Of a stretch of 60,094 nt of DNA, positions 1 through 60,094 are shown piece after piece. The DNA comes from Akkermansiaceae bacterium. GTDB lineage: Bacteria > Verrucomicrobiota > Verrucomicrobiia > Verrucomicrobiales > Akkermansiaceae. Positions within the stretch are counted from its first letter, which is position 1. Each line of letters begins with the position of its first letter. Location: contig CAIRGO010000313.1 of the NCBI GenBank assembly GCA_903878115.1, forward strand, positions 1-60,094, written 5' to 3'. Under the pieces are notes generated by a model. That model did not search any database. It was not told the DNA's origin and was given only the letters and a program-made list of their open reading frames with translations. Made by a program: the position numbers and the translations under genes.

Positions 1-292
1 GAATACCTCCCGCTCTCTTCCGAGAGCAACTCAAACAACAAAACACAACTACATCCCAAACCAACACTAACTCCAAAACCAAATCCCCAGAAACACTCAA
101 AACTCTAATTTAGATCTGTACCGTTTTTGGGGGAGCTGACAAGAATGGCTCGTGAAAAGTGCGGATAAGTCAAACAGTCGCAGATTGACTTTTAATGGAC
201 TCCAGTTTGGCTATCGATTGTTAACTTAAGGAGTTACGATAAACTTCCTTGCCTTCGTATGCCTCTGTGCCTAAGTATCGGCTATACGCCAT
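1..292. other. Non-coding left-edge region with two inverted repeats
   Basis: I see no credible gene here. It contains a short hairpin at 12-27 (arms GCTCTC and GAGAGC around a TTCC loop) and a second inverted repeat at 167-191 (AAGTCAA and TTGACTT around 11 nt). Neither is followed by a T-run on the plus strand, so neither is a convincing terminator. The last 50 bases, around 242-280, have a CTTCCTTGCCTTCG...CTCTGTGCC texture that resembles low-complexity intergenic repeats seen in many bacteria; that resemblance is from memory and unverified. The promoter of the following gene is presumably here but no strong -35/-10 pair stands out. Confidence 0.4.
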
Positions 293-913
293 ATGACGGA
301 ATCATTTTCACTTTCAATTTTCACGGGCGGAATTGCCTCGACGAATGGCTATCTACTGACCTGTGCCAATGGAGCGAGTTTGCTCATTGATGCGCCTGAC
401 GGCATTGCGGCTTGGCTAGAAAAGAAAAAAATCCGTCCGAGCCATTTACTTCTCACCCATCAGCACTTTGATCATGTCACGGATGCGGCCGCATTGCAGG
501 CTATGGGAGCAGCGTTGTATGCCTTTTCTCCTTACAGTTCATCGCTCACACTGGATGAGAATTCAAAGATGTGGGGTTTACCTGCTACGACCAAATATAC
601 TGTCGACCATCTCTTAGAAAAACAATCGCTACTACAATTGGAAAATCTCTCGATCCAATTGGCTCACGTTCCTGGTCACTCGCCCGACTCGATTACCTAC
701 TTCATCGAGCAGGCGAACACATTATTTTCTGGCGATACTTTGTTTCAGCAATCGATTGGCCGCACAGATCTACCCGGACATGGGAATCATGATTTGCTGT
801 TGCAAGGCATTCGTAACAAGTTGCTTACCTTACCTGGTGAGACCATTGTCTACCCTGGGCATGGCGATGCGACATCGATTGCGGACGAAATAGAAATGAA
901 TCCCTATCTGTAA
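293..913 (+). CDS. MBL-fold metallo-hydrolase, glyoxalase II-like
   Basis: This 206-residue protein has the metallo-beta-lactamase signature HxHxDH at residues 56-61 (THQHFDH), a further metal-binding His in PGHSPDS near 128, the bridging Asp in FSGDTLF near 148 and the last His in YPGHG near 190. This is a complete dinuclear metal site. Spacing and short length fit the small hydroxyacylglutathione-hydrolase-like group (YcbL type), which hydrolyse thioesters such as S-lactoylglutathione; the true substrate cannot be told. There is no signal peptide, so it is probably cytoplasmic. It converges on purU with only a few bases between the stop codons. The ATG at 293 gives the expected N-terminal beta strand. 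Confidence 0.85.
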   Translation: MTESFSLSIFTGGIASTNGYLLTCANGASLLIDAPDGIAAWLEKKKIRPSHLLLTHQHFDHVTDAAALQAMGAALYAFSPYSSSLTLDENSKMWGLPATTKYTVDHLLEKQSLLQLENLSIQLAHVPGHSPDSITYFIEQANTLFSGDTLFQQSIGRTDLPGHGNHDLLLQGIRNKLLTLPGETIVYPGHGDATSIADEIEMNPYL

Positions 914-920
914 AGGACCT

Positions 921-1784
921 TTAATCAGGAAAAACAATCGCACGATTACCATCAATGATCGTGCGGTCATTCACATGATAACGAATGCCCTTAGCCAGCG
1001 CGGTGCGTTCACAATTTCGACCTAAGCGCGCAAGATCTTGTGGGCTGTGAAAGTGTTGCACACGTTCCACTTCTTGTTCGATGATCGGTCCAGCATCAAG
1101 CTCACCCGTAACGTAATGGCATGTGGCACCAATCAATTTCACGCCTCGATCATGCGCCTGCCGATAAGGATTAGCACCAATAAATGCAGGTAAAAAACTA
1201 TGATGAATATTGATCAATTGCCCGCGATACGCATCGCAAAACCAATCGGGCAAAATTTGCATAAAGCGCGCTAACACTGCCAGTTCTACATTTTCCTCAT
1301 CGAGAATACTTTTGATCTGGCGAAATCCATTTTCACGAGAGGCTCCATCCATACTTATTTGATGAAATGTGATGCCATAACGTTCAGCCATCGCCTTGCA
1401 GTCACTACGATTGCCGATGATTGAAGTAATTTCCACAGGCAATTCCCCCATTTCCGCGCGCCACAATATTTCATTAAGGCAATGATCCGTTTTCGTCACT
1501 AAAACTGCCGTGCGCATCCGATAAGGCAAAGCGCGAAAATGCCAATCGGCACGCAAACTGCGCCCGAGAGTACCGAATCCCTTGACGAAATCATCTAGCT
1601 CCACATCTAGTGAAAGAGTGTCGATTTCTAATCGTGCAAAAAACTTGCCACCAAGAGTATCCGAGAACTGTGCAAATTCAGTCAAATTCCCCATGTGTCC
1701 CGCCACGTAATTTGCAATCTTCGCAACGATTCCCTGTTGGTCAGGACAATTGAGTTTTAAAATTAATCCGTGTTTTTCCATCAT
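921..1784 (-). CDS. purU: Formyltetrahydrofolate deformylase
   Basis: PurU hydrolyses 10-formyl-THF to formate and THF, supplying formate for purine synthesis and balancing one-carbon pools. The protein (287 aa) has an N-terminal ACT domain (about 8-85, beginning LILKLNCPDQQGIVAKI) and a C-terminal formyltransferase fold with INIHHSFLPAF near 195-205 and DAGPIIEQ near 235; these carry the catalytic Asn/His/Asp of the family. I place the start at the ATG at 1784. A GTG two codons upstream (1790) would overlap the TGA of the upstream gene as GTGA, so translational coupling is likely. Length and motifs match the family. Confidence 0.93.
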   Translation of the reverse strand: MMEKHGLILKLNCPDQQGIVAKIANYVAGHMGNLTEFAQFSDTLGGKFFARLEIDTLSLDVELDDFVKGFGTLGRSLRADWHFRALPYRMRTAVLVTKTDHCLNEILWRAEMGELPVEITSIIGNRSDCKAMAERYGITFHQISMDGASRENGFRQIKSILDEENVELAVLARFMQILPDWFCDAYRGQLINIHHSFLPAFIGANPYRQAHDRGVKLIGATCHYVTGELDAGPIIEQEVERVQHFHSPQDLARLGRNCERTALAKGIRYHVNDRTIIDGNRAIVFPD

Positions 1785-1786
1785 AC

Positions 1787-2437
1787 TCACTGCCCACTAT
1801 TTTCGTTCACATCTCTCACAATCTGCGTGGTCAAATTTTCGATTGTACGTTTTGCTTGTTGCTGATCCGCTTTGACTTGATTGCCATACTGATCTTTCAA
1901 ATGTGAGTAACTCGGCGAGGCAATCTTCACGTAGCGATTACCCGCGTGATCATTGATGTTCTTACGATTATTATGAAAAAAATGTTTCGTGGCAAAAACG
2001 ACACCTCCGATAAAAATCACTAATAAGAATAATAAAAGCGCGATAAGATAGGTGTGTTTGACGACATTTTTTTCGTAGTTCAGAACATCTGCCTTCATAG
2101 CTCCAGTTACTGGCACTGCAGGTCGAAAAGCCATTGTCGCATCTATTTTTTTCATATGAAAATCACCTTTCACATGCGTCCCGATATTCACGTTTGATTT
2201 TTTCTTGGGAAAATCAGTCCTGTGGGCAGGCTTTTCTTCATCCTGAGTAAATCCAGATTCATGCTCAGTTTTCACAGGCTCGTCGACAGCCAGAACCGCA
2301 GGCTCATCAATACTAACAATATCACAAGATTCTTTTGCCATGGGAAACGCGGGCACTAACACACGAGCACGGCACGAACTCCCCATCACGAATTCATCGT
2401 GAATGACGTTCACCGGCATAGGTGCAATCACCAACAT
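1787..2437 (-). CDS. Hypothetical single-pass membrane protein coupled to purU
   Basis: I do not recognise a family. The protein (216 aa from the ATG at 2437; a TTG lies seven codons further upstream) has a long acidic, low-complexity N-terminal half, one strong transmembrane segment at about 130-152 (TYLIALLLFLLVIFIGGVVF) and a polar, Gln/Lys-rich C-terminal tail. There is no signal peptide, so a single internal anchor with a cytoplasmic N-terminus is likely. Its stop overlaps the possible GTG start of purU, so the two are co-translated, but nothing shows a functional link. Real gene status rests on length, the clean hydrophobic segment and the operon spacing. Confidence 0.6.
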   Translation of the reverse strand: MLVIAPMPVNVIHDEFVMGSSCRARVLVPAFPMAKESCDIVSIDEPAVLAVDEPVKTEHESGFTQDEEKPAHRTDFPKKKSNVNIGTHVKGDFHMKKIDATMAFRPAVPVTGAMKADVLNYEKNVVKHTYLIALLLFLLVIFIGGVVFATKHFFHNNRKNINDHAGNRYVKIASPSYSHLKDQYGNQVKADQQQAKRTIENLTTQIVRDVNENSGQ

Positions 2438-2483
2438 ATCGCATTTATATTTAAGCAATATGAATAAATTGCAAGCCTAAAAT

Positions 2484-2900
2484 TCATGGCGAAAAATGCA
2501 ATTCCCCACGAAACAACTGCTGAATTTCGTCCACAATGGGCAAGTCTGCATCCGCCCAATCGTAGTTTTGCAAATCAGCCAAAGTACACCAAGCGATCGC
2601 TTGATGCTCAGTCGCGCGAAGCACTCCACCATTGATCCGGCAGACAAAAGGATGCAGCATAATCTCCGTTTGTCCGTAGTTCCACAAAACCGATGTGAGG
2701 GAATTCACAATGCTAATTTCAACACCAAGCTCTTCGTGTAACTCACGCTTCAAAGCCGATTCTGCGGACTCATCGGTTTCGATTTTTCCTCCGGGAAACT
2801 CCCACTTGCCCGCCAGTGATCGACCCTCTCCACGTTGACATACGAGAATTTCCTTTTGTTCATTGACGATGATTCCACAGACAACATTCACAATCGGCAT
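2484..2900 (-). CDS. Nudix hydrolase, MutT/8-oxo-dGTP diphosphatase-like
   Basis: The 138-residue protein carries a complete Nudix box (GX5EX7REUXEEXGU) visible as GGKIETDESAES followed by RELHEELGVEI at about residues 38-60. The preceding GEGRSLAGKWEFPGG is typical of MutT proteins that clean 8-oxo-dGTP from the nucleotide pool, though NUDIX substrate cannot be assigned from sequence alone. I use the ATG at 2900 (MPIVNVVCGIIV), because the longer reading begins with TTG and adds a non-family tail. It lies upstream of the membrane protein and purU on the same strand and is divergent from sufE. Confidence 0.85.
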   Translation of the reverse strand: MPIVNVVCGIIVNEQKEILVCQRGEGRSLAGKWEFPGGKIETDESAESALKRELHEELGVEISIVNSLTSVLWNYGQTEIMLHPFVCRINGGVLRATEHQAIAWCTLADLQNYDWADADLPIVDEIQQLFRGELHFSP

Positions 2901-2996
2901 AAACCAAATTACCCAAGAAAACAATCGAGTGTCGAGATTCTTGATGAAAATTCACGATTGCCCCCGCCCATAAAATCGGCTAGATTCCGCGCGCTA

Positions 2997-3422
2997 ATGT
3001 CCATCACTGAAAAACAAAAACAATTACTAGAGGATTTATCCTTTTTCCAAGACTGGCAGGAACGCTATGAATATGTGATTGGTTTAGGGAAAAAACTAGC
3101 TCCCCTGCCAGCTTCCTCGCGCGATGCCGATCACTTAATCAAAGGTTGCCAATCACAAGTATGGCTTGATGCCGCTCTGAACGGCGACGGCAAGGTGGAG
3201 TTTTTTGCTGATTCTGATTCACTCATCACCAAGGGCATGATCGCCCTTTTCGTCACGGTGTTGAATCACGAAACGCCCGATGACATTCTCCAGGCCGATA
3301 TGAATTTCATCGAAAAAACAGGCCTCAAGGAGCATCTCGCGCCCACCCGCGCCAATGCACTTTCACTGATGGCAACGCAAATGAAACAACGCGCTCTTAC
3401 TTTTTCCCATCTTCGCTCATGA
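2997..3422 (+). CDS. sufE: SufE family cysteine desulfuration protein
   Basis: SufE accepts persulfide sulfur from the SufS cysteine desulfurase and passes it to the SufBCD scaffold for iron-sulfur cluster assembly. The acceptor cysteine is visible in KGCQSQVWLD at about residues 53-62, the most conserved stretch of the family, and the helical C-terminus (RANALSLMATQMK) matches. I choose the ATG at 2997 (MSITEKQKQLLEDLSFFQDW, 141 aa) because this is where SufE homology begins; the open frame extends upstream to 2835 but antisense to the Nudix gene. No sufS/sufBCD is in the window. It overlaps terC by 4 bases. Confidence 0.92.
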   Translation: MSITEKQKQLLEDLSFFQDWQERYEYVIGLGKKLAPLPASSRDADHLIKGCQSQVWLDAALNGDGKVEFFADSDSLITKGMIALFVTVLNHETPDDILQADMNFIEKTGLKEHLAPTRANALSLMATQMKQRALTFSHLRS

Positions 3423-4246
3423 TCACAGCTACAATGATTGATTTCCACTGGATGCAACACCCCGAGGCTTGGGGGGCATTGCTTACCCTGACACTACTTG
3501 AAATTGTGTTAGGCATCGATAACATTATTTTCATCTCGATTCTCGTTGATAGGCTACCCGAAAAAGATCGCAGAAAAGGTCGTAATGTAGGACTGGCCCT
3601 TGCCATGATTGCGCGTCTCGTCCTACTCGCGTCAATCACATGGATTATGGGATTAAAACATGATGTTTTTCACCTACCCATTCATCCATTTTTGGCAGAA
3701 ATGTTTCAGGGTAATGATTCCCACGGACCAGCAATCGTTGACGCTCATGGCATGATGGGCGTCTCATGGAAAGACCTAATTTTAATTCTCGGTGGCTTCT
3801 TTTTGATCTATAAATCAACCAAAGAAATTCACGAAAAAGTTGATACGACAGAAACGGAAACGCACATTCGTAAAGCAGCTTCATCTCTTGGTTCTGTGCT
3901 CATTCAAATCATGATCATCGATATTGTCTTCTCGCTAGATTCCGTCATCACCGCTGTGGGTATGGTCAATGATCCGACCCGCATTTCACTGATGATGACA
4001 GCTGTGATTATCTCCATCGCAGTGATGATGCTGGCTTCTGGTGCTATTAGCAATTTTGTCTCTCGTCACCCCTCGGTAAAAATTCTGGCGCTATCGTTTT
4101 TGATTCTCATCGGCACTACTTTGCTCGCGGAAGGTATTGGTTTTCACGTGCCAAAAGGCTACATTTACTTCGCGATGGCGTTCTCATTCATCGTCGAGCT
4201 GATCAATATCCGCGTGCGTAAAGCCGCTCCTAACCCTGAAATATAA
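3419..4246 (+). CDS. TerC family integral membrane protein
   Basis: This 275-residue protein has about seven hydrophobic segments and the two TerC hallmark acidic motifs: EIVLGIDNIIFISIL near 23-37 and DIVFSLDSVITAVGM near 166-180. These intramembrane acidic residues are conserved in a family tied to tellurite resistance and, in Bacillus and E. coli relatives, to manganese export and metallation of secreted proteins. The exact ion is unknown here. The ATG overlaps the sufE stop (ATGA), so the two are coupled, and plsY follows after 3 bases. Confidence 0.9.
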   Translation: MITATMIDFHWMQHPEAWGALLTLTLLEIVLGIDNIIFISILVDRLPEKDRRKGRNVGLALAMIARLVLLASITWIMGLKHDVFHLPIHPFLAEMFQGNDSHGPAIVDAHGMMGVSWKDLILILGGFFLIYKSTKEIHEKVDTTETETHIRKAASSLGSVLIQIMIIDIVFSLDSVITAVGMVNDPTRISLMMTAVIISIAVMMLASGAISNFVSRHPSVKILALSFLILIGTTLLAEGIGFHVPKGYIYFAMAFSFIVELINIRVRKAAPNPEI

Positions 4247-4249
4247 CAC

Positions 4250-4942
4250 ATGAATCTTTGGCTCTGCCCACTACTGGCATTTCTCTGTGGCTCGATTCCT
4301 TTTGGATTTATCTTCGGAAAAATCAAAGGCATCGATATCCGTGAACATGGATCAGGGAATATCGGAGCCACCAACGTCTGGAGGGTGCTCGGAAAAAGCA
4401 TGGGGCTACCGTGTTTTTTGTTAGATGTAATCAAAGGATTGCTGCCCACCGTATTGGCGATTTCATTGATACAATACACGGGTATGAAAAACCCCATGAT
4501 TTTGCCGTTTTTGCACGACCATGTAGAAATTCACCCGATGCTCACTGCGCAAATTTTACAAGTAGTATCAGGTCTCTGCGCTGTGCTCGGCCACAACTAC
4601 TCGCCGTGGGTGCGCTTTAAAGGAGGCAAGGGCATCGCCACTTCAGCAGGCGTGCTTATCGCGTTGATGCCTGCTGCGGTCGTGATCTTAGTCGTGGTCT
4701 GGCTGGTCGTATTTTTACTTAGTAGATATGTTTCGCTAGCTAGCATTATTGCTGCGGCAGCATTGCCTTTGCTTACGCTATGGGGTTCATGGTTTCATGG
4801 AAAAATTGCCGACGGCACATGGAACAAACCGCTCTTGGTCTTCTCGATTCTCATTGCTGTGCTGGCCATTTACAAGCATCGCTCGAATATCACACGACTG
4901 CGCAATGGCACGGAAAACCGATTTTCAAAAAAATCCTCCTGA
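4250..4942 (+). CDS. plsY: Acyl-phosphate:glycerol-3-phosphate acyltransferase
   Basis: PlsY transfers an acyl group from acyl-phosphate to the sn-1 position of glycerol-3-phosphate, the first step in making phospholipid. The three family motifs are present: GSIPFGFIFGKIKGIDIREHGSGNIG (two parts, around residues 14-40), GHNYSPWVRFKGGKG near 114-128 with the catalytic region, and a late loop before the last membrane helix. The length (230 aa) is slightly above typical because of an extended loop near 80-95 and a polar tail. The next gene, gpsA, makes the glycerol-3-phosphate substrate, so the pair forms a lipid-precursor unit. Confidence 0.93.
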   Translation: MNLWLCPLLAFLCGSIPFGFIFGKIKGIDIREHGSGNIGATNVWRVLGKSMGLPCFLLDVIKGLLPTVLAISLIQYTGMKNPMILPFLHDHVEIHPMLTAQILQVVSGLCAVLGHNYSPWVRFKGGKGIATSAGVLIALMPAAVVILVVVWLVVFLLSRYVSLASIIAAAALPLLTLWGSWFHGKIADGTWNKPLLVFSILIAVLAIYKHRSNITRLRNGTENRFSKKSS

Positions 4943-4986
4943 CCAACATCGGACAAAATTTAATAAACAACAATTTTCTCATCATT

Positions 4987-5976
4987 ATGAAATCAGCCGC
5001 AATCATTGGCTCAGGATCATTCGGCACAGCACTTGCCTTTTTGTTAGGTCAAAAAGTAGAGCGCATCACCCTCATCGGACGCGACCCTGCGATCGCTGCG
5101 GCGATCAATGAACAACATCGGAATCCTCGCTACCTCAGCGAAGCGCATCTCAGCGAAAACGTACATGCCTCAGCGAATCTTGCCGATGCAGTAGCGCACC
5201 CGTTGATTGTTTTTGCGGTTCCGACTTCAGCCACTCGCAGCACCGCTTGTGATCTCGCTAAGATCGGTACTGATGCCGCTATCGTTTCTAGCGCCAAGGG
5301 CATGGAACGTAATACCGGCGATCGCATGAGCCAAATTTTGCGAGAAATTTTTCCTGACAATCCGTTAGCCGTCATCTCTGGACCGAATCACGCCGAAGAA
5401 ATCGCCCATAACATGGCAACCTGCGCGGTAATAGGTTCGCACAATGAAGAACTGGCTGCCAGCCTGCAAAAACTATTCACGCTGCCGCACTTCCGCACCT
5501 ACACCAGCACTGATATCGCCGGCATAGAACTCGGCGGCGCGATCAAAAATATCTACGCCATCGCCGCTGGCATTGCCGCTGGCTTGGGTCTGGGTGATAA
5601 TGCCATCGCCGCTCTGGTTACCAGAGCACTCAGCGAAATGACACGCCTAGGTGTTGCCCTCGGTGGACAACGAGAAACATTTACCGGCCTCTCTGGTGTG
5701 GGAGATTTGATCGCAACCTGCTTTTCTCCACACTCTCGCAACCATCGAGTAGGACTAGCGCTGGGGCAAGGAAAAGCGCTCGATGAGGCATTAGCTAGCA
5801 TTGGCATGATTGCCGAAGGAGTGCCGAATACCCTCTCGATTTTCGAAGCCGCGCGCGTCGCCCAAATCAACACCCCGATCATTGATGCCGTGCACAGCAT
5901 TCTCTATCAGAATCGCCCCGCCGCGCTTGCCCTGCGCGATCTGCTTACTCGCGATCCACGACCTGAAGCAGATTGA
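4987..5976 (+). CDS. gpsA: NAD(P)-dependent glycerol-3-phosphate dehydrogenase
   Basis: GpsA reduces dihydroxyacetone phosphate to sn-glycerol-3-phosphate for phospholipid synthesis. The protein (329 aa) starts with the Rossmann dinucleotide loop GSGSFGTALA (residues 8-17), has SSAKGMER near 100, the substrate loop SGPNHAEEIA near 130, the catalytic Lys in ELGGAIKNIYAIAAG near 180-195 and TFTGLSGVGDL near 235. I start at the ATG at 4987, where homology begins; the frame is open further upstream inside plsY. It sits 44 bases after plsY, and both supply the same pathway. Confidence 0.95.
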   Translation: MKSAAIIGSGSFGTALAFLLGQKVERITLIGRDPAIAAAINEQHRNPRYLSEAHLSENVHASANLADAVAHPLIVFAVPTSATRSTACDLAKIGTDAAIVSSAKGMERNTGDRMSQILREIFPDNPLAVISGPNHAEEIAHNMATCAVIGSHNEELAASLQKLFTLPHFRTYTSTDIAGIELGGAIKNIYAIAAGIAAGLGLGDNAIAALVTRALSEMTRLGVALGGQRETFTGLSGVGDLIATCFSPHSRNHRVGLALGQGKALDEALASIGMIAEGVPNTLSIFEAARVAQINTPIIDAVHSILYQNRPAALALRDLLTRDPRPEAD

Positions 5977-6004
5977 TTTAGACACGTGACAAATGTAAAT
6001 ACCC

Positions 6005-6268
6005 ATGTATGCTCAATGCATGGCTGAACAACCTATTAGTAACGACTTTAAATCATTAGCTCTCGAAATGGAACCCGGCACCCATTGGTGGTGCTCCTGC
6101 GGGCGCTCTTCTAATCCACCATTCTGTGATGGTTCCCACAAAGGCACTGGGCTACAACCCGTGAAATTTGATTTGTTAGAAAAAAAGACCGTCTATCTCT
6201 GCCAGTGCAAACACACCAAAAATCCACCATTCTGCGATGGCTCGCATAAGACGCTACCGCGTGATTGA
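6005..6268 (+). CDS. Double CDGSH iron-sulfur domain protein
   Basis: The 87-residue protein holds two CDGSH motifs. The first is CSCGRSSNPPFCDGSHKG (about 31-48), the second CQCKHTKNPPFCDGSHK (about 66-82). Each binds a 2Fe-2S cluster by three Cys and one His, as in mitoNEET-type proteins; bacterial two-domain versions are known as small redox or cluster-handling proteins. There is no membrane anchor. A second ATG at residue 6 (6020) could be the true start. It lies downstream of gpsA and upstream of two small unknown genes and an A-type Fe-S carrier, so the neighbourhood has an iron-sulfur flavour. Confidence 0.9.
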   Translation: MYAQCMAEQPISNDFKSLALEMEPGTHWWCSCGRSSNPPFCDGSHKGTGLQPVKFDLLEKKTVYLCQCKHTKNPPFCDGSHKTLPRD

Positions 6269-6281
6269 TTCCCGTAGCTGA

Positions 6282-6599
6282 ATGGATGACAATAAAAAAT
6301 GGGACTCTTTTGAGCCTTACAAAGGGCCTCCTGACAAGAAAATGCCAAGTTGGATGGACTGGCTATGCAAGAGTTTTTTCTCTTTGCTTGGCCTATGCAT
6401 CACATTTTCGATAAGCGGCTCTTTGCTTTGGATCCTTCCTTACCGTCTCAGGGCTTTAAGCTCACTAGTGATTCGGGAAGAACCATGGATGGCATGGGCG
6501 AGATTCATCTTAGGCGGAATCATCGGCGTTGCCTTGATAATTCGCTGGTGGAGACGCCCCATATTCGATAACAATATTGATAAATGCAGCAAAGATTGA
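6282..6599 (+). CDS. Small hypothetical membrane protein
   Basis: I do not recognise a family. This 105-residue protein has a polar N-terminus (MDDNKKWDSFEPYKGPPDKK) and two hydrophobic segments, about 30-52 (FSLLGLCITFSISGSLLWIL) and about 74-90 (FILGGIIGVALIIRWW), followed by a basic cluster. The arrangement predicts two membrane passes with both ends inside. It begins 13 bases after the CDGSH gene, suggesting co-transcription. No function can be inferred. Confidence 0.6.
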   Translation: MDDNKKWDSFEPYKGPPDKKMPSWMDWLCKSFFSLLGLCITFSISGSLLWILPYRLRALSSLVIREEPWMAWARFILGGIIGVALIIRWWRRPIFDNNIDKCSKD

Positions 6600-6639
6600 A
6601 TGGTCCGTATAGGCGTTAAATACCATTGTGAAATCTACC

Positions 6640-6837
6640 ATGAACTGTCCCAAGTGCGATTCGATCATCAACAGCCGCCGGTCTGGTCGCTGTGGCGTTT
6701 GCGGAGATTTACTCCCCAAGGATTTACTATTTACGGATGAGCAAAGACTCAAGATAGAGACTCAAATCCAAGAAGAGGAAGAAAGACACAATGAATCAAT
6801 GTCAATCATTTGGACAGATGGTGAGATTGGACTCTAA
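6640..6837 (+). CDS. Small zinc-ribbon-like protein
   Basis: The short protein (65 aa from the ATG at 6640; a GTG at 6628 would add four residues) opens with MNCPKCDSIINSRRSGRCGV and then CGDLLPK. This gives two CxxC pairs (CPKC and CGVC), the usual pattern of a zinc ribbon. The rest is a polar, Glu-rich helix (LKIETQIQEEEERHNE). Function is unknown. It may be a real small gene in the gpsA-CDGSH transcription unit, but it could also be a chance open frame; the paired cysteines are the main support. Confidence 0.5.
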   Translation: MNCPKCDSIINSRRSGRCGVCGDLLPKDLLFTDEQRLKIETQIQEEEERHNESMSIIWTDGEIGL

Positions 6838-6957
6838 AAGCTGAGAGAATGCTGTTGTAAAATAAAAACCCAATATCATACGCCTGAGTTGTGATAACAA
6901 AAAATTCTGCAAATTCATTCGCAAATTCATGACCACTGAGGTATCTTTGCGCAGCAC
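6838..6957. repeat. Short direct repeat upstream of the A-type carrier gene
   Basis: In this 120-base gap the decamer GCAAATTCAT occurs twice, at 6909-6918 and 6921-6930, a 12-base period. It lies about 30 bases before the iscA-like start. It could be a binding site for a regulator or chance; there is no other evidence. Confidence 0.3.
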
Positions 6958-7329
6958 ATGATTATCGTAACCGATCAAGCCGCCGCCGCACTTGCGCAGA
7001 TGCTTCGGCAACAGAATGCCCCAGCTGACGCGGGATTGCGCCTTGGCGTAGAACGTGGAGGTTGCGCAGGGCTGCAATATACTATGAGCATTGGCCTCCC
7101 ATCAGCGGAAGATTCCGTCACGGTTCACCCCAGCGGAGTGAGGGTATTCTTGGCTGCAGATAGCCTAAGCTACTTAGAAAAATGTGAACTGGCCTATTCT
7201 GATTCCCTCTCTGATGCGGGCTTTAAAATCATCAATCCAAACGCCACCAGATCATGCGGTTGTGGCACCTCATTTGAAACAGAAAAAGAACCCGCGAGCG
7301 CATTGCCAGCAGGACAACCTTGTGAATGA
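6958..7329 (+). CDS. A-type iron-sulfur carrier (IscA/ErpA/HesB family)
   Basis: A-type carriers receive iron-sulfur clusters and deliver them to apo-targets. All three conserved cysteines are present in the 123-residue protein: one in GGCAGLQYTM (about residue 36) and two in SCGCGTSFET (about 100-102). The start ATG at 6958 gives the family N-terminus (IIVTDQAAAALAQML). It is followed after 6 bases by a membrane-anchored hypothetical gene. Together with sufE and the CDGSH gene it makes a loose Fe-S cluster of genes in this part of the window, but no scaffold genes are present. Whether it is the SufA or ErpA role cannot be told. Confidence 0.92.
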   Translation: MIIVTDQAAAALAQMLRQQNAPADAGLRLGVERGGCAGLQYTMSIGLPSAEDSVTVHPSGVRVFLAADSLSYLEKCELAYSDSLSDAGFKIINPNATRSCGCGTSFETEKEPASALPAGQPCE

Positions 7330-7335
7330 TCCATC

Positions 7336-8109
7336 ATGGCTAAGTCAAGTCTAGCAACTTTCGCAAAGCGCCGGCCACCGTATTTTTGGTGGATTCTCGC
7401 TCACGCTCTCGCACTTTGTTTTACAACACTGTCATGGATTCTATCGCTTTATGTTTTCAATAATCCAGAACTACCGCAAAACTATCGAATCTTAGAAAAA
7501 ATCGGTCGTGCTCCCGTGCCACAAGCATTTACCGCATTGGATGCCCCACAAGGAGTCTCGATAAGACCCGATACGATCTATCGGAATTACGCGTCGCTCG
7601 CCACCGCAACAAATGCAAAAAAACTCAAAAAAACCAACGTGCGCTTGCTGCGCGCCTACTTGCAAAGCTATGCCGAGGTTGAAAAACCGACCTACATCGA
7701 GGGCGACTATCGGATTCTGCAAATACGACCACTAACCGCAAAAGATCTTTTTTATCCAGGTTTTGTGATACGTGCTCAGGCATTGATTCAGCCAGATAAA
7801 CTCCGACCACCAGGTCCCTATCCGGTATTGATCGAATACATGTATCCGTGCGAAAACAAAGCCGCATTTACTTGGTGCAAGCCTGGTGATTTGTTGGATG
7901 TGAAAAAAATCCCCAACTGCGTGGCGCTCCTACACATTGCGCATCTGGGCACCACGGATGAACCAATCATCAATCTTACCGTTGCTCCGATTGCCTACGG
8001 CGATATAAAAATTGGTGAAAACCGATTGATCACCACGTTTCCACCAACGCAATTCAACCTAATCGCTCAAATGCCGTTGTTCCCAAATGCAATTCCAGCA
8101 AGCGAATAG
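7336..8109 (+). CDS. Membrane-anchored hypothetical protein
   Basis: No family is recognised. This 257-residue protein has a basic N-terminus and one transmembrane segment at about 18-42 (FWWILAHALALCFTTLSWIL), followed by a large, mostly beta-rich soluble region of about 210 residues that should lie in the periplasm. A pair of cysteines (YMYPCENKAAFTWCKPGD, about 175-188) could form a disulfide. It begins 6 bases after the A-type carrier gene and probably shares its transcript. It converges on the rhomboid gene. Confidence 0.7.
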   Translation: MAKSSLATFAKRRPPYFWWILAHALALCFTTLSWILSLYVFNNPELPQNYRILEKIGRAPVPQAFTALDAPQGVSIRPDTIYRNYASLATATNAKKLKKTNVRLLRAYLQSYAEVEKPTYIEGDYRILQIRPLTAKDLFYPGFVIRAQALIQPDKLRPPGPYPVLIEYMYPCENKAAFTWCKPGDLLDVKKIPNCVALLHIAHLGTTDEPIINLTVAPIAYGDIKIGENRLITTFPPTQFNLIAQMPLFPNAIPASE

Positions 8110-8152
8110 TGCTTAGCTCAAGGATCTTCGCGCTTCAGTAGCTTATCATGAT

Positions 8153-8845
8153 TTACTCACGTCTTTGAGCGAGAAGTTGTTCACGAGTCATACGCGGGCG
8201 CAGCAACCATCGGCCGTAAAGAAAACCAGCCAAACAACCACCAAAGTGGCATGCGTGACCTACGGCAAAAAGATCTTTACCCATATACTTTGCAAGCACA
8301 GTGCCCGCAGCAGCAAAGCCTGGGCAGCCCAGTGAAGGATTGAACAATGCTAGCAGCAGCGAACTGACCATCACACCAACGCCCAAATTTCCTGCCCGCA
8401 GTGGTAGCGGCAGCATGCGTGAATCAGGAGAAATAGTGGTGATCAAAATCACTAGCGCCATGCACCCACCCGATAGTCCCACCAAGGGATTAATCCCCCC
8501 TACCCCAATCAATAAATGGCTTATGCCCGCCACAACGATCCCCAATGCCAATATTTTCCACAACACAAATCGCCCTAACATGTGTTCGATACGCGATCCC
8601 ATCATCACCAACAATAATATGTTAGACAATAAATGAAACCACGACCCATGCAAGAAAGCGTAAGTAAACAATTGCCAAAAAGCTCCGCGGAAAAATCGCT
8701 CATTGGTTAAACCAAAGAACAAATACCACTCACCAATTTCCTGATAGCCACCGAGGCTTTCGACTAAGCTATGAATGCCTAACAAAAATACACTCAGCAG
8801 CAGAGCACCACGAGCCCGCACGATTTGACTCAAGGGGCTGGACAT
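8153..8845 (-). CDS. Rhomboid family intramembrane serine protease
   Basis: Rhomboids cleave single-pass membrane proteins within the bilayer. The protein (230 aa) has about six hydrophobic helices, the catalytic serine motif GLSGGCMAL (near 118-126) and the catalytic histidine in HACHFGGCLAGFLYG (near 195-210), where the HxxxGxxxG pattern marks the last helix. LHGSWFHLLSNILLL near 65 matches the rhomboid L1/TM2 signature. The substrate is unknown. It lies 11 bases downstream of nuoC on the same strand, so it may be read from the nuoBC transcript although no functional link is expected. Confidence 0.9.
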   Translation of the reverse strand: MSSPLSQIVRARGALLLSVFLLGIHSLVESLGGYQEIGEWYLFFGLTNERFFRGAFWQLFTYAFLHGSWFHLLSNILLLVMMGSRIEHMLGRFVLWKILALGIVVAGISHLLIGVGGINPLVGLSGGCMALVILITTISPDSRMLPLPLRAGNLGVGVMVSSLLLALFNPSLGCPGFAAAGTVLAKYMGKDLFAVGHACHFGGCLAGFLYGRWLLRPRMTREQLLAQRRE

Positions 8846-8856
8846 GATTTCAAAAA

Positions 8857-9423
8857 TTATTTCTGATCACGTGCACGTGGTTCACGTCGCACCATATCAT
8901 CGGAGCCACATGAAGTCACGAATGGACCACCTTCTAGGGGAGCTACGCCAGTGAATGCCACATCGGGCATGTCAGATGGTCTTCCCGCTAGCGGGAAATC
9001 TTTGCGCAATGGAAAAAATGGATAGCCCTCCCACATCAGAATACGTTTCAAATTCGGATGCCCGGTAAATGGAATGCCCATCATGTCATAAACCTCGCGT
9101 TCATGCCAATCGGCCGCCAACCATAAGTCCACGGCAGAAGCTACAGATTCTTCTTCCGCAACCGGTGCCTTGACCCGCAGGTGCTTGGAATCATTGACAG
9201 TAGCCAATTCATAGACCATTTCAAAGCGAGGATGATCGCCAAAGTGATCCAAACTAGAAATATCTAGCAAGAAATCATAGCCTAGTGAATCTTTGCAAAA
9301 GGCGAGCACATCGCGCAGAACAGAGAGTTCCACTGTCACTGTGTGTTCCCCGCGGAATTCTTTACTACTGAGAACTTTCCCTGCAAATTGCGCCGAAATT
9401 TTGTTGATATCGTCAGCCGACAT
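8857..9423 (-). CDS. nuoC: NADH-quinone oxidoreductase subunit C
   Basis: NuoC is part of the peripheral arm of respiratory complex I. The 188-residue protein has the 30-kDa-subunit signature: HEREVYDMMGIPFTGHPNLK at about 108-127, followed by RILMWEGYPFFPLRKDFPL. I place the start at the ATG at 9423 (MSADDINKI), since the longer frame overlaps nuoB and shows no homology. It is the single-domain form, not the NuoCD fusion. nuoB lies 22 bases upstream. The rest of the complex (nuoA, nuoD onward) is not next to it, which is unusual. Confidence 0.93.
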   Translation of the reverse strand: MSADDINKISAQFAGKVLSSKEFRGEHTVTVELSVLRDVLAFCKDSLGYDFLLDISSLDHFGDHPRFEMVYELATVNDSKHLRVKAPVAEEESVASAVDLWLAADWHEREVYDMMGIPFTGHPNLKRILMWEGYPFFPLRKDFPLAGRPSDMPDVAFTGVAPLEGGPFVTSCGSDDMVRREPRARDQK

Positions 9424-9445
9424 ATGAATAAATGGTGATAAAAAA

Positions 9446-9982
9446 TTAAGCGAGATCCTCGAGCAGTTCTTTTTTCTGTTCCATGACTGCATGCGTTCCT
9501 TCGATTTTTTTCTGCAGCTTCATCAATCCCTCGATCAATGCTTCTGGGCGCGGAGGACATCCGGAAATATAAACATCCACAGGAATCAATTTGTCAATCC
9601 CCTGCAACACTGCATAGCTACGATACATGCCACCACTAGAGGCGCAAGCACCCATGGCAATGCACCATTTTGGCTCAGGCATTTGATCCCATACTCGTTT
9701 CACAGCGAGTGCCATTTTATAAGTAACGGTGCCCGCCACGATCATCACATCACTTTGACGCGGGGAAAATCGCATCACTTCCATACCGAAGCGAGAAATG
9801 TCAAATCGACTGGATGCCGTAGCCATCAACTCAATCGCGCAACAGGCCAAGCCCATGGGCATCGGCCAAAGCGAGTTTTTGCGCATCCAATTCATCGCGG
9901 CATCCACACGAGTAAAAATGATGTTCCCTTCGATCTTAGAATCGTAGGCGGCGAATGATTGCTGAGTGTCGGAAGTTTCCAT
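9446..9982 (-). CDS. nuoB: NADH-quinone oxidoreductase subunit B
   Basis: NuoB carries the N2 4Fe-4S cluster that passes electrons to quinone. The ligands are visible in the 178-residue protein: the tandem cysteines in [11 protein letters not shown] (about 45-46), one in [10 protein letters not shown] (about 112) and one in [10 protein letters not shown] (about 142). SRFDISRFG and [13 protein letters not shown] are also diagnostic. The start is the ATG at 9982. Upstream, a sigma-70-type promoter and a CRP/FNR-like palindrome can be read. nuoC follows. Confidence 0.95.
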
Positions 9983-10003
9983 ATCAAGAAAGCGTTACGA
10001 GCG

Positions 10004-10033
10004 AGAATATGCACGCATTTGTGTATCTCTCAA
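10004..10033 (-). promoter_or_regulatory. Putative promoter of nuoB
   Basis: On the minus strand a TTGAGA hexamer (10028-10033) is followed after 18 bases by TATTCT (10004-10009). This is a fair match to the sigma-70 consensus (five of six and four of six). It would start transcription about 10-15 bases before the nuoB ATG. The CRP-like palindrome at 10039-10056 lies 5 bases upstream of the -35 box. Confidence 0.45.
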
Positions 10034-10038
10034 GTAGA

Positions 10039-10056
10039 TTGTGAAATTTTTCACAA
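10039..10056. promoter_or_regulatory. CRP/FNR-family-like palindromic operator
   Basis: TTGTGAAA and TTTCACAA form perfect 8-base arms around a TT centre. This equals TGTGA-N6-TCACA, the classical core of the CRP-type binding site. It lies between the divergent nuoB and msrA genes, next to the -35 box of the putative nuoB promoter. No regulator gene of this family is in the window. Confidence 0.5.
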
Positions 10057-10100
10057 AGTATCTCAGCGCATGAATTATCACACAAATCTACCAAACCGAT

Positions 10101-10132
10101 TTGACAACAGCAGCAAATGACGCATATATAAT
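10101..10132 (+). promoter_or_regulatory. Putative promoter of msrA
   Basis: TTGACA at 10101-10106 is a perfect -35 box. It is followed by an AT-rich stretch with TATATA (10125-10130, 18-base spacer) overlapping TATAAT (10127-10132, 20-base spacer). The msrA ATG at 10137 is only 5-7 bases downstream, so transcription would start at or near the start codon and the mRNA would be nearly leaderless. Confidence 0.5.
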
Positions 10133-10136
10133 CACC

Positions 10137-10763
10137 ATGCTACGCAAACTACTTATACTACTTCTCGCTCCAGTATTTGCCTGCTGCGAAACAAAACCAC
10201 CTATGAATGCCGACCAAAAAGCTCCTGCTGAAAAACCAAAAGTGCCTGAAGGCGCAGAAGTCATCACCCTTGCCAATGGATGTTTTTGGTGCTCAGAAGC
10301 GGCCTATCGCCAACTTCCTGGGGTTTATTCTGCCGTTTCAGGTTACATGGGTGGACATGTGGAAAATCCTACCTACGAACAAGTATGCGACGCCACAACT
10401 GGTCACGCTGAGTGCGTGCAGGTGGTTTTCGACCCCAAAAAAATCACCGCTACAAAATTGCTAGAATGGTTTTGGAACTTACACGATCCGACAACTCTCA
10501 ATCGTCAAGGTAACGACGAAGGGCCGCAGTATCGCTCCGCCATTTTTTACAGCACGGATGCACAAAAAGCCGTTGCAGAAGCATCGAAAAAGGAAGCTCA
10601 GGAAAAATTCGAAGATAAAATTGTGACCGAAATCACCAAAGCATCGACATTTTATCCTGCGGAAAATTATCATCAGAATTACTACGAGCTAAACAAATCA
10701 AAAAACCCGTATTGCCAAGCTATCATCACTCCAAAGTTGAAGAAGCTAAAATTGGAACATTAA
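10137..10763 (+). CDS. msrA: Peptide-methionine (S)-S-oxide reductase, probable lipoprotein
   Basis: MsrA repairs oxidised methionine in proteins. The active site GCFWCSEAAYRQL appears at about 50-62, followed by VSGYMGGHVENPTYEQVC and the EVVFDPKKI-like strand (VQVVFDPKKI), all typical. I choose the ATG at 10137 because it gives a hydrophobic leader (MLRKLLILLLAPVFACCE) ending in a cysteine pair that resembles a lipobox (VFAC, with Phe an unusual second residue), then a Pro/Lys linker. It is thus probably exported and lipid-anchored, acting on envelope proteins. Resolving cysteine near the C-terminus is visible in NPYCQAII. Confidence 0.92.
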   Translation: MLRKLLILLLAPVFACCETKPPMNADQKAPAEKPKVPEGAEVITLANGCFWCSEAAYRQLPGVYSAVSGYMGGHVENPTYEQVCDATTGHAECVQVVFDPKKITATKLLEWFWNLHDPTTLNRQGNDEGPQYRSAIFYSTDAQKAVAEASKKEAQEKFEDKIVTEITKASTFYPAENYHQNYYELNKSKNPYCQAIITPKLKKLKLEH

Positions 10764-10833
10764 TTTCTCCGCAACGCGATCTTCACCATTCGCGCTATTG
10801 CAAATAGGTCTGAAATAGAGTAAAGCTATTTCC

Positions 10834-13746
10834 ATGACCCGAGGTGAATGCGAGATATTTCATGACATTCGTCTGTGGCAATCAGTCTCAGCAGGACTTG
10901 CTGAGTTGACGCTAAGCATAGATAAAAAAGCGCAGGATTCGAGTCTGCGAATGGCATACGACTTCAAGGACGGTGGCGGATTCGTGGTGGCACGCCGAGT
11001 TTGGCAGCGAAGAATGCCAACAGATTTTTCTCTGCGTTTCCGTTTGTCGGGAACGATCGCCGGCAATGATATTGAAATCAAGTGGATCGATCCCTCTAAC
11101 CAAAATGTTTGGCGGCACCAGATCAAAAATGTCTCTCTAACAAATCGATGGAAAACATTTACCATTGCGAGCAAGGATTTTGTTTTCGCATGGGGCCCCG
11201 CAGGTGGCGGAGAGATAACAGAAATTGGCGCGATTGAATTTGCCGTGGTTGCAGGAAATGGTGGTTACGGAATACTGCTTATCAAAGATCTGGTGATTGA
11301 AGATCAGAGTTTTCCTAAGCAACCCTTCATTAAGACATCTAGCAGAAAGGACCTGCAATCATCAATGGTTCGGTCATGGCAAGCAGCTGAAAACGACGAA
11401 AAACCATGGATCACTTTGGATGCCGGCAGCGCCCGCGTTTGCGGTGGTATTATCATTCACTGGGCTGATCAAGCGCCGCACAGAGGTTTTCGCGTAAGCA
11501 CATCGCTTGATGGAAAGCGGTGGAAAAAACGCCACACCTGCAAAAGCGCGGGGGGAAAACATAGTTATATAGCGCTGACAAATACTTTGTCTCGATTGAT
11601 CAAAATCGAACTAAGCGAACCGATCGGAATTAGCTCGATAGAAATACAACCCTATGAGTTTTCTCGATCCGCCGAATCATTTTGGCATCACATCGCCGCC
11701 AACGAGCCACGCGGGAGGTATCCGCGCTGGCTCTACCGTGAGCAAAGTTTATGGACACCCGTAGGCGGGCAAGATCAGATCGATCGCGCCATCATCAATG
11801 AACAAGGCATGTGCGAAGTTCATGAAGGTTCATTTTCGTTAGAACCATTTGTGTTAGTTGATGGCAAAATTCACCAATGGTCAGATGTGCACATCACCCA
11901 GTCGCTGAAGGACGAGTGGAAACCGATGCCAATCGTGACGTGGCATGGTGAAAATTGGAAATTAACCATCGACAGCTATTCATCAAAGCAAAGCCTATGC
12001 CTGCGATATCAAATCAGCGGGAAATATTTCTCGGCTAAGATATTCCTCGCCGTGCGCCCATTTCAAGTCACTCCGCCATGGCAAAAGTTTCGCAATCTCG
12101 GCGGCATCAGTCGAATCAATGATCTCACATGGAATGGTCATTCGATGATCGTAAATCAACAAACAGTGATCACTCCTCTCCGCGCCGTTGCGGTGGGCGC
12201 CTGTGCCTTTCATGAGGAACATTTTCTCGATCTTATTAGCCAAGGAAACATGCCGCGTCACAGCACCATTCACGATGCCTCTGGCTACGCCACGGGAGTG
12301 TTTTCGTTTGACGAAGATGCCACCATCATTGTCGGCGACAACAAAATGGATCAGCTGAATGACGTAGCTCACTATTGGTTAGAGAAATTACCAAGTTGCA
12401 GAATTGTAGGAAAAGGATGGATCAATGATGTGGTCAAAACGATGAAAACCTGCGCGGCACACGTATTATGCACACGCTCCAGATTCGCATTGCAACCTGG
12501 CCCCCGCCGCTATACGCGCTCATGGATTCGAGATAGCACGATGATGTGTAGTGCACTATTGCGCATGGGCTGCGCAGCGGAAGTCCGAGAGTTCATTAAT
12601 TGGTATGCATCATTTCTACGTGATGATGGATTTGTTCCTTGTTGTGTTGATCGTGATGGTATCGATCCCCTTGTCGAACACGATAGCCACGGTCAATGGA
12701 TTGCGTTGATCGCAGAGCATGAGGCATTTTGCCATGACAGTGCATTTTTGCAACAGCACTGGCCATCGATAGAGCGCACCATGAAATATCTCGCTAACAC
12801 GATTGAAGCCACTGGACTCATGCCCGTTTCGGTAAGTCATGAAGGATATCTCGCACAACCTGTTCACTCGTATTGGGACAATTTTTGGACATTGCGCGGA
12901 ATGCATGATGCCATTTATCTAGCAAATTTACGCAAGATGCCAAATCTCGTGACATCATGGTCAGCTCTCGCAGAAAAATTTTCGAACTCACTCTATCAAT
13001 CCATTGAACAAACGCGCCGAACGAAAAATTTATCATACATACCCGCCTCGGTTGAATGGGCAGATTTTGACCCGACAGCCACGGCAAATGCGATCATGCT
13101 GTTTGATATACCGCAAAAAATGGATCGTCTCATCTTGGATAACACCTTCGAACGCTATTATCTCGATTGGAAAAAAAAGCGTAGCGGAGAACTGCCATGG
13201 AATAATTATACAGCTTATGAAATTCGCATTATCGGTGCCTTCGTGCGCTTAGGAAAACGCGATATTGCACTGGAATTGCTAGAGTTTTTTCTCGCTAATC
13301 AACACCCCGTCGCTTGGAACCAGTGGCCAGAGATTACTTGGAAAAACGCTCTTTCACCTGGTCATATTGGCGATGTGCCGCATACTTGGATCTCCGCGGA
13401 ATATGTGCTCGCGGTGCAATCATTGTTCGCTTATGAAACCATTGACTCACTCGTCATTGCTGCGGGAGTGTCATACGAATGGTTGTTAAACAAGGGAATC
13501 AAAGTAGCTGATCTCCATACGCGATTTGGCACGCTTCAGTATTCATTATGCTATCATGATGAGCACACGCTTGAATTTTCACTGCAATCAAATCTTACAA
13601 TCCCATCCCGTAACATCATCCTACGTCCGCCGCTACGCGGGAAAATCACCGCCATCACTTGCCATCAAGAGGCACAGATTCAAGACGATCAATCAGCGGT
13701 GATTTTTACTCAAAACACTATTCATTGTATCATCCATGTCCATTGA
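10834..13746 (+). CDS. Discoidin and six-hairpin glycosidase-like protein
   Basis: This 970-residue protein has no signal peptide and should be cytoplasmic. By eye I see an N-terminal beta-sandwich (about 30-155, CIA30/carbohydrate-binding-like), a second that looks like an F5/8 type C (discoidin) domain (about 180-290), a linker beta region, an alpha/alpha-toroid of the six-hairpin glycosidase type (about 540-880, with RSWIRDSTMMCSALLRMG near 567) and a C-terminal beta-sandwich. The WIRD motif resembles that of amylo-1,6-glucosidase and GH15/GH65-like toroids, but I cannot name a GH family. Its end overlaps the next gene by 11 bases, so it is translated with a GH94 enzyme. It may trim or hydrolyse a beta-glucan product or substrate; that is inference. 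Confidence 0.7.
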   Translation: MTRGECEIFHDIRLWQSVSAGLAELTLSIDKKAQDSSLRMAYDFKDGGGFVVARRVWQRRMPTDFSLRFRLSGTIAGNDIEIKWIDPSNQNVWRHQIKNVSLTNRWKTFTIASKDFVFAWGPAGGGEITEIGAIEFAVVAGNGGYGILLIKDLVIEDQSFPKQPFIKTSSRKDLQSSMVRSWQAAENDEKPWITLDAGSARVCGGIIIHWADQAPHRGFRVSTSLDGKRWKKRHTCKSAGGKHSYIALTNTLSRLIKIELSEPIGISSIEIQPYEFSRSAESFWHHIAANEPRGRYPRWLYREQSLWTPVGGQDQIDRAIINEQGMCEVHEGSFSLEPFVLVDGKIHQWSDVHITQSLKDEWKPMPIVTWHGENWKLTIDSYSSKQSLCLRYQISGKYFSAKIFLAVRPFQVTPPWQKFRNLGGISRINDLTWNGHSMIVNQQTVITPLRAVAVGACAFHEEHFLDLISQGNMPRHSTIHDASGYATGVFSFDEDATIIVGDNKMDQLNDVAHYWLEKLPSCRIVGKGWINDVVKTMKTCAAHVLCTRSRFALQPGPRRYTRSWIRDSTMMCSALLRMGCAAEVREFINWYASFLRDDGFVPCCVDRDGIDPLVEHDSHGQWIALIAEHEAFCHDSAFLQQHWPSIERTMKYLANTIEATGLMPVSVSHEGYLAQPVHSYWDNFWTLRGMHDAIYLANLRKMPNLVTSWSALAEKFSNSLYQSIEQTRRTKNLSYIPASVEWADFDPTATANAIMLFDIPQKMDRLILDNTFERYYLDWKKKRSGELPWNNYTAYEIRIIGAFVRLGKRDIALELLEFFLANQHPVAWNQWPEITWKNALSPGHIGDVPHTWISAEYVLAVQSLFAYETIDSLVIAAGVSYEWLLNKGIKVADLHTRFGTLQYSLCYHDEHTLEFSLQSNLTIPSRNIILRPPLRGKITAITCHQEAQIQDDQSAVIFTQNTIHCIIHVH

Positions 13747-16700
13747 AACATCCATCATCTCTCGCCTTACAAACGGACGCTATCATGTCAATCTATCCGA
13801 ATCAGGATCGGGTTCTTCTCTCTATGAATGGATCGCACTAAACCGTTGGGCAGGTGATCCGTTAGAAGATTCTAACGGATTTTTTCTCTACTTGCGTGAT
13901 GTGGAAACAGGACAGCTTTGGTCGGCAGGCAGACAGCCCACCCTAGCAGAACCAGATTCCTACAACATCACGCATGATGATAAATCCTTTCATATCGAAC
14001 GAAGTGACTGCGGGATTGCGTCCAAAATGAGCGTACAGATAGACTCCAATGACTCCGTTGAAACGCGTCGTTTGCTACTTCAGAATCAATCAAGTCATGT
14101 TCGAAAAATTGAAATCACTAGTTGCATTGAAATTGCCCTAGCTCATCCACAAGGAGATTTAGGGCACCCTGCATTTTCCAAATTATTTGTGCAAACTGAA
14201 CTGATGGAATCGGTTGCTTCTCTGGTGGCAAAACGTCGTCCTCGCAGTGAAGGAGAAAGCTGGCACGCTCTATTTCATGCACTCACTGGCGCAGCGACCG
14301 AAGCATGGGAAACGGATCGCAGACATTTCATCGGTCGTGGTCGCACTCTTGCTAACCCAGCGATGAAAATGAATGGCAACGTGGGCAACGTGCTCGATCC
14401 TCTATTTAGCCTACGCACCACGATCATCCTGCAACCTAACGAAACACGAGAAATTTGTTTTCTCTTAGGCGCCGTAGCAGATCATCAACAACTAGCTAGC
14501 GTAGTAAAAAAACATGCTGCGAGCGCTCACTTAAGTCCATCGATGCAAATGGCATCTCCTTCTGCTAGACGTGCGAGTGGAAAATTTCAACATGACGACA
14601 GTGAGTATGCGATTCATTTACCATGGAGCGATGGACGTTTGTCATTACCGCCAATGCCATGGTGCAATGTCATTGCGAACGAGAACTTTGGCTGCCTTGT
14701 AACAGAACGTGGTGCTGGCTGCACATGGAGCAGAAACAGTCAGGCAAATCGCTTAACCCCGTGGTCGAACGATCCCGTGAGTGATCCGCATGATGAAGCG
14801 CTCTATCTGCAAGATGCCCTCAGCGGCGAATTCTGGTCTCCCCTTCCCGGGCCCTGTCCTGCTGGTGCAGATTACCACGTAGCGCACGGTTTTGGATATT
14901 CGCAGTGGCGGGTTGAAGCGCATGACATCTGCCACGAAACAACGATTTTTGTGGATCGTCATGAGCCGATCAAATTCTGCCTAGTGCGCATCACCAATAA
15001 TGGCAACACCAGCAAACCATTGCATTTCACTAGCTATCATCGTCTTGTCATGGGTTCACTTGCGGGATCTAACACCAATATCATTACTAGCAAAATCACC
15101 CCTGACATTCTCACGGCAAGTCATGGAAAAACATCGGATTTCAGCAATGGTATTGCCTTTTCCTTTGGCGTATTTCGCGGTTCAGAAATCACGGCATGCA
15201 AGCAACTATGCGATCGAAGCGAATTCCTCGGAGAATACGGCACGACTCGCCGCCCAGATGCCTTAAACGCTCCTTTTCCGGGAAATCAAACCGAACACTG
15301 TGTCGACCCTTGTTTTTCTCATCAATGGAGTTTCACCCTCGCACCCGGTCAGAGAATCGAATGTGCGATTGCGCTCGGTGAAGCACTCAGCCAAACGCAA
15401 GTACTTGATTTACACAAGCGCTTCCATGACATGCAAGCGATCATCGATTCGTTAGAAAATATACGCGCATTTTGGAAACATGGACTCGGTGGGATTAAAG
15501 TAAAAACACCCTCTGCAGAAATCGATCGACTCGCCAATGGTTGGCTCGCCTATCAAGCGCTATCATGCCGGATGTGGGCGCGCACGGCATTTTATCAATC
15601 GAGTGGCGCATTTGGTTTTCGCGATCAATTGCAAGATGCTGGCAACCTTTCTTTGTTATGGCCAGAGATCAGCCGCAAGCAAATTCTACTGCATGCGCGA
15701 CATCAATTCATCGAAGGTGATGTGCTGCATTGGTGGCACGAGGCCCCCATTGACCGCGGCGTGCGCACGAGGTTTTCAGATGATTTATTATGGCTGCCTT
15801 TTGTCGCAAAAAACTATGTTGATAGCACGGGCGACGACGCACTCTGGGAGGAAATGGAAGCATTTCTCAGAGCTCCCCTACTAGCAGACAGTGAAGATGA
15901 AAACTACCTGAAGCCAATCATTAGCCAAGAATGTGCTACCATTTACGAACATTGTTGTCGCGCGATTGATCGGTCGCTGACGGTCGGAGTTCATGGATTG
16001 CCACTGATGGGCACTGGCGATTGGAACGATGGAATGAATCGCGTAGGCCGTGAAGGGCGCGGAGAAAGTGTTTGGTTAGGATTTTTTCTCTATCAAATTC
16101 TCGAGTCATTCATTCCACTGTGTCAAAATCGCAAGGATCAGCAACGCGCTGAACTTTATATGATTCATCAAAAGAATCTGCATGCCGCACTCAACGATGC
16201 TGGATGGGATGGCGAGTGGTATCGCCGCGCTTACTACGATAACGGAGCCATTTTAGGCACCAAAGAAGCCGACGAATGTCGAATCGATGGACTGGCGCAA
16301 TCATGGTCAGTTCTATCAGGAGTGGCCTCTCCCGAAAGAGCCGAAAGCGCCATGAATGCCGCAGAAAAATATCTCATCAGCCAAGATCAGCGGCTCATTC
16401 GATTGTTGACTCCCCCATTTGTTAACACCAAAGAAGACCCTGGATACATCAAAGGCTACGTAGCAGGAGTGAGAGAAAACGGTGGTCAATACACGCATGC
16501 AGCATCGTGGATGATTCAAGCATTTGCGAAAATGGGACGACGCGACAAAGCGGCGGCATTGTTAGCCATGATCAGCCCTTCGGCGCATACTCGCACGCAA
16601 AAAGAAATCGATTGTTACAAAGTAGAACCCTATGTCATTGCGGCAGATGTTTATGGCGCGGAGCCACACATCGGTCGTGGCGGATGGACGTGGTATACTG

Positions 16701-17005
16701 GTTCCGCTGGATGGATTTATAAAGTAGCCATTGAATCAATCTTAGGACTAAGCATAAAACGAGGTGATACGATCGTTATACAGCCCTGCATTCCTGATGA
16801 GTGGGAAGGATATGAGATCATCTATCGAGATCCCGTGTGTGATTCGATCTATCACATTACCATTCAAAATCCGAATCAATGCAGTGCCAAAATCATTTCT
16901 GCCACAATGGATCTAATACCCCTAACAATGATCAATAACGCAGCTCACATTCCGTTGACATCGAAAAAGGAAACCCATCATGTCGTGATCACGATGGGTT
17001 CTTAA
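13736..17005 (+). CDS. GH94 family phosphorylase-like protein, NdvB C-half-like
   Basis: This 1089-residue protein matches the GH94 (former GT36) phosphorylases. It has two beta-sandwich modules (about 1-265 and 290-560) followed by a toroid with GAFGFRDQLQDAGNLSLLWP near 625, HQFIEGDVLHWWHE near 660 and GTGDWNDGMNRVG near 763, where the Asp pair is the general acid region. The last part (PGYIKGYVAGVRENGGQYTH, IGRGGWTWYTGSAGW) is diagnostic. The doubled N-terminal sandwich is as in the C-terminal half of cyclic beta-1,2-glucan synthase (NdvB), but the glycosyltransferase and membrane parts are absent. It is therefore more likely a soluble phosphorylase, perhaps of beta-1,2-oligoglucan. It converges with smc. 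No secretion signal is present. Confidence 0.8.
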   Translation: MSIETSIISRLTNGRYHVNLSESGSGSSLYEWIALNRWAGDPLEDSNGFFLYLRDVETGQLWSAGRQPTLAEPDSYNITHDDKSFHIERSDCGIASKMSVQIDSNDSVETRRLLLQNQSSHVRKIEITSCIEIALAHPQGDLGHPAFSKLFVQTELMESVASLVAKRRPRSEGESWHALFHALTGAATEAWETDRRHFIGRGRTLANPAMKMNGNVGNVLDPLFSLRTTIILQPNETREICFLLGAVADHQQLASVVKKHAASAHLSPSMQMASPSARRASGKFQHDDSEYAIHLPWSDGRLSLPPMPWCNVIANENFGCLVTERGAGCTWSRNSQANRLTPWSNDPVSDPHDEALYLQDALSGEFWSPLPGPCPAGADYHVAHGFGYSQWRVEAHDICHETTIFVDRHEPIKFCLVRITNNGNTSKPLHFTSYHRLVMGSLAGSNTNIITSKITPDILTASHGKTSDFSNGIAFSFGVFRGSEITACKQLCDRSEFLGEYGTTRRPDALNAPFPGNQTEHCVDPCFSHQWSFTLAPGQRIECAIALGEALSQTQVLDLHKRFHDMQAIIDSLENIRAFWKHGLGGIKVKTPSAEIDRLANGWLAYQALSCRMWARTAFYQSSGAFGFRDQLQDAGNLSLLWPEISRKQILLHARHQFIEGDVLHWWHEAPIDRGVRTRFSDDLLWLPFVAKNYVDSTGDDALWEEMEAFLRAPLLADSEDENYLKPIISQECATIYEHCCRAIDRSLTVGVHGLPLMGTGDWNDGMNRVGREGRGESVWLGFFLYQILESFIPLCQNRKDQQRAELYMIHQKNLHAALNDAGWDGEWYRRAYYDNGAILGTKEADECRIDGLAQSWSVLSGVASPERAESAMNAAEKYLISQDQRLIRLLTPPFVNTKEDPGYIKGYVAGVRENGGQYTHAASWMIQAFAKMGRRDKAAALLAMISPSAHTRTQKEIDCYKVEPYVIAADVYGAEPHIGRGGWTWYTGSAGWIYKVAIESILGLSIKRGDTIVIQPCIPDEWEGYEIIYRDPVCDSIYHITIQNPNQCSAKIISATMDLIPLTMINNAAHIPLTSKKETHHVVITMGS

Positions 17006-17031
17006 AGAATATCTATTTCAAAAAGCAGACA

Positions 17032-20000
17032 TTAAGCATCCAACCTCAGGGCAGCTTTTTCGCCGGCTGACTTGGCTTCTTTTTTCGGCGCTCCGGTGGT
17101 ATCGGCGCTGGTAAGACGCATACCCACTGGTTTCGACACACCAAACTCTTCCATGGTCACGCCATACATCACATCGGCGCGTGCCATGGTGCGTTTGCTA
17201 TGTGTGACGATGATGAATTGACTGTTATCAATGAAACGATCTAACACTTTCACGAAGCGATTGATGTTTGATTCATCGAGCGGCGCATCCAATTCGTCGA
17301 GCACGCAGAACGGACTTGGTTTGATCATGTAAATCGAAAACAGCAGTGCCACAGCAGTCATTGAACGCTCGCCACCCGATAGCAAAGTGATGGATTGTAG
17401 TTTCTTCCCTGGTGGTTTCGCGATCACCTCGATGCCGCTCTCGAGCGGATCATTTTCATCAATCAGCAATAGATCAGCTTGGCCTTTTTCCCCAAACAAC
17501 TCGCGGAACATTTCTTTGAAATTGATCTTCACTTGCGCAAATGTTTCGCAGAAACGGCGTTGCGTTTCCTCATTGATGCGTTCGATGATGGACAGTAATT
17601 CTACTTTCGCATTCGCCAAGTCATCGTGCTCGCCGCGCATGAAATTGAAACGTTCTTCTAGCTCTTCAAATTCTTCAATCGCATCGACATTCACTGGCCC
17701 CATCGAGTCGAGGCGACGTTTGAGATCGACTACGATTTCTTCGACGAATGTCCAATCTGGCTCACCCTCTAATTCACCAGGAAGAACGACGGCTTGCGGT
17801 TTGATTTCTCGACTGCTGCGAGCTTCATTCACCACCACAACATCAGGCTCATCTTCGCCATCTTCCGCATCGGCCGAAATGCGGCGCGAGCCATCTTTTT
17901 GCAATGATTTTTGAGAAGCAATGCACACGAGAAGCGCGTGAGCATCCGGTTCAAATACTTCTAGTTCCACTTGATGACGTTCGCGAGTTGTCTGCGTTAG
18001 ACTTTCCAAACGTAATTCAATCTTCGTCGCAGCAATCTCTTCGCGTCCACGCTGTTCAGCCATGCGAGCATGCTGGCGACGTATTTCAGACAGCTGAGCC
18101 TCAGCATCGTCGATGCGTTGCATGATCGCAATGCGACCACCACTGCGCGAGTCAATCTCAACACCGATATCTTCTGCTTCCGCACGGTGAGTATCAATCT
18201 CCTCAGCGAGACGTGCATTTTCTGCTTCTGCGGCTTCGATGCGTTGAGTAAACTGTTCAATTTCTGCTTCACGGCGCATGGCAAGTTCACGCAACTCTAA
18301 CAGACGCAATTCCATCGGCCGCTGTTGCTCCTCCGCCGATAGTTTCGCTTGTCGATCCACCGCGAGTGAAGTTTTCATCTCGTTGAGAAGACTTGCTAGC
18401 TCTGACTCATCACGCATCGATGACTCCAACTCCATTTGCAAACGACGCTGATCGCTATCAATCGCCTCGAGGCGTTGGCGGGCGGAACTTAACTCCTCTT
18501 CCAAACCACTGCGGCTATCCGCCGCGATTTGCTCGCGTTTTTCCAATTCACCACGCTCCCAGATGACGTTTTGTAATTTTGATTCAAAACTTTCGACCTC
18601 GCGTTTGGCTAGGGATAGCTGACCTTGTAACGTAGAAATCTCAACTTTTTGACGTTGCACACGCTCTCTAGTGACCTCGACAGATTCGCGAAGAGTTTCA
18701 AGCGCTGCCTCCAATTCAATGACTCGCGCGCGGCCAGCTTGGTCTTCTTGCATCAATTGATCTACTTCAATTGTTAGATCACGCACCTCGTTTTGACGTT
18801 CCAAAAGAGACGCCGTTGCATCACCCGCGATACCGCCACGCAGTGTACCTTCAGGGCTGAGAATTTCACCAGCAAGAGTGACGAATGAAGTGCTAGGTAA
18901 AGTATCACGCAAGCGAATGGCTGCTTTTACATCAGCAACGATCATTACGTTATCTAACAATTTCTCCATGACCGCAGCCACACGTTTGTCCGACTTCACA
19001 CGATCGAGAGCCCAGGCGATCCCGCCCTCAGGAACAGCTTCCATCTGTGTTCCCGTTGCTTGGCCTATAAACGTTTCAGAAATCACCGCAGCCTTGCCGA
19101 GCTTTCTTTCTGTGAGGCGCTCAATTACCGCAGCTGCGAGATTTTCATCACTCACCAAAACAGCTTGCACATGGGCGCCAAGCGCAGCTTCGATGGCACG
19201 GGCGCAGGTGGAATCGGCCTCAATGAGAGAAGCCAAAACGCCGTGAATGCCATCCTTAAAACGATCCGGTTCATCCAGTCCCGCTAAGACACTGCGCGTG
19301 CCCTTTTCATAACCTTCACCACTTTGCACCAACTGACTCACCACTTCTAAGCGTGATGAACGCTGAGCGAAACGTTTATGGATGTCCGCCGAGGCGACAC
19401 GACTCGCGTCCAAATCGCCACGTGTGTGTTGATAGCTGCGCTCTGCCGCTTGAAATTCTTCTTCCATGCGGGCGACGGTGCCACTGTGTTGATCCAGCTG
19501 TTCTAATACTCGTGACTCCTCACTGCGTAGCTCTTCGAGAGTCAGGCGAAGGCGTTGCTCTTCGTCCGAAAGTTGGCGCGCACGATCACGATTGCCTTCC
19601 ATTTGAGCCACCGAGCTTTCGATTTTTGCTTGGGAAGAAGCAATGATTGTTTGCGATCGATTGCCCTCACTTCGATTATCACGCAATGAATTTTCAAGCC
19701 CTTCTCTGCGGGATTTTGCAGAAAGAGTACGTTCCTCTTGCTCCTGCAATTCCATTTCACGATCAATGATACGCTTTGTTAGATTTTGTAATTCCGTGTG
19801 TGAATGCTTGAAATCAAATTCTTGTTGCTCCAGCTTTTGGCGAGTATCATCCACATCCTCACGATTTTGGCGAATGCGGCTTTCCAACTCCATTTTGCGT
19901 TCAGAATTAAACGCCACACGGCCTTCTGCTGATTGCAGTTGATTGCGATGCTCGTTGAGTTTTTGTCGCAACTCGGAAAGTTCTGCTTCAAAACTACGGG

Positions 20001-20826
20001 CTACGGCGCGCGCTTCTGCCACGAGTTCTTCCTTCGCGGGCATCAATGCTTCGATCTCCGTTTCACGCACATCGAGCGATTTGATCGATGTTTTTAATTC
20101 ACCCAACTCAGCCGATAACTCGATGTATTTTTTGTGTCCCAAATGCGTGTCGAGAACACGGACATCTGCCGCAAGAGATTGGTAACGTCGCGCTTTGGCG
20201 ACTTGGCGACGCAGCGAATTCATGCGGCGCTCCTGTTCAGCTAATACGTCCGAAACACGCAATAGATTTGCCTCCGTGTATTCCAGTTTGCGCAGCGCCT
20301 CTTTTTTCTCCCGTTTGTATTTGGTGATCCCAGCGGCCTCTTCAAACACGGCACGGCGTTCTTCTGGTTTCGAGGATAAAATTTGATCAATTTGCCCTTG
20401 CGCCATGATCGAATATGCCGTGCGGCCAATGCCCGTATCCATGAAGAGATCATGGATGTCTTTCAATCGGCATAGTGTATTATTGATACGATATTCCGAT
20501 TTGCCATCGCGAAAAACTCGTCGTGTGATCGAGACCTCATTGTAATCGACTTTCAGTGATTGCTCGCAATCAGCCATCGTTAACGTGACTTCCGCCATTC
20601 CCTGCGCTTTGCGTTTTTCCGTGCCGTTGAAAATGACATCGGCCATTTCACCACCGCGTAATGCCTTGGCTGAAGTCTCACCAAGCACCCAACGTATGGC
20701 ATCTACCACATTGGATTTGCCGCAACCATTAGGCCCGACAATGCCAGTGACTCCGGTGGCAAATTCAAAAACAGTTTTGTCGGCGAACGATTTAAAGCCG
20801 TGAATTTCAAGTGATTTGAGATACAT
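17032..20826 (-). CDS. smc: Chromosome segregation ATPase SMC
   Basis: SMC condenses and segregates the chromosome together with ScpA and ScpB. The protein (1264 aa) has the Walker A loop GPNGCGKSNVVDAIRW at about 32-47, long coiled coils, a hinge at about 510-680 (GYEKGTRSVLAGLDEPDRF near its start), the ABC signature LSGGERSMTAVALLF near 1150 and Walker B FCVLDELDAPLDESN near 1180. I start at the ATG at 20826 (MYLKSLEIHGFKSFADKTVF), the usual SMC N-terminus; the longer frame adds 21 unrelated residues. Slightly long for the family because of an acidic segment near 1010-1060 (DAEDGEDEPDVVVVNEARSS) before the C-terminal head. scpAB are not in the window. Confidence 0.96.
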   Translation of the reverse strand: MYLKSLEIHGFKSFADKTVFEFATGVTGIVGPNGCGKSNVVDAIRWVLGETSAKALRGGEMADVIFNGTEKRKAQGMAEVTLTMADCEQSLKVDYNEVSITRRVFRDGKSEYRINNTLCRLKDIHDLFMDTGIGRTAYSIMAQGQIDQILSSKPEERRAVFEEAAGITKYKREKKEALRKLEYTEANLLRVSDVLAEQERRMNSLRRQVAKARRYQSLAADVRVLDTHLGHKKYIELSAELGELKTSIKSLDVRETEIEALMPAKEELVAEARAVARSFEAELSELRQKLNEHRNQLQSAEGRVAFNSERKMELESRIRQNREDVDDTRQKLEQQEFDFKHSHTELQNLTKRIIDREMELQEQEERTLSAKSRREGLENSLRDNRSEGNRSQTIIASSQAKIESSVAQMEGNRDRARQLSDEEQRLRLTLEELRSEESRVLEQLDQHSGTVARMEEEFQAAERSYQHTRGDLDASRVASADIHKRFAQRSSRLEVVSQLVQSGEGYEKGTRSVLAGLDEPDRFKDGIHGVLASLIEADSTCARAIEAALGAHVQAVLVSDENLAAAVIERLTERKLGKAAVISETFIGQATGTQMEAVPEGGIAWALDRVKSDKRVAAVMEKLLDNVMIVADVKAAIRLRDTLPSTSFVTLAGEILSPEGTLRGGIAGDATASLLERQNEVRDLTIEVDQLMQEDQAGRARVIELEAALETLRESVEVTRERVQRQKVEISTLQGQLSLAKREVESFESKLQNVIWERGELEKREQIAADSRSGLEEELSSARQRLEAIDSDQRRLQMELESSMRDESELASLLNEMKTSLAVDRQAKLSAEEQQRPMELRLLELRELAMRREAEIEQFTQRIEAAEAENARLAEEIDTHRAEAEDIGVEIDSRSGGRIAIMQRIDDAEAQLSEIRRQHARMAEQRGREEIAATKIELRLESLTQTTRERHQVELEVFEPDAHALLVCIASQKSLQKDGSRRISADAEDGEDEPDVVVVNEARSSREIKPQAVVLPGELEGEPDWTFVEEIVVDLKRRLDSMGPVNVDAIEEFEELEERFNFMRGEHDDLANAKVELLSIIERINEETQRRFCETFAQVKINFKEMFRELFGEKGQADLLLIDENDPLESGIEVIAKPPGKKLQSITLLSGGERSMTAVALLFSIYMIKPSPFCVLDELDAPLDESNINRFVKVLDRFIDNSQFIIVTHSKRTMARADVMYGVTMEEFGVSKPVGMRLTSADTTGAPKKEAKSAGEKAALRLDA

Positions 20827-21094
20827 AAATGAACAAGGTAAAAAAGTGCTGCGTGCGCAATTGCTCGCGAAGGCAACTCTACCAAGCATCTCGAAAAAGG
20901 CAATCGAACAATAGCGAGAAACACAACATATAGCACATAAAACAAATGTTTAATACTACATGATGTGCAATGCGACATTTAAGACAAACGAAACAAAATG
21001 CAAAATCCGTGCGAACAGAGCACGCGATTCTTCATGGTGAAGACCGAGTCTGGCTTCAAAACGATAGCAGAAAACAATGAGGAGAATTCTGTAA
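20827..21094. other. Intergenic region between thrS and smc
   Basis: This 268-base gap lies between the start of smc and the end of thrS, both on the minus strand. It is AT-rich and holds no credible gene. The smc promoter should be in it, but no strong hexamer pair stands out. I see no long inverted repeat with a T-run that would end the thrS transcript. Confidence 0.4.
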
Positions 21095-22963
21095 TCAGCG
21101 GCGTTCTGAAATCTCGCTAGTCAATGAACGAATGAAATCGGCCACTGCTTGAGAACCCAGATCGTCTTGATCACGATGGCGGATCGACACGGTTGCTTCT
21201 TCTGCTTCTTTTTGACCAATGATCAGCATGTAAGGAACTCGATCGAGACGAGCGTTACGAATTTTTGCACCAATTTTGTCTGAAGTGCGATCCATGGTGA
21301 CGCGAACTTTTCGATCTGCTAACTGGGCAGAAATGCTTTCCGCATATTCCATGAATTTTTCAGAAATTGGCAATACTCGCACTTGCTCTGGCGCTAACCA
21401 AGTGGGGAATTTTCCTTCAAAATGCTCGATCAACAATCCCGTGAATCGCTCTAACGAACCGAATGGCGCGCGATGAATCATCACAGGCGTATGTGGTCGA
21501 TTGTCTTCGCCCACATAGCTAAGCTTAAAGCGCTCGGGCAAATTGTAATCGACCTGCACAGTGCCAAGTTGCCAATCACGACCGATCACATCTTTGACCA
21601 CAAAGTCGATTTTTGGACCATAAAACGCGGCTTCACCAAGTTCCTCGGTGTATTCCACGCCAAGGATTTGCACGGCAGCACGCAGGGCATTTTCCGCTTT
21701 TTCCCAATTGGCGGGATCACCCACATACTTGTCTGAATCAGGGTCGCGCAAGGAGAGGCGTACACGGTAATCGTGCATGCCGAGAGTGCCTAACACTTTT
21801 TTCACCAAGCTCAAGCATCCTTGAACCTCTGCAGCAACTTGATCTGGGGTGCAAAATAAATGCGCGTCATCTTGCGTGAAGCCTCGCACACGAGTCATGC
21901 CACCGAGTTCGCCGGATTGCTCCCAACGATACACCGTGCCGAACTCTGCCAATCGCACCGGAAGATCGCGATACGAATGTGGTTCGCTATCAAAAATTTT
22001 GATGTGATGCGGGCAATTCATCGGCTTCAGCATATAGCCTTCATATTCCCCACTCTCCAAGCCATTGACCAAAGTCGCGCAGGAGGCATCTTCGTCAGCG
22101 AGTTTTTCGATCACGCTGCGTTCAGGAATCGCTGGGTATTGGCTCTCTTGATAATAAGGAAAATGGCCCGATGTCCGATAAAGGTCTAATTTTCCAATGT
22201 GCGGTGTGAAGACTTGTGAGTAGCCCTGTTTGTCCAATTCTTCGGTAATAAAATCCTGAAGAGCACGGCGAACCAGCGCACCTTTCGGCTTCCACAAGAT
22301 CAATCCTTGCCCCACCATTTCATCGATGTGGAACAGTCCCATCTCACGCCCAAGTTTGCGATGATCGCGTTTTTTTGCCTCTTCTAACTTTGTTAGATGA
22401 TCTTGCAGTTCAGTGGAGTTTTTAAAACAAGTGCCGTAGAGCCGTTGCAACTGCGGACGAGATTTATCACCTTTGTAAAAGGCACTGGCAATGCTCATCA
22501 ATTTGAATGCTTTGCAATTTCCCGTGCGTCCTACGTGAGGACCGGCGCAGAGGTCCCAGAAGTCGCCGTTTTTATACAATGAAATCTCCTCGTCATCAGG
22601 AATATCATTCAGCAAGTCCACTTTGAAAACACTTGGGGTATCACGCTCGGCTACGAAACTGAGACGACCACTTTGTGCCAATGCCATGGCTTCGCTGCGC
22701 GATACCACAACCCGCTCAAATGATTCGTTGTCTTTCACGACTTTTTTCATTTCCTCTTCGATGCGCGGAAAATCCTCTGGCGTAATCCGATGAGCCAAAT
22801 CCATATCATAGTAAAAGCCATTTTCCACAGGTGGGCCGGCAGCAAACTGCACATCAGTCCAGATCCGTGAAATCGCTGTCGCCATCACATGGGCGCACGA
22901 ATGACGGAGCCGATCGAGATCGGACATTTGATGACGTTCTTCTAAAGTTTTGCGGTCGGACAT
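21095..22963 (-). CDS. thrS: Threonine-tRNA ligase, form without TGS domain
   Basis: ThrRS attaches threonine to its tRNA. The 622-residue protein begins almost directly with the N2 editing domain (LRHSCAHVMATAI near 19-31, with the HxxxH of the editing site, and CAGPHVGRTG with the matching Cys/His). The catalytic core shows MLKPMNCPHHIKIF, RVRGFTQDDAHLFC and MIHRAPFGSLERF, giving the Zn ligands Cys/His/His. The anticodon-binding domain closes the protein. The usual N-terminal TGS domain of about 60 residues is missing, and an insertion of about 25 residues precedes the MNCPHH motif. The ATG at 22963 (or 22927) is the start. It is divergent from lpxA. Confidence 0.95.
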   Translation of the reverse strand: MSDRKTLEERHQMSDLDRLRHSCAHVMATAISRIWTDVQFAAGPPVENGFYYDMDLAHRITPEDFPRIEEEMKKVVKDNESFERVVVSRSEAMALAQSGRLSFVAERDTPSVFKVDLLNDIPDDEEISLYKNGDFWDLCAGPHVGRTGNCKAFKLMSIASAFYKGDKSRPQLQRLYGTCFKNSTELQDHLTKLEEAKKRDHRKLGREMGLFHIDEMVGQGLILWKPKGALVRRALQDFITEELDKQGYSQVFTPHIGKLDLYRTSGHFPYYQESQYPAIPERSVIEKLADEDASCATLVNGLESGEYEGYMLKPMNCPHHIKIFDSEPHSYRDLPVRLAEFGTVYRWEQSGELGGMTRVRGFTQDDAHLFCTPDQVAAEVQGCLSLVKKVLGTLGMHDYRVRLSLRDPDSDKYVGDPANWEKAENALRAAVQILGVEYTEELGEAAFYGPKIDFVVKDVIGRDWQLGTVQVDYNLPERFKLSYVGEDNRPHTPVMIHRAPFGSLERFTGLLIEHFEGKFPTWLAPEQVRVLPISEKFMEYAESISAQLADRKVRVTMDRTSDKIGAKIRNARLDRVPYMLIIGQKEAEEATVSIRHRDQDDLGSQAVADFIRSLTSEISERR

Positions 22964-23080
22964 ATACGGGCAGCGATCAAGCCTGATTTATTGGGGATTT
23001 TCAACGTCAAAATGCATAATCGTGCGCATTTACATCTTTCTGCTTTTCCTATCGCGAAAGCTTGTCACACTTTCCTCGCG

Positions 23081-23878
23081 TTGCACTCTCCATTGATCCA
23101 TCCCACTGCCATCATTTCACCACTTGCCACCATCGCGGATGATGTGGTGATAGGACCATTTTCCGTGATCGATGGTCCAGCAGAAATCAGCGCTGGTGTG
23201 ACCATCGATGGCCATGTGTTGATTCGCGGTTTGGTGAAGATTGCTGCCCATTGCAAAATTGGTTGGGGATCTGTCATCGGCGCTGATCCGCAAGACTTGC
23301 ATTTTGACCCTAGGATTCATTCGGGAGTAATAATCGGGGAAAATAACACCATCAGAGAATACGTCACCATTCACCGCGGATCTGCGGAGGGAAAATTTAC
23401 CGCTATCGGCACCAACAATTTTCTGATGACTGGCGTTCATCTGGCGCACGATGTGCAGATGGGCGATTACAACGTCATCGCCAACAACGTATTGCTTGCC
23501 GGGCACATTACCATTGGTGATCGTTGTTTCCTTGGCGGCGGCTCTGGCTACCATCAATTCATTTGCATTGGAGATTACGCCATCGTTCAAGGCAATGCCG
23601 CAATCAGTCAAGACGTGCCTCCCTATTGCATGGCGCACTCGCAAAATAAGCTATCTTCTCTCAATGTCATTGGATTGAAACGCGCAGGTTTTTCGCCAGA
23701 ACAACGTTTGGAAATCAAAAAAGCATTTCGATTATTACTATGCAGCGGTAACCTCACGCAGGCGATTACAGAAGCTGAAAAACATGAATGGTCACCAAGC
23801 GCGCTACGCTTGCTTGATGCTGTGCGTCAACCGTCGCGAAAAGGAATCCTTACCCGATCTAACAACCTCAATCACTAA
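23081..23878 (+). CDS. lpxA: Acyl-ACP:UDP-N-acetylglucosamine O-acyltransferase
   Basis: LpxA performs the first step of lipid A synthesis. The protein is a left-handed beta-helix of hexapeptide repeats (IHPTAIISPLATIADDVVIG onward) with the catalytic His in GVHLAHDVQMGDYN and the substrate loop IREYVTIHRGS. I place the start at a TTG (23081), giving 265 aa and the normal family N-terminus, just before IHPTAI. An ATG at 23012 would add 23 residues without family counterpart; it is the alternative. The C-terminal helical domain (SPEQRLEIKKAFRLL) is complete. Other lpx genes are not in the window. A LON-domain gene follows after 5 bases. Confidence 0.93.
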   Translation: MHSPLIHPTAIISPLATIADDVVIGPFSVIDGPAEISAGVTIDGHVLIRGLVKIAAHCKIGWGSVIGADPQDLHFDPRIHSGVIIGENNTIREYVTIHRGSAEGKFTAIGTNNFLMTGVHLAHDVQMGDYNVIANNVLLAGHITIGDRCFLGGGSGYHQFICIGDYAIVQGNAAISQDVPPYCMAHSQNKLSSLNVIGLKRAGFSPEQRLEIKKAFRLLLCSGNLTQAITEAEKHEWSPSALRLLDAVRQPSRKGILTRSNNLNH

Positions 23879-23883
23879 CAATT

Positions 23884-24489
23884 ATGTCAGCGCTGCATAT
23901 TCCCGAAAAAGTAGGTGTAATGATTCTACCAGATTGCGTGTTATTTCCTCATGGCGGACTGCCATTGCGTATTTTTGAAGATCGTTATCGCGTCATGCTT
24001 GAGGAAGCCATCGACAGCCATTGCTTTTTTGCCGTAACCCGCAAAATCGCTGACTCAGATGATCCGCGTGAATGCGCTGAAGACGTTGGCACAATCGGCA
24101 TTGTAAGAGCATCCCATGAACAAAAAGATGGCACCTCCAATCTACTACTTCATGGCGTTATCCGCGTAAAATTTTTGCAATGGTTCGATGAAAAGCCCTA
24201 TCCCTATGCCGAGATCGAGCCAATCCCATCGATCTTCGAGCCGGCTGCGCAATCCGAAGCAGCAGCGCAAACATTGCGCGGGAGCGTTGAAGACGCCATC
24301 CACAATCTACCCGAAGAGGTACAAGAAGCAGTAAAGGAAATGTTGCATCGAACCGATGATCCTTGCATTCTAGCTGACATCGTATCCCAGCAGTTCATTC
24401 AAGATGCTGATCTGCGGCAACATTTGTTAGAAATGGAATCCCCTGCTGATCGTATCACTTGGCTATGCCAGGCGATGCAGCAAGATTGA
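23884..24489 (+). CDS. LON N-terminal substrate-binding domain protein
   Basis: This 201-residue protein corresponds to the stand-alone LON substrate-binding domain family (COG2802). It has VGVMILPDCVLFPHGGLPLR at the N-terminus, LRIFEDRYRVMLEEAI and CFFAVTRK, followed by the beta-rich half with VGTIGIVRAS and LLLHGVIRVKFLQWF. There is no ATPase or peptidase part. Such proteins are widespread but their function is uncertain. It is coupled to lpxA by a 5-base gap. Downstream is a 477-base convergent region with structured repeats. Confidence 0.88.
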   Translation: MSALHIPEKVGVMILPDCVLFPHGGLPLRIFEDRYRVMLEEAIDSHCFFAVTRKIADSDDPRECAEDVGTIGIVRASHEQKDGTSNLLLHGVIRVKFLQWFDEKPYPYAEIEPIPSIFEPAAQSEAAAQTLRGSVEDAIHNLPEEVQEAVKEMLHRTDDPCILADIVSQQFIQDADLRQHLLEMESPADRITWLCQAMQQD

Positions 24490-24528
24490 TGTTTTAAAGG
24501 TTAATATCAAATCGCATACAAAAATGAA

Positions 24529-24587
24529 GCGGTTCGATCAGAATGCCTAGGAAAAACCCAAAACCTAGTGCTAATTGATCGAACCGC
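24529..24587 (-). repeat. Structured 59-bp repeat, copy 1
   Basis: Perfect 12-base outer arms (GCGGTTCGATCA and TGATCGAACCGC) enclose an inner 5-base stem (CTAGG and CCTAG) and a 12-base loop AAAAACCCAAAA. Its length and layout are the same as copy 2 at 24759-24817. I assign the minus strand because G-U pairs then preserve the stem of copy 2. Confidence 0.7.
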
Positions 24588-24591
24588 CTGA

Positions 24592-24606
24592 TGTCGCAGT
24601 GCGACA
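24592..24606. promoter_or_regulatory. Palindrome TGTCGCA-G-TGCGACA
   Basis: A perfect 7-base inverted repeat around a single G lies 4 bases to the right of copy 1 of the 59-bp repeat. The short centre makes a hairpin possible only with an AGT loop; it looks more like a protein-binding operator or a part of the repeat unit. There is no promoter of a gene nearby, since both neighbours end here. Confidence 0.35.
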
Positions 24607-24758
24607 CGCAAAACATAGCCAAAAAACCGACTTCGTCAACACTTTTTTGATTTTTTTTACATGAAAACTTTTGATACGTCGCAAACCGTTGACCATCAAC
24701 AATTTAAACAAGATAAAAATCCTAACCCTGCGATCAAAGATCATTTTTCCACAAAAAA

Positions 24759-24817
24759 GCGGCCCGATGATACGATGCAGGAAAAACCAAAACCCGTCAT
24801 CATGATCATCGGACCGC
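24759..24817 (-). repeat. Structured 59-bp repeat, copy 2 (possible terminator of the CotH gene)
   Basis: Outer arms GCGGCCCGATGA and the matching ATCATCGGACCGC pair with one C/A mismatch on the plus strand, which is a G-U pair on the minus strand. Inside, GATG pairs with CATC and GG with CC, enclosing an AAAAACCAAAA loop nearly identical to copy 1. On the minus strand the hairpin is followed by TTTTTT (24753-24758), so it can end the CotH gene transcript. Confidence 0.7.
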
Positions 24818-24966
24818 CGTTCATGCGCGCTGCAAGCAACTCACACCAACTTAGGACGAATCGTCCAACAAATAATCCAGTTCGTGAACCGAATCAATGT
24901 TGACAATGATACTGGCACTTGCCGTGAGTTATTTCAAAAAATCAACGTTTTTTGCAAACCAATTCC

Positions 24967-27900
24967 TCAAGGCTTTGTTTTTACCACTAAACGGAAATAG
25001 CGATTTGGTTTGCCGATTTTTGATTCGCTGTATGTGCGCATTTGCTTGCCAGAGATCATTGATGTTGCTGGTGCATCAACTTTAAACCATTGCTGGAGAT
25101 TTGAGGATGCCTCTACGAAGTAATCAAGATCACTAATAAGTGGATCGACCGCAAAGGAAACACTCGTCTGTCCGGCTGAGAAACTCAGAACTGGCGCGTT
25201 GACCACGGACGCTTGCATCGGATCGAGACCCAAGGCGTATTCTAATAAATTACTAATGCCATCACCATCAGGATCGCCAGTAGTTCCAGTGACACCCTGG
25301 CTGCTAGCCCAATTAGTAAAACGATTGCCTGGCGCCATCCTTCCTGGTGAAGCAGTAGCAGCAAACCAATTGATGAAATCGTTGCCATAATCATTTTCTG
25401 AAAGTTTTGTAAGTGATGGACCAGTGCCGTCTGGCGAAGTGGGCCAAGGAAATACGTCATCGAAATTTACACGATCTTGCCGGACATACTGAAGCACATT
25501 CAATCCATCAACTGGTCCCGGTTTGTCGATTTGTAATGTTTCTCCGCCGTTATCAAGACCGCCTGTAATCCACTCGAACACTTTAGTTCCTACAGGTAAT
25601 AGGCTGCCAAAAGACGTAGTGAAACGGCTGATATTTTTCGTGAGAATCACGCGCTCTCCCGCTTGCATCGTTAATGGCACGGCAGAAGGAAATTCAAAAC
25701 TAATTCCATCGCTCAATCGCCATGCTTTACCTTTCACCGAGTCATAGAGAGTGACTGGAGCAGAGCTCACATTTAATAACTCGATGTATTCCGCATCGCC
25801 ATTGCCCGCCGGATTATACATGATTTCAGAAATGACAATCGGCCCCACTCGCGGACCGCTATTCATCGCAACTGGTGTGGGTGTATTCATGGCAACAAAG
25901 TTATAAGAACCAGAGCTAGGTTTATAATAAACGCCCAACGTTTCCCCTTCAGAACTTGGACCAAAGTCCTCCTTAGTTTGATAATCAGTGATTTCATCAT
26001 TCACCGCCGAGCTCAGATAAACGGTCTCACCCACATCACTTAACGCAAACGGAACGATTTTGTTCGTATCAATACTCGACGAGCCAAAGTTTGCATTCTC
26101 ATAAAATACTAAATAGCCACCAGCAGGAATGATGGAGCCCACAGGAATTCGATATTTACTTAGATTTGTTCCATCATCACTTAGAAACCATCCACCGATA
26201 TTCATGTCGGCGTTTGTTCGATTGTGCAATTCAATCCAATCATTCGCAGTTCCTGAATTGGCAAGAATTTCGTTGATCACAACCGTCTCACCAATCGTAT
26301 AGGGATAATTTCCTAGTGCGTAAACATACTGCGCACCGCGATCAACAATAGAAGAGTCAGCATCGAGCACATGAACTGGATCGCCTGAATTGATGGCTGG
26401 CGAAGTGGACTTCAAGGAAAAATTCAAAATGATAGGATCCACAAATTGCGGGTCCGCGACAATGTTGTTGGTACCAGCAATCGGCAATGTATCGCTCAGA
26501 CTATAAGACGCTGTAGCGGTGGAAAACGAATCGACGGTCACAGGTGGTGTGCTAGATTTGGAAATAATGGTATTGGTAATGATGGCTTCTCCGCCGCCAT
26601 CGCCAAAGTTTTTCTCATACACGGCAACACCCGTATCGCAATCGGCGAACGTGTTTTGATCGATGGTTGCGACCGATCCAGTGTCCTTGATACCGACGCC
26701 TAACGCACAACCCACAACAAGATTTTTGCGAAGCGTAACAGTAGATGCCTGTCCTACGGAAAATCCTTTGTCGGAATTGAAGTAGATCAGGTTTCCTTGA
26801 ACTAACAAATTCGTGCAGCCTTCACCAACGTCGATGCCATCACTGTTCGACCCCTGGAATCGATAGATTTTGCAATCTTCGATCAAACCATTGGCGACCC
26901 CGTCGTAGTCGATCGCATCGGTATCGGGCGCATTGTTGCCGAGGAAGGTGCAGCGCTGTGTCACAGCCTGACCTTGTTTGACGTTGATGCAGTCGCCAGT
27001 GTGCGGATTGTAAAGCACACTATCACGCAGTGTCGTTGAGCCACCACGCGTGAACACAGGTCCTTCATTCTCGGTGATGTCCATGAAATCGAGAGTCAAG
27101 TTGGCATTCAAGCCTGAGATCGCCGATGGATATTTTGTAGCATCAGCGCCACGGGTGGCACCGGAGATTTTCGCATGTGCCAATGCCGAGGGCGCACTGG
27201 GATTTTCAAAACTGATGCCACCCCACAGAGCGCCATTGCGCCCGATGATTTGCACCTTTTGCGAAGCGGTGCCGTTAACTTGCAAAGAGCCCATCACGCG
27301 AATATTACGTTCAGTATTCATGCGAATGACCACGCCAGCAGGAACGGTCAAAGTGACACCAGATGGCACAATCAAATCTTCGGTAATGACGTAAGGTGAG
27401 CTGCCGAGGCTGAGTGTTGTGTCACTGGGCAGTGTGCCTGAGAGCAGAGTTTCGTTCGAGGGAACAAATATCGCCTCCACTGTGGAAGCCCCCGTGATTG
27501 TGATTGAGGTGCTCTCACCACCCGTGACACCAGTCCATCCACTGAACGCATAACCAGGAGCAGGAATTGCTTTGAGGGTAAAAGGAGCATTCGGAAACAT
27601 CTTAAAGGTCGATGCCGCAACGGGCACGCCTTGCACTTGCACCGTGCCGCTGCCAGTCATTTGTAAGGTAAAATTTACGGCCGTGCTCATGCCTAGTTGT
27701 GTGGCGATCTCACTGTGCGCGTTACCGACACGGGTGGTGGCGTAAGTTTTCGAGCCTGCGATACCTGCGGTCCGTGTTGCGGTCGTCATTCCACCGGGAG
27801 CCCAGCGCGTTTCATGTCGAGACACTTCTGTCGCAGAAATTTCGGCATCCACTTGTGTCCAGAGCGCTTGCATGCGAGCTTCGGCGAATGTTGATGCCAT

Positions 27901-30207
27901 GTGCGCGGCGTAGCGCTGCGCCATACGACGCTTGAATGTCGTGTTTACCTTCAGACGCACAAGCACATCTTCATTAGCCAACATATCAGCAAGAATGCCG
28001 GTCGTAGTACCCGTGGAAAGAGTACGGTCCATGTCAGTTAGGAACCATTTCCAACGCGCGCCAGCTTTTTTCTGCTTCCAAAATTCCCGGTTGTGGAACC
28101 AACTGGTATTGTTGCCATAGGATTCCGAAATCACAAAATCCATGAAACTCTCGACGTCGATTTTCGATTCGACAAAATCCCAATTCGCTTGAAGCGTGAG
28201 ATCAGCAGTGTTGATGAAATTCATGAACTCCAGCCAATCATCCGAATCCCCTTTGTCCACGCCTAGAGTCACGTCGCCACTGGTAATGTGACCGTAAAGC
28301 AAGTGATCAATGTCGTCAGAGTTAATATGATATTTTTGCGCAAACCACATATCGTCCCAGCGCTCGCGCAGATCGTGGAGGCCGTAATAATTGCCATTGA
28401 TAAAGACTACTACAGGTCGAAAATCAGCAGTATCAACGTTCAAATACCCTTTGGCAATACGCGACCATATAGCATCGCGCAACATTTCATTCGCCCAGCG
28501 GTCACCGCCGTCACGCAGAGTCATACCTGTATGCAGCGCGTTCTTCGAGCCTGGAAATATATCGTATTTGACTTCTTCAGAGCCATACTTGCCGCGCACA
28601 GCCAGATTCAGAGCCTTTTGCGGGTGAACCCAATTATTTTCTCCGCCGATACGAATGCCTACGTTGGCATTAAATTTCCCTACTCCGCCCGGTGCAAAAA
28701 ACTCGATATGTCCTGGTGCATCTTTACCTTTGTAAACATCGCTTAAACCAAAAGCCGTTGAAGTCGGTTCATGAGTATTCGTATAGATGCCAATAGTATT
28801 GCCAAATAACGTATTTGGATCCGCCACAACGGAAACATAAGGAAGAGAGCCCTGTGTTTCATTAAGAAAATAGGTGCGCGTGATGATCTGACCTGGTGGT
28901 TTACCAGATTCAAAGCAAGCCGCACGGAGGATAGTAGTCGCAGTAATCGATAAGGGGGCTGAATACAAAAGAGAATTACTTTTTGGATTACTCCCATCAA
29001 GCGTATAGCGAATTTGCCCGCTAGGAGCTGTGAGTGTGCACGTTTGATTCGTGGCATAGATTCCACCAGCTAATGAAGCGATGACATCATTTCCCGAAAT
29101 ACGAACATCACTCACTGTTGCGGTTGTATTTTCACTGCCAGGAGTGGATTCTGCAAAGTGTTTCCACAGACTTGGAGTCACGGCATCACGACCATACGAA
29201 ACATCTGAAATTTGCTGCGTATAACTAATTGTATCAATCGCAGTGGCCGACGTGTGAGAAGACGCGATAAGAGACATATCAAAGCTTAGATCAGAGCTCG
29301 TAGCAGCAGCTTGATGAACTTCCACCGCTAAGACATTATCACCCGCAATCAATAATGAAGCTGGGACGTTGTAACTGAAAAATGTCGATTCGTCAGAGCC
29401 TCCAACAGCTACAGTCGCTAGAGTTTTATAGTTAATCGAACCAATAGGCATATTTCGACGAACAATTTCTGCCCCGTTCAAATAAATCACGGCACCATCA
29501 TCGACCAAGAGATTAAGCGTTAACCCATGATAAACTGCAGGATTTGCCACATTGAAACTATGGCGAAAATAGGTCGTGATATAACGATTCGGGGAAGCAG
29601 GTGAAAACACGGTCGTCTGCGGATTGTCACCGAAACCTAACTCGGATTTCCCAGCTGCCCACAGGGAATCATCGAAAACACGCGCTCGCCATTGTGTGCT
29701 TTGATCGCTGCCATTATCGAGGTATTTCCACGTCGCAGCAATGTTTGGTAATTGGAGAGGCACTGCCGAATTCACTAATGTCGTGGTGCTGAGTCCAGTT
29801 GCCTGAGTAAGAGTTAGCGTTTCACCTTCAGAAGCCAAATTGAAATTGGTATGATAGCGTTCCGTGGTGAAATTTCTCCATGGCCAATACCCTCGTGGAA
29901 AACTCTGCAAGGGAACAGCATCATGCCCGTCGGCCATCACGAGTAGATATGCTCCTGGTGCGATGGATGCCGTTGCAGGAAATGGCCATTTATAGGGATT
30001 TGTCGGATCATCACTAAGAAAATATCCGTTTAAATTAGCGATTGCTCCGCCGTTATTTTTCAATTCAATCCAATCGGGGTAATCTTCAAAATCTACCACA
30101 TCAGGAAAAGCACGAGTATTTGAAGCCATGAGCTCATGGATCATTACCTGCGCCTGAGCTCTATGAAGAATCAAGACAGCGAGAAATAATCGAAAATTAA
30201 TCATCAT
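24967..30207 (-). CDS. Giant secreted protein with lamin-tail, CotH and beta-helix domains
   Basis: This 1746-residue protein has a signal peptide (MMINFRLFLAVLILHRAQAQ). In order I see a lamin-tail domain (about 20-130), a chitobiase-C-terminal-like FN3-associated repeat (about 375-440, IRYTLDGSNPKSNSLLYSAP), a CotH kinase-like domain (about 460-790, GIRIGGENNWVHPQKALNL and WFLTDMDRTLS), an InlB-type bacterial repeat near 890 (APGYAFSGWTGVTGGES), a right-handed beta-helix (about 985-1235), two more lamin-tail domains (about 1312-1400 and 1455-1560), a thrombospondin-3-like DPDGDGISNLLEYALGLDP near 1648 and a short beta domain ending YFRLVVKTKP. These domain sets are common in secreted Verrucomicrobia proteins, with spore-coat CotH acting as a protein kinase in Bacillus. 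Its role here is unknown; surface or extracellular polymer binding is inferred. Confidence 0.85.
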   Translation of the reverse strand: MMINFRLFLAVLILHRAQAQVMIHELMASNTRAFPDVVDFEDYPDWIELKNNGGAIANLNGYFLSDDPTNPYKWPFPATASIAPGAYLLVMADGHDAVPLQSFPRGYWPWRNFTTERYHTNFNLASEGETLTLTQATGLSTTTLVNSAVPLQLPNIAATWKYLDNGSDQSTQWRARVFDDSLWAAGKSELGFGDNPQTTVFSPASPNRYITTYFRHSFNVANPAVYHGLTLNLLVDDGAVIYLNGAEIVRRNMPIGSINYKTLATVAVGGSDESTFFSYNVPASLLIAGDNVLAVEVHQAAATSSDLSFDMSLIASSHTSATAIDTISYTQQISDVSYGRDAVTPSLWKHFAESTPGSENTTATVSDVRISGNDVIASLAGGIYATNQTCTLTAPSGQIRYTLDGSNPKSNSLLYSAPLSITATTILRAACFESGKPPGQIITRTYFLNETQGSLPYVSVVADPNTLFGNTIGIYTNTHEPTSTAFGLSDVYKGKDAPGHIEFFAPGGVGKFNANVGIRIGGENNWVHPQKALNLAVRGKYGSEEVKYDIFPGSKNALHTGMTLRDGGDRWANEMLRDAIWSRIAKGYLNVDTADFRPVVVFINGNYYGLHDLRERWDDMWFAQKYHINSDDIDHLLYGHITSGDVTLGVDKGDSDDWLEFMNFINTADLTLQANWDFVESKIDVESFMDFVISESYGNNTSWFHNREFWKQKKAGARWKWFLTDMDRTLSTGTTTGILADMLANEDVLVRLKVNTTFKRRMAQRYAAHMASTFAEARMQALWTQVDAEISATEVSRHETRWAPGGMTTATRTAGIAGSKTYATTRVGNAHSEIATQLGMSTAVNFTLQMTGSGTVQVQGVPVAASTFKMFPNAPFTLKAIPAPGYAFSGWTGVTGGESTSITITGASTVEAIFVPSNETLLSGTLPSDTTLSLGSSPYVITEDLIVPSGVTLTVPAGVVIRMNTERNIRVMGSLQVNGTASQKVQIIGRNGALWGGISFENPSAPSALAHAKISGATRGADATKYPSAISGLNANLTLDFMDITENEGPVFTRGGSTTLRDSVLYNPHTGDCINVKQGQAVTQRCTFLGNNAPDTDAIDYDGVANGLIEDCKIYRFQGSNSDGIDVGEGCTNLLVQGNLIYFNSDKGFSVGQASTVTLRKNLVVGCALGVGIKDTGSVATIDQNTFADCDTGVAVYEKNFGDGGGEAIITNTIISKSSTPPVTVDSFSTATASYSLSDTLPIAGTNNIVADPQFVDPIILNFSLKSTSPAINSGDPVHVLDADSSIVDRGAQYVYALGNYPYTIGETVVINEILANSGTANDWIELHNRTNADMNIGGWFLSDDGTNLSKYRIPVGSIIPAGGYLVFYENANFGSSSIDTNKIVPFALSDVGETVYLSSAVNDEITDYQTKEDFGPSSEGETLGVYYKPSSGSYNFVAMNTPTPVAMNSGPRVGPIVISEIMYNPAGNGDAEYIELLNVSSAPVTLYDSVKGKAWRLSDGISFEFPSAVPLTMQAGERVILTKNISRFTTSFGSLLPVGTKVFEWITGGLDNGGETLQIDKPGPVDGLNVLQYVRQDRVNFDDVFPWPTSPDGTGPSLTKLSENDYGNDFINWFAATASPGRMAPGNRFTNWASSQGVTGTTGDPDGDGISNLLEYALGLDPMQASVVNAPVLSFSAGQTSVSFAVDPLISDLDYFVEASSNLQQWFKVDAPATSMISGKQMRTYSESKIGKPNRYFRLVVKTKP

Positions 30208-30328
30208 AATTATTCAGCACAACAATAGGTTTTTTGTACTAGGTGATAGTAATGCGATAGTGGGAAGAAGCAAGTATTTACTCGATTATGACAATTCATT
30301 CATATTGGCTCGTAAGCCATGAATACTT

Positions 30329-31144
30329 TCACTGCTGACGCATGAAACTTTCCTCCCACGGCGGATCAGATTTTTCACTTGTTTCGACTTCTAAGACAGC
30401 TTGGCGTGCGCCATTTTCCATGGGAAATCGTATGACTCCCGTGAGTTTCATCCAAGAATTTTCTTCGACATTTGGTGGTGTCTTACCAAATTCTGCAATG
30501 ATCGGCACTGCGCGAGCATCAGCGGCGCAGCATGTGATGAAAAGTCGATACAATCGCTTACGCGTGCCGTTAGCGTTGTTGTCTCTTTCCGCCACCATGC
30601 GCCCGTCCGTGACTACTTTCATGCCATCAATCAACTTCAATAGTTCTGGATCACCAATCGCGAAATAAAGCTCCATCAAATTAAACTCATATTCACCAGT
30701 TGTCGATTTACGATGGGTTTTTTCAATTTCCTCGATCGTCAATGGAGGCAATGCCGAAGCGAGAAAAACATTCTTGCTAGAAGGCGCATCATAAAGAGCC
30801 TTCCGCGAGAGTGCCAGCGCCGAAAATCCATCCTTGGTGCTGAATAAAGCAAACAATAGTGGAGCTAACATCAAGACCGCAGAAGTAAGCGGGTGCATTT
30901 CATTAGACTCATGATCATGCGGATCGCCCTCGCTATGGTCGTGACCGCAATCGACTTCCTCAGACGATGTAAGCAACACAAACAATCCTATCACACCAAG
31001 GCCAAGACCGCCGATCAAACAGAAATTTCTGAAATCAGGAGCCAAGTACCGAACCAAGCGCCCGCTCTGATAAAAGTACAACATGACCGCCGCCCACGTA
31101 AGGCAAATCAATGGATAGACAATGCGTGGAAGTGGAATTCTCAT
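30329..31144 (-). CDS. TIGR03943 family membrane protein
   Basis: The 271-residue protein has two N-terminal membrane helices (LICLTWAAVMLYFYQSG, CLIGGLGLGVIGLFVLL), a short His/Asp-rich stretch (CGHDHSEGDPHDHESNEMHP, about 66-85), a third helix and a C-terminal soluble domain ending in LFITCCAADARAVPI and TGVIRFPMENG. This layout matches the COG3689/TIGR03943 family, which is typically paired with a UPF0718 permease. Here the permease gene lies directly upstream and overlaps by 4 bases (ATGA). The CC pair and His-rich stretch suggest metal binding. The function of the pair is unproven; involvement in metal or oxyanion handling is inferred. Confidence 0.82.
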   Translation of the reverse strand: MRIPLPRIVYPLICLTWAAVMLYFYQSGRLVRYLAPDFRNFCLIGGLGLGVIGLFVLLTSSEEVDCGHDHSEGDPHDHESNEMHPLTSAVLMLAPLLFALFSTKDGFSALALSRKALYDAPSSKNVFLASALPPLTIEEIEKTHRKSTTGEYEFNLMELYFAIGDPELLKLIDGMKVVTDGRMVAERDNNANGTRKRLYRLFITCCAADARAVPIIAEFGKTPPNVEENSWMKLTGVIRFPMENGARQAVLEVETSEKSDPPWEESFMRQQ

Positions 31145-32199
31145 GGCGTGTGCGCAGAATTAAGGAACCATTGAAAATAGATGGCAGATACTCCGATCAA
31201 AAGAAAGACAGCAATTGCTAGGTAAGCAATGAATTTTTTATTCATCACGGATTGATAGAGAAAAATCAACTTTAAATCAAACATCGGGCCAAACACCAAA
31301 AACGCCAATTTTGCGCCATAGGTGAATTTATCCAAAGTTGCCGCAATGAATGCATCGGAAGTGCTACACAAACTCAGGATGAAAGCCAATCCCATCAATG
31401 CAGCAGGTGCAATGATGTGCTGATTTGCCAGTTGATCCAACCATGCAGCACCAGGCGCAATGCCTGTATTGAACAAGGCTGTGATCGAAACGCCGATAGA
31501 AAAATACACACCTACGTCGATAAAATCTTTTAGTGATGAGCGCAGCGCTGCCACCAATCGGTTGTCTGCAACTGGTGCTTTATGATCATGATGATGAGAG
31601 TGCTCATGATGATGGTGGTCATGCCCATGTGAGTGACCACAACAGGAATGATCATGATGATCATCACACGCCACTACGGCAACTGGCGCTGGTTTTTCAT
31701 TAGCTAGTTCATCTAACAATCTTTTACGCAACACCCAAACCATGGGCAAGCGCGCCACCACAAGGCCAACAAGCACTGCAACAGCGAATCCTAAACCGAG
31801 ACGTGATGCTGTCATCACCATACTTCCCGAATACGCATGCCCATCAACTAATACGCTGGTATTGGTAAATGCTTTCCACGTGCTGAATGCAGTAATCGGA
31901 TTCACAATCGGCGCCGCCAGCATGTAGGTAAGCGCACAAGAAATCGGCAATCCCTTACGCACTAAGCGACGGATCACTGGCACAACAGCGCATTCGCAAA
32001 CCGGAAATACAGCACCTAGTAAAGCAGCCATGACGACTGCTAGATTTTTGTTTTTTGGCAAAAATCGATCCATCATTCCCGGAGGCATGTAGATATCAAT
32101 AAACCCACTAATCAAAGTGCCTAACAAAATAAACGGAGCGCCTTCAAAAAGAATGCTCAAAAATGCAAATGCAAAATCTTGTCGGGCCTCACCACTCAT
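31141..32199 (-). CDS. UPF0718/ArsP-like permease with His-rich loop
   Basis: This 352-residue protein has about eight membrane helices and the permease-family signatures FPVCECAVVPVIRRLVRKGLP near 60-80 and AFILSLCSTSDAFIAATL near 275-290, with cysteines conserved in the DUF318/ArsP_1 (COG0701) group. The cytoplasmic loop in the middle (about 178-218) is extremely rich in His, Asp and Cys (CDDHHDHSCCGHSHGHDHHH and on), typical of a Zn2+/Ni2+/Co2+-binding loop. The ArsP relatives export organoarsenicals, but the His-rich loop points to a transition metal; neither is shown. It lies between a regulator and a TIGR03943 gene. Confidence 0.85.
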   Translation of the reverse strand: MSGEARQDFAFAFLSILFEGAPFILLGTLISGFIDIYMPPGMMDRFLPKNKNLAVVMAALLGAVFPVCECAVVPVIRRLVRKGLPISCALTYMLAAPIVNPITAFSTWKAFTNTSVLVDGHAYSGSMVMTASRLGLGFAVAVLVGLVVARLPMVWVLRKRLLDELANEKPAPVAVVACDDHHDHSCCGHSHGHDHHHHEHSHHHDHKAPVADNRLVAALRSSLKDFIDVGVYFSIGVSITALFNTGIAPGAAWLDQLANQHIIAPAALMGLAFILSLCSTSDAFIAATLDKFTYGAKLAFLVFGPMFDLKLIFLYQSVMNKKFIAYLAIAVFLLIGVSAIYFQWFLNSAHTP

Positions 32200-32254
32200 C
32201 CGCGCACAGCTTAGTCAGAGAAAGCGGAAAACCAAACGAAAAATGAGTAAAAAC

Positions 32255-32908
32255 TCAAATCGTCGCCACGCAGTAATCCACACGCGATGGCCCGCCACGA
32301 CCACCGTGAATTTCTCGTCGATCAATTTTCGTACCTAGCAAATTTTCCATCACGCGTAACTCCATCAAAATCGCTGCTGGATATTCTTCAAAAAGTGCCC
32401 ATAACGGGTGGTGAAATTCTTCGATGCGAAAACCATTTTTCACATCATAAGAACATCGGGCAAAACATCCCTCTTTCTCACGTAAGCTTGAGAGAATCGT
32501 AGCTTTTTCTACCAATGATTTTGCCCGCTGCAGACGCCCTAACCATTTCTCTTGAAGCTCGGCAAAGTATTGAAATAATAATTTCTCCGGCGCAGTGGCA
32601 CCATAGAGTTTTTTCATGTTATCTAACAAACTAAGCGTCAATACCACCCCAGCTTGCGGAAACAATGCCAGTGCTTTGGGGGAAAGTTTGTAGAGAATTT
32701 CTGGACGCCCCACTTCTACACGCGGCACCCGATGACGTTCCAAATAGCCAAGTTTCAACAATGATTCGCACTGCTGCTTCACTCCCATGTAGCTCATCTC
32801 CATGGTCGTCGCCAAGGCTGGAATCGGCAAGCCGCCGTGAATTTTCAATTCTTCCACGATGGTCACCCACTGTGGTCGAACGAGTTCACGAAATCCATAG
32901 AGAAACAT
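32255..32908 (-). CDS. Winged-helix transcriptional regulator (COG2345-like)
   Basis: The 217-residue protein has an N-terminal winged helix (LPIPALATTMEMSYMGVKQQ as recognition region, then LERHRVPRVEVGRPEILYKL as wing) and a C-terminal part with cysteines (EGCFARCSYD near 155 and DYCVATI at the end). This resembles the COG2345/SufR-like group, some members of which sense iron-sulfur clusters through C-terminal cysteines. I use the ATG at 32908; the longer frame begins with TTG. It lies 55 bases upstream of the permease gene on the same strand and so probably controls it. The ligand is not evident. Confidence 0.78.
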   Translation of the reverse strand: MFLYGFRELVRPQWVTIVEELKIHGGLPIPALATTMEMSYMGVKQQCESLLKLGYLERHRVPRVEVGRPEILYKLSPKALALFPQAGVVLTLSLLDNMKKLYGATAPEKLLFQYFAELQEKWLGRLQRAKSLVEKATILSSLREKEGCFARCSYDVKNGFRIEEFHHPLWALFEEYPAAILMELRVMENLLGTKIDRREIHGGRGGPSRVDYCVATI

Positions 32909-32953
32909 CGACGTAATAATGAAGCAAATTGATCGACTCGGCAATCAAGAATC

Positions 32954-35347
32954 TCAATAAAACTCAGCCAAACGATGTTGCCAAGCAACTTTGAGTGACC
33001 CTAGCTCCTCGCGAATCACTTCTTTTTGCTCACGTTTTACGACCAATTGACGATGATTGTCCACAGATTTGCCAATCACAGCAAAGGAAAATCCAGAAAA
33101 TAGGGAACTGATTGCCGCGATATTTTCTGGCGCTACTTCGATCAACAAACGTCCCGTCGATTCACTAAAAAGAGCAACCGCATCGGGCATTTCGACGCTC
33201 ACACCTGGCAATTGAGCGAGGTCGATTTCGATGCCGCCTTTGCCAGAAAACCCCATTTCAGCGACAGCAACAGCGAGGCCTCCTTCAGAAATATCGTGGC
33301 CAGATAAGACCAATCCCGCACAACGTGCTTGGTGATATTTCCGATAGAGCAAAAGATTCGCTGCGCAATCAGTCTGCGGCACCGCAGCACCGCTGAGACC
33401 CACGTGGCGCGCATACACCGAGCCACCCATTTCATCATTGGTAGCGCCTAATAAGCACAGCACCGAGTCCGCGCGGCGCAATGATGAGCCAGTGACATGG
33501 CGCTGATCTTCTACAATGCCAACGCCGCTGCATAAGAATGTAACGGGAATATTGATCGGGCCATCTTCGGTTTCAAAGTAATTATAAAAGCTATCTTTAC
33601 CCGAGATAAATGGTGCTTCAAATTGTTCCGCCGCAGCAGCAATACCTTTCACGCATTCGACCAAACGTCCCAATTCCTTAGGATCATTCGGATTGCCCAT
33701 GCAGAAATTATCTAACAAACCAATCTGATCGGGATCAGCGCCCACGAGCACCAACGAACGCATGGTTTCATCCATACTCGCTTGGCCCATGGCGAAAGGA
33801 TCAGATTTGCCCCATTCAGGAAGAACCGATAACCCCAATGCCATCGCTTTCGTTGAGCCATCAATCGCAATCACCGAACCGTCTTGTGGAGCATCGCCCA
33901 AAGCGCCAGCCAGCGGCTCTAACAAAGTATTACCCTGCACTTTATGGTCATACTCGCGGATGATGGGTTCGCGTGAGCAGATCGCAAAATCTGCAAGTAG
34001 GGCTAAAAGCTTGCCGGCAGGATCAACCTCGGCAGTCACGAGGCCCTTGCCACTCGGAATTCCTGCGAAGCTCGACTTTAATTGACGAGTCGGCGCGTCA
34101 TGCAATTTGGAATTATCGAGTTCGCAGACCAATTCACCAAGGTGCCAAATTTTCAAAATTCCCGTGTCATCAGAATGACCGAGAATGGTGAGTTCGGTTT
34201 GGAACGTGTCGGCCAATGTCTGCAGCTCAGGAAGTGAAGATTCCTCGACTGCTAGCACCATGCGCTCCTGACTTTCTGAAAGAAAAATTTGCCACGAAAT
34301 CAGTCCAGGCTCTTTCAATGGCGCTTGATCGAGAAATAACTCACCACCAGTTTCACTGAGCATTTCTCCCGCCGCAGAACTAAAGCCCCCTGCCCCGCAA
34401 TCAGTAATAAAAACAATCAAATTACGATCTCGCGCTGCCATGATAAAGTCGGCGGCTTTTTTCTCTTCGATCGGATTGCCAATTTGCACCGCGCTTTGAT
34501 CTTCCGCATGACTATCTCCCGTAAGCGAAGCGGAGGAAAAAGTAGCTCCTTTAAGACCATCTCGCCCGGTGCGACCACCGACGACAATGATTTTTAGCCC
34601 TGGCCGCATGGCTTTATCGATGTATTGCTGATCGATCACCCCTGCTGTGCCGGCATAAACAAGAGGATTGTAAATATACGTTGGGTCAAATTGAATCGCC
34701 CCGCTCACAGTAGGAATGCCCATGCGATTGCCATAATCACGCACACCGCGGACCACGCCACGCATCACACCTAACGGATGAATCACATCTTTTCCTTTAA
34801 TCGAAGAAGGAGCAGTATCAGGCGCTCCAAAACAAAAAACATCGAGGTTGGCAATCGGTTTAGCACCTTTTCCTGCTCCAAGAATATCACGTACCACGCC
34901 ACCGATGCCGGTATTGGCACCCGCATAAGGCTCGATGGCACTCGGATGATTGTGCGTTTCCACTTTGAGACAGACTGCTTTATTTTCGTCTAACTTGATG
35001 AACCCCGCGTTGTCATGGAAGCAGCTCAGCACGAAGCCTGGCTTTTTTTCCATAATCCGCTCGCTGGGCTGTTTGATGAAAGTTTTAAAAAGCGAATGAA
35101 TGGTCTCTGTTCCGGCAGGTGTTTCATGCTCGATGGTGGCTGCGAAAATCCGATGCTTGCAGTGCTCACTCCATGTTTGGGCGATGACTTCCATCTCCAC
35201 ATCTGTCGGTTCACGATCCCACTCTTGATAAATTCCTTGCACCACTGACATATCCTCGCGCGAGAGCGAGAGTTTCATGGAATCACTCAATGCCTTGAGG
35301 TCATCACCGGATAAATCACGAATCGGAATATGTCTGTAGCTTTTCAT
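32954..35347 (-). CDS. purL: Phosphoribosylformylglycinamidine synthase subunit II
   Basis: PurL converts FGAR to FGAM in purine synthesis with PurQ and PurS. The small form (797 aa) shows the substrate-binding TWSEHCKHRIF near 66-76, the ATP/metal motif KVETHNHPSAIEPYAGANTG near 134-153, GGRTGRDGLKGATFSS near 266-281, SKDSF-type loop FISGKDSFYNYFE near 590 and a C-terminal GHDISEGGLAVAVAEMGFSG. The start ATG at 35347 (MKSYRHIPIRDLSGDDL) is preferred to an upstream non-homologous extension. purQ and purS are not next to it. It precedes the regulator gene by 45 bases. Confidence 0.95.
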   Translation of the reverse strand: MKSYRHIPIRDLSGDDLKALSDSMKLSLSREDMSVVQGIYQEWDREPTDVEMEVIAQTWSEHCKHRIFAATIEHETPAGTETIHSLFKTFIKQPSERIMEKKPGFVLSCFHDNAGFIKLDENKAVCLKVETHNHPSAIEPYAGANTGIGGVVRDILGAGKGAKPIANLDVFCFGAPDTAPSSIKGKDVIHPLGVMRGVVRGVRDYGNRMGIPTVSGAIQFDPTYIYNPLVYAGTAGVIDQQYIDKAMRPGLKIIVVGGRTGRDGLKGATFSSASLTGDSHAEDQSAVQIGNPIEEKKAADFIMAARDRNLIVFITDCGAGGFSSAAGEMLSETGGELFLDQAPLKEPGLISWQIFLSESQERMVLAVEESSLPELQTLADTFQTELTILGHSDDTGILKIWHLGELVCELDNSKLHDAPTRQLKSSFAGIPSGKGLVTAEVDPAGKLLALLADFAICSREPIIREYDHKVQGNTLLEPLAGALGDAPQDGSVIAIDGSTKAMALGLSVLPEWGKSDPFAMGQASMDETMRSLVLVGADPDQIGLLDNFCMGNPNDPKELGRLVECVKGIAAAAEQFEAPFISGKDSFYNYFETEDGPINIPVTFLCSGVGIVEDQRHVTGSSLRRADSVLCLLGATNDEMGGSVYARHVGLSGAAVPQTDCAANLLLYRKYHQARCAGLVLSGHDISEGGLAVAVAEMGFSGKGGIEIDLAQLPGVSVEMPDAVALFSESTGRLLIEVAPENIAAISSLFSGFSFAVIGKSVDNHRQLVVKREQKEVIREELGSLKVAWQHRLAEFY

Positions 35348-35478
35348 GCAATCTAAAGTCGAAAAAATCAACCATCATCCATGAAAACAACATTCCATGA
35401 CACGACGGCGCGCGACTTCACCATATTTCGCCAGAATGTGACAGCGTTTTTCGCGGAAAAATAGCTCAACAGAAAAAA

Positions 35479-36273
35479 TCACACCGCTAGCTCGACAAGT
35501 GGCCGGAATAACTGCTCTGGCATCTGGGCAACAGAATCGATAATCCAATCTGGGCGATAGGCATATTTGTGCAAATGTTCCATAGTCGTATGCCCGCTAA
35601 GAACTAAAACTGTTTGATAACCCATACCTACACCACCTAATACATCTGTCTCCATGGTATCACCTACCATGATCGTCTCATGAGAGCGCACACCCAACTC
35701 GCGTTGCGCCATGCGCATCATCACTCCACTCGGTTTGCCCACAGAAAATGCTTCGCGCCCCGTTGCTTTCTCAATCATCGCTACGATGGCACCACACCCA
35801 GGGCGAATTCCAGCATCGGTCGGACAGGTAGCATCAGGATTGGTGGCGATGAGACGAGCACCGCGCTCCACGAGACGCACCCCGCGTTCGATCATTTCAA
35901 AGGTCAACGTCCTACCTTCGCCAACTACTACGTAATCGGCATCGTCATCCACCACAGTGTATCCATTCAAGTGCAGTGCCGCAGCGAGCCCATTTTCCCC
36001 GATGACATAGGCCGTGCCGCGAGGTTTTTGTGAGGCGAGGAACCGCGCAGTCGCCATCGCACAAGTGAAAACCTCATCCTCCGTGGCGTGCAATCCTAGC
36101 CGACGCAATTTTAGAGCGACATCCCGACGAGTGCGCTGCGAGTTATTGGTGAGAAAACGAAACGGTATTTCTTGCTGTCGTAATCGTGAGATAAATTCAT
36201 CCGCTCCGGGAATCAATTCATTCCCTCGATAAATCACGCCATCCATGTCCAAAAGAAAACCAACAGTCTGCAT
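35479..36273 (-). CDS. HAD-IIA family hydrolase, NagD-like
   Basis: The protein (264 aa from the ATG at 36273) has the HAD motifs in order: LLDMDGVIYRG (nucleophile and acid Asp, about 7-17), FLTNNSQRTRRD (motif II, about 41), GKPSGVMMRMAQRE (motif III Lys, about 180) and VGDTMETDVLGG (motif IV, about 206). The C2 cap between motifs II and III fits the NagD/p-nitrophenylphosphatase group, which dephosphorylate small nucleotides or sugar phosphates. Three upstream ATGs exist in frame to 36318, but they add residues not seen in the family. The substrate cannot be deduced. It is monocistronic, after a terminator. Confidence 0.88.
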   Translation of the reverse strand: MQTVGFLLDMDGVIYRGNELIPGADEFISRLRQQEIPFRFLTNNSQRTRRDVALKLRRLGLHATEDEVFTCAMATARFLASQKPRGTAYVIGENGLAAALHLNGYTVVDDDADYVVVGEGRTLTFEMIERGVRLVERGARLIATNPDATCPTDAGIRPGCGAIVAMIEKATGREAFSVGKPSGVMMRMAQRELGVRSHETIMVGDTMETDVLGGVGMGYQTVLVLSGHTTMEHLHKYAYRPDWIIDSVAQMPEQLFRPLVELAV

Positions 36274-36416
36274 ACAACCCTTCATAGCGCATTTCATGCC
36301 AACGATGATGATTAGCATTCATCATGAATGAAGTATCTCACCAATCAGCAGCGCATATCTCTTCGTTTCAGTGAGAGAGACAATGATATCTACATAGGAA
36401 AAAATCAAATAAAAGA

Positions 36417-36447
36417 ACCCCAATAAATATTACTATTGAGGTTTTTT
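36417..36447. terminator. Bidirectional-looking terminator after the SGNH/PVC gene
   Basis: CCCCAATA and TATTGAGG form an imperfect 8-base stem with an 8-base loop. On the minus strand it follows the stop of the gene ending at 36457 and is trailed by a T-rich stretch (TTCTTTTATTTGATTTTTT). On the plus strand it has GTTTTTT. It isolates the following HAD gene. Confidence 0.7.
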
Positions 36448-36456
36448 AGATGAAGA

Positions 36457-39426
36457 TTACTCTAGCGGATGATCTTTGAGAAGTTCCTCTGGCTTCCAGA
36501 AGATCGTGCGATCTTTGGTTGCGGCGCGGACTTTTTTCACTGTTTCGGGAATTACGGGTGCGGCTTTGTTGCCCCAAGAGTTTCTTACGTATGTCAGAAC
36601 AGCTGCCATTTCATTGTCATTCAAGAGTGACTCGAATGCCGTCATCGGCGGCACGCCTTTTTCGGGGTCGTAGACCTTGCCTTTTACCTCGATTTTTCCA
36701 GTAAGACCATGCAGTGCGATCTTAATGAGGCGATCTTCACTGCCTGTAACCCAGGGGCTGCCGACGAGCGGTGGCCAAGCTGGGTCGAGACCCATACCGT
36801 TGGGTTGATGGCAGGTTGCGCAATGAGCTTCGCGGTGGAAAACTTCGCCGCCGAGGCTGTAGGCTTTGGCTGCGTCACCAGTAAGATGCGCTGGCACGTC
36901 GATTTTGATTTTCGCTACTGGCGCTTCGTTGATTTGTGTTGGCATTTTGCCTTGTGTTGGATCGGCGGGACCCCAGAAATGCTTGACGGTCGCCGCTGCG
37001 ATGCGAGCGTGTGGCTCAGGCGACTCTAACAGAGCGGCGAGCAAAGCTTGGTCGCGTATGTCGTGACGCTGGAACCACCATAATGCTTCGAGCAGTGGAT
37101 GGGCGTCCTCAGCTTTTTTCGGGTCGAATTGTTTCATCCAAGCGCGCAGCAAGGGCTCGACTTCTTTCGTATTGCGCTCATCTAGCTCTGTACGAGCGCG
37201 TTCACGAATGCCATCGATGGGGTGCTTGAGCACATCGAGCAATGCGGTGATCGGTTGGCCATCAATGGCTACGGCTTTCTGAAGTGGGCGGTCTTTGCAA
37301 ACCATACGGAAGATGCGGCCATGCAATTTATCGCGTTTGGGGTCGCGGATGTTATGCTGCATGTGTCCGATGATGACGTTCTGCCAGTCGCAAATATAAA
37401 GCGCACCGTCTCCACCAAACACGGCGTCGGTCGGGCGGAAATTTTTGTCGTCACTGCGGAGGAAATCGGATGTCGGCTCACCCCATATTTCCCCTTGTTT
37501 GTATTCTTGTTTGCCAGCGGTATAGCCGTCGCGCTTTAGCTCGTAGCGCTTCAGACCGAGGTAGCCAATGGTATTGCAGATGAGGAAATTCTGTTGCATT
37601 TCATCGGGGAAGTTGGTGCTGGAAATGATTTCGTTAGCCGGCACGGGGCGCACTTCTTTTTTCAGCAAGGGGAACATTTTGAAGCCGTTTCCATTGGGAC
37701 GCACTTGGAAGGCATTGCCGCTGGTACCATCGGTCGCGAAAAGATAACCCCAGCGATCAAAGCTAGTGCCATGAGAGTTCGGACTGTTTCCAGCAATGAA
37801 TGAGATGGTGAAGCGGATTGGATCGAAGCGATACATGCCTGCGGCAGTGGAAGCCAACGACGGGCCCCATGGATGCTCGTAGTTGTGCTGAAGGAAAATG
37901 CCGCTTTGCCAATAAAGGCCGCCATCGGGACCGATGATGAAATTGTTGGCGGAGTGGTGCGTGTCTGCTGATCCGATGGCTTGGAGAAGCACGATGCGGA
38001 CATCGGCCTTATCGTCGCCGTCGGTGTCTTTGAGGAAAACGATGTCGGGTTGCGAGGCCACGATCACGCCACCGCCCCAGAAAGCGAAGCCGAGCGGATT
38101 GTGCACTTTAGCGAACTCGATCACCTTGTCAGCAACGCCGTCACGATTTTCATCGGGCATGATGAGTAAGCTGTCGGTCATTTCTTTGAGCGGTTCCCAC
38201 TTTGGATAGGTGCTCCAGCAAGCAGCCCACAGGCGGCCTTTGGTATCGACTTGCATCTGCACTGGATTGGCGAGTGCGGGAAACATTTTCTCGTCGGCAA
38301 AAAGATTGACGGCAAAGCCTTCCGGCACGTGAATTTTGGCAAGACTGTCCTTGCCGCTCAAATAATCAGAGCTTCCTTCTTTCTCGGCACTGGAGCTTTT
38401 GCTGCCGCCGCCGACATTGGAGATGACCTCGACGGGTTTAGGAACGTTCGAATCGTCGACTTTAAAGGTTCGTCCTTGCGCTACGGCATGAATTTTTTTG
38501 TCGCGATTGGCGGTAATCACATCGAGCATGGTAAGTTCGTGCATCAGAGCATCACGATTCGATTGGCCTTTGACGAAACGGAGATCCGCACGACTGCCCC
38601 AGATATCATTCTCATCCGTAGCACGGAAACGGTTGTGCCAGTGCCAGTCCTTATCAAGCACAGCCTGACGCAGCGGCTCCATAGCAGATACAGCGATAAC
38701 CTTTTTGCCGGTCACGGCAGAGGCGATGACCTCTCCCATTTGGCGGTTACCATCAGGAAGCAGATGCACACCATTCAAGCTAAGCGGTGTTTTCGCTTTC
38801 GCGTAAAGCTCCTGTGAAGGCGTAAACAGATCCACAAAAGCGACACCCTTTTCGCTAGCGACCTGTTTCATGGCCGCAGTGTAAAGAGCTAGGTTCACGT
38901 TGTTCGCAATACCATCGGGAAGAAGAGGGCTGCGAAGATTTTCATGAGCAATCGGTGAGAAAAGAACGACGCGTGGCGACGAGGCTCCATTGAACTTTGC
39001 AGCGCGGTATCTGTCCACCATGGCGGCTAGATCCGTCTTAAACTGTGCCACTTTCGCTTCGCCACCAAACGACTCGTTGTAGCCAAAGAAAGCAAAAACG
39101 ACATCTGCCTTGCATTGTTCGAGATAGGTGTCAGGCGCTGGCACGCCCTTGCTGCGTGGGTGAGACGTCACCGTATCACCAGAGACCGCGAGGTTACGGA
39201 TTGTGATATTTTTGCCCGCCATCTGACTCTGAATGAGCGTCTCCACCCATCCATCGTGCTGCATGCGATCGGCAAGGGCATTGCCGATGATGCCAACTAC
39301 GTCGTCCTGTTGTAGAGGCAGCTGTGCTGATGCGGTCATAGGGGAAGCGAAGACAAAGCCCAGCGCAAGACTTAGTCGCGGGAAATTCAGTAGGCAAAAG
39401 CGAGAATATCGATGCATAGATGTCAT
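36457..39426 (-). CDS. SGNH hydrolase / PVC-type propeller / cytochrome c fusion
   Basis: The protein (989 aa from the ATG at 39426) has a signal peptide ending near TASAQ, an SGNH/GDSL-like esterase domain (about 40-250), a beta-propeller of the PVC-type membrane-bound dehydrogenase family (DUF7133, about 360-690, with RLWAACWSTYPKW and DGALYICDWQNVIIGH), a helical HEAT-like stretch (about 700-820) and a class I cytochrome c with CATCHQPNGMGLDPAW near 870. The start could be one of three codons within 40 bases. Such proteins are expanded in Planctomycetes and Verrucomicrobia and are thought to act in oxidative sugar breakdown at the cell surface; this is family knowledge, not proof. A lone catalytic Ser of the GDSL motif appears to be atypical here (GNALADR), so the esterase may be inactive. 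Confidence 0.85.
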   Translation of the reverse strand: MTSMHRYSRFCLLNFPRLSLALGFVFASPMTASAQLPLQQDDVVGIIGNALADRMQHDGWVETLIQSQMAGKNITIRNLAVSGDTVTSHPRSKGVPAPDTYLEQCKADVVFAFFGYNESFGGEAKVAQFKTDLAAMVDRYRAAKFNGASSPRVVLFSPIAHENLRSPLLPDGIANNVNLALYTAAMKQVASEKGVAFVDLFTPSQELYAKAKTPLSLNGVHLLPDGNRQMGEVIASAVTGKKVIAVSAMEPLRQAVLDKDWHWHNRFRATDENDIWGSRADLRFVKGQSNRDALMHELTMLDVITANRDKKIHAVAQGRTFKVDDSNVPKPVEVISNVGGGSKSSSAEKEGSSDYLSGKDSLAKIHVPEGFAVNLFADEKMFPALANPVQMQVDTKGRLWAACWSTYPKWEPLKEMTDSLLIMPDENRDGVADKVIEFAKVHNPLGFAFWGGGVIVASQPDIVFLKDTDGDDKADVRIVLLQAIGSADTHHSANNFIIGPDGGLYWQSGIFLQHNYEHPWGPSLASTAAGMYRFDPIRFTISFIAGNSPNSHGTSFDRWGYLFATDGTSGNAFQVRPNGNGFKMFPLLKKEVRPVPANEIISSTNFPDEMQQNFLICNTIGYLGLKRYELKRDGYTAGKQEYKQGEIWGEPTSDFLRSDDKNFRPTDAVFGGDGALYICDWQNVIIGHMQHNIRDPKRDKLHGRIFRMVCKDRPLQKAVAIDGQPITALLDVLKHPIDGIRERARTELDERNTKEVEPLLRAWMKQFDPKKAEDAHPLLEALWWFQRHDIRDQALLAALLESPEPHARIAAATVKHFWGPADPTQGKMPTQINEAPVAKIKIDVPAHLTGDAAKAYSLGGEVFHREAHCATCHQPNGMGLDPAWPPLVGSPWVTGSEDRLIKIALHGLTGKIEVKGKVYDPEKGVPPMTAFESLLNDNEMAAVLTYVRNSWGNKAAPVIPETVKKVRAATKDRTIFWKPEELLKDHPLE

Positions 39427-39492
39427 AAAACGTAAGAAACAGCCCAAGTGTTTCAACTATTTTCATCTCTCGTATGAATTGACACGTGATCC

Positions 39493-40209
39493 TCACTCCC
39501 ACGCACCCAATTCAATCAACTGTCTGGTCGCAGTGCCCGCCCAATCTCGATTGGCAGCGGGTGACGCTGGCGAGGGGTGGAGAATTTTGCCAATCTGACC
39601 CGAGGAATCGCCAGCCGCAGCGCGTAATCTTTGCTCAGCATAGGCACCCACCCCGATAAGAAATTTTGGTTGTAAAATTTCGATCACTTCATGGAGATGA
39701 CGTTGACAGGCCGTTTCTACTGGTTGCATTTCTCTCGCGGAAATTTTATCCGGTGTGATATTGGCGCCACTTTCCGACATCCACACCAGCGGACAATAGT
39801 TCGCGACAAAATGATCGTGAAAAAAATCGTTAGGGTCAGAGTAGCGGGAGGCAAAAAGCCCCCACAATCGACGACCACTCACCTCAGACCGTGTGCAGGA
39901 AAAGCCCTCGATCGGGCGTTTCGGGTGAACAATGCGCGGCGACAACACAGGACTAGTAATACCCATCCAATCACGCACGGCGGCGATTTCACCAAAGGGC
40001 ACGCCCGTTTGCGTCATGCCATAAGGACCGGGATTCATGCCCAGAAAAAGAACTTTTTTTTGCCCTTGGCCAAATTGCCGCAGATAAGCGCAGTGACTTT
40101 CCCAAGCGTAATCTAGCGGTTGATAGACGTGAGCCACCGGGAACGAGAAGGACAATCCTTCAAGGCTTTCACGGAGAGCCTTGGCCGATTTGACTAACAG
40201 ATCGTTCAT
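39493..40209 (-). CDS. SMUG1-type uracil-DNA glycosylase
   Basis: This 238-residue protein matches single-strand-selective monofunctional uracil-DNA glycosylase. The first catalytic motif is GMNPGPYGMTQTGVPFG at about 56-72, the second is HPSPASPAANRDW at about 206-218, and FVANYCPLVW lies between. These are the best-known signature strings of SMUG1. It removes uracil and oxidised pyrimidines from DNA. SMUG1 was first found in animals and is present in few bacteria, among them Verrucomicrobia and some Proteobacteria. Its ATG overlaps the stop of the upstream nuclease gene by 4 bases (ATGA). Confidence 0.93.
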   Translation of the reverse strand: MNDLLVKSAKALRESLEGLSFSFPVAHVYQPLDYAWESHCAYLRQFGQGQKKVLFLGMNPGPYGMTQTGVPFGEIAAVRDWMGITSPVLSPRIVHPKRPIEGFSCTRSEVSGRRLWGLFASRYSDPNDFFHDHFVANYCPLVWMSESGANITPDKISAREMQPVETACQRHLHEVIEILQPKFLIGVGAYAEQRLRAAAGDSSGQIGKILHPSPASPAANRDWAGTATRQLIELGAWE

Positions 40210-40922
40210 TTCCAGGCTCCCACTTTGCGTTTTTTTGCCTCTGTCTCCATCGTGCGCAGCAAAGATTTATGCGCATCCGCAAGGGTTCCATCTGGTAGAT
40301 CCGCAGGTTGGGTGATGATGCGCACATAACCTTTGCTGACTAAAATTTCATCAAGCCAACGCTCTTTGCCCTCATAAGTTAGCTTCACATGACAGTAATA
40401 ACGTCCACTTTCATACACATCTTCATTTTTCGTAGAGAGAGTAAATGCGTTTTTTTTCAACAATCCTAGAGTGAATTCCTTCGCCTCTTTACCCAATGCG
40501 GTGGCCGCTTCGGGCGTAATATTGCCAAAATATCGAGCTTGCTGGGATATCCGTTCCGCATTCGTATTGCCATCGCTATAACGTTTGAATGTGCTCTCGG
40601 GTGTATCGACAAAATACAAACGAAATTCCTGCACTTTACCATCGGACATACTGACACGAAAGCTATCACCATCGTTGTTGTGATGCTCGACTAATCGACA
40701 ATTTTGGTAAATCGACCAGCTATTTTTCTGTTGCGTAGAAGGCGGTGATTTTTTGGGGGATTCAGCCGTTACTTTACTAGGGCTTTCCTGCTCAATTTTA
40801 GGAGATACGGCACGAGTATTGCTAGTAGCGGGTTGCTCCTTGGTGCAGAATTTCAACACCGCTATCACCAGCAACACAACAATGCTCAAGGCCGAGGAAG
40901 CAGCAGTTTTTTTTGTGGCCAT
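40206..40922 (-). CDS. Membrane-anchored thermonuclease-like (SNase) protein
   Basis: The 238-residue protein has an N-terminal membrane segment (LSIVVLLVIAVLKFC, about 12-26), a Ser/Pro/Lys-rich linker and a staphylococcal-nuclease-like domain (about 75-235) with DGDSFRVSMSDG, FRLYFVDTPES, GKEAKEFTLGLL and YCHVKLTYEGKERWLDEILV. It is probably an exported or membrane-tethered nuclease with Ca2+-dependent activity, though the catalytic Arg/Glu set is not certain. It is translated with the uracil-DNA glycosylase by a 4-base overlap. It lies downstream of an M23 peptidase. Confidence 0.82.
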   Translation of the reverse strand: MATKKTAASSALSIVVLLVIAVLKFCTKEQPATSNTRAVSPKIEQESPSKVTAESPKKSPPSTQQKNSWSIYQNCRLVEHHNNDGDSFRVSMSDGKVQEFRLYFVDTPESTFKRYSDGNTNAERISQQARYFGNITPEAATALGKEAKEFTLGLLKKNAFTLSTKNEDVYESGRYYCHVKLTYEGKERWLDEILVSKGYVRIITQPADLPDGTLADAHKSLLRTMETEAKKRKVGAWK

Positions 40923-40925
40923 GAA

Positions 40926-41597
40926 TTACAGTCCTTTGCAACCGTGATAATCAGCATATGTCCCGATTGGGGTTGATTGCTTGCGGAATTCGCGATTTAG
41001 TTTGCGATATCGATTGATGAATGTTCGCGGGTCCGCCCAGTTATCCATCGTTCCAGCAACAGATTCGCGCTGCATGCCGATGGTGAGATTATGGCGAATT
41101 TCAAAATGCAAATGAACCGGATACATGCCGCTGTTTGATCCCATTTTACCGATCTGTTGCCCACGTTTCACCACTTGTCCCACCTTGACCATGCGTTCTA
41201 ACAAATGACCATAAAGCGAATCGCAAAAACGCACCTGGCCCGTTTGCGGGTCACGATAGGCATGGCGGATGATCACCATATTCCCCCACCCTAGTTGCAC
41301 GTTGTAAGAAAACATCACAATTCCATCAGCCGTGGCCCAGATCGGATCACCGAGGTCAGTATCGCCACCACCGAGGCCGTTCCAGTCTTCGCCGAAATGA
41401 ATCGGGGAACGCAAACGCAAACCGCGAGCCACGTAATAACCCTTTCCATCAGGCTTACCGACTGGGTAGTCAAAACCATCAGCCAAAGACAATGCAACAG
41501 TTCGTTGCTGTGCGTGAGTACTGGGTAAGCTCAAAAAAATTGCCACCAGCGCAAACAAAGCGCAGAACCATCGAGAATATGGGGGATTAAAATTCAC
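40926..41597 (-). CDS. M23 family metallopeptidase
   Basis: M23 peptidases cut peptidoglycan cross-bridges or stem peptides. The metal ligands are visible: HFGEDWNGLGGGDTDLGDPI (HxxxD) at about 70-89 and VHLHFEIRH (HxH) at about 170-178, with LYGHLLERMVKVGQVVKRGQ between. A signal peptide is clear (WFCALFALVAIFLSL, cleavage near THA-Q). I start at a GTG (41597), where the leader is most natural; a TTG at 41633 would overlap uppP by 17 bases. The product acts in the periplasm. It follows uppP, another cell-wall gene, in the same direction. Confidence 0.88.
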   Translation of the reverse strand: MNFNPPYSRWFCALFALVAIFLSLPSTHAQQRTVALSLADGFDYPVGKPDGKGYYVARGLRLRSPIHFGEDWNGLGGGDTDLGDPIWATADGIVMFSYNVQLGWGNMVIIRHAYRDPQTGQVRFCDSLYGHLLERMVKVGQVVKRGQQIGKMGSNSGMYPVHLHFEIRHNLTIGMQRESVAGTMDNWADPRTFINRYRKLNREFRKQSTPIGTYADYHGCKGL

Positions 41598-41616
41598 AAG
41601 GCAAATTATTCGACTT

Positions 41617-42522
41617 TCAGCGTGGCAGTGCAAGGAAAATCATCGAGGCAACAGGTGGTGTCGATTTCTCATCCTGACTGGCATCTCGATCATGGATCAC
41701 CCCCTGCCAGACAAGCACTGCCGTAATGATCGCAACGATAATGCGATACCAACCAAATACCGCCATCCCGTTTTTTTGCAAATAACTGACCAACCATTTT
41801 ACCGCAATCGCTGCCGAAACCGTCGCTGCAATAAATCCTACAGCAATATTGGCAGCACCAAAGGTTTGCAGCATCATCGCACCATGATCTAGAGTATCCT
41901 TGGCGGTTGCAGCACCCAAAGTCATCACTCCTAGCAAAAAGGAAAATTCAACAGCATCTTTGGTTCGTAGTCCGACCAATAATCCCGCCGCGATCGTCAT
42001 CAAACTTCGACTTGTCCCGGGCCACATCGCCACACATTGCAGCAAGCCAATAATCAACGCCATACGCCACGTCATATCGAGCAGTGTTTTTGAGTTCTCA
42101 GTTTTTCCAGACTGACGATTGCACTTGGTTAATATCAAAATAATTACCCCACCGACAAACCACGCGATGATGATGGGATTGAGGCCGAACAAAAATCCTT
42201 TGATCCATTTTTCTAAGGTCAATGCAGCAATCGCCGCGGGCATAAAGGCCACCACCAAATGGATGAACATCTTCAATCCTTCTGGATTTTTCCCTAACAA
42301 TCCGAGAAACATTTGCTTCACGTGTTTGAAATAAAGCCCCAGTACCGCAGCAATCGCACCGCCTTGGATGCAGATCGCAAAAGCATCTGCGGCCTCTTTA
42401 TCGGTCGATAGGCCAATCCCCATGAGACGCTCAGTCACGATCAAGTGCCCAGTCGAGCTGACAGGCAAATATTCAGTAATCCCTTCGACCAAACCTAAAA
42501 TAAGTGATTGCCAGATTTCCAT
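41617..42522 (-). CDS. uppP: Undecaprenyl-diphosphatase
   Basis: UppP (BacA) recycles undecaprenyl pyrophosphate to the monophosphate carrier for peptidoglycan and other polymers. It has about eight membrane helices and the two catalytic loops: LVEGITEYLPVSSTGHLIV at about 9-27 and WPGTSRSLMTIAAGLLVG at about 168-185. I use the ATG at 42522 (MEIWQSLILG), 301 aa; the TTG frame upstream adds ten residues. It is divergent from a DUF2062 gene and followed by the M23 peptidase, so the transcription unit is a cell-wall one. Confidence 0.95.
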   Translation of the reverse strand: MEIWQSLILGLVEGITEYLPVSSTGHLIVTERLMGIGLSTDKEAADAFAICIQGGAIAAVLGLYFKHVKQMFLGLLGKNPEGLKMFIHLVVAFMPAAIAALTLEKWIKGFLFGLNPIIIAWFVGGVIILILTKCNRQSGKTENSKTLLDMTWRMALIIGLLQCVAMWPGTSRSLMTIAAGLLVGLRTKDAVEFSFLLGVMTLGAATAKDTLDHGAMMLQTFGAANIAVGFIAATVSAAIAVKWLVSYLQKNGMAVFGWYRIIVAIITAVLVWQGVIHDRDASQDEKSTPPVASMIFLALPR

Positions 42523-42609
42523 GCCCGGCAAAGCTGACAAATGTTTCACCAAACAGCAAGGATTTCCTCTTGCGCATTCAGGATATCAAGTACAAGTTCC
42601 CCCCGAAGT

Positions 42610-43176
42610 ATGAAGCGTCAATATCTGAAATTAGTGCGTCGCTTTTATCGACAATTGCGACATCCGCGGGTGAGGAAAAATCGATTTTTTTCCCAGTTCA
42701 CTCAGCGCATTACCAATCGTCGATTATGGAAACCATGCCGCGCTACGGTTTCTCACGGTCTGGCCATTGGTTTGTTTTTTTCGATGATGTTACCGATGCC
42801 ACTTCAAGGATTTGTTGCAGCATTTTTTGCAATTCGTTCGCGCGTGAATGTTCCCTTCGCGATGCTTGCTGTGTGGATATCCAATCCGTTCACCAACGTG
42901 CCGCTCGCTCTGGCGCAGGAAAAACTTGGCGGATTTCTGCGCACAGTCGTGCACATACCAGTGCCACCTTTCCTAGATGTCAGCACCAAATTCCCCTATA
43001 CCGACATTGACTGTAATGCGGCAAACTTTGTCTTAGGCATGCTCATGAGTGGGGTATTTTGCTCAATGCTGGCCTATCCACTCGTTCATTTCATTTCCTT
43101 TTTGCTGCCTCACCATTTACCAATCAATCGTAACGATAAAGCCCGACACATTAAAGAAGTCGAAATACCAAGTTAA
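42610..43176 (+). CDS. DUF2062 family membrane protein
   Basis: The 188-residue protein starts with a basic stretch (MKRQYLKLVRRFYRQLRHP) followed by helices with SHGLAIGLFFSMMLPMPLQG, IRSRVNVPFAMLAVWISNPF and FVLGMLMSGVFCSMLAYPLV. The sequence GxFFSxxPxPxQ...N(V/I)P...W(I/V)SNPxTxxP matches DUF2062, a small membrane family of unknown function often near polysaccharide or cell-wall genes. I choose the ATG at 42610 over longer frames, which run antisense to uppP. It converges on lspA with a structured gap between them. Confidence 0.85.
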   Translation: MKRQYLKLVRRFYRQLRHPRVRKNRFFSQFTQRITNRRLWKPCRATVSHGLAIGLFFSMMLPMPLQGFVAAFFAIRSRVNVPFAMLAVWISNPFTNVPLALAQEKLGGFLRTVVHIPVPPFLDVSTKFPYTDIDCNAANFVLGMLMSGVFCSMLAYPLVHFISFLLPHHLPINRNDKARHIKEVEIPS

Positions 43177-43182
43177 CCCTTG

Positions 43183-43235
43183 ATCGAGCTAGAACTCTAA
43201 GTCATCGGAAACGATATGACCTAATTGGGCTCGAT
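43183..43235. repeat. Two-tier hairpin with GAAA loop between convergent genes
   Basis: ATCGAGC (43183-43189) pairs with GCTCGAT (43229-43235). Inside, GTCATCG (43201-43207) pairs with CGAT...GAC (43212-43220, with an AT bulge) around a GAAA loop. It lies between the stops of the DUF2062 gene and lspA. No T-run follows on either strand, so it may be a weak terminator or an mRNA 3'-end stabiliser. Confidence 0.4.
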
Positions 43236-43312
43236 TCCATGCTCATGAAACACGGACATAAGAGAAAAAATCATGATGATCAATCGATTCACTGTTAATG
43301 CATGAACTGTGA

Positions 43313-43897
43313 TTATTTCGCTAGATTTTTGCGCTTTTTTTCCTCAGCAAAACCCGAGAAAAAAATCAATGAGGCAGCAATGCAAATGCACGAATCGGCA
43401 ACATTAAAAGTAGGCCACCAACCCTCACTTTGTGGCATGATTTCATCAAATCCTGGCAACCATACCGCAATAAAATCGACCACGTAGCCTTCCGATAATC
43501 GCTTCCAAAACGATTCCCCAGCATACTGTTGCAACTGAAAACCTTGCAGCAGACGATCGGTAAAATTGCCGAAGATGCCTGCGAGTAGCAAGCCAACAGC
43601 AACGCGAGAAAGCTTCTGATCAAACACGCCTTTTTTCCAACAATAGCGAATACCCACTAATGCCAACATCGGCATGAAAAAGAATACCAGCGGCGCCCAC
43701 TCGGGGCCAGTGCCCAGTCCAAAGGCAACACCTTGATTGTGCACACGGATAATGTGAAACCAACCAGTAAGCTCGATTACTCGATGTCCCATTTCAGGCT
43801 CTGGAAAATTCCACACGACCCACCATTTGCTGATTTGATCCAACACATAGAGCGGCAGAGTGAAAACTAACAGTAGTGCTCGAAATGATAGATTCAT
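43313..43897 (-). CDS. lspA: Lipoprotein signal peptidase (signal peptidase II)
   Basis: LspA cleaves the signal peptide of prolipoproteins after lipid attachment. The two catalytic aspartates are visible in GIFGNFTDRLLQG (about 112-124) and FNVADSCICIA (about 165-175). Four membrane helices and length (194 aa) match the family, with a longer loop before the second catalytic Asp. The start ATG at 43897 is 4 bases after ileS. The ileS-lspA order is common in bacteria. Confidence 0.95.
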   Translation of the reverse strand: MNLSFRALLLVFTLPLYVLDQISKWWVVWNFPEPEMGHRVIELTGWFHIIRVHNQGVAFGLGTGPEWAPLVFFFMPMLALVGIRYCWKKGVFDQKLSRVAVGLLLAGIFGNFTDRLLQGFQLQQYAGESFWKRLSEGYVVDFIAVWLPGFDEIMPQSEGWWPTFNVADSCICIAASLIFFSGFAEEKKRKNLAK

Positions 43898-43901
43898 AGT
43901 G

Positions 43902-46622
43902 TTAAGAAATTGCCATTACATCGTCACATCGTTTGCAAATTCCACTAGGTTCTAATGGTTCATGACGGCGACAACGTGGACACAATGGCAACTCTGTTTT
44001 ACGCGCCAGAGCAATCAATTCAGCACCTACTTCAAGCTGCAATTCAGCGATGATGAAAATTTCTTTCATCATTTCCGTGTCTTGCAATGCGGCATACGCA
44101 ACGTCATTTTCTGCGACAGTCAGAGTGACTGCTGCTTCATTGTTTCGATTGAATTCTTTGGCTTGAATGCATGGCTCGATCGCTGTTTGAATCGCGTAAC
44201 GAATTTCGAAAATACGATCCATCAAACTAGTCGCTTCACGTCCTGCAAATCGTGGATCTGCTTCAGGAAAATCCTGCTCGTGAATTGTCCCTGTGGTAAA
44301 GGTAGCGTGTTCCCAAGCCTCGTCAGCTGTATAAGCAAGGATCGGAGCGAGCAATTTACTAATCGCTAAAAAGAGCTCATACATCGCCGTTTGCGAAGCG
44401 CGACGGCGTAATGATTGATGAGCATCGCAATACATCCTGTCCTTGGTAACATCGATGTAAACAGCGCTCAGATCATTGGTGCAAAATTGATTTAGTGCAT
44501 TGAAAACTTTACGGAATTCAAATGCATCATAAGCCTTCCGACATTCAGACACTACCGAATGTAGTCGCTCTAAAATCCAGCGATCTAACACGGTCATATC
44601 CTGCGGATCGACGGCATCTTTTGCAGGGTCAAACCCATCGAGATTTCCTAACAAAATTCTCAATGTGTTACGCAAACGTCGGTATGGCTCAGCCACTTGT
44701 TTGAATAGCTCTTCACCGAATGGAACCTCGCTTTGCCAGTCAACACTGCTTACCCAGAGGCGGACGATATCAGCTCCGTATTTATTGTAAAAATGTGCTG
44801 CATCAATCGGCTTGCCTGCTTTTTCCGCTTCTGATTTCGATAATTTTTTCTTATCCTTATCGACCACAAATCCATGAGTAAGAACAGATTTGTAAGGCGC
44901 TGCATTGCGATAGGCCACACTCAGCATCAGTGAGCTTTGGAACCAACCACGATGTTGATCTGTAGCTTCTAAGTATAGATCTGCAGGGCAATGAAGTAAT
45001 GGATGACGATCAGTGACAGCTAGATGCGAGCATCCACTATCAATCCATACATCCAAGGTGTCACGGCATTTTTTCACACCTGCTGGCAAGCCTAACAACT
45101 GAGCGAGTTCTTCATCGGTTTTTTCAAACCAGATATTCGTTCCTTCTTTTTCAACAAGATCAGCAATTTTATTCGCTAGATCTGCGCTCAGAATCACTGA
45201 GCCATCTGCTTCATAAAATACGGGCAATGGCACACCCCAGGTGCGTTGACGAGAAATGCACCAATCAGGGCGAGATTCCACGGTGCCAAAAATACGATTG
45301 CGACCCCATGCGGGCAGCCAATTGACGCGATCAATTTCTGACAATGCCTTCTCGCGCAGACCATCGAGGCTGATGAAAAATTGCTCAACGGCGCGAAAGA
45401 TGATGGGAGTTTTCGAGCGCCAACAATGCGGATAGCTATGTTTATAGGCCTCGCGACCTAACAAAACTCCATTTTCCAGCAGCATCGAAATGATCGGCTC
45501 ATTACTAGCAAACACGTGCTTGCCTAACAATTCCGGCATCTCTGCTTCTTCGGTGAAATTGCCATTATCATCCACTGGCGATAGCAATCCAAGGTTGTAT
45601 TGCATGCCCACGCTGTAGTCATCCGCCCCGTGTCCTGGAGCGATGTGAACAGCGCCAGTTCCGGTTTCGGTGGTGACAAAATTCGCTAAAATGACCCGCG
45701 ATACCCGATCGATCAATGGATGCTGTGCTTCAAGGCCTTCTAGTGATCGACCTTTGCAATCGCGCACTTCTTCACGCAACACGAAGCCAGTTTTTTGCGA
45801 AAACGTCTCCATCAATTCGCGAACAATGATCAGCGTTTTTGTTAGACCATCTTTTTCATAAATGCCAACAACATAGGTGAACTCCGGATGCACCGCGATT
45901 CCTAAATTTGCAGGTAGCGTCCAGGGAGTAGTGGTCCAAATCACCATCGATTCGCCCGAACCATTTTTCAGAGGGAACTCGACAAAAATTGCTGGGCTCT
46001 CTTTATCAGCATATTCCACTTCCGCTTCAGCTAATGCGGTATGAGCGCCATAAGACCACTGCACAGGTTTACGGCTTTGGTAGATTCTGTTGTCGGCCAC
46101 CATTTTTGCAAAAACTCGCAGAATGTCAGCCTCGTAGGCTGGATTCATCGTCAAATAGGGATTTTGCCAATCACCAAACACACCCAGTCGGCGAAAGGAC
46201 GCGCGTTGGATATCGATAAATTTCAGTGCAAACTCCGTGCATCGACGACGAATTTCAGCGGGTTCAAGACCTGTCGCCTGCTTGACTACTTTAAATTCAA
46301 TCGGCAATCCGTGACAATCCCAACCGGGGACAAACGGAACCGCAAAGCCGGCCATGGTTTTTGATTTCACCACCAAATCTTTCAGCACCTTGTTCAGCGC
46401 AGTGCCCATGTGAACGTCGCCATTTGCGAACGGCGGTCCATCGTGCAAAATAAACGAGGGTGCCTTTTGCTCAATTCTACGGTTCAGGATTTTCGTATAT
46501 AAATTCTGTTCCTCCCAAGCAGCCAACCGCTTAGGTTCATTTTCAACCAAGTCGGCACGCATCGGAAAATTCGTCTGCGGCAGGGTGATGGTATCTTTGT
46601 AGTTAGGAGAAGATTCGCTCAT
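43902..46622 (-). CDS. ileS: Isoleucine-tRNA ligase
   Basis: IleRS (906 aa) has the HIGH-type motif GPPFANGDVHMGTALNKVLK near 60-79, the editing-domain strings TTTPWTLPANLGIAVHPEF, GTGAVHIAPGHGADDYSVG and WRSKTPIIFRAVEQFF, the KMSKS-type motif KDKKKLSKSEAEKAGKP near 596-612 and a C-terminal zinc finger (CPRCRRHEPLEP...GICKRC). It is the bacterial IleS1-like form. The ATG at 46622 is the start. The gene precedes lspA with 4 bases between. Confidence 0.96.
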   Translation of the reverse strand: MSESSPNYKDTITLPQTNFPMRADLVENEPKRLAAWEEQNLYTKILNRRIEQKAPSFILHDGPPFANGDVHMGTALNKVLKDLVVKSKTMAGFAVPFVPGWDCHGLPIEFKVVKQATGLEPAEIRRRCTEFALKFIDIQRASFRRLGVFGDWQNPYLTMNPAYEADILRVFAKMVADNRIYQSRKPVQWSYGAHTALAEAEVEYADKESPAIFVEFPLKNGSGESMVIWTTTPWTLPANLGIAVHPEFTYVVGIYEKDGLTKTLIIVRELMETFSQKTGFVLREEVRDCKGRSLEGLEAQHPLIDRVSRVILANFVTTETGTGAVHIAPGHGADDYSVGMQYNLGLLSPVDDNGNFTEEAEMPELLGKHVFASNEPIISMLLENGVLLGREAYKHSYPHCWRSKTPIIFRAVEQFFISLDGLREKALSEIDRVNWLPAWGRNRIFGTVESRPDWCISRQRTWGVPLPVFYEADGSVILSADLANKIADLVEKEGTNIWFEKTDEELAQLLGLPAGVKKCRDTLDVWIDSGCSHLAVTDRHPLLHCPADLYLEATDQHRGWFQSSLMLSVAYRNAAPYKSVLTHGFVVDKDKKKLSKSEAEKAGKPIDAAHFYNKYGADIVRLWVSSVDWQSEVPFGEELFKQVAEPYRRLRNTLRILLGNLDGFDPAKDAVDPQDMTVLDRWILERLHSVVSECRKAYDAFEFRKVFNALNQFCTNDLSAVYIDVTKDRMYCDAHQSLRRRASQTAMYELFLAISKLLAPILAYTADEAWEHATFTTGTIHEQDFPEADPRFAGREATSLMDRIFEIRYAIQTAIEPCIQAKEFNRNNEAAVTLTVAENDVAYAALQDTEMMKEIFIIAELQLEVGAELIALARKTELPLCPRCRRHEPLEPSGICKRCDDVMAIS

Positions 46623-46726
46623 TGTTTGGGCGGCGAGACTACACGGTTCACGCCGATGGTCAAGAAAGCGTCGATTTTTTTGCAGATTTTTCGATCAGGC
46701 GGCGTTTTCGACAAATTTGCAGTTTT

Positions 46727-47572
46727 CTAAGGTAGCAATTCGATGTGATCGATTAACCTTACTTGACCGTAAAATCCAGCAAGAGCAAGAATTGCTGGCT
46801 TGCGGATCATACTCACGGGTTCAAGGTTTTCCGCATCGACGATGCTAAGGTAGTCGATGCGAAATTGCGATGATTTTTGCAAATGAAACAGCGCCGCCGA
46901 GAGGATCGGATCGGATTGGCGCTCGCCCATCTTCATCAAATCAGCGGCTGCACGCAATGATCTTTGAAGCATCGGTGCCTCGCTAAGCTGGTCTGGCGTA
47001 AGTCGGATATTGCGCGAGGACATCGCCAAACCATCTACTTCTCGCACTGTAGCGTGTCCAACGATGGTGATCGGCACATTCAAATCCCGCACCATCCGTC
47101 GGATGATCGCCAATTGTTGAAAATCTTTTTTGCCAAATACGGCTGAGTCAGCACGAAACAACATGAACAACTTCATCACCACCGTGCAGACTCCCGAAAA
47201 ATGCCCCGGACGAGAGGCACCACAGAGAAATTGCGACAAATGATTTTCCGTGATCACGATGCTGTGATCGGCACGATACATCTGCTGGGCAGATGGCATG
47301 AATACCAGATCAACTCCCGCCGATTCACAAGCTGACAAATCAGCAGACAATGGGCGCGGATAATGCTTGAGGTCTTCTTTTTGATCAAATTGAGTTGGAT
47401 TGACAAACAGCGAAACTGCCACCGTCCCCCCTGCCCCAACAATTTTTCGAGCCTCATGCATCAATGCCAAATGTCCTTCATGCAAGGCACCCATCGTAGG
47501 TACCAAGCACAATGGACGCGGCAGTTTCGCCAACGATGAAATCAGTTCGTCTGAATCAGCAACAGTAATCAC
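46727..47572 (-). CDS. panC: Pantothenate synthetase
   Basis: PanC joins pantoate and beta-alanine with ATP to give pantothenate. The protein (281 aa) has the HIGH-type loop VPTMGALHEGHLALM near 22-36, FVNPTQFDQKEDLKHYPR, the substrate region FGKKDFQQLAIIRRMV and the SSRN-type motif LAMSSRNIRLTPDQL, all conserved. I place the start at a GTG (47572; VITVADSDELIS), since the upstream TTG adds a non-homologous tail. The other pantothenate genes are absent. It follows the Mla-type ATPase gene. Confidence 0.95.
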   Translation of the reverse strand: MITVADSDELISSLAKLPRPLCLVPTMGALHEGHLALMHEARKIVGAGGTVAVSLFVNPTQFDQKEDLKHYPRPLSADLSACESAGVDLVFMPSAQQMYRADHSIVITENHLSQFLCGASRPGHFSGVCTVVMKLFMLFRADSAVFGKKDFQQLAIIRRMVRDLNVPITIVGHATVREVDGLAMSSRNIRLTPDQLSEAPMLQRSLRAAADLMKMGERQSDPILSAALFHLQKSSQFRIDYLSIVDAENLEPVSMIRKPAILALAGFYGQVRLIDHIELLP

Positions 47573-47622
47573 AGCGAGACGATAACCATAAATCAGACAA
47601 AGCTGAAACAAAAATCAGCCGA

Positions 47623-48366
47623 TCACTCATCGGCAATTCCTTCGATAAAATTGTGCAATATCGGATCTTTCGACACTTGCAATTCTTGCGGCGTGCCTTG
47701 CCAGTAGATTTCTCCTTCTTTCATGAACACAACTCGATCAGCAATGCGAAAAACGCTGCGAATTTCGTGCGTAATTACGATATTGGTAATTCCATGCGAA
47801 ACCTGCAAATCTTTGATCATGATATCGATGGATGCCGCCGTCACTGGGTCCAATCCCGCATGCGGTTCGTCATAAATGATGCAAGCGGGAGTATCCACCA
47901 CGGCTCGTGCTAAGGCTACTCGTTTGCGCATGCCACCGGAAATATCTGAGGGATATTTATCGCCGTGCTCAGCGAGTTTCACAATGCTCAGTGCGTTGAT
48001 CACACGCTCGGTAATCTCGTCTTTTTTGAGCTCTGAATCTTCCCTCAATGGAAAGGCAACATTATTAAAAACCGTCATCGAATCGAATAGTGCGCCGCCT
48101 TGAAACATCATACCGATTTGACGACGAATGGGCCCCAATTCACGTTCGTTCATGCCTGTAATATTGACATTATTGATCCAAATCTCACCCTCTTGCGGCT
48201 GCAGTAATCCTGCCAGATGTTTGACCAGAACTGATTTTCCGCCACCGGATGCACCTAATAAAACTAGTGTTTCTCCTCGGAAAATATCCAGCGTCACGCC
48301 ACGCAACACGTGTTGTTTGCCAAATGTTTGATGAAGATTGCAGATACGTATGAATGGTTCAGCCAT
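47623..48366 (-). CDS. ABC transporter ATP-binding protein, MlaF-like
   Basis: The 247-residue ATPase has Walker A LGASGGGKSVLVKHLAG near 38-54, Q-loop MFQGGALFDSMTVFNNVAFP near 87, the signature DISGGMRKRVALARAVV near 144, Walker B ACIIYDEPHAGLD near 163 and the H-loop IVITHE. The FDSMTVFNNVAFPLRE string is typical of the Mla/Mce (phospholipid transport) ATPases that pair with an MlaE-like permease and an MCE-domain substrate-binding protein. No such permease is adjacent, so it is an orphan here. The assignment is strong for the family and weaker for the substrate. Confidence 0.88.
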   Translation of the reverse strand: MAEPFIRICNLHQTFGKQHVLRGVTLDIFRGETLVLLGASGGGKSVLVKHLAGLLQPQEGEIWINNVNITGMNERELGPIRRQIGMMFQGGALFDSMTVFNNVAFPLREDSELKKDEITERVINALSIVKLAEHGDKYPSDISGGMRKRVALARAVVDTPACIIYDEPHAGLDPVTAASIDIMIKDLQVSHGITNIVITHEIRSVFRIADRVVFMKEGEIYWQGTPQELQVSKDPILHNFIEGIADE

Positions 48367-48418
48367 GAGGAACGGAGTTAGCGTAACAGGATTTCTAACG
48401 ATGGGAAACAGATATCAC

Positions 48419-49024
48419 TCACGGATGCGAATCAGGATGATGCACATTAGTATGCTGCAATAAATGAAGTCCTTGGCGAAAATAGGCAACGCCCGACCAC
48501 ACAGTGAAAAATGCAGCCAGTGCGCACAAATACACAGGAGGAAATGGCACCATCCGCAACATGACCCAGCCTAACGCGATCATTTGCGTTACCGTGCAAA
48601 TTTTTCCTGACCAATGCGGTTGAATTTTCACTTTTCCCACGGTTAACCACAATACCAAAATTCCTCCTAAGATAATGCAATCACGCACAATCACCAAGGC
48701 CGCAAACCACAGCGGGATACGCCAACCTTGACTACCCCAGTCGATCATCGAGAGCGTGATGATTCCTGTGAGCAACAGTGTTTTATCCGCAATTGGATCA
48801 ATAAAAGCTCCGAACTTCGAGCGCTGATTGAATCGCCGCGCGATGAATCCATCCAAGGCATCCGAAGCCGAAGCGACGACAAAAACAATCAATGCGGCGA
48901 AGCGCAGATTTTCGTTGGCATGATGCTCCTGCACACTTCTGCTGTAATATATCGCTAGCACCGCAAAAACGGGAACCAGCAACAAACGGCTCACGGTGAT
49001 TTTACTGGCGAAGGTCATAGCCAT
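48419..49024 (-). CDS. pgsA: CDP-diacylglycerol--glycerol-3-phosphate 3-phosphatidyltransferase
   Basis: PgsA makes phosphatidylglycerol phosphate. The CDP-alcohol transferase motif (DG-x2-AR-x8-G-x3-D-x3-D) is complete: SDALDGFIARRFNQRSKFG then FIDPIADKTLL near 59-85. I use the ATG at 49024 (MAMTFASKITVSRLLL); another ATG two codons later is equally possible. The protein has about six membrane helices. It lies downstream of a small membrane protein gene. The glycerol-3-phosphate pathway enzymes plsY and gpsA are elsewhere in the window. Confidence 0.92.
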   Translation of the reverse strand: MAMTFASKITVSRLLLVPVFAVLAIYYSRSVQEHHANENLRFAALIVFVVASASDALDGFIARRFNQRSKFGAFIDPIADKTLLLTGIITLSMIDWGSQGWRIPLWFAALVIVRDCIILGGILVLWLTVGKVKIQPHWSGKICTVTQMIALGWVMLRMVPFPPVYLCALAAFFTVWSGVAYFRQGLHLLQHTNVHHPDSHP

Positions 49025-49059
49025 TGCATAGCAAATTCTCGCGCCGTTCTCAAGCACTA

Positions 49060-49296
49060 TTACTTCCACCAATCTGCATCTTTTTCCCATGCTTGAGGAG
49101 AAGCGCCTTTGGCTCCGACTGGCTCAGCCTCGGCTTCCTGCGCTTCCAATTCCTCCAGCAATGCATCCACATGCACATTGCGCCGAGCGACATTTCTTTT
49201 CATGCACCAGAGCAACAGACCAATCACACCAAAACTGAGAAAAATCACACCCAGCATCGCAACGGCAAAGGCATCTGCCTCAAATACGGCGATCAC
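49060..49296 (-). CDS. Small single-pass membrane protein
   Basis: This 78-residue protein begins at a GTG that overlaps the TGA of the GNAT gene (GTGA). It has one membrane segment (AVAMLGVIFLSFGVIGLLLW, about 11-30), a basic patch (CMKRNVARRN) and an acidic C-terminus ending EKDADWWK. No family is recognised. The tight coupling to the upstream gene and to pgsA 35 bases downstream supports a real gene. Function is unknown. Confidence 0.65.
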   Translation of the reverse strand: MIAVFEADAFAVAMLGVIFLSFGVIGLLLWCMKRNVARRNVHVDALLEELEAQEAEAEPVGAKGASPQAWEKDADWWK

Positions 49297-49784
49297 GATA
49301 TGATCCGCCTCATCGGAATCATGCTCGAATACTCGAATCCCATTTTTTTGAAAAAGTTCTGTGAATCCGCGCTGATCTTATCGGTCAATAAGGTAATTCG
49401 TTTAAAATCTTTTTTCTTCGCAAAATCCAGCACGTGCTCAATCAACATTGATCCATAACCATGGCCGCGGTGGGAGGGATGGACAATCACATCTTCCATC
49501 AGGATCACAAAACCACCCATTGCTGTAGAAATAGTAAATAGCAAGTTGACCATGCCGTAGATTGCATCATCAGAGCGCAATACGAAGATCCGACCACGCG
49601 AAGGTTGCTCGAGAATCAAGCGCAATCCATGCTCTTGCACTTGGGAATCCGCGCGTAAATCGCCCGAATGAGCAAACAAATCCATCGTCAACTCAACGAG
49701 TGCTTTAAGATCTTCAATCGAGGCTGGCTCGACACGCAAATGATTTTTCGTGTCGCTGCCCGAACTTTTTACCACCGATTCCAT
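49293..49784 (-). CDS. GNAT family N-acetyltransferase
   Basis: The 163-residue protein has the GNAT acetyl-CoA-binding motif VHPSHRGHGYGSMLIEHVL at about 97-115 (the Q/RxxGxG/A turn), preceded by a beta strand (GFVILMEDVIV) and followed by the C-terminal KRITLLTDKISADSQNFFKK. The substrate is unknown. It starts at the ATG at 49784. It is the first gene of a set running into the small membrane protein and pgsA, and is divergent from rpmH. Confidence 0.88.
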   Translation of the reverse strand: MESVVKSSGSDTKNHLRVEPASIEDLKALVELTMDLFAHSGDLRADSQVQEHGLRLILEQPSRGRIFVLRSDDAIYGMVNLLFTISTAMGGFVILMEDVIVHPSHRGHGYGSMLIEHVLDFAKKKDFKRITLLTDKISADSQNFFKKMGFEYSSMIPMRRIIS

Positions 49785-49912
49785 GCATTTAAATATGCAC
49801 GTCTCGTACCAAAAGTCACGTAAATATATAGAAAAATTGCGTCACACAATCAGCGGGTATTCACAAAAATCGGCCACCGTAGGAAAAAAATGAGAAAATT
49901 CTGATTGTTGTG

Positions 49913-49940
49913 TTGACAATACTCAGATTTTCACTATTTT
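49913..49940 (+). promoter_or_regulatory. Putative promoter of the rpmH operon
   Basis: TTGACA (49913-49918) is followed after 16 bases by TATTTT (49935-49940), about 70 bases before the rpmH start. It is a good sigma-70-type match. No DnaA boxes were seen in this 220-base region although rpmH-rnpA often lie near the origin in other bacteria. Confidence 0.6.
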
Positions 49941-50007
49941 CCCCGCCCCGCCCTGCAATCGCAGACCGGTGACAATTAATTTACTTACCTCAACAAAAGC
50001 ATAAGCC

Positions 50008-50193
50008 ATGAGTCCTACCTACCGCCCATCAAAGCGCACACGCAAGCAACAGCACGGGTTCCGTGCTCGTATGGCTACCAAAGGCGGTCGCGCCATCATC
50101 AATCGTCGTCGTCGTAAAGGACGTAAGCGTCTTCTTCCTCCAGGTGCTGAAGTGCACTTCAAACGCCACGTGCAACAGCACACCAGCAACTAA
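50008..50193 (+). CDS. rpmH: 50S ribosomal protein L34, extended form
   Basis: L34 has the classical core [20 protein letters not shown] followed by [18 protein letters not shown], at about residues 5-43. Usually the protein ends near here (about 44-46 aa). This version (61 aa) continues with a tail of about 18 residues, [19 protein letters not shown]-like, basic at its middle. The ATG at 50008 is the only sensible start. It opens the standard rpmH-rnpA-yidD-yidC operon. Confidence 0.94.
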
Positions 50194-50213
50194 TAGTAGG
50201 ATTTCTCCCGCTG

Positions 50214-50603
50214 ATGCGCCTTCCTCGGAAGCACACCATGAAAAAGCGGGCCGACTTCCAGAAGGTCCGCGAGACCGGCCGCTCCAAAGCTGGCCGGTTT
50301 CTCGTTTTAAGCACTCTAGAAGAAAGTTCGCTCCCTCATCTGATGGTCGCCTTCATTACTACCAAAAAATCGGGCAAAGCGCACGATCGAGTTCTACTGC
50401 GCAGACGATTTCGCGCCATCATCCAGCATCATTTGCATGAAATGATTCAGCCACTACGATACATTGTGACCATCGCCCGCTACAATTCTCTTCAGGCCAG
50501 CTATGCGGAACTTGAGCAAGACTGGGTAAAACAGGCCATTCGTTTGGGAATCCTTCCTGTCACGGCTAAATTGCCCGACGCTTCACCGAAGCCAATTTCC
50601 TAG
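50214..50603 (+). CDS. rnpA: Ribonuclease P protein component
   Basis: RnpA is the protein subunit of RNase P, which matures tRNA 5' ends. The 129-residue protein has the RNR-like motif (RVLLRRRFRAIIQHHL) near 60-75, FVLSTLEESSLPHLMVAF-like beta strand near 30 and the C-terminal DWVKQAIRLGI helix. The ATG at 50214 or 50238 (MKKRADFQKVRET) could be the start; the family usually begins close to the latter. It is in the operon between rpmH and yidD. Confidence 0.92.
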   Translation: MRLPRKHTMKKRADFQKVRETGRSKAGRFLVLSTLEESSLPHLMVAFITTKKSGKAHDRVLLRRRFRAIIQHHLHEMIQPLRYIVTIARYNSLQASYAELEQDWVKQAIRLGILPVTAKLPDASPKPIS

Positions 50604-50615
50604 ATCCTATGTCAG

Positions 50616-50894
50616 ATGATTGCACGCTTCGCTACTTGCCTGCTCAGATTGCTGATTCGTTTTTACCAGCGCTTCATCAGTCCAGCTCTCAAAGTAGTCT
50701 TTGGGCCAAATTCAGGCTGTCGCTATCAACCAACTTGCTCTCATTATTTTTTACAAGCTGTCGAAATCCATGGCCCACTGCGCGGCTCGTGGATTGGTAC
50801 GCTACGGATTCTGCGCTGCCATCCCTGGGGTGGATTCGGTGCCGATCCAGTACCGCCAGCAAAAGATCATCATTGTTCTCATCACCATCATTAA
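50616..50894 (+). CDS. yidD: Membrane protein insertion efficiency factor YidD
   Basis: YidD is a small membrane-associated protein that helps YidC. The 92-residue protein shows the family signature [20 protein letters not shown] at about 15-34, followed by [19 protein letters not shown] and [15 protein letters not shown] with three conserved cysteines. It ends with a His-rich tail (DHHCSHHHH), a common but variable feature. The ATG at 50616 is chosen over one at 50609 in another frame. It is 12 bases after rnpA. Confidence 0.93.
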
Positions 50895-50911
50895 CACATC
50901 AATTTTAAACT

Positions 50912-52804
50912 ATGTACGATAAAAAAACATGGATCGTTGTCACCCTGTGCAGTGTTCTGCTAGCGGGCAACTTTTATTTTATGGACAAGCAAAACCGCGC
51001 CAAGCTAGCGGCGAATGCAGAACTCCAAAAGCAAGAAGAATTCAATCGCAAAGCGGTCGAAGCAGCAAAACCACCCGTAGCAACTCCTGCCACTGGCACC
51101 GCCACGGAAACCGCTCCCGTTGCTCCCGTTACCGTCGAAGAAAAACTCGTGGTGTTAGAAACGAATCGAGTGAAATTTTCCCTCACTAACATTGGTGGTG
51201 GCATCAAGACGGCATCGCTTAAAAGTGACTTTGAAATAGGTCCAGGCAAAATCCCCATTGAGATCAATGCACGATCCTCCAATCCTGTTGCTGGTCTAAC
51301 TGCTGGCATCGATGCCGTAGATAAACTGGTTTACAACTACATGGCTGATAAGTCAGAGATCGGCAAATCCGTCGTTTTCATAGCCACCACACCGGAGGGT
51401 ATGATTATAAAGAAAACCTATCGTCTTCTGGCAGATCTCAAGCAACCGGGCGCGCCTTACATGTTAGACTTTGATCTAACTTTTGAAAATACGTCGGCTA
51501 CTCCAATCAATATCAATCAATGGAATCTTTCGATCGGATCTGCCGCACCGCTCCACTCTAAGGAGTGGCCTAACCAAACTACATTCTTTTTCCACGACGA
51601 TGGCGCATACGACTTTGTTGACGTGACAACATTCAAAGGTGGCTGGTTCTCCAAGGAAAAAATGAATGATCCGCGCTCACTGAAACAAGCCGAACTTGCG
51701 GGTGTCTGTGATCAATTTTTCTCGATTGCCGTCAAAGCACGCGAGCCTTATCAGGGCACGGTAACAGCCAAACCGTTCGATATTAATTTCCCCGATGATC
51801 AAAAGCCACACAAAGCGATCACGGCTCAAGTAAGCCTGCCCTCATCCGCTCTCGCACAAGGAGAAATCAAAAAAGTGTCTTATCAAATATTCATGGGCCC
51901 CAAAGATAACAACATGCTCCGCAAAATGGGTGGCGATTGGGGGGATATCATGAACTATGGCTGGCTCTGGTGGATCAGTCGCCCGCTCAATTGGCTGCTC
52001 CATGCGATTCATTTTGTGGTCGGAAAAGTATCCACCACTTGGTCATGGGGGATCTCGATTGTGCTGCTCACTCTCGTAGTGCGCACCGCGATTTGGCCGC
52101 TTTACAATAAGTCGAATCGCTCGATGAAGCGCATGGCGAAACTGAAACCTGAGATGGATCGCTTGAAAGAAAAATACAAAGACGATCCCACGAAGATGAA
52201 TCAGGAAACCATGCGCATGTATAAGAAATACGGCGTAAATCCGATTGGTGGATGCTTGCCGATGTTGTTGCAAATGCCGATATTCTTTGGTTTCTATCGC
52301 ATGTTGCAATACTGCGTGGAACTCCGCCACCAGCCGTTCTTGGGCTGGGTACATGACCTTTCGCAACCCGATACCATTGGACACATCATGGGCTATCCGA
52401 TCAATCTATTGCCGATTGTGATGACGCTTTCGAGCTTTGCGCAGATGGCGATGATGCCGAAAACAGGCGACAAAATGCAACAACGGATGATGATGTTCAT
52501 GCCATTCGTGTTCCTGATTTTTTGTTATTCCTTTGCCTCCGCATTGGCTCTTTACTGGACGACACAGAATCTTTTCACCATTTTCCAAACTTGGCTTACT
52601 TCAAAGTTACCCGAGCCTCAGTTAAAGGAGCGCCCGATCAATCTTGACGCCAAACCTAAGAAAAAAACATTCATGGAACGAATGATGGAGAAACAAGAAG
52701 AGTTGCAACGCGCTCAAGCAGAACGTGCAAAGAATGGCGGCAATGACCCATCTCTGCGCGACGTTACGCCGAGCAAAAAACGTCCGCCAAAAACGGGCGG
52801 TTGA
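50912..52804 (+). CDS. yidC: Membrane protein insertase YidC
   Basis: YidC (Oxa1) inserts and folds inner-membrane proteins. The long form (630 aa) has an N-terminal membrane anchor, a large periplasmic beta domain (about 75-330) as in Gram-negative YidC, and five conserved membrane helices with WGISIVLLTLVVRTAIWPLY, GVNPIGGCLPMLLQMPIFFG and MMMFMPFVFLIFCYSFAS. A basic C-terminal tail ends KKRPPKTGG. The ATG at 50912 is right. It closes the rpmH-rnpA-yidD-yidC block. Confidence 0.95.
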   Translation: MYDKKTWIVVTLCSVLLAGNFYFMDKQNRAKLAANAELQKQEEFNRKAVEAAKPPVATPATGTATETAPVAPVTVEEKLVVLETNRVKFSLTNIGGGIKTASLKSDFEIGPGKIPIEINARSSNPVAGLTAGIDAVDKLVYNYMADKSEIGKSVVFIATTPEGMIIKKTYRLLADLKQPGAPYMLDFDLTFENTSATPININQWNLSIGSAAPLHSKEWPNQTTFFFHDDGAYDFVDVTTFKGGWFSKEKMNDPRSLKQAELAGVCDQFFSIAVKAREPYQGTVTAKPFDINFPDDQKPHKAITAQVSLPSSALAQGEIKKVSYQIFMGPKDNNMLRKMGGDWGDIMNYGWLWWISRPLNWLLHAIHFVVGKVSTTWSWGISIVLLTLVVRTAIWPLYNKSNRSMKRMAKLKPEMDRLKEKYKDDPTKMNQETMRMYKKYGVNPIGGCLPMLLQMPIFFGFYRMLQYCVELRHQPFLGWVHDLSQPDTIGHIMGYPINLLPIVMTLSSFAQMAMMPKTGDKMQQRMMMFMPFVFLIFCYSFASALALYWTTQNLFTIFQTWLTSKLPEPQLKERPINLDAKPKKKTFMERMMEKQEELQRAQAERAKNGGNDPSLRDVTPSKKRPPKTGG

Positions 52805-52906
52805 TTAGCTGAAGCCCCCCTATCGTCTCGCATTTTTACTTGCACTTTCCCCCTTCCCCCATTACCAGTTCCCGCAACAAGCACTTAATTCTTTTCTCAC
52901 AGTTAT

Positions 52907-55900
52907 ATGATCAAATGGATTCTCCAAAAAATCGTCGGCAGCAAAAATCAGCGCGAAGTCCGTCGTATTCGCCCTACCGTGGCACGCATCAATGAAATCG
53001 AAGAAGCGCTGCAACGCGAACCCGTCGAGAAATTACAAGAATTAACCCAAAAATGGCGCGATCACTTAGCTCGCTACCATGAACTGCATGCCCCACCAAA
53101 ACCACAGCTTTTCCGCATGGACGCGGAGCAACTGAAAGACGTAGCACTGACACTCGAAACTCGCTTTAGCCGCTTGCGTGATGAATTTCCTGAATTGCCT
53201 GCTCATATCGCCGCCACACCCGACGCGATCGAAGAAGCCAAGGAGGCATTTCGCAACATCGAACCGACATTTCGTGAACGTCGTGCAAAATACCTAGAAC
53301 AAATACTTCCTGATGCCTATGCCGTGGTAAAAAATGGCGCGCGCCGAATGAGTGGCAGCGAAATCATCGTCTGCGATCAAAAGCTCGTCTGGGAAATGGT
53401 CCACTTCGATGTGCAATTAATCGGTGGTGTTGCCTTGCATCGTGGAATGATTGCCGAAATGCAAACAGGTGAAGGAAAAACTCTGGTGGCTACTTTGCCC
53501 GTCTATTTGAACGCCCTCACTGGATTAGGTGTTCACATCGTAACGGTCAATGATTACCTCGCCAAACGGGACTCCGAATGGATGGGCTCTCTTTACAAAT
53601 TCCTTGGGCTCACCGTGGGTTGCATTCAAAATCAAATGCATCCAACGGATCGTCGTGAACAATATATCTGCGATATCACCTACGGCACCAACTCTGAATT
53701 TGGCTTCGATTATCTCCGTGATAACGGCATGGCATCTTCCACCGATGAGCAAGTGCAGCGCAGTCACTATCTTGCGGTGATCGATGAAGTTGACTCCATT
53801 TTGATCGATGAAGCACGAACACCGTTGATTATCTCTGGTCCGTCCACTGTATCATCGCATCAATACGATAAATACAAACCACTCGTCGAAAGCTTGGTGA
53901 GAAAACAAACCGACCAATGCAATGAATTGGCCGCAGAGGCAAAAACCCAACTCGACGCCGGCAACATGGAAGAAGCAGGGCGCGCACTCTTCAAACTCAA
54001 ACTTGGACAACCACGAAATCGCCAGTATCTGCGATTGATGGAAGAACCAGAAAATCGCCGTTTGCTGGAAAAAACCGAACTTTCCTTTTACCAAGATGCG
54101 CAGAAAAAAGAATTGTTTGCGCTCAAAGAAGAACTTTATTTTACCATCGATGAAAAAGCACACGATGCTGATTTGATGGAATTAGGCCGGAATTTCCTCT
54201 CTCCCGGTGATGTGGATGCCTTCGTGCTTCCTGACCTTGGCACAGCTTTTGCCGAGATTGATGCTGATCCATCATTGACCGATGAAGAACGCTTTGCGCG
54301 AAAAGAAACATGGCAAAATCGTCTCGATTCCCAAGGCGAAAAAATGCACAACATTTCCCAGTTGCTCAAGGCGTATTGTATCTATGAAAAAGATGTGCAA
54401 TACGTTGTCACCGATGGCAAAGTGCTAATCGTAGATGAAAATACGGGCCGCGAAATGCCCGGCCGACGTTGGTCAGATGGACTACACCAAGCCGTGGAAG
54501 CGAAAGAAGGATGTGTGATCGAACGCGAAACGCAAACCTATGCCACGATCACCATTCAGAACTATTTCCGACTCTACGAAAAGCTCGCAGGCATGACCGG
54601 AACGGCGGAAACAGAAGCGGCAGAATTTTCTGACATTTACAAACTCGATGTGTTGCCGATCCCTACCAATCGCCCGAACACTCGCGTGGATCTCAACGAC
54701 CAGGTATTCAAAACACGCCGCGAAAAATACAATGCGGTGGTTAAAAAAATCGCTGAGGCCCATGCAAAAGGCCAACCAGTTCTGTGCGGCACCGCCTCCG
54801 TGGATGCTTCGGAAACTCTCAGTCGCATGCTCAAGCGGGAAAAAATTGAACACGCCGTTCTCAACGCTAAGTATCACCGCCAAGAAGCGGAAATCATTTC
54901 CAATGCTGGACAACGTAACTCCGTTACTGTTTCGACGAACATGGCTGGTCGTGGCACCGACATCAAACTCGGCGCCGGTGTGGCTGACCTCGGTGGCTTA
55001 TTTGTGATTGGCACCGAACGCCATGAATCCCGACGCGTCGATCGCCAGTTGCGTGGTCGTTGCGCCCGCCAAGGTGATCCAGGGCTATCGCAGGCATTCC
55101 TTTCTTTCGAAGATGATCTGATGCGGAACTTTGCCGCCGCCGAGCGCATGACGCAGATGATGGAACGTTTCGGCATGGAAGATGGCGAAGCGTTAGAGCA
55201 TTCGTGGCTCAATCGTTCTGTGGAAACTGCGCAAAAACGCGTCGAGCAACGCAACTACATTTGGCGCAAACGAGTGCTAGATTTCGATGACGTGATGAAC
55301 AAACAACGCGAAGTTGTTTATGGCTATCGCAACGAAGTTCTCTCCACCGAAACACCACGTGATCTGGTGATGGAAATCATCGAGAAAGTCATTCCTGCCA
55401 ACGTAGAAGGCTATTTTGCTGGTCGTGATGACAACTCACCTGATCTAACAGAATTGTATCATTGGATCCAAGGCAATCTGCCCGTCCGAATCACCAAGGA
55501 AGAAATCGAAGGTGCCAAATCGCCCGAAAACATCACTGCTCTTTTATTGGAAAGAGTCAAAGATGCTTATGATTCACGCACCGCCAACATCCCGCCCGAG
55601 ATTCTCGATCAAGAAGAACGTCGCATGGTATTGGTAGCGATCGATAAACAATGGCAAGCCCACCTCTACAACATGGATGCCCTGCGCGAAGGCGTTTACC
55701 TCCGCGCTCAAGGGCAAAAAGATCCACTCATCGAATACAAAAACGAGGCCTACACCTTATTTGTCGAGCTGATGAGCAGCATGGAACAAGAAGCCTTCCA
55801 CAATCTCTTCCGCTCAGCCGCCTCCATCGAAGCATTTCTCAAGCAATTGCAAAATGCACCACGCCAGTTACAAGGCGGCGATGAAGGAACCATCACGGAA

Positions 55901-56110
55901 TCGAATATCGCCCGCACGGGTGGTTCTGGCGAAAGCAATCCGAGCACCATGCCATCCCCACAAGGCTCGACGTTGAAGATTAATTTGCCCAAACGCAAAC
56001 CAAGCTTCGACATCAGCACATCTGGTCGTAACGCCCCCTGCCCTTGCGGCTCAGGGAAAAAATTCAAGCAATGCTGCGGGAAAGAGGAAGCGGGAGAAAG
56101 TGAGCAGTGA
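52907..56110 (+). CDS. secA: Preprotein translocase ATPase SecA
   Basis: SecA drives protein export through SecYEG. The 1067-residue protein has Walker A MIAEMQTGEGKTLVATLPVY near 181-200, VNDYLAKRDSEWMG, DEVDSILIDEARTPLIISG near 291-309, the second helicase core ending NMAGRGTDIKLGAG near 678-691 and the C-terminal zinc motif APCPCGSGKKFKQCCGKE. It is longer than E. coli SecA (901) mostly through insertions, including about 330-480 (RALFKLKLGQPRNRQYLRLM region) and at the C-terminal linker. The ATG at 52907 is the start. A pyrimidine-rich gap separates it from yidC. It converges on rnr with 2 bases between stops. Confidence 0.96.
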   Translation: MIKWILQKIVGSKNQREVRRIRPTVARINEIEEALQREPVEKLQELTQKWRDHLARYHELHAPPKPQLFRMDAEQLKDVALTLETRFSRLRDEFPELPAHIAATPDAIEEAKEAFRNIEPTFRERRAKYLEQILPDAYAVVKNGARRMSGSEIIVCDQKLVWEMVHFDVQLIGGVALHRGMIAEMQTGEGKTLVATLPVYLNALTGLGVHIVTVNDYLAKRDSEWMGSLYKFLGLTVGCIQNQMHPTDRREQYICDITYGTNSEFGFDYLRDNGMASSTDEQVQRSHYLAVIDEVDSILIDEARTPLIISGPSTVSSHQYDKYKPLVESLVRKQTDQCNELAAEAKTQLDAGNMEEAGRALFKLKLGQPRNRQYLRLMEEPENRRLLEKTELSFYQDAQKKELFALKEELYFTIDEKAHDADLMELGRNFLSPGDVDAFVLPDLGTAFAEIDADPSLTDEERFARKETWQNRLDSQGEKMHNISQLLKAYCIYEKDVQYVVTDGKVLIVDENTGREMPGRRWSDGLHQAVEAKEGCVIERETQTYATITIQNYFRLYEKLAGMTGTAETEAAEFSDIYKLDVLPIPTNRPNTRVDLNDQVFKTRREKYNAVVKKIAEAHAKGQPVLCGTASVDASETLSRMLKREKIEHAVLNAKYHRQEAEIISNAGQRNSVTVSTNMAGRGTDIKLGAGVADLGGLFVIGTERHESRRVDRQLRGRCARQGDPGLSQAFLSFEDDLMRNFAAAERMTQMMERFGMEDGEALEHSWLNRSVETAQKRVEQRNYIWRKRVLDFDDVMNKQREVVYGYRNEVLSTETPRDLVMEIIEKVIPANVEGYFAGRDDNSPDLTELYHWIQGNLPVRITKEEIEGAKSPENITALLLERVKDAYDSRTANIPPEILDQEERRMVLVAIDKQWQAHLYNMDALREGVYLRAQGQKDPLIEYKNEAYTLFVELMSSMEQEAFHNLFRSAASIEAFLKQLQNAPRQLQGGDEGTITESNIARTGGSGESNPSTMPSPQGSTLKINLPKRKPSFDISTSGRNAPCPCGSGKKFKQCCGKEEAGESEQ

Positions 56111-56112
56111 AC

Positions 56113-58542
56113 CTAGCGTCTGCGTTTTGGTTTTTGTTGATTTTCTGGCTTTTGACTTTTCGGATGATTCTGCGACGTGGGTTTTGCTGAATTGCTTGGT
56201 TTTGCCGATTTGTTCGCGTGTGCTTTGGGCTGCGATCGTCTGCCGCTATTTGCTTGCGGATTTTTCTTGGTAGAACCATGTGCTGAATTCGGTTTGCCGC
56301 TTTGAGCTTTCTTGTTAGATCGCGGAGTGGATCGTTTGGCGTTGATGGATTCTCCGGCGATGGCGAAATCGACAAATTTATTTACCATATCGACGCGTAA
56401 GACACGCAACGATACCGCTTGTCCGGAACGAAATTCGCCGCCGGCGCGTGTGACCCAGCGCATGCGTGGAGAATCAAAATACCAATCCCCTTCGGGGAGG
56501 TCCTCGCGCTTGACAACTCCTTTCATCCCGATCGCGATGGCTTCGACAAATAAGCCCATGGGGCGAGCTTCGGTGATCATGCCTTCAAACGCAGGTCCAT
56601 CTTTCGCTCCCACGGCTTTGCTGAGCCATTCCATAAGCTTGAGTTGCTTGGTCTCTGATTCAGCACCTGCGGAAACTCGTTCGGTCGAGGAAATATGGTT
56701 GGCAATTTCCATGATTTCTCGTTGCGAAGGAGTGGCATCCAATTGGCGCGGCGCATTGCTGAGGAGAGCTTGTAATGAGCGGTGCACGATCAAATCTGCA
56801 TAGCGACGAATCGGACTGGTGAAATGGCAGTAGTCGTTTTTCGCAAGGCCATAGTGCCCCAGCGGATCTGCATCATAGACGGCACGTTTCAAACTTTTCA
56901 GTAATCCTAATTTGATCACATGCTCGTCGAGATGACCTTTGGCAGCATCTAACAATTGTTGCACATGCACTCGATTGCTGAGGTCGCCGACTTGGTAACC
57001 AAAGGCACGAGCCGTCTCGGCGAAGGCATTGAGTTTTTCAAAATCGGGATCTTCATGAACCCGATAGACCACTGGTTTTTGGCGGCGTTTCAGCGCGAGG
57101 GCCACACTTTCATTGGCGGCGAGCATGCATTCTTCAATTAACTGGTGACTGCTGGTATGAATTACTTCACGGACTTCACAGGCCTGCCCTTTGTCATCGA
57201 GAATCACGCGAAATTCGGGAAATTCTAGGTCTAGCGAGCCGTTCTGGAAGCGCAGTTTTCTCATGCACGCTGCCATTTTCCACGCTTCTCTGACCATTGC
57301 TGTAGTTTCTGCATCGGCGCTATCATCGCCATCAAGCATGGACTGCGCTTGCTCGTAGGATAGTTTTGCGCGACTATGAATCACAGCATCGAAAAATTTT
57401 GCGGAGAGAATTTTACCATCAAGCCCGATTTCCATCAGCGAGCATTTCGTGAGACGATCGACATCGGGCTTGAGCGAACAGATGCCATTACTCAATTCTG
57501 GTGGCAGCATCGGCAATACGCGGTCAACGAGGTAGGTAGAATTCCCCCGTGCCTTCGCCTCGATATCCATCGGAGTATTTGGTTTGACGTAGTGGGAAAC
57601 ATCGGCAATGTGCACGGCTAGAAGCCATCCACTGGGACGTTTTTCTAACCAAATCGCATCATCGTGGTCTTTCGCATCGGCGGGATCGATGGTCATCACC
57701 AAGCGATCTCGCCAATCCTCACGACGGGCAATTTCTTCACTAGGTATCGTCTCTTCGGTGGCGTGGGCTTGCGCCAAGACTTTTTCGGAAAATGCCGTGC
57801 GCAAACCATTGCGATGAATCACCGCTAGAATGTCCACGCCCGCATCGCCAGGCCAACCGAGAATTTCGACGACACGCCCTTTGGGAGCTTGATTGGCTTG
57901 GTCCCAGCGATCCAGCTCGATCACCACCATCTGCCCTGGCTGGGCAGTAGTTTCCACACTCAGGTCAATCGGACCTTTCAGCGCAACGTCATCGACATCG
58001 ACCCAGGAAAATGAAGCCTTGCGACGATAAGTGCCCACCACTTTTCCACTGCGGCGCGAGATTACTTTTTCCACCCTTACTTTAGGCACCTCCTCTTCAT
58101 TCGCGACCTCGGTCACCCGCCCTTGGCGGCGATGCCAATTGGCTTTTTGCAGAAGCAATACTTCCACCCGATCTCCATCAAGCGCTGTGCCACAGTCACG
58201 ACCTTCGGCGCGAAAGCGATCAGCCGCCGTGAAATCCAGATGCTCGTTTTCGGGAGCTTCCACATCAGCATACACCCAAGCAAATCCCTTCGGAGAAAAG
58301 CGGATCGTTCCAATCATTCGTTGCGAGCCAGCACTGCCACCAGCAGGCCCCGTGACACGTTCATATTGAGATTTTTTCCCCTCTTTGATTTTCCCTTGCT
58401 TGACTAATTTGAACAAAATATTTCGCAAAGCAGAGCGATCATTCGAGTGAATCGCCATCGAGCGCGCCAACTGAGATTGGTCCATTGGCTTGTAATCGGG
58501 AGTCGATAAAAATCGCAACACTGCGTCTTCGTTTAATTTCAT
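56113..58542 (-). CDS. rnr: Ribonuclease R
   Basis: RNase R is a 3'-5' exoribonuclease that degrades structured RNA. The protein (809 aa from the ATG at 58542) has an N-terminal winged helix, two cold-shock domains, an RNB catalytic domain with MTIDPADAKDHDDAIWLEKR near 272-291 (the acidic metal-binding Asp set), the HIADVSHYVKPNTPMDIEAK stretch and NDYCHFTSPIRRYADLIVHR near 550, then an S1 domain. It ends in a long Lys/Ser/Pro-rich tail of about 70 residues. In E. coli the basic tail binds RNA and tmRNA-SmpB. It is divergent from efp. Confidence 0.95.
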   Translation of the reverse strand: MKLNEDAVLRFLSTPDYKPMDQSQLARSMAIHSNDRSALRNILFKLVKQGKIKEGKKSQYERVTGPAGGSAGSQRMIGTIRFSPKGFAWVYADVEAPENEHLDFTAADRFRAEGRDCGTALDGDRVEVLLLQKANWHRRQGRVTEVANEEEVPKVRVEKVISRRSGKVVGTYRRKASFSWVDVDDVALKGPIDLSVETTAQPGQMVVIELDRWDQANQAPKGRVVEILGWPGDAGVDILAVIHRNGLRTAFSEKVLAQAHATEETIPSEEIARREDWRDRLVMTIDPADAKDHDDAIWLEKRPSGWLLAVHIADVSHYVKPNTPMDIEAKARGNSTYLVDRVLPMLPPELSNGICSLKPDVDRLTKCSLMEIGLDGKILSAKFFDAVIHSRAKLSYEQAQSMLDGDDSADAETTAMVREAWKMAACMRKLRFQNGSLDLEFPEFRVILDDKGQACEVREVIHTSSHQLIEECMLAANESVALALKRRQKPVVYRVHEDPDFEKLNAFAETARAFGYQVGDLSNRVHVQQLLDAAKGHLDEHVIKLGLLKSLKRAVYDADPLGHYGLAKNDYCHFTSPIRRYADLIVHRSLQALLSNAPRQLDATPSQREIMEIANHISSTERVSAGAESETKQLKLMEWLSKAVGAKDGPAFEGMITEARPMGLFVEAIAIGMKGVVKREDLPEGDWYFDSPRMRWVTRAGGEFRSGQAVSLRVLRVDMVNKFVDFAIAGESINAKRSTPRSNKKAQSGKPNSAHGSTKKNPQANSGRRSQPKAHANKSAKPSNSAKPTSQNHPKSQKPENQQKPKRRR

Positions 58543-58618
58543 TGCGATTACTATGCCCCAATTTCCCCCCGCGCGCAACGCCAAAGCGAGATAGGAAAAT
58601 ACACCTCCGAAAAAAAGC

Positions 58619-58647
58619 TTGCCACCTCCTGAATCGTTCGCTACATA
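58619..58647 (+). promoter_or_regulatory. Putative promoter of efp
   Basis: TTGCCA (58619-58624) is followed after 17 bases by TACATA (58642-58647), which would give a 5' leader of about 15-20 bases before the efp ATG at 58670. The match to consensus is moderate. Confidence 0.4.
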
Positions 58648-58669
58648 CTGCCTCCCAACTTATTCCATC

Positions 58670-59239
58670 ATGGCTAGCACTCCCGTCATCAATTTCCGCA
58701 AAGGACACGCCGTCCGTCACAATAATGAAGTCTGCGTCGTAATCAGTCACGAGCTTAAAACGCCTCCGCGTATGGCTTCCTACGTGCAAATGTCGGTTCG
58801 CAGCGTGAACACACAAAAAGTTTTCAACCTGCGCATGACTTCTAACGATTCGATGGATAGCGTTTTACTTGAGCGCATCGAGCACGAATATTCCTACAAA
58901 GATTCTAGCGGTTACCACTTCCTCAACACTGTTACATTCGAAGACGTTGCGGTGCACGAAGACTTGGTCGCTCCTGTGAAAAATTACCTCATCGAGGGTC
59001 AATCGTATCAAGTTCTGTTCACTGATTCATCGGTAGCAGCGATTGAACTACCTCCATCCATGGTAATGATCGTGGCCGATTCTCCAGCGGGAGTGAAGGG
59101 CGATTCCGCCAACAACGTTTATAAAGCTGCGATCATGGAAACCGGATTAAGCATGCAAGTGCCGCTGTTCATCAATCCAGGTGAAAAGCTCAACGTCAAA
59201 ACGGAAGACGGCACTTATCTTGGTCGCGCTTCATCATAA
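58670..59239 (+). CDS. efp: Elongation factor P with arginine-bearing loop
   Basis: EF-P rescues ribosomes stalled at proline stretches. The 189-residue protein has the three-barrel EF-P fold: N-terminal VINFRKGHAVRHNNEVCVVI, middle domain VTFEDVAVHEDLVAPVKNYL, and the C-terminal GVKGDSANNVYKAAIMETGL with VPLFINPGEKLNVKTEDGTY. In place of the usual KPGKG loop at the tRNA-contact tip, it has KTPPRMASY (about 29-37), so the tip holds Pro and Arg instead of the modified Lys. No modifying enzyme (EpmA/EpmB or EarP) is in the window. I start at the ATG at 58670; the open frame extends 51 bases upstream. Confidence 0.93.
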   Translation: MASTPVINFRKGHAVRHNNEVCVVISHELKTPPRMASYVQMSVRSVNTQKVFNLRMTSNDSMDSVLLERIEHEYSYKDSSGYHFLNTVTFEDVAVHEDLVAPVKNYLIEGQSYQVLFTDSSVAAIELPPSMVMIVADSPAGVKGDSANNVYKAAIMETGLSMQVPLFINPGEKLNVKTEDGTYLGRASS

Positions 59240-59260
59240 AGATCAAACATATTTTCTACA

Positions 59261-59292
59261 AAAACGCAGGCAGCAATGCCTGCGTTTTTTTT
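59261..59292. terminator. Bidirectional rho-independent terminator
   Basis: AAAACGCAGGCA and TGCCTGCGTTTT form a perfect 12-base stem around a GCAA loop, followed by T's on the plus strand and preceded by A's. It lies between the convergent efp and DinG-like genes and can stop both. This is the strongest terminator in the window. Confidence 0.9.
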
Positions 59293-59304
59293 GTTAGAAT
59301 ACGA

Positions 59305-60094
59305 TCATTTCTCTTCCAAGAAAATTTCCTCCACCGGAGCATCGGGCAGTGCCTGCAGGAAATTTTTTCCATAACGTTTGGTGAGAATGCGATTATCGAG
59401 AATGTGCACATAACCACGATCCTTCGCGGTGCGAATTAGGCGCCCTACGCCCTGTCGCATTTTTAAAATCGCCTCGGGAACACTATATTCCATAAAGGCA
59501 TTTCCGCCCTCGGCTTCGATCGCTTCGATGCGTGATTGCGTCAAGGGATGATCTGGCACCGCAAACGGCAGGCGCGTGACAATCACATTCGATAGCGCAT
59601 CGCCCGGTACATCTACCCCCGTCCAGAAGCTATCCGCGCCAAAGAGCACACAGTTCCCTTGATCGCGAAATTCTTCCAGCATGCGATGACGCGTCATCCC
59701 TGCTCCCTGCACCAACAAAGGCCATCCCTTTTTGCGAAAAAATCCTTCCAACTGTGCCGCCACATCACGCATCGATCGATAGCTGGTGAACAACACAAAC
59801 GCACGACCTTTACTAACCTCCACCGCACGACTGATCGCCAAAGCTAACGATTTCGCATAGCGCGGATCATTAGGTTCTGGCATATCGCGAAAGATTTTGA
59901 TGCGCATTTGTTTTTGATAGTTGAAGGGACTACCAATAAATAAACCACGCGCTGATTCGCCACCGACGCGCCCTTTGAACCATTTCATCGAGGGATCGCC
60001 CACGCCGAGCGTAGCACTAGTCATCACGCATGTTTTTCCTGCGCCGAAAAGCAATCTCCGCAACACATCTGCGACTTTTACGGGAGCCGCATGC
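59305..60094 (-). CDS. DinG-like ATP-dependent helicase, 3' part (gene runs off the right edge)
   Basis: Only the C-terminal part (about 263 residues) is in the window; the frame is open to the edge. It shows the helicase domain 2 of the DinG/Rad3 family: TCVMTSATL (motif III), GRAFVLFTSYRSMRDVA (motif IV), VLFGADSFWTGVDVPGDALS (motif V), VIVTRLPF and EAILKMRQGVGRLIRT (motif VI). DinG proteins are 5'-3' DNA helicases with an Fe-S cluster in the N-terminal part, which is not visible here. Another possibility is the YoaA-type branch. Confidence 0.88.
   Translation of the reverse strand, partial: HAAPVKVADVLRRLLFGAGKTCVMTSATLGVGDPSMKWFKGRVGGESARGLFIGSPFNYQKQMRIKIFRDMPEPNDPRYAKSLALAISRAVEVSKGRAFVLFTSYRSMRDVAAQLEGFFRKKGWPLLVQGAGMTRHRMLEEFRDQGNCVLFGADSFWTGVDVPGDALSNVIVTRLPFAVPDHPLTQSRIEAIEAEGGNAFMEYSVPEAILKMRQGVGRLIRTAKDRGYVHILDNRILTKRYGKNFLQALPDAPVEEIFLEEK

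Follow-up and report, generated by a model that had tools for sequence, protein, structure and literature searches.

Hairpin repeats in an Akkermansiaceae genome as probable copies of an apparently undescribed small RNA with a nearly fixed apical loop

The window analysed here is a stretch of 60,094 nucleotides from an Akkermansiaceae bacterium (assembly GCA_903878115.1, contig CAIRGO010000313.1). Its minus strand encodes, at 24967-30207, a 1746-aa protein with CotH kinase, lamin-tail, chitobiase C-terminal, beta-helix and InlB-repeat-like domains. Beyond the stop codon of this gene lie two hairpins, copies 1 and 2, whose parts are collected in Table 1. An initial annotation of the sequence had described them as hairpin repeats of equal length, and both are exactly 59 bp, start with GCGG, end with CCGC and hold the centre AAAAACC(C)AAAA. 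The compensatory changes that it listed were likewise recovered. Position 6/54 is T-A in copy 1 and C-G in copy 2, and position 11/49 is C-G in copy 1 and G-C in copy 2, both of them double-sided changes; position 5/55 is T-A in copy 1 and C/A in copy 2, the latter a G-U pair on the minus strand. The inner stems differ between the copies as described and are asymmetric about the centre, and six T's are present 3' of copy 2 on the minus strand. Absent from that description were the tail that follows the hairpin of copy 1 on this strand (TTCATTTTT) and the promoter-like sequence and 5' mini-hairpin of the same copy.

Table 1. Predicted features of the two hairpin copies, in positions of the window.
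Feature	Positions	Strand	Basis
Copy 1, predicted 86-nt small RNA	24520..24605	-	ends placed by promoter spacing and U-tract
Copy 1 -35-like element, TTGACG	24634..24639	-	consensus scan
Copy 1 -10-like element, TATGTT, 16-nt spacer	24612..24617	-	consensus scan
Copy 1 5' mini-hairpin, GUCGCACUGCGAC	24593..24605	-	fold
Copy 1 long hairpin	24529..24587	-	folds, pairing; the 59 bp of the initial annotation
Copy 1 conserved apical segment, GGTTTTGGGTTTTTCC	24550..24565	-	
Copy 1 U-tract, TTCATTTTT, intrinsic-terminator-like	24520..24528	-	
Copy 2, tandem paralogue	24745..24838	-	R1 model, 45.4 bits, E 6.1e-10
Copy 2 long hairpin	24759..24817	-	folds, pairing
Copy 2 apical segment, GGTTTTGGTTTTTCC	24780..24794	-	
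Copy 2 U-tract, TTTTTT	24753..24758	-	

Folding of each copy on each strand gave four structures of -23.5 to -35.2 kcal/mol (z -4.7 to -8.9). None of 200 shuffles was as good in any of the four, which runs against the suggestion that random shuffles might give equal pairing at the same rate. The 60 kb window has a single perfect 12-bp arm pair with arms 25-45 bp apart, copy 1, and 20 shuffled windows gave one between them; the arm of copy 2 holds the C/A position and hence lies outside this count. Folded as the predicted RNA, copy 1 (-38.1 kcal/mol, z -7.7) forms a mini-hairpin at its 5' end followed by the long one; copy 2 also folds (z -4.3). A-U and G-U pairs lengthen the long hairpin of copy 1 to 24527-24589, and its apical segment is GGUUUUGGGUUUUUCC.

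Copy 1 reads as a compact unit of approximately 24605-24520, in which TTGACG-16-TATGTT (24639-24612) is followed downstream by GTCGCACTGCGAC, the hairpin and TTCATTTTT. A promoter consensus scan of the region found 12 sites compared with 13.3 in shuffles, no excess, and the weight therefore rests on conservation of the promoter-like sequence: the 16-nucleotide spacing also occurs in seven of nine relatives of the genus and at a third copy in the same genome. By reading, relatives keep the 5' hairpin with other letters (e.g. GUCACAAUGUGAC). No promoter was recognised upstream of copy 2. Two relatives, G007 and G009, likewise carry a second tandem copy (L019 and L021). An inverted repeat, GGACGATTCGTCC, lies upstream of copy 2 on the minus strand (24854-24866), and comparable copies in relatives have upstream inverted repeats as well (CGGACCACGGTCCG in L021 and CTACGGTCCGTAG in L018), again with no promoter recognised upstream; judged by reading, these repeats are possibly operators.

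Further copies were sought by DNA similarity, by exact pattern and with covariance models. The DNA search of the organism's own genome gave one further place, C164:54500-54586, which adjoins a Sua5/YciO gene and has TTGACA-16-TACTTT upstream. Of 38 genomes searched, this one included, 11 matched: this genome, the other nine of its genus and one further member of the family. The exact-pattern search of named genomes returned 76 loci, 74 of them Verrucomicrobiota by title (Akkermansiaceae, Luteolibacter, Haloferula, Rubritalea and unnamed bins). A first covariance model, R1, was built from alignment A1, which holds 58 of the 62 distinct pattern matches and none from this genome; copy 2 of the window was omitted to keep the model independent, L043 because it is truncated, and L029 and L059 because of odd upstream sequences. 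R1 matched copy 1 at 24610-24515 with 65.7 bits (E 2.7e-15) and also detected copy 2, and the one further match in the window, at 28 bits, is the antisense of copy 1. Over the whole 4.4 Mb genome it found three clear copies, this antisense match and two weak matches. Pattern matches in Komagataeibacter (L057) and Pyrinomonadaceae (L098) had no R1 match at E up to 0.01 and were judged to be chance.

In the family, R1 matched 68 of 145 genomes (1-13 matches each, some antisense or weak); in the order it matched 58 of 189, and in the phylum 6 of 240, five of these six within the order. A second model, R2, was built from alignment A2 (47 sequences from six families; L173, a short R1 match, was omitted). 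It matched 197 of 288 genomes of the order, in 41 of 50 genera, a count that includes some weak matches and the genomes of training sequences. In the phylum 49 of 387 genomes matched, 22 of them in the order, and the 27 matches outside the order were all weak (best E 7.8e-6 to 9e-4). Four of these 27 were read; in L213, L214 and L215 the model had caught plain terminators, whose loops are short and unrelated. L217 (G609), from another family of the same class, is a hairpin with a UUUCUUGGUUUUUU loop and a possible distant relative of the RNA, and G574, of the same genus, possibly holds another. Two genera that contributed nothing to the training set, g22 with three copies and g31 with one, have the same architecture, in all four copies with the loop GGTTTTGGGGGTTTTTTTCC; their arms are unlike those of this window and resemble those of L172, a training sequence from their own family, f4. 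One genus of the family, g3, which is probably Akkermansia proper, gave R1 matches in none of 19 genomes and, among the matches listed, only weak R2 matches; a weak match from this genus, L216, is a plain terminator with a short unrelated loop. Bins labelled Akkermansia muciniphila in the public record carry the RNA (L027, L032, L034 and other loci), and the label of the L027 record is probably wrong.

The arms of the hairpin covary. A2 is a plain MAFFT alignment with no structure fitting, and in it 97.4% of 658 cells of the outer 14-bp helix are paired, although most of the sequences came via a helix-aware model and were thus partly chosen for pairing. Double-sided changes occur at 11 of the 14 pairs (89 cells in all), any of five measures was reached by none of 500 shuffles, and sliding the partner by 1-3 columns left 21.6-51.5% of cells paired. 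The initial annotation had proposed a structured RNA or a repeat family under selection, and had suggested a covariance model as a check, with more copies and further covariation counting as support. More copies were indeed found in this genome and across the order, the covariation extends to most pairs of the outer helix, and the reading as a structured RNA is supported.

The wobble pairs indicate which strand is read. Outer stem cells of A1 comprise 736 Watson-Crick, 118 G-U, 7 A-C and 9 other combinations, where 50 of the 118 G-U cells come from a pair at which the search pattern fixed G and so allowed G-U and not A-C. At the seven pairs with neither side fixed, the counts are 325 Watson-Crick, 68 G-U, 5 A-C and 8 other, in related sequences whose events are not independent. 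This excess of G-U over A-C identifies the minus strand as the RNA strand, since G-U pairs would become mismatches on the opposite strand, and the minus-strand reading given at the outset was right.

Among the sequences compared, the loop is nearly fixed while the paired arms vary freely. We scored an apical motif, GTT-N0-5-GG[TG]*TT, in 132 distinct copies hand-picked from the R1-search matches, with antisense matches and a few repeats left out; 130 held it, compared with a shuffle mean of 6.5 and a maximum of 11. This conservation partly reflects how the copies were selected, as the first pattern held GGTTTTNCC and both models hold the loop; the loops of other families are free of the constraint by the GGTTTTNCC pattern. 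The loop in this window is GGUUUU-GGG-UUUUUCC, and that of another family is GGUUUUGGGGGUUUUUUUCC.

Promoter-like sequences stand at a fixed offset from many copies. TTG[AC] occurs at offset index 40 or 41, within one base of the place of the copy 1 element, in 63 of the 132 distinct copies and, within the family, at index 37-44 in 74 of 112, compared with a shuffle mean of 11.9 and a maximum of 21. A strict score (TTG and T....T) was reached by 43 of 93 copies in the family (shuffle mean 17.9, maximum 28) and by 13 of 20 in other families (mean 3.8, maximum 10); many copies of the family thus have no textbook promoter. The sequence TGGCAY-N6-TGC, a sigma54-like pattern, occurs in 17 of the 132 copies, and 15 of the 17 have it at index 47-48; shuffles averaged 0.065 and never exceeded 1. 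In these fifteen, sigma54-like -24/-12 elements at one offset take the place of the TTGAC promoter (L042, L044, L047, L052, L060, L068, L087, L089, L175, L180 and L182, and second copies in L030 at 111-206, L086 at 5973-6068, L180 and L182). Since different copies have sigma70-like or sigma54-like promoters, the paralogues seem to be under different sigma factors. Another promoter-like group, comprising L183 and second copies in L178, L179, L185 and L186, has CGATA or CGAAAG and then GTATNNTCC; by reading, it perhaps reflects an alternative sigma factor.

The 5' element keeps its position in the RNA under either promoter type and thus seems to belong to the transcript. A hairpin fold of this element was obtained in copy 1, C164, L168, L189, L030 and L157 and, by reading, in L190-L192. 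The predicted mini-hairpin is not universal, being weak in GUCGCGAC forms and seemingly absent, by reading, from L170 and L209, where a transcript would begin at the long hairpin. At the other end, the 12 bases after the stem contain at least seven T's in 45 of the 58 A1 sequences, six in 8 and at most five in 5, so that a T-rich tail is missing from 5 of 58 aligned copies.

A T-rich tail behind most copies would also be expected if the hairpins were transcription terminators and nothing else, with copy 2 serving CotH, copy 1 serving transcripts from upstream, and the conserved loop tolerated. The CotH gene, on the same strand, ends about 130 bp before the start of copy 2, and some copies sit between convergent genes. 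Terminators, however, need no loop that is nearly fixed over an order, nor a promoter-like sequence at a fixed offset, nor a 5' mini-hairpin, and the plain terminators caught by the model (L213-L215 and L216) have short unrelated loops. We therefore consider it improbable that termination is all that these hairpins do. It is possible that copy 2, as a small RNA gene, also ends the CotH transcript, a role that had been suggested for it before.

For the genomic setting, all-versus-all BLAST was run on the genes that flank 109 loci, up to 3.5 kb away where the locus extended that far. LON-domain and LpxA-like genes are kept as neighbours in this window, G007 and G008, and other neighbours are kept within f1. 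Five f2 loci have an upstream neighbour in common (L155, L157, L158, L165 and L166), and three f4 loci have another (L170-L172). Sharing across families was pairwise among the matches listed: a downstream gene is common to L163 (f3) and L169 (f4), and one gene to L161 (f2) and L170 and L171 (f4). No neighbour was present in more than two families among the matches listed for the 109 loci, which speaks against a role in regulating a single gene in cis. The tandem arrangement of this window, with both copies in the same orientation, is found repeatedly: 17 neighbouring pairs are separated by 110-881 bp, and in eleven the distance is at most 280 bp.

Multiple copies in tandem pairs and clusters at varied locations could also arise from a mobile or repetitive DNA element that spreads by copying, in the form of a REP/BIME-like palindrome or a MITE, and a REP-like family had been offered initially as an alternative. 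REP/BIME palindromes have an associated transposase and are present in many copies per genome. The 4.4 Mb genome, however, holds three clear copies only, other families of the order often have one match per genome, and promoter-like sequences accompany the copies at a fixed offset. Moreover, the upstream neighbours shared by the five f2 and the three f4 loci are as under vertical inheritance, and strand-specific wobble is unexpected of DNA. A spreading DNA element is thus highly improbable.

The structure, strand, conservation and copy number of the element, and its promoter-like and terminator-like parts, are well supported by these sequence comparisons, and the hairpin RNA is very probably transcribed. 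Copy 1 and many relatives would have a promoter and a terminator of their own and no fixed neighbour, as expected of a trans-acting small RNA (sRNA). We infer from this, with a probability of roughly 0.55, a family of trans-acting, Hfq-independent sRNAs of about 85-100 nucleotides that work via the loop by pairing with mRNA. RNA polymerase would start just upstream of the short 5' hairpin, in copy 1 from a sigma70-type promoter, make the long, very stable hairpin and stop at the U-tract that follows, such that the hairpin would be the body of the RNA and its terminator in one. The arms, free to mutate while pairing, would hold out a U-rich apical loop with a central G-run, the presumed working part. 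Most likely, this loop would pair in trans, without Hfq, with A-rich mRNA segments that hold CCC (core AAACCC). Paralogues under different promoters would let different signals feed the same loop, and proteins with an RRM domain may be a partner.

Searches for loop complements showed neither clear enrichment nor excess and thus lend mRNA pairing no support of their own. Around 494 ORF starts, AAACCC occurred 6 times in start regions, 10 times antisense and 17 times inside ORFs, no clear enrichment. Two other motifs at the same starts were ambiguous at best: CCCAA occurred 38 times, compared with 23 antisense, 17 inside and 29 mirrored, and AAAACC 18 times, compared with 19, 5 and 12, respectively. 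Near-exact complements of the loop numbered 7 in this genome and 8 in a reversed control, and one of the 7 is copy 1's own complement.

This lack of clear enrichment at starts fits a second reading, in which the RNA would act on protein, as a binder or sponge: its loop would bind and titrate an RNA-binding protein, such as an RRM protein, in the manner of CsrB/RsmZ or 6S RNA. A loop nearly fixed over the order while its arms change would be expected of a protein site, and amplification of copies fits titration. Hfq, the usual RNA helper, also seems to be missing from the bacterial family (a search for PF17209 was positive in 0 of 145 of its genomes and in 5 of 14 control genomes), and RRM proteins are present in 143 of the 145. 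Their numbers correlate with those of RNA matches (rho 0.50). Genome size, however, correlates with RNA numbers (0.42) and with RRM numbers (0.61), and at the level of genera the RRM-RNA correlation is 0.48 (p 0.06) against 0.63 for size; as both follow genome size, size explains the correlation about as well. Genus g3, moreover, has RRM proteins in 18 of 19 genomes and, by R1, the RNA in none. There is also one loop per RNA, in contrast to CsrB, which has many protein-binding sites per RNA. We rank protein binding second, as possible though unlikely, and mRNA pairing via the loop first.

Several specific candidates were rejected. Sponge RNAs of CsrA/RsmA carry several GGA motifs in loops, and GGA is absent from all 28 apical segments listed, with one large loop per RNA. 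6S RNA is about 180 nucleotides long with a central bubble; the element here is about 86 nucleotides and has no Rfam match in the window and loci searched. The 59-bp length recalls integron attC sites, a resemblance judged by reading to be coincidence. Anti-Shine-Dalgarno pairing would fit, on paper and by reasoning only, the GGGGGU loops of other families and not the UGGGUUUU loops here. Rfam 15 gave no match in the whole window at the gathering cut-off; 13 loci gave three tRNAs only, none on the element, and in six loci searched at E up to 1 the six matches were confined to a single tRNA region of L012, with the element unmatched. Among the records listed by a literature search there was no title or opening of an abstract about the element, which is no proof of its being unpublished. 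Word searches of two papers found no Verrucomicrobia word in either PMC8632094 or PMC8040213, the latter containing passages on terminators. The small RNA thus appears to be undescribed.

The Qrr sRNAs of Vibrio are sigma54-driven, Hfq-dependent siblings with several stem-loops; some copies here likewise appear sigma54-driven, although sigma54-like promoters belong to a minority of them. In its presumed manner of working, the RNA comes nearest to LhrC and FopS. LhrC1-5 of Listeria monocytogenes (PMC4132741) are short, multicopy, CU-rich sRNAs of 111-114 nucleotides that act on lapB mRNA through three redundant CU-rich sites, with Hfq dispensable, the copies apparently additive and the terminator-hairpin loop among the target-binding motifs. 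The RNA here is also short and multicopy, and LhrC pairs via its terminator loop without needing Hfq, as we propose for this RNA. It differs in having one U/G-rich loop rather than three CU-rich sites and in being order-wide, whereas LhrC is described there from Listeria species (PMC4132741). The FopS family of Bacteroides thetaiotaomicron comprises 14 paralogous sRNAs associated with the RRM-1 protein RbpB, which pair near the start codons of susC-like mRNAs through a consensus seed at the 5' end and for which the authors saw no strong sub-diversification (PMC11697453). Paralogous sRNAs and near-universal RRM proteins are common to both systems; the conserved part is the 5' seed in FopS and the apical loop of the terminator hairpin here, and sigma70-like or sigma54-like promoters set copies apart here, unlike the little sub-diversified FopS (PMC11697453). 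We regard the RNA as a new family of a known kind, with homology to LhrC and FopS examined through Rfam only.

A wider hypothesis, speculative and rather doubtful, is that this RNA is ancestral and order-wide in the Verrucomicrobiales, with its nearly invariant U-G-U apical loop, carried on a terminator hairpin, the recognition site of a global post-transcriptional system, possibly RRM-based, that replaces Hfq; it would be kept as one match in many lineages, whereas in Akkermansiaceae it would have multiplied and come under different sigma factors. Regulation by sRNAs is little charted in Verrucomicrobiota, and the table of one review has 8 annotated sRNAs in all for the Planctomycetes-Verrucomicrobia-Chlamydiae group (PMC9029176). 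An order-wide RNA with a searchable covariance model would provide a handle on post-transcriptional control without detectable Hfq, and its nearly fixed loop makes a sharp prediction that is testable in cultured Luteolibacter, Haloferula and Rubritalea. With arms that vary freely and a loop that hardly does, the small RNA is a candidate regulator in bacteria of a family that seemingly has no Hfq.
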